From NCBI GenBank assembly GCA_959018155.1, contig CAUEKH010000021.1, positions 1 to 16,685 on the forward strand: DNA of 16,685 nucleotides, written 5' to 3'. The DNA is from an uncultured Hungatella sp. (lineage in GTDB: Bacteria; Bacillota; Clostridia; Lachnospirales; Lachnospiraceae). Shown here piece by piece: positions 1 through 16,685 of this stretch (positions within the stretch are counted from its first letter, which is position 1; each line of letters opens with the position of its first letter). The translations under genes were made by a program, and so were the position numbers. The notes under the pieces were generated by a model. It ran no database searches and had not been told where the DNA came from. It worked only from the letters and a program-made list of their open reading frames with translations.

Positions 1-87
1 GCCACAGCCTTGGCAGGCCATCGCGCAGCGATTTTGTTCAATTCCAGCTTATCGGGCAGAAAAATAAGAATTTTGCGAGGTGTAGGA

Positions 88-579
88 ATGGAAAAAGAAA
101 TAGTCTTTAGAAAATTTTCAGAGTTTTCCAGAGGAACTATATATGATATTTTACAGGATGCATATGCTTTTGATTCTAGAAATAAGAGAATCTGGGATGA
201 TAATTGGCATGAATCAGATAATTTTTTCTATGATAATCCTGAAATTGCAGATAAATACGGATTGGTAACATGTATTAATAACGAACCTATTGGATTTGTG
301 ACGTGGGACCCGAGACATCGACCAGAATATGTAGAGATTGGTCATAATGGTATTAGAGCGCTTTATAAGGGTAATGGCTACGGACATGCACAGCTAAAAG
401 AAGCACTCCGCAGAATAAAAGAATATGATAATCTTAAAAGGATTATTGTGTGTACTAATAGTAATTTGGTTGCACCAAAGAATTATGAAAGTGTTGGGTT
501 TAAGTTATATGACAGAAAGAAAAATAATACGGAAAGTGCTTATACAGGGGACTATTTGTATTATGAGATAGTATTATAA
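88..579 (+). CDS. GNAT family N-acetyltransferase, substrate unknown
   Basis: A 163-residue GNAT acetyltransferase that should transfer an acetyl group from acetyl-CoA to an amine; the acceptor cannot be told from sequence. Counting from ATG 88, the acetyl-CoA loop is YKGNGYGHAQLKEAL, an R/Q-x-x-G-x-G-type motif near residue 96, followed by a C-terminal APKNYESVGF segment typical of GNAT motif B. The frame stays open upstream to ATG 10, but I chose ATG 88 because GAGGTG at 77-82 sits five bases before it and because the 26 upstream residues look like a translated leader of different base composition. The gene is A+T-rich and lies 24 nt before a second acetyltransferase, so the two are probably co-transcribed. 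The tandem arrangement suggests a resistance or modification cassette, but this one cannot be assigned to an antibiotic. Confidence 0.8.
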   Translation: MEKEIVFRKFSEFSRGTIYDILQDAYAFDSRNKRIWDDNWHESDNFFYDNPEIADKYGLVTCINNEPIGFVTWDPRHRPEYVEIGHNGIRALYKGNGYGHAQLKEALRRIKEYDNLKRIIVCTNSNLVAPKNYESVGFKLYDRKKNNTESAYTGDYLYYEIVL

Positions 580-603
580 ATCTGAATTTGTAAAGGAGTT
601 CGC

Positions 604-1038
604 ATGATAAAAAGAGCAGAAACCAATGATTTAGAAATACTTGCAAAATTAGCTGTGATGATGTGGCGGAACCATTCCGTCAATGAACTAATCAATGAAT
701 TTTCAGAAATTATGGCGAATGGAAAATCACAATTTTTTTTGAAATATGAAAATGACTTTCCTATCGGCTTTGCACAATGTCAATTAAGATATGATTATGT
801 GGAAGGCACAAGTACATCTCCAGTTGGATATTTAGAGGGGATTTTTGTAAAGGAAGGCTATCGTAATAAAGGATACGCTAAAGAATTGTTAGCGGAATGT
901 GAATCATGGGCAAAAGAAAACAGTTGTCATGAGTTTGCCAGCGATTGTGAAATAGATAATATAAACAGTTTCCATTTTCACAAGGCTATGAATTTTACGG
1001 AAGCAAATAGAATTATCTGTTTTACTAAGACATTATAA
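604..1038 (+). CDS. Aminoglycoside 6'-N-acetyltransferase, AAC(6')-I type
   Basis: A 144-residue GNAT protein of the length usual for chromosomal and mobile AAC(6')-I enzymes, which acetylate the 6'-amine of aminoglycosides such as tobramycin or amikacin in the cytoplasm. The segment LRYDYVEGTSTSPVGYLEGI (residues 61-80) is the signature that runs into beta-4 of AAC(6')-Ic-like enzymes. The acetyl-CoA loop R87-N-K-G-Y-A follows, then FASDCEIDN (111-119), in which the family's acidic substrate-contacting residues lie, and a terminal FTKTL. The start is supported by AAAGGAG at 591-597. It is A+T-rich like the preceding acetyltransferase and unlike the downstream genes, consistent with acquisition by transfer. 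Real resistance and substrate range are not shown by sequence; related intrinsic copies in gut Clostridia may be weak or silent. Confidence 0.82.
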   Translation: MIKRAETNDLEILAKLAVMMWRNHSVNELINEFSEIMANGKSQFFLKYENDFPIGFAQCQLRYDYVEGTSTSPVGYLEGIFVKEGYRNKGYAKELLAECESWAKENSCHEFASDCEIDNINSFHFHKAMNFTEANRIICFTKTL

Positions 1039-1117
1039 ATTTCAATTTACATAAGGGGGTGGGATTTTTTCCAACGAGCAAAAATTACTCTTACTATCAC
1101 AAAGAGAAAAGAGCGAA

Positions 1118-1203
1118 AAGGTATAAACACCTTGATATCAGCTTTAATGCCTGCAATGCGTCTCCTACAAGGCTTATTAAGCCTCTAATGCGTAACATAG
1201 TGG
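1118..1203 (+). ncRNA. Candidate structured RNA repeat, copy A
   Basis: First of two diverged copies of an RNA-like element. It opens with a hairpin, AAGGT (1118-1122) pairing ACCTT (1129-1133) around an AUAAAC loop. A second hairpin, AGGCTT/AAGCCT (1170-1175 with 1179-1184), follows, and the copy ends with TAACATAGTGG (1193-1203). Positions 1136-1203 align without gaps to 1275-1342, with about 48 of 68 bases equal by hand count. I recognise no known riboswitch class. The plus strand is favoured only weakly, because the wobble pairs in copy B are G-U on this strand. Confidence 0.5.
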
Positions 1204-1256
1204 TACGAAACAAGATTCAAATGCAAGATTAGATAAAGGGCATTTTTGCGGGTTAA

Positions 1257-1342
1257 GATGTAAACACATCGCCTTATCGGTTTTAGTGCCGGTAATGTCT
1301 TTCTTGCAAGGATTGTCGTGCATCCAATCTGTAACATGGTGG
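1257..1342 (+). ncRNA. Candidate structured RNA repeat, copy B
   Basis: Second copy, offset 137-139 nt from copy A. The opening hairpin is GATGT (1257-1261) with ACATC (1266-1270) around AAAC. Two of its base pairs differ from copy A in a compensated way, while the loop core AAAC is kept. A second hairpin, GATTG/CAATC (1311-1315 with 1325-1329), lies at about the same place as in copy A with different bases, and the copy ends with TAACATGGTGG (1332-1342). Conserved ends with changed but still pairing stems point to RNA structure rather than coding. Confidence 0.5.
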
Positions 1343-1365
1343 GCAGAATAAATTTGATTTTGTAT

Positions 1366-1396
1366 TTGACACTTTTTTGCCGCCCTTGCTTACAAA
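1366..1396 (+). promoter_or_regulatory. Possible promoter for the small membrane protein
   Basis: A perfect TTGACA at 1366-1371 is followed 18-19 bases later by TTACAA/TACAAA, a weak -10. If used, transcription would start near 1402 and give a 170-nt leader before the 53-aa gene. That leader holds a perfect hairpin, AGACGA-TTT-TCGTCT, at 1499-1513. A promoter here would place the tandem RNA repeats outside this transcript. Confidence 0.35.
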
Positions 1397-1571
1397 ACCA
1401 ACTTATACGGATATATAGCAGAAGATATAGAGATACGGGAAAACCATTGCAAATACAGGATTTCTCCTTGCTGCTATAAACACTTGCAAAAAGTTATAAG
1501 ACGATTTTCGTCTATGAGCCTATTTTAGATAAGAAGTACTCGAAAAATATAAATTTGAAAGAGAAGATATC

Positions 1572-1733
1572 ATGAAAAAAATTACTTTGGCATTAAGTAT
1601 AATATTTATAATCTTAACATTTATTGGCGCAGGATATGTTCTTTTTAATGATGGAAAGGCAAATGCCGGGTATGCTGTTATTCCAATGGTATTTGCTCTT
1701 TCCAGTATCGCTTTTTATCGAAAGAAGAAATAA
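1572..1733 (+). CDS. Small two-helix membrane protein (53 aa), function unknown
   Basis: A short gene starting at ATG 1572, preceded by AAAGAGAAG at 1558-1566. The 53-residue product has a basic start (MKK), a hydrophobic helix at about residues 4-24, a short polar turn (FNDGKANAG, about 25-33), a second hydrophobic helix at about 34-48, and a basic end (YRKKK). Both termini should therefore face the cytoplasm. The codon use and A+T-richness match the two acetyltransferases, so it probably belongs to the same acquired segment. I do not recognise a functional family. Options that fit the size and topology are a small regulatory membrane protein or a type I toxin-like peptide; neither is demonstrated. 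The long leader before it is unusual for so small a gene. Confidence 0.65.
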   Translation: MKKITLALSIIFIILTFIGAGYVLFNDGKANAGYAVIPMVFALSSIAFYRKKK

Positions 1734-1887
1734 CAAATCACAGACATAAGGGCAGACAACAACTGTTCTGGTCGAAACTATAAACAGATGTACTGGGGGT
1801 CCCCTCATGCCATTTGCCCATACCATTTATCCCCCCTGTATCATCATAAAGCATCATAATTCATATAAGTTTATCCCTCCCGCCCTC
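1734..1887. other. Intergenic stretch, probable island/chromosome junction
   Basis: No gene is seen. Base composition shifts from the A+T-rich segment on the left to the more balanced host DNA on the right somewhere in or just after this stretch. It contains a small GGGG/CCCC palindrome around 1795-1804 and a repeated CATCATAA-like motif at 1842-1860. No clear terminator or attachment site could be identified. Confidence 0.35.
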
Positions 1888-1916
1888 TTGACAAAAATCT
1901 GCAAATAACGTAAAAT
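1888..1916 (+). promoter_or_regulatory. Promoter of the T-box/proS transcript
   Basis: Consensus -35 TTGACA (1888-1893), 17-base spacer, and -10 TAAAAT (1911-1916). Transcription should start near 1923, just upstream of the T-box leader. Confidence 0.85.
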
Positions 1917-1951
1917 CAACCATACAAACCAACATTTAAATAATAGAAATA

Positions 1952-2213
1952 TGGTGTTGAAGAGGACTATTAAGCAGTGACGCATTACAGAGAGAAGACC
2001 GATGGTGGAAGGTCTTCATGCCCCTGACTGTCGAACCTGCCTCGGAGCTCTGCGGCAAACCGCGGCGCATTTCCTGCGTTATGGGAATGAAAAGTGAGTT
2101 GTGGTAAGAATACGGGAAGTCCGGTATGGATGTTCATCTTCTGTTCCACAGCTAAACTGGGTGGCACCGCCGAGCTGTTCGGTCCCTGTAGAGGGGACTG
2201 GATGGCTTTTTTT
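1952..2213 (+). promoter_or_regulatory. T-box leader, proline-specific (CCU specifier)
   Basis: A tRNA-sensing transcription attenuator in the leader of proS. Stem I begins with GAGG (1962-1965), which pairs CCTC (2040-2043). Its specifier loop reads GAA-CCT-G, placing the proline codon CCU at 2036-2038. The AGAGA bulge motif (1990-1994) and the distal stem AAGACC/GGTCTT with its GGTGGAA-containing loop (1995-2016) are canonical. The T-box bulge with UGGC (2162-2165) and ACCGC lies before a terminator helix. Uncharged proline tRNA should stabilise the antiterminator and allow proS transcription. The specifier agrees with the downstream gene. The variable T-box base is C, which is not the complement of the A73 expected for bacterial proline tRNA. 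Confidence 0.93.
2174..2213 (+). terminator. T-box attenuator terminator
   Basis: Stem CGGTCCC (2180-2186) with GGGACTG (2194-2200), extendable by weaker pairs to 2174/2206, with a 7-nt loop and T7 at 2207-2213. This is the conditional terminator of the T-box leader. Confidence 0.88.
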
Positions 2214-2430
2214 GTTTCGTGAGGAGGACTATTTTATGAGGAGGACTGCTTCCTGAGAGTGATTATTCCAGGAGGAAGCTTCCTTCGTAAAAAAATAGAA
2301 GGCCCATGAAAAAACGTTCTTCCCAGTCATCGCAACAGTATCCCTGGCGCAGGTGTAGCCTCTCGTCGTTTCAACAGGGAGAATACTTTCTGAAAAGAAA
2401 TAATTATAAAGTTAATAAAGGAGAATTGTC
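2214..2430 (+). other. Untranslated leader between attenuator and proS
   Basis: No gene is supported. GAGGAGGACT occurs twice (2220 and 2238), the first copy placed like a ribosome site before a six-codon ORF at about 2235. A GCTTCCT/AGGAAGC inverted repeat (2248-2254 with 2273-2279) could fold. The proS ribosome site is AAAGGAG just before 2431. Confidence 0.4.
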
Positions 2431-3864
2431 ATGGCAAAGGAAAAGAAGTTAGTAGAAGCCATCACATCAATGGATGTGGACTTCGCCCAGTGGTATACGG
2501 ATGTCGTAAAGAAGGCGGAGTTAATTGATTATTCCAGCGTAAAGGGCTGCATGGTTATCAAGCCGGCCGGCTATGCGATCTGGGAAAATATCCAGAGAGA
2601 ACTGGATAAGCGCTTTAAAGAAGTAGGCGTGGAAAATGTTTACATGCCGATGTTTATTCCGGAAAGCCTTCTTCAGAAGGAAAAGGATCATGTGGAAGGA
2701 TTTGCGCCGGAAGTGGCCTGGGTAACTCATGGCGGTTTAGAGCCGCTTCAGGAGCGCCTCTGTGTAAGACCGACCTCCGAGACTCTGTTCTGCGATTTCT
2801 ATGCGCGGGATATTCAGTCGTATCGTGATCTTCCGAAGGTATACAACCAGTGGTGTTCCGTAGTCCGCTGGGAGAAGACAACGAGACCATTTTTACGTTC
2901 CCGTGAGTTCTTATGGCAGGAGGGCCATACAGCCCATGCTACGGCTGAGGAAGCTGCAGCGAGAACGGAGCAGATGTTAAATCTCTACGCTGATTTCTGT
3001 GAAGAGGTTCTGGCTATGCCTGTTATCAGAGGACAGAAGACCGACAAGGAGAAATTTGCGGGCGCTGAGGCGACCTATACCATCGAAGCGCTGATGCACG
3101 ATGGTAAGGCCCTTCAGTCCGGTACGAGCCACAATTTCGGCGACGGATTTGCGAAGGCATTTGAAATTCAGTATGCAGATAAGGATAATAAGCTTCAGTA
3201 TGTCCATCAGACTTCCTGGGGCATGAGTACGAGACTGATCGGCGGAATCATTATGGTTCACGGCGATGACAACGGCTTAAATCTTCCTCCGAGAATCGCA
3301 CCGGTGCAGGTGGTGATTGTCCCGATCAGACAGCAGGCGGAAGGCGTTCTTGAGAAAGCATACGCTCTGAAGGAAACTCTTTCCGGCTACCGCGTAAAAG
3401 TAGATGACACCGATAAGAGCCCGGGTTGGAAATTCAGCGAGTCTGAGATGCGTGGAATTCCGGTTCGTGTGGAAATTGGTCCGAAGGATTTGGAGAACAA
3501 TCAGGCAATTCTTGTACGTCGTGACACTCATGAGAAGATTACAGTCTCTCTCGACGAGATTAATGAGAAGGTAGGAGAACTCTTAGACACGATTCAGCAC
3601 GATATGCTGGAACGCGCCCGCGCTCACCGCGATGCCCATACTTATGAGGCTGTGGAATGGGATAGCTTTGTAAAGACCATTGAAGAGAAGCCTGGATTTG
3701 TGAAAGCCATGTGGTGCGGCTGCCAGGAGTGCGAAGACAAGATTAAAGAACTGACCGGAGCAACATCACGCTGTATGCCATTTAAGCAGGAGAAGCTGGC
3801 CGATACGTGTGTCTGCTGCGGAAAACCGGCGACAAAGATGGTATACTGGGGACGCGCATATTAA
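2431..3864 (+). CDS. proS: Prolyl-tRNA synthetase, type 3 (ThrRS-like)
   Basis: A class II aminoacyl-tRNA synthetase that charges proline tRNA in the cytoplasm. At 477 residues it is the short archaeal/eukaryote-like form without the editing insertion of the long bacterial enzyme. Motif 2 is [20 protein letters not shown] (147-166) with TAHA following, and motif 3 is [20 protein letters not shown] (271-290). The anticodon-binding domain follows (about 292-400). The C-terminal zinc-type domain is rich in cysteines (429, 431, 434, 448, 460, 462, 463) and ends in the typical YWGRAY. ATG 2431 follows AAAGGAG. Expression is expected to be controlled by the proline T-box upstream, and cca 81 nt downstream may share the transcript, since no clear terminator separates them. 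Confidence 0.97.
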
Positions 3865-3945
3865 TAATCACCATATTAATACAGAGATACGGTTTTCGTT
3901 ATAAAAGAGAGTGCCGCGTCAACAGAGAAAGGTGGAGGTGAGGTC

Positions 3946-5361
3946 ATGGTAAAGATAGAAATTCCGTCCGGAGCACTGCGGATTCTTGAAAAATTAAATG
4001 CGCACGGATACGAGGCGTACGTTGTAGGCGGCTGTGTCCGCGACAGCCTGCTGGGCAGGACGCCTGGGGACTGGGATATCACGACCTCAGCAAAGCCGAT
4101 GGAAGTGAAAGCGGTTTTTAAGCGGACCATTGACACGGGAATTCAGCACGGGACTGTGACTGTCATGGAAAATCATGAGGGGTATGAGGTGACCACATAC
4201 CGGATTGATGGGGAATATGAAGATGGCCGCCATCCCAAATCGGTAGATTTCACCTCCAGCCTGCTGGAAGATTTGAAACGGCGCGATTTTACCATCAATG
4301 CCATGGCCTGTGACAGCCGGGGCGGATTGGTAGACGCATTTGGGGGCATGGAAGACCTGGAAAATGGCATAATCCGCTGTGTCGGCAGCGCGGTCAGCCG
4401 TTTTACAGAAGATGCGCTGAGGATTCTCAGGGCGATCCGATTTTCCGCTCAGTTGGGATTTACCATAGAAGAGGAGACGAAACAGGCCATTTCTCTGATT
4501 GCCCCGAATTTAGAGAAGGTGAGTCAGGAGCGGATTGCGGTGGAAATGACGAAGTTACTTCTGTCAGACAATCCGGAACGCATGAAGCTGGTGTATGAGT
4601 CAGGCGCGGGTCATTTTATCTCCGCCCAGTTTGAGCGGGCGGCCTCGATGGCGGAAGAGCGCCTGGCTGCAATCAAAAATTTACCCGCCGCCAAATACAT
4701 GAGGTGGGCAGGATTTTTGCGTGATGAGCCAGCCGACACAGCGGTAGGAATCCTGCGGGATTTAAAAATGGACTGCGACACGATGGATAAGGTGAGACTT
4801 CTCGTATCCATGTGGAAAAATGGAATTTCGCCGGAGAAAACAGCGATTCGCCGCGTTATGAGTAAAGTTGGACCAATGTTTGACAGTCTGACAGCATTTC
4901 AGGAGGCGTTTGCTGATGAAATTTGTTTCGGTGGGACAGACGAGTCTGTCGTTCCCGAAGGAAAGTTATCTGGTGAGGCAGATGCAGCTACCGTACCCAA
5001 AGGAAAGTTATCCGTTGAGACAGGCGAGTCTGTCGTTCCCGAAGAAAGTTTATCCGTTGAGACAGGCGCAACAGCACTCCCCAAAGAAAAATTATCCGAT
5101 GACGCATCTCAGGACGCCATACCATACCGGGAAATTCTTCCTACAGTTAAGACCCTGGCGGAGGAAATCCGGGCTGCCGGTGACCCGCTGACTTTAAAGG
5201 ACTTAGCCGTGACAGGCCGGGACCTTATGGCTTATGGAATCAAGCCGGGGCCTGAGTTTGGCCGGACGCTGAATCGTATGCTGGATATGGTGTTAGAGCA
5301 TCCGGCTTATAACAGGAAGGATTTTTTGCTGGCTCAATGTTTTGGGCCGGAGACGAAATAA
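3946..5361 (+). CDS. cca: CCA tRNA nucleotidyltransferase (class II) with a repeat insertion
   Basis: Adds or repairs the CCA end of tRNAs. Motif A is GGCVRDSLLG (28-37) followed by the catalytic DWD (42-44). RRDFTINAMA lies at 112-121, the nucleotide-selecting EDALRILRAIR at 155-165, and ERIAVEM at 195-201. These fit a class II CCA enzyme of the clostridial type, although poly(A) polymerases share most motifs. The 471-residue length is somewhat long; the excess is explained by four 14-residue repeats (332-387) between the body and the tail domain, after which conserved C-terminal sequence resumes. The reading frame is intact. GGAGGTG precedes ATG 3946. The gene follows proS by 81 nt and ends at a hairpin terminator. 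Confidence 0.93.
   Translation: MVKIEIPSGALRILEKLNAHGYEAYVVGGCVRDSLLGRTPGDWDITTSAKPMEVKAVFKRTIDTGIQHGTVTVMENHEGYEVTTYRIDGEYEDGRHPKSVDFTSSLLEDLKRRDFTINAMACDSRGGLVDAFGGMEDLENGIIRCVGSAVSRFTEDALRILRAIRFSAQLGFTIEEETKQAISLIAPNLEKVSQERIAVEMTKLLLSDNPERMKLVYESGAGHFISAQFERAASMAEERLAAIKNLPAAKYMRWAGFLRDEPADTAVGILRDLKMDCDTMDKVRLLVSMWKNGISPEKTAIRRVMSKVGPMFDSLTAFQEAFADEICFGGTDESVVPEGKLSGEADAATVPKGKLSVETGESVVPEESLSVETGATALPKEKLSDDASQDAIPYREILPTVKTLAEEIRAAGDPLTLKDLAVTGRDLMAYGIKPGPEFGRTLNRMLDMVLEHPAYNRKDFLLAQCFGPETK
4939..5106 (+). repeat. Four 42-nt tandem repeats inside cca
   Basis: Four consecutive 14-codon units, DESVVPEGKLSGEA, DAATVPKGKLSVET, GESVVPEESLSVET and GATALPKEKLSDDA. They share a core (S/T)-x-(V/L)-P-(E/K)-x-x-LS and are rich in acidic and polar residues. 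The unit length is kept exactly, so the enzyme frame is never broken. The reverse strand is also open across the array. Confidence 0.9.
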
Positions 5362-5367
5362 ATAATA

Positions 5368-5427
5368 GAAGACTCTGATTCTGGAAATGATTTTGAAAAT
5401 GATTCTGGAACCAGAGGCTTCTTTTTT
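5368..5427 (+). terminator. Terminator after cca
   Basis: GAAGACTCTG (5368-5377) pairs CAGAGGCTTC (5412-5421) with one mismatch, followed by T6. The loop contains two GATTCTGGAA-type copies. It lies 6 nt after the cca stop, so the following CotS gene probably has its own promoter. Confidence 0.75.
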
Positions 5428-5578
5428 ATATAATCGGTTTTTTCTATTCTATTTCCAGTCTCATTTTCAAAGAGGGCCCGTTGTCCCGGAGGAAAATATT
5501 TCCCCTTTCCGTGTATATTTCCCCAACCCGTCTCATACCCTAGAAGTAGCTGATGAGCTAAGAGTTGGAGGGGTGGTT

Positions 5579-6595
5579 GTGAACGAGAAATACACAGAGG
5601 TGCTTTCGCAGTATGAGCTTGAAATTCTGGATGTGAGACGCGGCCGCGGCGCCTGGCTGTGTGAGACGAATCAGGGACTGAAGCTGCTGCGGGAATATAA
5701 GGGGACTTTGAAACGCCTGGAATTCGAGGACCAGGTCTTTACTCAGATGAAAGAGTATGGTCTTCTGTCCGTAGACCGCTACGTCAGGAATCGAGAAGGA
5801 GAACTGCTCTCCAACGCGGAAGATGGGACGAGGTGGATTGTCAAAGACTGGTACGCGGACAGGGAATGCAGCTTGAAGGACAGCAGAGAGGTCCTGAGCG
5901 CGATTGCGAAAATTGCAAGTTTACATAAAGTTTTGCGGAAAATTGAGTTCAGGGAAGAGTGGAATCTTGGTTCGATTTTGGTACAGCTGCCGGGGGACGA
6001 GATGGAACGCCATAACCGGGAGCTGGTAAGAGCGCGTTCCTATATCCGCAACAAAAGGAAAAAGACGGAATTTGAGTTGTGTGTGATCGGCAATTACGAT
6101 ATGTTTTATGAGCAGGCCAAAGAAGCCTGGAGGGGAATGAAGGAGTACTGTGAGCAGTGCGGGAAATGGGACATTTCTGCGCCAGACCCCGGCCAGGCCG
6201 GAAATGGATACTGTCTCTGTCACGGTGATTTGAACCAGCACCACATTCTGATGTGCCCTCACGACGTTGCTGTGGTAGAATTTAACCGGATGCATATGGG
6301 GATGCAGATGGATGACCTGTACCATTTTATGCGGAAAGCCATGGAGAAACACGACTGGGATGTGCGGCTCGGCCTGAATATGCTGGAGGCGTATTCCAGG
6401 ATCCTTCCTCTGACTGAGAGTGACAGGACGTGTCTCTATTATTTATTCCTCTATCCGGAAAAATACTGGAAGCAGATTAATTTCTATTATAATGCAAACA
6501 AGGCGTGGATTCCCGGCAGGAATATCGAGAAACTGAAGGATTTGGAGATGCAGCAGCCTATGCGGAATGAATTTCTGTCGAAAATAAAATCGTGA
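5579..6595 (+). CDS. CotS-family spore coat protein (kinase-like fold)
   Basis: A 338-residue member of the CotS/YsxE spore coat family, related to aminoglycoside phosphotransferase-type kinases, expected in the coat of the forming spore. I start it at GTG 5579, preceded by GGAGGGG; an in-frame ATG at 5387 lies inside the cca terminator and would add 64 residues of unlikely sequence. Kinase-like landmarks are YCLCHGDLNQHHIL (catalytic-loop HGD) and VVEFNRMHMGMQMDDLYHF (the DFG-like region). The usual HGDxxxxN asparagine is His here, and the metal-binding Asp is Glu in VEF, so catalysis may be reduced or lost. The conserved NFYYNANKAWIPGRNIEKL tail is typical of clostridial CotS proteins. Its presence argues for a sporulating host. 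A sporulation-sigma promoter was looked for but not convincingly found. Confidence 0.85.
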   Translation: MNEKYTEVLSQYELEILDVRRGRGAWLCETNQGLKLLREYKGTLKRLEFEDQVFTQMKEYGLLSVDRYVRNREGELLSNAEDGTRWIVKDWYADRECSLKDSREVLSAIAKIASLHKVLRKIEFREEWNLGSILVQLPGDEMERHNRELVRARSYIRNKRKKTEFELCVIGNYDMFYEQAKEAWRGMKEYCEQCGKWDISAPDPGQAGNGYCLCHGDLNQHHILMCPHDVAVVEFNRMHMGMQMDDLYHFMRKAMEKHDWDVRLGLNMLEAYSRILPLTESDRTCLYYLFLYPEKYWKQINFYYNANKAWIPGRNIEKLKDLEMQQPMRNEFLSKIKS

Positions 6596-6671
6596 AAATT
6601 TTCAGAATCCCTGATATTGCAGGAAAGATACAGGCGGAAACTGCATCACAGATTTGGTACAGGAATAAAGA

Positions 6672-6712
6672 CACCAGAACTACCATTTGATTTCGATAGT
6701 TCTGGTGCTTTT
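6672..6712. terminator. Shared terminator between convergent operons
   Basis: CACCAGAACTA (6672-6682) pairs perfectly with TAGTTCTGGTG (6697-6707) around a 14-nt loop, followed by GC and T5 on the plus strand. On the minus strand the hairpin lies just after the PL8 lyase stop but has only a weak T tract, so it probably serves the CotS gene best and both directions in part. Confidence 0.85.
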
Positions 6713-6720
6713 TAACGCGT

Positions 6721-9700
6721 TTAAAAAGATGAGCAGGCTGATTCTGATTCCAGCATCACTTCCGTCTCCAGTCCATCACGGCAGATAACCTGAAGCGTTG
6801 TGGCCTCCCCCTCAGCCGGATAAACAACGACATTTTGCGGGAGCGGTCCATGGGGCAACCAGATTCCTTTCAATTCGATGGAAAGTGTGGACGGACTGCT
6901 TTCCTTTCCGGCGTCCTCATCGCTCATAATTACTGTATCGCCCAGACCGGCAAGCGGCGGTTTAACGAGGTGCAGATCCGGATCTGATACGGTGAAAGAG
7001 ATAACACGCCCGTGAAATTTAGAAGGTGTAACCGGTTTAATCATAATCATGGCAGGCGCGCTGACCCGCAGGAGATCGCCGCACAGGATGGGAGATGCGG
7101 CGTCAAAGATGGCATAACCGGTCGTTCCATCCGGAAGATAATGGGCAATGTGGGCAGTCTTGTCTTTCTTCAAAACCTGGAAGGAAGGGGTGTTTAACTC
7201 TTTTTCCAATTCTACCGGGGAAGTCTGGACGAGAATCGTATACTGATACTCTCCATTCACCGGCGCAGCGCCATGGTCGAGCCATGCGGTGGCATAGGCG
7301 CCGGAGGTCTGGCGGGAATTATCATGAAGCACCGAATTCTGAACCGTCATGGACAGGTGCAGGCCGCAGGCCTCCGGAATCAGATATCCATTTCCATACG
7401 GATCCATCAGGCAGCAGGCATCGTGGCTGTTCTCACTGAGAATAATGGGATTTCCCGCCGGCAGACCAGAACGCTTCGCCAGCAGATCAGACTGTTCTGC
7501 CGCCAGCCCAGAACGCTTCGCCGGCAGGTCAGACCATTCTGCCGCCAGCCCAGATCGTCCTTCAGACGGATTAGGCCGTTCTGCCGCCAGCCCAGACCAC
7601 CTTTCAGACAGGTCAGGCCGTTCTGCCGCCAGACCAGACCACCTCTCAGATAGATCAGACCGTTCTACCGCCAAACCAGACCATCTTTCAGACAGGTCAG
7701 ACCGTTCCGACGCCAGCCCAGACCGCCCTTCAGACAGCCCAGACCCCTTCGCCTCCATATAAGTCAACACTTCCGACTCCGATTTCCCATCTCTGATGCG
7801 GACGGAATCATGCCCTTCCTGCAGATAGCACTGGAAGAGTGTCGTCTCCGTATTATGGCAGACATCCTCGTTCTCAATCCCGCTTCCCAGACAGAGAAGC
7901 TTATTACCAAAGAAAAACACCGATTTTTTCGCCCGGAAAGACGGTGTATACTGTGTGTCGTGGAGACTCATGGCAAAGAGGCCATTTTCTCCCTGGCAGG
8001 TCACGCCTCCCGTGGCTGTCTCATCGCTGAAATGGCGATGATTTTCCAGTGCGTCGACATACTTAAGCTGTTCATAAGGAAGGCGGATTACCGTTGTCCC
8101 GGGCCAGCGGCACCAGTCCCAGCCTTTGTCCAAATGCCAGCCGCTGTCCTCCGTGTTGACAGGATTCCCACAGCACAGAAGCTGGATAGAGCCGTACGAT
8201 ACGTACCGGCCGAAGAAATTCTCACACCAGCTGGCCTCGTAATCCCAGGAATACTGACTGAACGCTTTCACTGCCGCAAGCCAGTTTTCCTGTCTGTGAA
8301 TGGCCACAGCGCCATATGGTTTGATAAAACAGCCGTGAGGCTTAGGCGCTGTGGGGTATTTCTCCTTTGCGAGACGGATCATCATCTGAAGACTCCCAAG
8401 CGTATCGTAATAAGTTAAATCACAGCCGATTCTCGGGAAAATCCCCCTCGTTAAATAAGGTGATTCCGGATTCCAGTAGTCCATAAAGATCTCTGCCATT
8501 TCCTGATCCACCGGATCGGTGCAGAGGGCCATCAGGGCATAGGCCTGCATCATTTCCTGCATAATCGCGAGCCGGTATGGAAAACGCCCCGAAAGCGCGC
8601 GGGGCACATCGTAATGATTCGTCAAAATTCTCTGAGTAATCAGGGCCTTTTTTAAATTGCGCACAGAATTTTCCGACAGGGCAAAATAAGTGCCATGAAG
8701 AAGCCAGGCGATGACGGAAGCCATATGGAAGGCGTGGGGCGCGTAGGCAACCGTGTAGATGGCGCGGTGGTGGAACCCGGTAAAATCGGGTTTGATGTTG
8801 CAGGCAAACCCGGATCGGATGGCCAGCGCGCCATTTAACCATTTTAAAAATTCCTCCATGTACCGGACCCTCATCGGAGAGTTGTCAAGACACAGGATAT
8901 ATAACAGCTTATAGATGGAATGGGTGCGGATCTCGTCGGCTGTCACCTCCTGCCCCTGATAGTGGAAAATACTCCGGAAATTGATATACCAGCTCATGGC
9001 GTTCAACTCCCGTTTCAGCCGCCCTGTCTCTTTTAATTCCTTTTTCATCAGAAAGACAGCGTAACAGTACCCGGAAGAACGCAGCGTCTCGTGTTCAAGG
9101 GACTGGATGGCACTCCCCTCTGCCCAGCCCTGATCGTGGCAGAAATCAAACAGGGTGAGAATCTTCGCCAGGCGGGCGAGGCAGCCATTCCTCTTATAAT
9201 CAACCATAAGCGGAATAAATATTTTCGTAAATACGTCGCGGAATTCCGGCTGAAACCCGCTTCTCATGGCAAACAGAGGCGCACCCGTAAGCGTTCCGTC
9301 CTCATGACGCCGTATTTTAAGCATATCATAGCGCTCTAAGCCGAGACGGATATACTCTTCCAGCGAATGAAGCCGGATAGTCATGGGAATTTCAGCCGGA
9401 TCCGGGTTCTTACCGAAAATCCAGGTCGAAAGCCGCTCTTCAATCGTGGCAAAAGCCGCTTTCTCCTCTTTTGAAACCGTCTCGGCTCCCGTTTCGGCTC
9501 CTGTTTCGGCTCCCGTTTCCGCTCCCGCCTCCAGAGGTGCGATCCTGCTGTAGAATAAGCTGTCCCAGAAGCCTAAATGGCCGTTTCCGCGGATCTGCGG
9601 CATCTGGTAATCGTGATGGCGAAACCAGGGTGTCTCCTTCTCAAATAGAAACAGGTCAAGGAAAAGCGCCCCTCCCTCTGCCGGATTTTGCGGCGCATTC

Positions 9701-10182
9701 AGCCTCATGACCAGAGGCGCGTTCATCTCCCCCGGCACTTCCCCCACCTCGCTGTCCTCCCGGAAGCGGAACCAGAAGGCGCGCCAGCCGGTATAGTTTA
9801 AGTGAAAGGGAAGCCGGAAGGCATACGCCCCGGTGGCAAGCTGAGTTTCTGTGCAAAATTCAAGAACAAGGTCGTCATCTACGGCATTTTCATTGTAAAC
9901 CCAGCCCAGCATTCCGCCTTTTTCCGAGAAAAATGCCTCCTCCATCCGGGATAGCTGCCTGCCCTCGATAAAGGATCCGGGAAGCCAGTCCCAGCGCAGG
10001 GAAGAATTCCCGTGCTTGTAGTGTTTCTCTGAAAGTGAAAGACGGCCGCCGTGGACCCTCCATTTAGCCAGATCCTCTTTCCTTTCAAAGGATTCCACAC
10101 CTGGAATTTCATTTGGGGCAACGCTCCAGTTTGAGTCATCAAAATTTTTATCAATTTCAATCGTTTTGTCCATTTCAGTCAA
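6721..10182 (-). CDS. PL8 family chondroitin/hyaluronan lyase, cytoplasmic, with repeat insertions
   Basis: A 1153-residue polysaccharide lyase that should cleave chondroitin sulfate, dermatan sulfate or hyaluronan by beta-elimination to unsaturated disaccharides. Order of parts: a jelly-roll Lyase_N domain (about 28-185, with LSEKHYKHGNSSLRWDW), an alpha/alpha toroid (about 245-600) and a beta-supersandwich (about 620 on). Candidate catalytic residues are H471/H472, Y480, R533 (SGRFPYR) and E654 (ENFFGRYVSYG). GWDWCRWPGTTVIRLPYEQL (687-706) is a strong PL8 signature of the chondroitinase ABC type. No signal peptide is visible. The start is TTG 10182: GGAGGA lies 8 nt before it, and the next ATG is too far. 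It overlaps the preceding gene by 8 nt. Two tandem-repeat insertions (about 219-235 and 814-911) lengthen it relative to the usual ~1000 residues. Exact substrate range is not decided. Confidence 0.9.
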   Translation of the reverse strand: MTEMDKTIEIDKNFDDSNWSVAPNEIPGVESFERKEDLAKWRVHGGRLSLSEKHYKHGNSSLRWDWLPGSFIEGRQLSRMEEAFFSEKGGMLGWVYNENAVDDDLVLEFCTETQLATGAYAFRLPFHLNYTGWRAFWFRFREDSEVGEVPGEMNAPLVMRLNAPQNPAEGGALFLDLFLFEKETPWFRHHDYQMPQIRGNGHLGFWDSLFYSRIAPLEAGAETGAETGAETGAETVSKEEKAAFATIEERLSTWIFGKNPDPAEIPMTIRLHSLEEYIRLGLERYDMLKIRRHEDGTLTGAPLFAMRSGFQPEFRDVFTKIFIPLMVDYKRNGCLARLAKILTLFDFCHDQGWAEGSAIQSLEHETLRSSGYCYAVFLMKKELKETGRLKRELNAMSWYINFRSIFHYQGQEVTADEIRTHSIYKLLYILCLDNSPMRVRYMEEFLKWLNGALAIRSGFACNIKPDFTGFHHRAIYTVAYAPHAFHMASVIAWLLHGTYFALSENSVRNLKKALITQRILTNHYDVPRALSGRFPYRLAIMQEMMQAYALMALCTDPVDQEMAEIFMDYWNPESPYLTRGIFPRIGCDLTYYDTLGSLQMMIRLAKEKYPTAPKPHGCFIKPYGAVAIHRQENWLAAVKAFSQYSWDYEASWCENFFGRYVSYGSIQLLCCGNPVNTEDSGWHLDKGWDWCRWPGTTVIRLPYEQLKYVDALENHRHFSDETATGGVTCQGENGLFAMSLHDTQYTPSFRAKKSVFFFGNKLLCLGSGIENEDVCHNTETTLFQCYLQEGHDSVRIRDGKSESEVLTYMEAKGSGLSEGRSGLASERSDLSERWSGLAVERSDLSERWSGLAAERPDLSERWSGLAAERPNPSEGRSGLAAEWSDLPAKRSGLAAEQSDLLAKRSGLPAGNPIILSENSHDACCLMDPYGNGYLIPEACGLHLSMTVQNSVLHDNSRQTSGAYATAWLDHGAAPVNGEYQYTILVQTSPVELEKELNTPSFQVLKKDKTAHIAHYLPDGTTGYAIFDAASPILCGDLLRVSAPAMIMIKPVTPSKFHGRVISFTVSDPDLHLVKPPLAGLGDTVIMSDEDAGKESSPSTLSIELKGIWLPHGPLPQNVVVYPAEGEATTLQVICRDGLETEVMLESESACSSF
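7450..7743 (-). repeat. Fourteen 21-nt repeats (heptapeptides) inside the PL8 lyase
   Basis: Fourteen consecutive heptads of the form S(G/D)L(A/S)(A/E)ER or W, for example SGLAAER alternating with SDLSERW, at residues 814-911. Successive units alternate so that a 42-nt higher-order period is also seen. The array sits between SEVLTYMEAKG and NPIILSENSHDA in the beta-supersandwich domain, likely a surface loop. The array is in frame and free of stops in at least two frames on the opposite strand as well. Confidence 0.93.
9475..9528 (-). repeat. 12-nt (TGAE) tandem repeat inside the PL8 lyase
   Basis: Encodes AGAE-TGAE-TGAE-TGAE-T at about residues 219-235, in the linker between the N-terminal domain and the toroid. 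On the plus strand it reads as GTTTCGGCTCCC-like units. Copy number is about four. Confidence 0.85.
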
Positions 10183-10834
10183 GGCTGGATTCCTCCATGC
10201 GGTTCTTTCTGCATTCCGAAGAGCATTCCTGCAGAAGTTTTTCGAAAGCCCGGTTAAACATCCGGCTGTTGATCCATGCCATCAGGGCAGGCGCGGTAAA
10301 AAGCAGAGGCGGAAACATGGTAAAGCCGACAGCCAGGATGGCAAATTCGGCCATGACCATAATCAGGCTGGATGGCCAGTGGCAGATGGACAGAACGAGG
10401 GCATTTGCGATGGTGCGCCTGACTGTATTTTCAAATTTCGCAGTCATACCGTAGCACCAGGTAAAGGTAAAGAAAAACAGTACAACGGCGCAGAAAAATA
10501 AGGTCATAAGCAGAAATACCACGCCGTCTGCCCGGTTGGAACGGAAATACACAGCCAGATCCATCATGAGAAATCCGCCAAGCAGCAGTTCGATCACCCA
10601 GATGACAGTGGCCTTCTTAAAATTCTGCCGGAAGGCCTGAAAGAAGGAAGAGGTTAAATACCCCTCCTGATTCTTTACGTAAGCCAGCATGACCGTGTAG
10701 AGGGCGGCAGTGGAGGCCCCCACCGTGACGATGGGCAGAGAGAAGACGAGCCACAGCAGGCTTAGCCATACAAAATTCAGGATTTTATTCGTTATGTTCC
10801 AGAGCGGGCTGTTGATGGATAACAGATTTCCCAT
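10175..10834 (-). CDS. DUF624 (YesL-like) membrane protein
   Basis: A 219-residue integral membrane protein of the DUF624/YesL family, commonly encoded beside LplB/YtcP-type sugar transporters and polysaccharide lyases in Firmicutes; its molecular role is not established. Hydrophobic segments lie near the N-terminus (about residues 15-40), around 76-96, 102-130 and 150-190 from the chosen start. The N-terminal SINSPLWNITNKILNFVWLS and GASTAALYTVML are typical family sequence. I start at ATG 10834, which has AAGGAAGG just upstream, rather than the in-frame TTG nine codons earlier, directly after the GH88 stop. The last 8 nt overlap the TTG start of the PL8 lyase. An accessory role to the transporter or in sensing is a reasonable guess only. 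Confidence 0.85.
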   Translation of the reverse strand: MGNLLSINSPLWNITNKILNFVWLSLLWLVFSLPIVTVGASTAALYTVMLAYVKNQEGYLTSSFFQAFRQNFKKATVIWVIELLLGGFLMMDLAVYFRSNRADGVVFLLMTLFFCAVVLFFFTFTWCYGMTAKFENTVRRTIANALVLSICHWPSSLIMVMAEFAILAVGFTMFPPLLFTAPALMAWINSRMFNRAFEKLLQECSSECRKNRMEESSLD

Positions 10835-10861
10835 GACAGTTCCTTCCTTTCCTATGATCAA

Positions 10862-12043
10862 TTACCAGTAAGGGTTCCAGTCCTTCGAAAGACGGGTCAG
10901 CGCTTCCACGTAATAGTAGTCCCCCCACAGATTACATTCATCAATTCCGTGGTCGATGCAGTCGTTGTACGGAGTCTTTCTTCCGTAAACGCCGTGAAGC
11001 AGCTGTCCGTTGGACTGTTCAGGTGATTTGGCGCTGCATTTGTCGACTAAAACCTTCATCAGCTTTCGGGCTGTTATCTGGCAGGCTTCGGCCTCCTCTT
11101 TTGGTAAGTGGCGGGCCATTTCTAAGAGTCCGCAGGCGGTAATGGCACAGGCGGAGGAATCGCGCGGCTCCGGACTTCCATCCGTGAAGGTGAAATCCCA
11201 GTAGGCGATTAAGTCAGATGGCAGATGCTCCAGAAAATAGCTGGCTACACGGCCAAACAGCTCCGGATATTCCGGATTTTTCGTATAAGCGTAGCCTAAA
11301 GCAATCCCGCAGACGCCCCATGACTGGCCTCTCGACCAGGCCGATTCCGCGCTGTAGCCCTGGTGGGTCACACCCTTTAAGGGCGCCCCTGTGTCCGGGT
11401 CAAAGTAGTAGGTGTGATAGGTAGAGTAATCCGGCCGGATTACCACATTTAAAGCGGTCGTTAAATGGGCCTTTGCCAGAGTTTCATATCTGGGATTGCC
11501 CGTCTCCTTTGAAGCCCAGAACAGCAGCGGGAGATTCAACAGGCAGTCGATGATCAACCGGTAGTTGTCGCGGTTATCGAGAGAGCCCCACGCCTGGATA
11601 AACTGCCCTTTTTCGTGGAAACGGGAAGCCAGCTTATCGGCAGCTAACAGGGCGGTTTCCCTGGCCCGCATATCCCCGGTCAGCTTGTAGGCAGCGACGC
11701 AGGAAGGGGAGTAGAGGAAGCCCAGATCGTGGGTATCCGTCTCGATATTGTGATCAATACGATAGCGGAAGCTTTCCACCTGCTCCATGGCAGCGTCTGA
11801 AAATTCTTTCCTGCCGGTCTGTTCATAGGCCAGCCAGAGTTCTCCGGTCCAGAAGCCATTCGTCCACTGGGTATTGGGCGCCGGGCCGTAAAAATTGTGA
11901 TTGGAAAAAATGTGCTTGAACTGGTGGGAAAATTCTCCCAGACAGCTTTCCGTCTGCCTGACAGCTGTGGCCAGGGCTTCCTGAACTTCTTTATCGGTGA
12001 TTGGCGTCTGGGCGGCCAGCGCCGGGGTTACGGTTAATTGCAT
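10862..12043 (-). CDS. ugl: GH88 unsaturated glucuronyl hydrolase
   Basis: A 393-residue glycoside hydrolase family 88 enzyme that hydrolyses the unsaturated uronic acid from disaccharides made by glycosaminoglycan lyases, through hydration of the double bond. The two key aspartates are visible as D106 in THDLGFLYSPS and D166 in YRLIIDCLLNLPLLFWA. ESAWSRGQSWGVCGIALGYAYT and NLWGDYYYVEALTRLSKDWNPYW are also family hallmarks. No signal peptide is seen, as expected for this cytoplasmic enzyme. ATG 12043 follows GGAGGA and lies within the last 10 nt of the upstream lyase gene, so translation is probably coupled. In place of the streptococcal S-x-x-S-x-K segment linked to sulfated substrates, this protein has YGRKTPYNDCIDHG before IDECNLWG, so sulfate preference is uncertain. 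Confidence 0.93.
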   Translation of the reverse strand: MQLTVTPALAAQTPITDKEVQEALATAVRQTESCLGEFSHQFKHIFSNHNFYGPAPNTQWTNGFWTGELWLAYEQTGRKEFSDAAMEQVESFRYRIDHNIETDTHDLGFLYSPSCVAAYKLTGDMRARETALLAADKLASRFHEKGQFIQAWGSLDNRDNYRLIIDCLLNLPLLFWASKETGNPRYETLAKAHLTTALNVVIRPDYSTYHTYYFDPDTGAPLKGVTHQGYSAESAWSRGQSWGVCGIALGYAYTKNPEYPELFGRVASYFLEHLPSDLIAYWDFTFTDGSPEPRDSSACAITACGLLEMARHLPKEEAEACQITARKLMKVLVDKCSAKSPEQSNGQLLHGVYGRKTPYNDCIDHGIDECNLWGDYYYVEALTRLSKDWNPYW

Positions 12044-14133
12044 GAGTGTATTCCTCCTTCGGTGAATAAGGCCAGCGTTTTTGTGAGCTGTTCCTGATTT
12101 TCTGGTGCGTCGGTGACAGATAAGAGCGGTTTAAGAGTCTCTTCCTGCGGTATGGAGTCAGCGATTTTTACCATGACAGCAGAGAGTGAGACAGAAGCCA
12201 GATCGCCATTTTCTTTTCCGTACATGGTAAATGAGGCATCGAGGATGCAGCCTAAATCTTCTTCCTTAGAAATCAAATCCGGGTAAAGTTCCGTCTTTTT
12301 CCAGATGTTTAACTCTGCCTGGTCGCTCCAGAGACAGAAGACGCGAACCCCATTTTTCTCGAGAAGCACGGAATGGGCGGACACTTTCGTGCAGCTTACG
12401 CCGGGCATTAAGTGAAAACGCTGGATGTGGGGCGCGGCCATCCGGTTTCCGCGGTGAATCGTATCGCGGATTAAAAGGCCGCTCTGGCGGTGGAACCAGA
12501 GGCTGCGCTGATGGCGGCAGTAACCGTACGCGTCGTGGTGGGCGCTTACGTAGACGCCATCTGGCGCGGTAATCCAGACATCGACAGGAGTATCCGGCCG
12601 GTAGACGCCCCATTTATCCGCAAAACAGGAATCGGGAACGACAGGCGCGCCATAGGCCAGGACGGTGTTGTGCGATGACATATTATATAAGTAGCCTCTC
12701 GATAAATCGCCCTGGCGGCATTTGTGATAGATGGCCCTGGCGTATGGCTCTCCCACAAAGTCCTCCCCACCAAAAGAGAGACAGAGGGAAAGCATGTCCA
12801 TGTGGTTGTGGCCGGATTCCCCGCAGTCCGTCTTCACGGACATTAAAAAATAGTTTCCGTCCGGGCCGTAGGAATTTCTGGAACTGGCAAATCCGCAGGA
12901 GTCATCACAGAAATCGAGGGGGACCGTTTCCTGGCCGGCCGATTTTCCGTTTCGGATGGCGAGTACGCGCCGGCAGTATTCATTTTCAGCCGTCTCCACG
13001 CCGATATTTAAGATCGGGGAGACAGAGAGGCCGCCGTTATCTCCTACAGATGGGTACTGAGCCGTTGGGGGCGCAATGAGGGCCAGCGCGTTAAACGTGA
13101 GCGTGAGCCGCTGCAGCGCTTCCTTATTTAACAGAGTAACGTGATTGAGCCTGGCTGTGGTAATTCCGCGGTAGAGCATTTCACCCAGCGCAGCGCCGCC
13201 CCAGTAGGGGATGGAGTGTTCGTTATAGCCGCCATTTTTATTGAAGTCCTCCAGAACGTGGCGGGTAACTGTTTCGGCGCCCCGGTCCTTCATCGCCGCA
13301 AAAGCCGGTATTTCAGGAAGCAGAATGGCGAGAAGGCAGGGGACAATCCCTTTCTCCCATAAGTGGTGGTTATATGGCATATACGGCGCATCGTCGAAGC
13401 GGCGGAACTGAATTCCAAGGAACCAGAGGTGCTTAATCAGTTCAAAGGCCAGATCCGTACCGGCCTCGTAGGGAAGCCGTGTATACAAAAGACTTAAAAG
13501 TTCTGTGGCCAGAAAACCGGTGCTCATGATATCCCGCTCCTCAGTCATGGCGAAACGGCCGCTGGAAAAGTCGATATCCTCAACCACCAGCGGGTATGTC
13601 CGGAAAAACGCATGGAAAACTTCTTTGAATTTTTCCACAACCGCGGGATCCCCCGTCTCGTGATACAGAACTGCCAGATATTCAAACAGCTGGCCGCGGA
13701 CGAAGATGTCCTTGACGGTCCTGTGCTTCTTCCCTGTGTCAGTATAGAGATTGAACTGCGGCATATGCTCATACTCCAATCCCAAATCGAGTTCCAGTTC
13801 TCCGCCGGGCCGCACGTAAATCTGTTCTGTCAGAAGTTTTTTTCCGGCGTAGAGACAAAAATCTTTTAAACTTCCTTTTAATCCTATACACGACTGAAAT
13901 GCGTACGGGTGGCTGTCTGTATCAATGGGGCTGACCGGAAGCTTCCGATAGTCGAAGAGATAAGAGACATTTCCCCGCACCTCAAAATAGTGGACCAGTT
14001 CCTTTCTGGCATTTTCCATATCGTCTGCTTTCAGGGCATCGGCCACGCCCTTCAGTTCAGGCCGTGTTAAATCAAAGGCGGCAAATACTTCTTCATCGGT
14101 AACGAGCCGCTGATCACCGGGTATCTGAAACAT
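12034..14133 (-). CDS. Heparinase II/III family polysaccharide lyase
   Basis: A 699-residue lyase-like protein with an N-terminal alpha/alpha toroid (to about residue 365) and a C-terminal heparinase II/III beta-sandwich domain. Likely active-site features, numbered from ATG 14133, are YNHHLWEKG (N255-H256-H257), GGYNEHSIPYWGG (301-313, with a candidate catalytic Tyr) and GHNHMDMLSL (441-450), whose histidines match the metal/catalytic site of this fold. No signal peptide is visible. The family includes heparin, heparan, alginate and hyaluronan/chondroitin lyases (PL12, PL15, PL17, PL21, PL33), and I cannot place it with certainty. The neighbours PL8 and GH88 favour a chondroitin/hyaluronan or broader glycosaminoglycan substrate. 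ATG 14133 is chosen because GGGAGGA lies 7 nt before it; an in-frame TTG two codons earlier is too close. It is first in its operon. Confidence 0.88.
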   Translation of the reverse strand: MFQIPGDQRLVTDEEVFAAFDLTRPELKGVADALKADDMENARKELVHYFEVRGNVSYLFDYRKLPVSPIDTDSHPYAFQSCIGLKGSLKDFCLYAGKKLLTEQIYVRPGGELELDLGLEYEHMPQFNLYTDTGKKHRTVKDIFVRGQLFEYLAVLYHETGDPAVVEKFKEVFHAFFRTYPLVVEDIDFSSGRFAMTEERDIMSTGFLATELLSLLYTRLPYEAGTDLAFELIKHLWFLGIQFRRFDDAPYMPYNHHLWEKGIVPCLLAILLPEIPAFAAMKDRGAETVTRHVLEDFNKNGGYNEHSIPYWGGAALGEMLYRGITTARLNHVTLLNKEALQRLTLTFNALALIAPPTAQYPSVGDNGGLSVSPILNIGVETAENEYCRRVLAIRNGKSAGQETVPLDFCDDSCGFASSRNSYGPDGNYFLMSVKTDCGESGHNHMDMLSLCLSFGGEDFVGEPYARAIYHKCRQGDLSRGYLYNMSSHNTVLAYGAPVVPDSCFADKWGVYRPDTPVDVWITAPDGVYVSAHHDAYGYCRHQRSLWFHRQSGLLIRDTIHRGNRMAAPHIQRFHLMPGVSCTKVSAHSVLLEKNGVRVFCLWSDQAELNIWKKTELYPDLISKEEDLGCILDASFTMYGKENGDLASVSLSAVMVKIADSIPQEETLKPLLSVTDAPENQEQLTKTLALFTEGGIHSCN

Positions 14134-14168
14134 AATCAAATCCTCCCTTTTGCTTTTATGCTTTTATT

Positions 14169-14198
14169 AGTATAATTCCAGTAGGAAAGAAAGAACAA
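14169..14198 (-). promoter_or_regulatory. Promoter of the lyase operon
   Basis: On the minus strand a good -10, TATACT (14174-14169), lies 18 nt after TTGTTC (14198-14193), a poor -35. The 26-bp operator begins 7 nt further upstream. A poor -35 beside a bound site suggests activation. The predicted start near 14161 leaves a leader of about 28 nt. Confidence 0.6.
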
Positions 14199-14205
14199 TG
14201 ATATA

Positions 14206-14231
14206 TTTTTGCAAAATGATACTTTTTTGCA
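14206..14231 (-). promoter_or_regulatory. Operator candidate facing the lyase operon
   Basis: Read on the minus strand it is TGCAAAAAA-N9-TGCAAAAA, two half-sites exactly 18 nt apart. It matches the element at 14338-14363 in inverted orientation with three mismatches in 26 positions, all in the spacer. Two direct half-sites spaced by under two helical turns next to a weak -35 resemble AraC-type activator sites; the regulator is not in the window. Confidence 0.65.
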
Positions 14232-14337
14232 GGCCAAAAGGGAAATCAGCACAGAAATCAGGAAAAAAATGGCATTTCGAGAAGGAAAACAGGAGAAAGT
14301 CCGCATAAATACTGGCTTTTCCACCGAAAAAGACGGC

Positions 14338-14365
14338 TGCAAAAAAGTGGTATTTTGCAAAAAAA
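14338..14365 (+). promoter_or_regulatory. Operator candidate facing the transporter operon
   Basis: TGCAAAAAA-N9-TGCAAAAAAA with the same 18-nt half-site spacing as the mirrored copy at 14206-14231. It ends one base before the stretch expected to hold the -35 of the solute-binding protein promoter. Confidence 0.65.
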
Positions 14366-14378
14366 CGGGAATTGCGGC

Positions 14379-14395
14379 TGCAAAAAATGTATGAT
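14379..14395 (+). promoter_or_regulatory. Third TGCAAAAAA box and probable -10
   Basis: A fifth TGCAAAAAA half-site (14379-14387) lies 23 nt after the previous one and overlaps the spacer of a probable promoter with -10 TATGAT (14390-14395). The matching -35 position (about 14367-14372) reads GGGAAT, far from consensus, so activation would be needed. The extra half-site could allow repression when occupied. Confidence 0.4.
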
Positions 14396-14457
14396 AAGGT
14401 CAGTGCAGGACAGGCGGTAAGCCAGGTCGAAAAAATTTAAAATGGAGGAAGAAGTTC

Positions 14458-16146
14458 ATGAGAAATCAGAAAAGATGGGTTGCCTGTTTGATGGCGGCAA
14501 TCATGGCAGGAGGAACGCTGGCGGGCTGCGGCGCGTCTGCATCGAAAACAGAAACTACAACAGCAAAGACAGAGGCTGCCGGGACTACAGACACGAAGGC
14601 GGCAGACACAACAGAGGCAGCGGCAGGCGGGGAACTGACCGTTGAGGAAGAATTTGCTCAGGATATGGCAGCGGAACCGATTGTAATGGAATGGAGAAAT
14701 GGCAGTACAACAGCGGAAATTGATGAGAATTCGGAAATCGTACAGTATCTAAAGGAACGTTTCAATGTGATTGAGAAATCCTGGTATGTGGACAGCAAGA
14801 ATTACTGGGAGAATGTCAACGTGCGTTTCGCGGGAGGCGAGATGCCGGATGTCTTAAGAATTGATAATGTTTCTCAGTTATCTTCCCTGGTGGAGGGCGG
14901 TATCGTAGCCGAACTTCCTATTGAGACAATCCGCAAGTACGCGCCAAACTACGCCAAGGTCATGGACGAGAACGATGACGGTTCCTACTGGACCACGCTT
15001 CTCTATAAAGGAAAGAACTACGGGATTGCCTGCCCCCAGGCGCCGACGCCTCACGCGATGATCTGGAGAAAGGACTGGCTGGACCGTCTCGGTTTAGAGG
15101 TTCCGACCACTCTGGAGGAGTATGAGAAGGTTCTGACAGCATTTGTAGAAGATGACCCGGATGGAAACGGTAAAAATGATACCGCAGGTATGGCAGAGCG
15201 TGCCATGGGCGCTATTTTCGGCGCATATGGAGTCAGATGTGTGACCGGCCTCGATACCCGTTCCCAGTTCTTTACAGAGGAAATGCAGCTGGGAGAGGAC
15301 AATGTTCCATTCTTCCCGTATATCCGCCCGGAGGCTAAGGAAGGACTTGCGCTTCTCCATGACTGGTACGAGAAAGGCATCATTGATAAAGAATTTATCA
15401 CAGGTGAAAATCATGGCGGCTACGGCGGACTGTCCCATTCCTTTATGAACGGACAGATCGGACTGACCACAGCTCAGCCGTACCACTATCTTGTGGCAAG
15501 TACGGATTCTTCTGATGAGAGCAACTGGGGTATCTGTATGAAAGAATTTAAGGCTTTAAATCCTGACGGTGATATCGTTTACGGTCCGGCTCCGATCGGT
15601 CCTGACGGAAAGTCCGGCACAGAGGCATGGGGCAAGCTGGGGTCATTTACGTGTCTGACAACGAAGGCCGCGGAGGATCCGAGAAAGGTACGGACCTTCT
15701 TAAGAACACTGGATGACTATTTCACAGACGTGGAATATATGAAGATGGTAAACTTCGGAATCGAAGGCAAGCACTATAAAGCCAATGACGGAAATCCACA
15801 GAGACTGGTTGACGGCACAGAACTGCGCAAGCAGGGAATTCTGACGGTAGACTTTGGAAATACACCGAAGTACGCGGAGGAGATTACCAGCAAGAAGACG
15901 GCATTTGGCAAGGAAGTGACAGGAAATGGATATTACCGTTTCAATGTTCCGCCGGTAGAAGAATTTACCAACGCGATTGCAACGCTGGATACAATGACAG
16001 AGCAGGCTTACTTCGATATCATCAGCGGGGCGAAGCCGGTGGATTACTTCGACACCTTTGTGGAGGAATTTAAGAAAGCCGGCGGCGAGGCTGCGGAAAA
16101 AGCGGTTCAGGAAGAGTACGCCAGCAGACTGGAAGCTTTAAAGTAA
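14458..16146 (+). CDS. Lipoprotein solute-binding protein of a carbohydrate ABC importer
   Basis: A 562-residue extracellular solute-binding protein of the YtcQ/LipO type. A basic N-terminus, a hydrophobic helix and the lipobox LAGC (C24) indicate lipid anchoring on the outer face of the membrane. A Thr/Ala/Glu-rich linker follows (about 30-58). DPDGNGKNDT (233-242) is an EF-hand-like calcium loop typical of this family. The nearest characterised relatives by type are binding proteins that take up host glycosaminoglycan or plant/pectin oligosaccharides. Next to PL8, GH88 and a heparinase-type gene, chondroitin or hyaluronan oligosaccharides are the likely ligand (inference). GGAGG precedes ATG 14458. 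It is transcribed away from the lyase operon, with the mirrored operators between, and is followed by a hairpin and the permease gene. Confidence 0.92.
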   Translation: MRNQKRWVACLMAAIMAGGTLAGCGASASKTETTTAKTEAAGTTDTKAADTTEAAAGGELTVEEEFAQDMAAEPIVMEWRNGSTTAEIDENSEIVQYLKERFNVIEKSWYVDSKNYWENVNVRFAGGEMPDVLRIDNVSQLSSLVEGGIVAELPIETIRKYAPNYAKVMDENDDGSYWTTLLYKGKNYGIACPQAPTPHAMIWRKDWLDRLGLEVPTTLEEYEKVLTAFVEDDPDGNGKNDTAGMAERAMGAIFGAYGVRCVTGLDTRSQFFTEEMQLGEDNVPFFPYIRPEAKEGLALLHDWYEKGIIDKEFITGENHGGYGGLSHSFMNGQIGLTTAQPYHYLVASTDSSDESNWGICMKEFKALNPDGDIVYGPAPIGPDGKSGTEAWGKLGSFTCLTTKAAEDPRKVRTFLRTLDDYFTDVEYMKMVNFGIEGKHYKANDGNPQRLVDGTELRKQGILTVDFGNTPKYAEEITSKKTAFGKEVTGNGYYRFNVPPVEEFTNAIATLDTMTEQAYFDIISGAKPVDYFDTFVEEFKKAGGEAAEKAVQEEYASRLEALK

Positions 16147-16176
16147 AAGAACAGAACAGACGATTACAGACAGATG

Positions 16177-16228
16177 GGCGGCAGCATACGGCTGTTCCGG
16201 CTGATGGGACAGCCGCTGCCGCCTTTTT
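16177..16228 (+). terminator. Intercistronic hairpin after the binding-protein gene
   Basis: GGCGGCAGC (16177-16185) pairs perfectly with GCTGCCGCC (16215-16223), enclosing an inner GGCTGT/ACAGCC stem, followed by T5. It has the form of an intrinsic terminator. Inside a binding-protein/permease operon it probably acts as a partial terminator or mRNA stabiliser that raises binding-protein output over permease. Confidence 0.82.
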
Positions 16229-16286
16229 GCTGGCAGTAAGCCACATATGGTGTCTGCTTAACTGTCAGCTTTTGGAGGTGTTTAGT

Positions 16287-16685
16287 ATGGCAAAAGCCAA
16301 ACCCGCGGCAGCGGCAAAAAAGAAACAGGGATTTTTTGGAAATTTATTTAAATATAAAGAATACTACGTCATGCTGATTCCGGGCATCCTGTTTTTCCTG
16401 GTATTCTGTTACGGCCCGATGTATGGGCTTGTCATTGCGTTTCAGGACTATTATCCGATGAAGGGGATTGATGGAAGCCAGTTTGTGGGGCTGAAGCATT
16501 TTAAAGCGCTGGCCAGCAATCCGTTTTTCCTTCCGGTGCTGAGAAACACGCTGATCATCAGCTTCTATAAATTGTTGATCTGCTTTCCGGCGCCGCTTAT
16601 CCTCTGCCTGGCGTTAAATGAAATCAAGGGCGTGAGGTTTAAAAAGGTGGCGCGGTGCATCTCGTATCTTCCCCATTTCGTTTCT
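16287..16685 (+). CDS. lplB: LplB-type ABC transporter permease (3' end cut by window)
   Basis: The first 133 codons of an inner-membrane permease of the LplB/MalF-like carbohydrate family. It starts at ATG 16287 after GGAGGTG (16274-16280) and stays open to the window end. A basic Ala/Lys-rich N-terminus leads to KEYYVMLIPGILFFLVFCYG (a first membrane helix and the hallmark YGPMYG), then VGLKHFKAL, RNTLIISFYKLLICFPAPLI (second helix) and the start of the conserved SYLPHFVS segment. It is the membrane partner of the upstream binding protein; a second permease of the YtcP type is expected beyond the window. No ATPase gene is seen here, which is usual because such systems often share an MsmX-type ATPase. 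Confidence 0.92.
   Translation, partial: MAKAKPAAAAKKKQGFFGNLFKYKEYYVMLIPGILFFLVFCYGPMYGLVIAFQDYYPMKGIDGSQFVGLKHFKALASNPFFLPVLRNTLIISFYKLLICFPAPLILCLALNEIKGVRFKKVARCISYLPHFVS

Follow-up and report, generated by a model that had tools for sequence, protein, structure and literature searches.

Both tandem repeats described here are probably decayed copies of a double-stranded DNA element, a site read by a protein, that occurs in the conjugative and mobilizable elements (ICEs/IMEs) of clostridia. They lie near the left end of the window, which is the whole stretch of DNA analyzed, 16,685 nucleotides from an uncultured Hungatella sp. (contig CAUEKH010000021.1). The initial annotation had interpreted the pair as tandem riboswitches or paired regulatory RNAs within an acquired segment; the diverged tandem duplication of a conserved non-coding unit and the acquired nature of the segment were upheld, whereas the riboswitch or regulatory RNA reading is disfavoured.

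The repeat pair and its surroundings

The ungapped alignment of positions 1136-1203 with 1275-1342 presented 48 identities over 68 positions, confirming the earlier hand count, while no 68-nt self-match exceeded 39 when the 1001-1800 region was dinucleotide-shuffled 300 times. Transitions prevailed among the differences, as had been observed (14 of 20, read from the printed alignment), and the TAACAT(A/G)GTGG and AAAC motifs were found in the copies; an automated repeat search missed the pair. The compensated stem changes proposed for the first hairpin did not hold. In the first copy this hairpin is AAGGT-ATAAAC-ACCTT (1118-1133), with 1118-1122 paired with 1129-1133, and in the second it is GATGT-AAAC-ACATC (1257-1270), with 1257-1261 paired with 1266-1270; the AAAC motifs are offset by 137 nt, not 139, and the hairpins have no homologous column pair in common because their stems are two columns out of register. 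They are similar hairpins, not compensated homologous pairs. RNA folding stability was ordinary, with z values of –0.12 and –0.93 on the forward strand and 0.67 and –0.32 on the reverse strand for the first and second copies, respectively.

The natural repeat units proved longer than first described (about 1085-1198 and 1220-1337) and terminate in the arms CTAATGCGTAACA and CCAATCTGTAACA, respectively, their ends having been assigned by the authors, from the arm in the first copy. The features of this region are the following:

88..579, + strand: another GNAT acetyltransferase gene, accessory cargo (38.4 bits to Pfam Acetyltransf_1, cutoff 20.7)
604..1038, + strand: AAC(6')-type acetyltransferase gene, accessory cargo (NF043067 AAC_6p_group_E, 190.9 bits, cutoff 140; Acetyltransf_1)
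1085..1198, + strand: first copy of the ~114-bp element, with the right arm intact at 1186-1198 and the left arm decayed
1220..1337, + strand: second copy of the ~114-bp element, with the right arm at 1325-1337 and the left arm partly recognisable
about 1389..1515, + strand: stretch resembling an ICE end, homologous to loci L082, L091, L083, L092/L093, L108, L133 and L238
1948-2190: T-box leader (RF00230, 93.9 bits, just over the cut-off of 93), upstream of proS (2431-3864)

Two matching 13-bp arms are not present in either window copy, only the right arms being preserved and the left ones decayed, with the core AGATT of the second copy's left arm in common with its right arm. The function of these copies is doubtful because clear left arms are missing, and they are probably inactive. 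By sequence similarity both belong to a family of ~114-bp ICE elements, of which they are degenerate members. Against R1, a roughly calibrated model built from 11 copies found by DNA search, the first copy scored 24.4 bits over 1089-1197 and the second 21.2 bits over 1222-1308 (the 3′ part aligned poorly), with E-values of 1.1e-5 and 6.2e-5, respectively, in 601 bases and of 0.006 and 0.05 in 332,787 bases. Among the collected loci (L numbers), blastn matched the first copy to L094 (E 1.5e-8) and L081 (E 5.2e-8) and the second to L083/L085 (E 5.8e-6); in addition, the first copy matched a scaffold in the whole phage collection (E 4e-3) and the second was similar to the Subdoligranulum record OY725881. 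A degenerate pattern built from both window copies had 0 matches in viral contigs, and the short matches (E 0.5-6) to named phages and to E. coli, Calothrix and Prevotella plasmid records were taken as chance.

The AAC(6')-type gene corresponds to the acetyltransferase previously noted before the pair, and the window order is GNAT gene, AAC(6')-type gene, first copy, second copy and the 1389-1515 stretch. An element copy likewise precedes the equivalent stretch in L083, L092, L108, L133 and L238, and in these relatives the stretch lies near the end of a mobile element, so that in the window it may represent an ICE end. Positions 1367-1520 were similar to Subdoligranulum records (E 9e-17, blastn). 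In the window, similarity to the relatives of this stretch ends at ~1515-1520, but L083, L091 and L092 continue past it with a common run like AATCAATAAAAAAT and then diverge, so that the ICE end can be placed only approximately in the window. On the other side, resemblance to the DNA that precedes proS in 80 relatives starts at 1884 at the earliest (L001-L003), just before the T-box. Therefore, the left part of the window looks like the acquired, decayed margin of an ICE.

Farther right, in-frame near-repeats (VPE/VPKGKLSVET, at ~4900-5084) were observed by eye in a tRNA-nucleotidyltransferase-like ORF at 3946-5361, and others (ETGAETGA..., SGLAAERSDLSERW...) in a large ORF at 6721-10182, both of which look like repeat expansion within genes. 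The 10175-16146 region is likely a polysaccharide-degradation cluster, with glycoside-hydrolase-, heparinase- and solute-binding-protein-like ORFs recognized by eye.

The 114-bp element and its hosts

Among 171 extracted copies (window copies included, ends assigned by the authors), 160 were 113-116 nt long. Intact copies present two inverted 13-bp arms, TGT-N7-TAG ... CTA-N7-ACA, placed at a nearly fixed outer distance around a conserved interior. In 62 clusters, conservation comprised the TGT and TAG at the arm ends, the AA following TAG, the interior words TTTT, GGG and, more weakly, GTATAA, and AAA.CC and AAGG..TTT near the right side. The arm middles differ by subfamily (TACGCAG, CACGCAA, GGACGGT, GGAATAT, TACGCTT, CCGCAAC) and, though variable, are usually matched left to right; hybrid copies with two non-matching arm types were found in L245, L246 and L266. 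In the interiors of L170, L171 and L172, the inner AAAGCC..GGCTTT loop resembles a reverse-complemented version of the usual one (TTGATTTATGC vs GCATAAATCAA), which would suggest a flip of this hairpin. A conserved ORF across the copies, which the initial annotation considered incompatible with a structured RNA, was not found, and a coding unit was rejected since any given frame ran uninterrupted through at most 49 of 143 copies; some open frame existed in 78 of the 143, an unremarkable proportion for sequences of this length.

A fuzzy arm search in the collected loci, with 80-145 bp allowed, retrieved only 114-bp units, and an arm pattern allowing 101-129 bp retrieved five copies in viral contigs, all of 114 bp, and hit 4 of 391 class genomes, where three copies measured 114 bp and one 115 bp. 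For example, the copy on a phage-collection scaffold (L081), which adjoins a DUF6017-like gene, is bounded by the perfect 13-nt inverted repeat TGTTACGCAGTAG ... CTACTGCGTAACA. The many homologues anticipated by the initial annotation were indeed retrieved by R1 at E ≤ 1e-3, in 59 of 299 genomes in the family of G001 and in 33 of 341 genomes of the class, with up to 9 matches per genome. Judging from these matches, the ~114-bp element is widespread in the ICEs/IMEs of gut clostridia. In the Campylobacter jejuni plasmid NZ_CP028186.1 (L289) the order is Cys_rich_VLP, element, RepA and MobV, resembling a mobilizable element, which suggests spread beyond Firmicutes into an epsilonproteobacterial plasmid.

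The hosts are ICEs of the Tn1549/CTn type, with VirB4, VirB6 and VirD4 named after CD1110, CD1112 and CD1115, and they also carry DUF6017, relaxase and Cys_rich_VLP genes; according to passages of PMC3158075, C. difficile CTn4 corresponds to CD1091-CD1118. Nevertheless, no such 114-bp element appears in passages of PMC5871717, PMC3158075 and PMC5704250, nor was a description found in the openly available ICE/IME literature covered. Within the same open literature, no paper was found on DUF6017 and one relevant paper on Cys-rich VLP. The element is apparently undescribed.

As expected from the initial annotation, its gene context is recurrent. A replication-type ORF starts within 60 nt of 48 of 158 unique copies (both window copies counted among the 158, and two of the 48 short remnants), most often at 9 or 26-28 nt, and a Cys_rich_VLP-type gene, recognized by motif, abuts 27 of the 158, ending 13 nt inside the arm in 15 of these 27; neighbours were mechanical ORFs, some of them spurious, and some ORF clusters mix antisense ORFs. 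Pfam searches on examples identified DUF6017/HTH_36, RepA_N and Phage_rep_org_N at four of the 48, and AAA_25 (L169) and Mob_Pre (L206, 21 nt from the copy) at two further copies. The L163 and L164 subfamilies lie beside apparently ordinary chromosomal genes (by eye, among the first 68 copies).

In an annotated Monoglobus ICE, two direct copies bracket the transfer operon. Copy 1 has on one side DUF6017, with which the leftward transfer operon starts, and on the other a recombinase-family gene located past the right end. Copy 2, at the opposite end of this operon, overlaps the terminal part of Cys_rich_VLP and faces a mobC-relaxase-HTH operon, being located between convergent operons, without a gene directly downstream or an adjacent replication gene. 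The ICE at L288/L104 (NZ_OY725736.1 ~207.6-236.3 kb) seems to interrupt a serine-recombinase gene and is flanked on either side by genes annotated as recombinase-family.

Arm sharing and alternative explanations

Paired copies have similar arms but different interiors, in agreement with a double-stranded site recognized in trans by a protein. A helix has to match only itself, and therefore arm words common to distant copies indicate a factor acting in trans. In 14 pairs assigned to a single ICE by their contig, orientation and spacing (about 7-45 kb) rather than by annotation, arm identity was 0.948 within presumed ICEs and 0.919 between them (permutation p 0.0004). Interiors were also slightly closer within pairs (0.665 vs 0.644, p 0.0016), so that shared ancestry may contribute to the likeness of the arms. 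The clearest case is G001, with the TGTCACGCG arm on both copies, and the result rests mainly on it because most other pairs have the common arm. Moreover, two arm types are combined within tandem pairs in L153, L155, L157, L235 and L236, and therefore a single reader protein is no simple explanation.

Site-specific recombination or cassette capture, by which circular modules or gene-plus-element units would enter through exchange between two elements, leaving direct repeats and clean breaks at the element edges, is possible, if somewhat unlikely. Besides the window, direct tandem pairs within about 1.1 kb were found at nine loci (L138, L153, L155, L157, L186, L197, L200, L235, L236) in a survey of 144 loci that skipped those >12 kb and in which L151 and L250, two of the 13 multi-copy loci, were one element matched on both strands; R1 recognized a further pair at L142. 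Several of the tandem loci share subfamilies and so are not independent cases. At L186 (1067-2793), two direct copies flank a single membrane-protein-like ORF beside Cys_rich_VLP, in a cassette-like arrangement of gene, element, gene and element. Besides L186, evidence in favour comprises the hybrid arms, the direct repeats bracketing the Monoglobus transfer operon, and one element found beside different replication genes: L257 and L268 have the element and right flank in common, their left homology breaks at –6, and they lie beside Phage_rep_org_N and RepA_N, respectively. One-sided flank homology was also common (293 of 1390 similar pairs, window copies left out), and 80 pairs were flagged for homology breaks, many near an element edge, a clustering that is only a hint. 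However, some flagged breaks arise only from a flank indel (e.g., L081/L109), homology also breaks within the element and far from it, and clean breaks may only reflect a conserved element between unconserved flanks; in addition, L186 is the one clear cassette, and no dedicated recombinase was noticed beside the sites in an unsystematic inspection.

Two known recombination sites offer partial parallels. Integron attC sites carry the core boxes GTTRRRY / RYYYAAC, and the element resembles them in its variable yet matched inverted arms, its places 3′ of accessory genes and the single cassette-like case, but its arms are TGT-N7-TAG and, by eye, not attC boxes, its length is nearly fixed and its interior sequence is conserved. 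The res sites of Tn3/γδ span ~114 bp, with half-sites starting with TGT, and the element shares with them the span, the outward inverted TGT half-sites and the fixed spacing; in contrast, no three-dimer subsite pattern was recognized by eye and no resolvase gene was noticed beside the sites.

An origin of replication, or a single-strand initiation site, of the mobile element once excised or transferred would agree with positions directly 5′ of DUF6017, RepA_N, Phage_rep_org_N, AAA_25 and Mob_Pre genes, yet we find it rather unlikely; Frpo and sso-type single-strand sites were considered but not retained. These adjacent families are unrelated, and the arm type is independent of them: DUF6017-type genes that encode the same 50 N-terminal residues adjoin arms of the TGTTACGC and CGTGGAAT types (L137, L162), and the arm type does not follow the replication protein because the L257/L268 element adjoins different replication genes. 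A Rep-binding origin was rejected on this ground. The second Monoglobus copy has no replication gene beside it. As to an oriT, which would adjoin a relaxase gene, Mob_Pre lies 21 nt from the L206 copy, and the second Monoglobus copy comes after and not before mobC-relaxase.

It is unlikely that the element acts as a structured RNA closed by the 13-bp stem, be it a 5′ leader, a 3′-end element of the transfer operon or an sRNA. Full-length copies folded better than shuffles as RNA or single-stranded DNA on both strands (mean z –4.28 on the forward and –3.91 on the reverse), the interior alone doing so slightly (–1.36 and –1.06); these values refer to 83 copies chosen for paired arms, those below 90% identity among the 138 of 158 unique copies with at least 10 of 13 arm positions paired and a length of 112-117. 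RNAalifold found a closing stem with paired changes, and the short distances to replication-type start codons would suit a leader. Nevertheless, covariation was found in the terminal arms and supported no inner helix. In 81 non-redundant copies (of 143; arms at least 8/13 paired, length 113-116, effective number 50.5), the pair-consistent signal fell in the arms, and the interior pairs in the top list were isolated and formed no helix. With expected pairing predicted from column composition, observed and expected values were 0.88 vs 0.64 in the arm middles, and in the candidate inner helices 0.64 vs 0.61 (81 copies) and 0.72 vs 0.67 (the 49 copies of exactly 114 nt); these candidate helices, without covariation, were rejected.

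An RNA helix on either strand should favour G-T or A-C over the other. For the arms, 66 clusters of copies 112-117 long, without those of the window, gave 858 cells, of which 724 were Watson-Crick, 32 G-T, 37 A-C and 65 other, showing no wobble preference (32 vs 37, p 0.63), and the counts were 38 vs 38 in the 83 sequences selected for paired arms. The arm sequence common to distant copies and the second Monoglobus copy, with no gene directly downstream to lead, also stand against an RNA. In agreement with the initial annotation, no Rfam family matched the window copies, and among 11 loci scanned with E up to 5, 9 of them with a copy, no match overlapped a copy.

A MITE- or REPIN-like mobile repeat is very improbable, since the ends diverge between subfamilies yet stay matched (a MITE was rejected on this divergence), positions recur beside particular ICE/IME genes and no target-site duplication was seen by eye in the listed flanks, although the terminal inverted repeats begin with TGT and a genome may hold up to 9 matches. 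REPINs/BIMEs measure about 110 bp and are built of two halves in inverted orientation, whose arms have TAG on their inner side, features to which the element comes close, differing in its recurrent ICE/IME gene positions, in arms that match beyond TAG and in its few copies per genome.

Proposed role in mobile elements

Returning to the protein-read DNA site, a protein encoded by the mobile element would read the TGT-N7-TAG half-sites in trans, and a candidate for this function is Cys_rich_VLP, whose gene runs into the site. Its predicted structure comprises a zinc ribbon and a basic helix in the tail (pLDDT 67.9, a weak prediction overall, only the C-terminal part being confident). Loci with TGTC arms tend to have RKRKQR in this tail and those with TGTT arms RMRKRR-like tails, a correlation that is confounded by linkage and suggestive only. 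The site may serve a DNA step of the excised or transferring element, such as replication or maintenance, multimer resolution or site-specific exchange, and modules might be swapped at its edges. The window pair would then be what is left of such sites at the margin of a decayed ICE, next to the acetyltransferase genes that the ICE carried as cargo. A broader proposal, that of a new class of mobile-element DNA site in gut clostridia, in which inverted half-site pairs with a fixed span of 114 bp, read by the Cys_rich_VLP encoded next to them, would let ICEs/IMEs swap replication genes and take up single cargo genes between direct repeats, integron-like without an integron, is speculative and decidedly unlikely.

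Tn1549-like ICEs carry vanB and other resistance genes. How excised IMEs are maintained is described as an "unexplored world" by the review PMC5704250. In this context, an element placed beside replication genes, together with a candidate partner protein, may offer a handle on how ICEs/IMEs replicate, resolve and exchange modules. Furthermore, wobble symmetry combined with arm sharing between copies could serve as a test for distinguishing inverted DNA sites from RNA helices in comparative screens.
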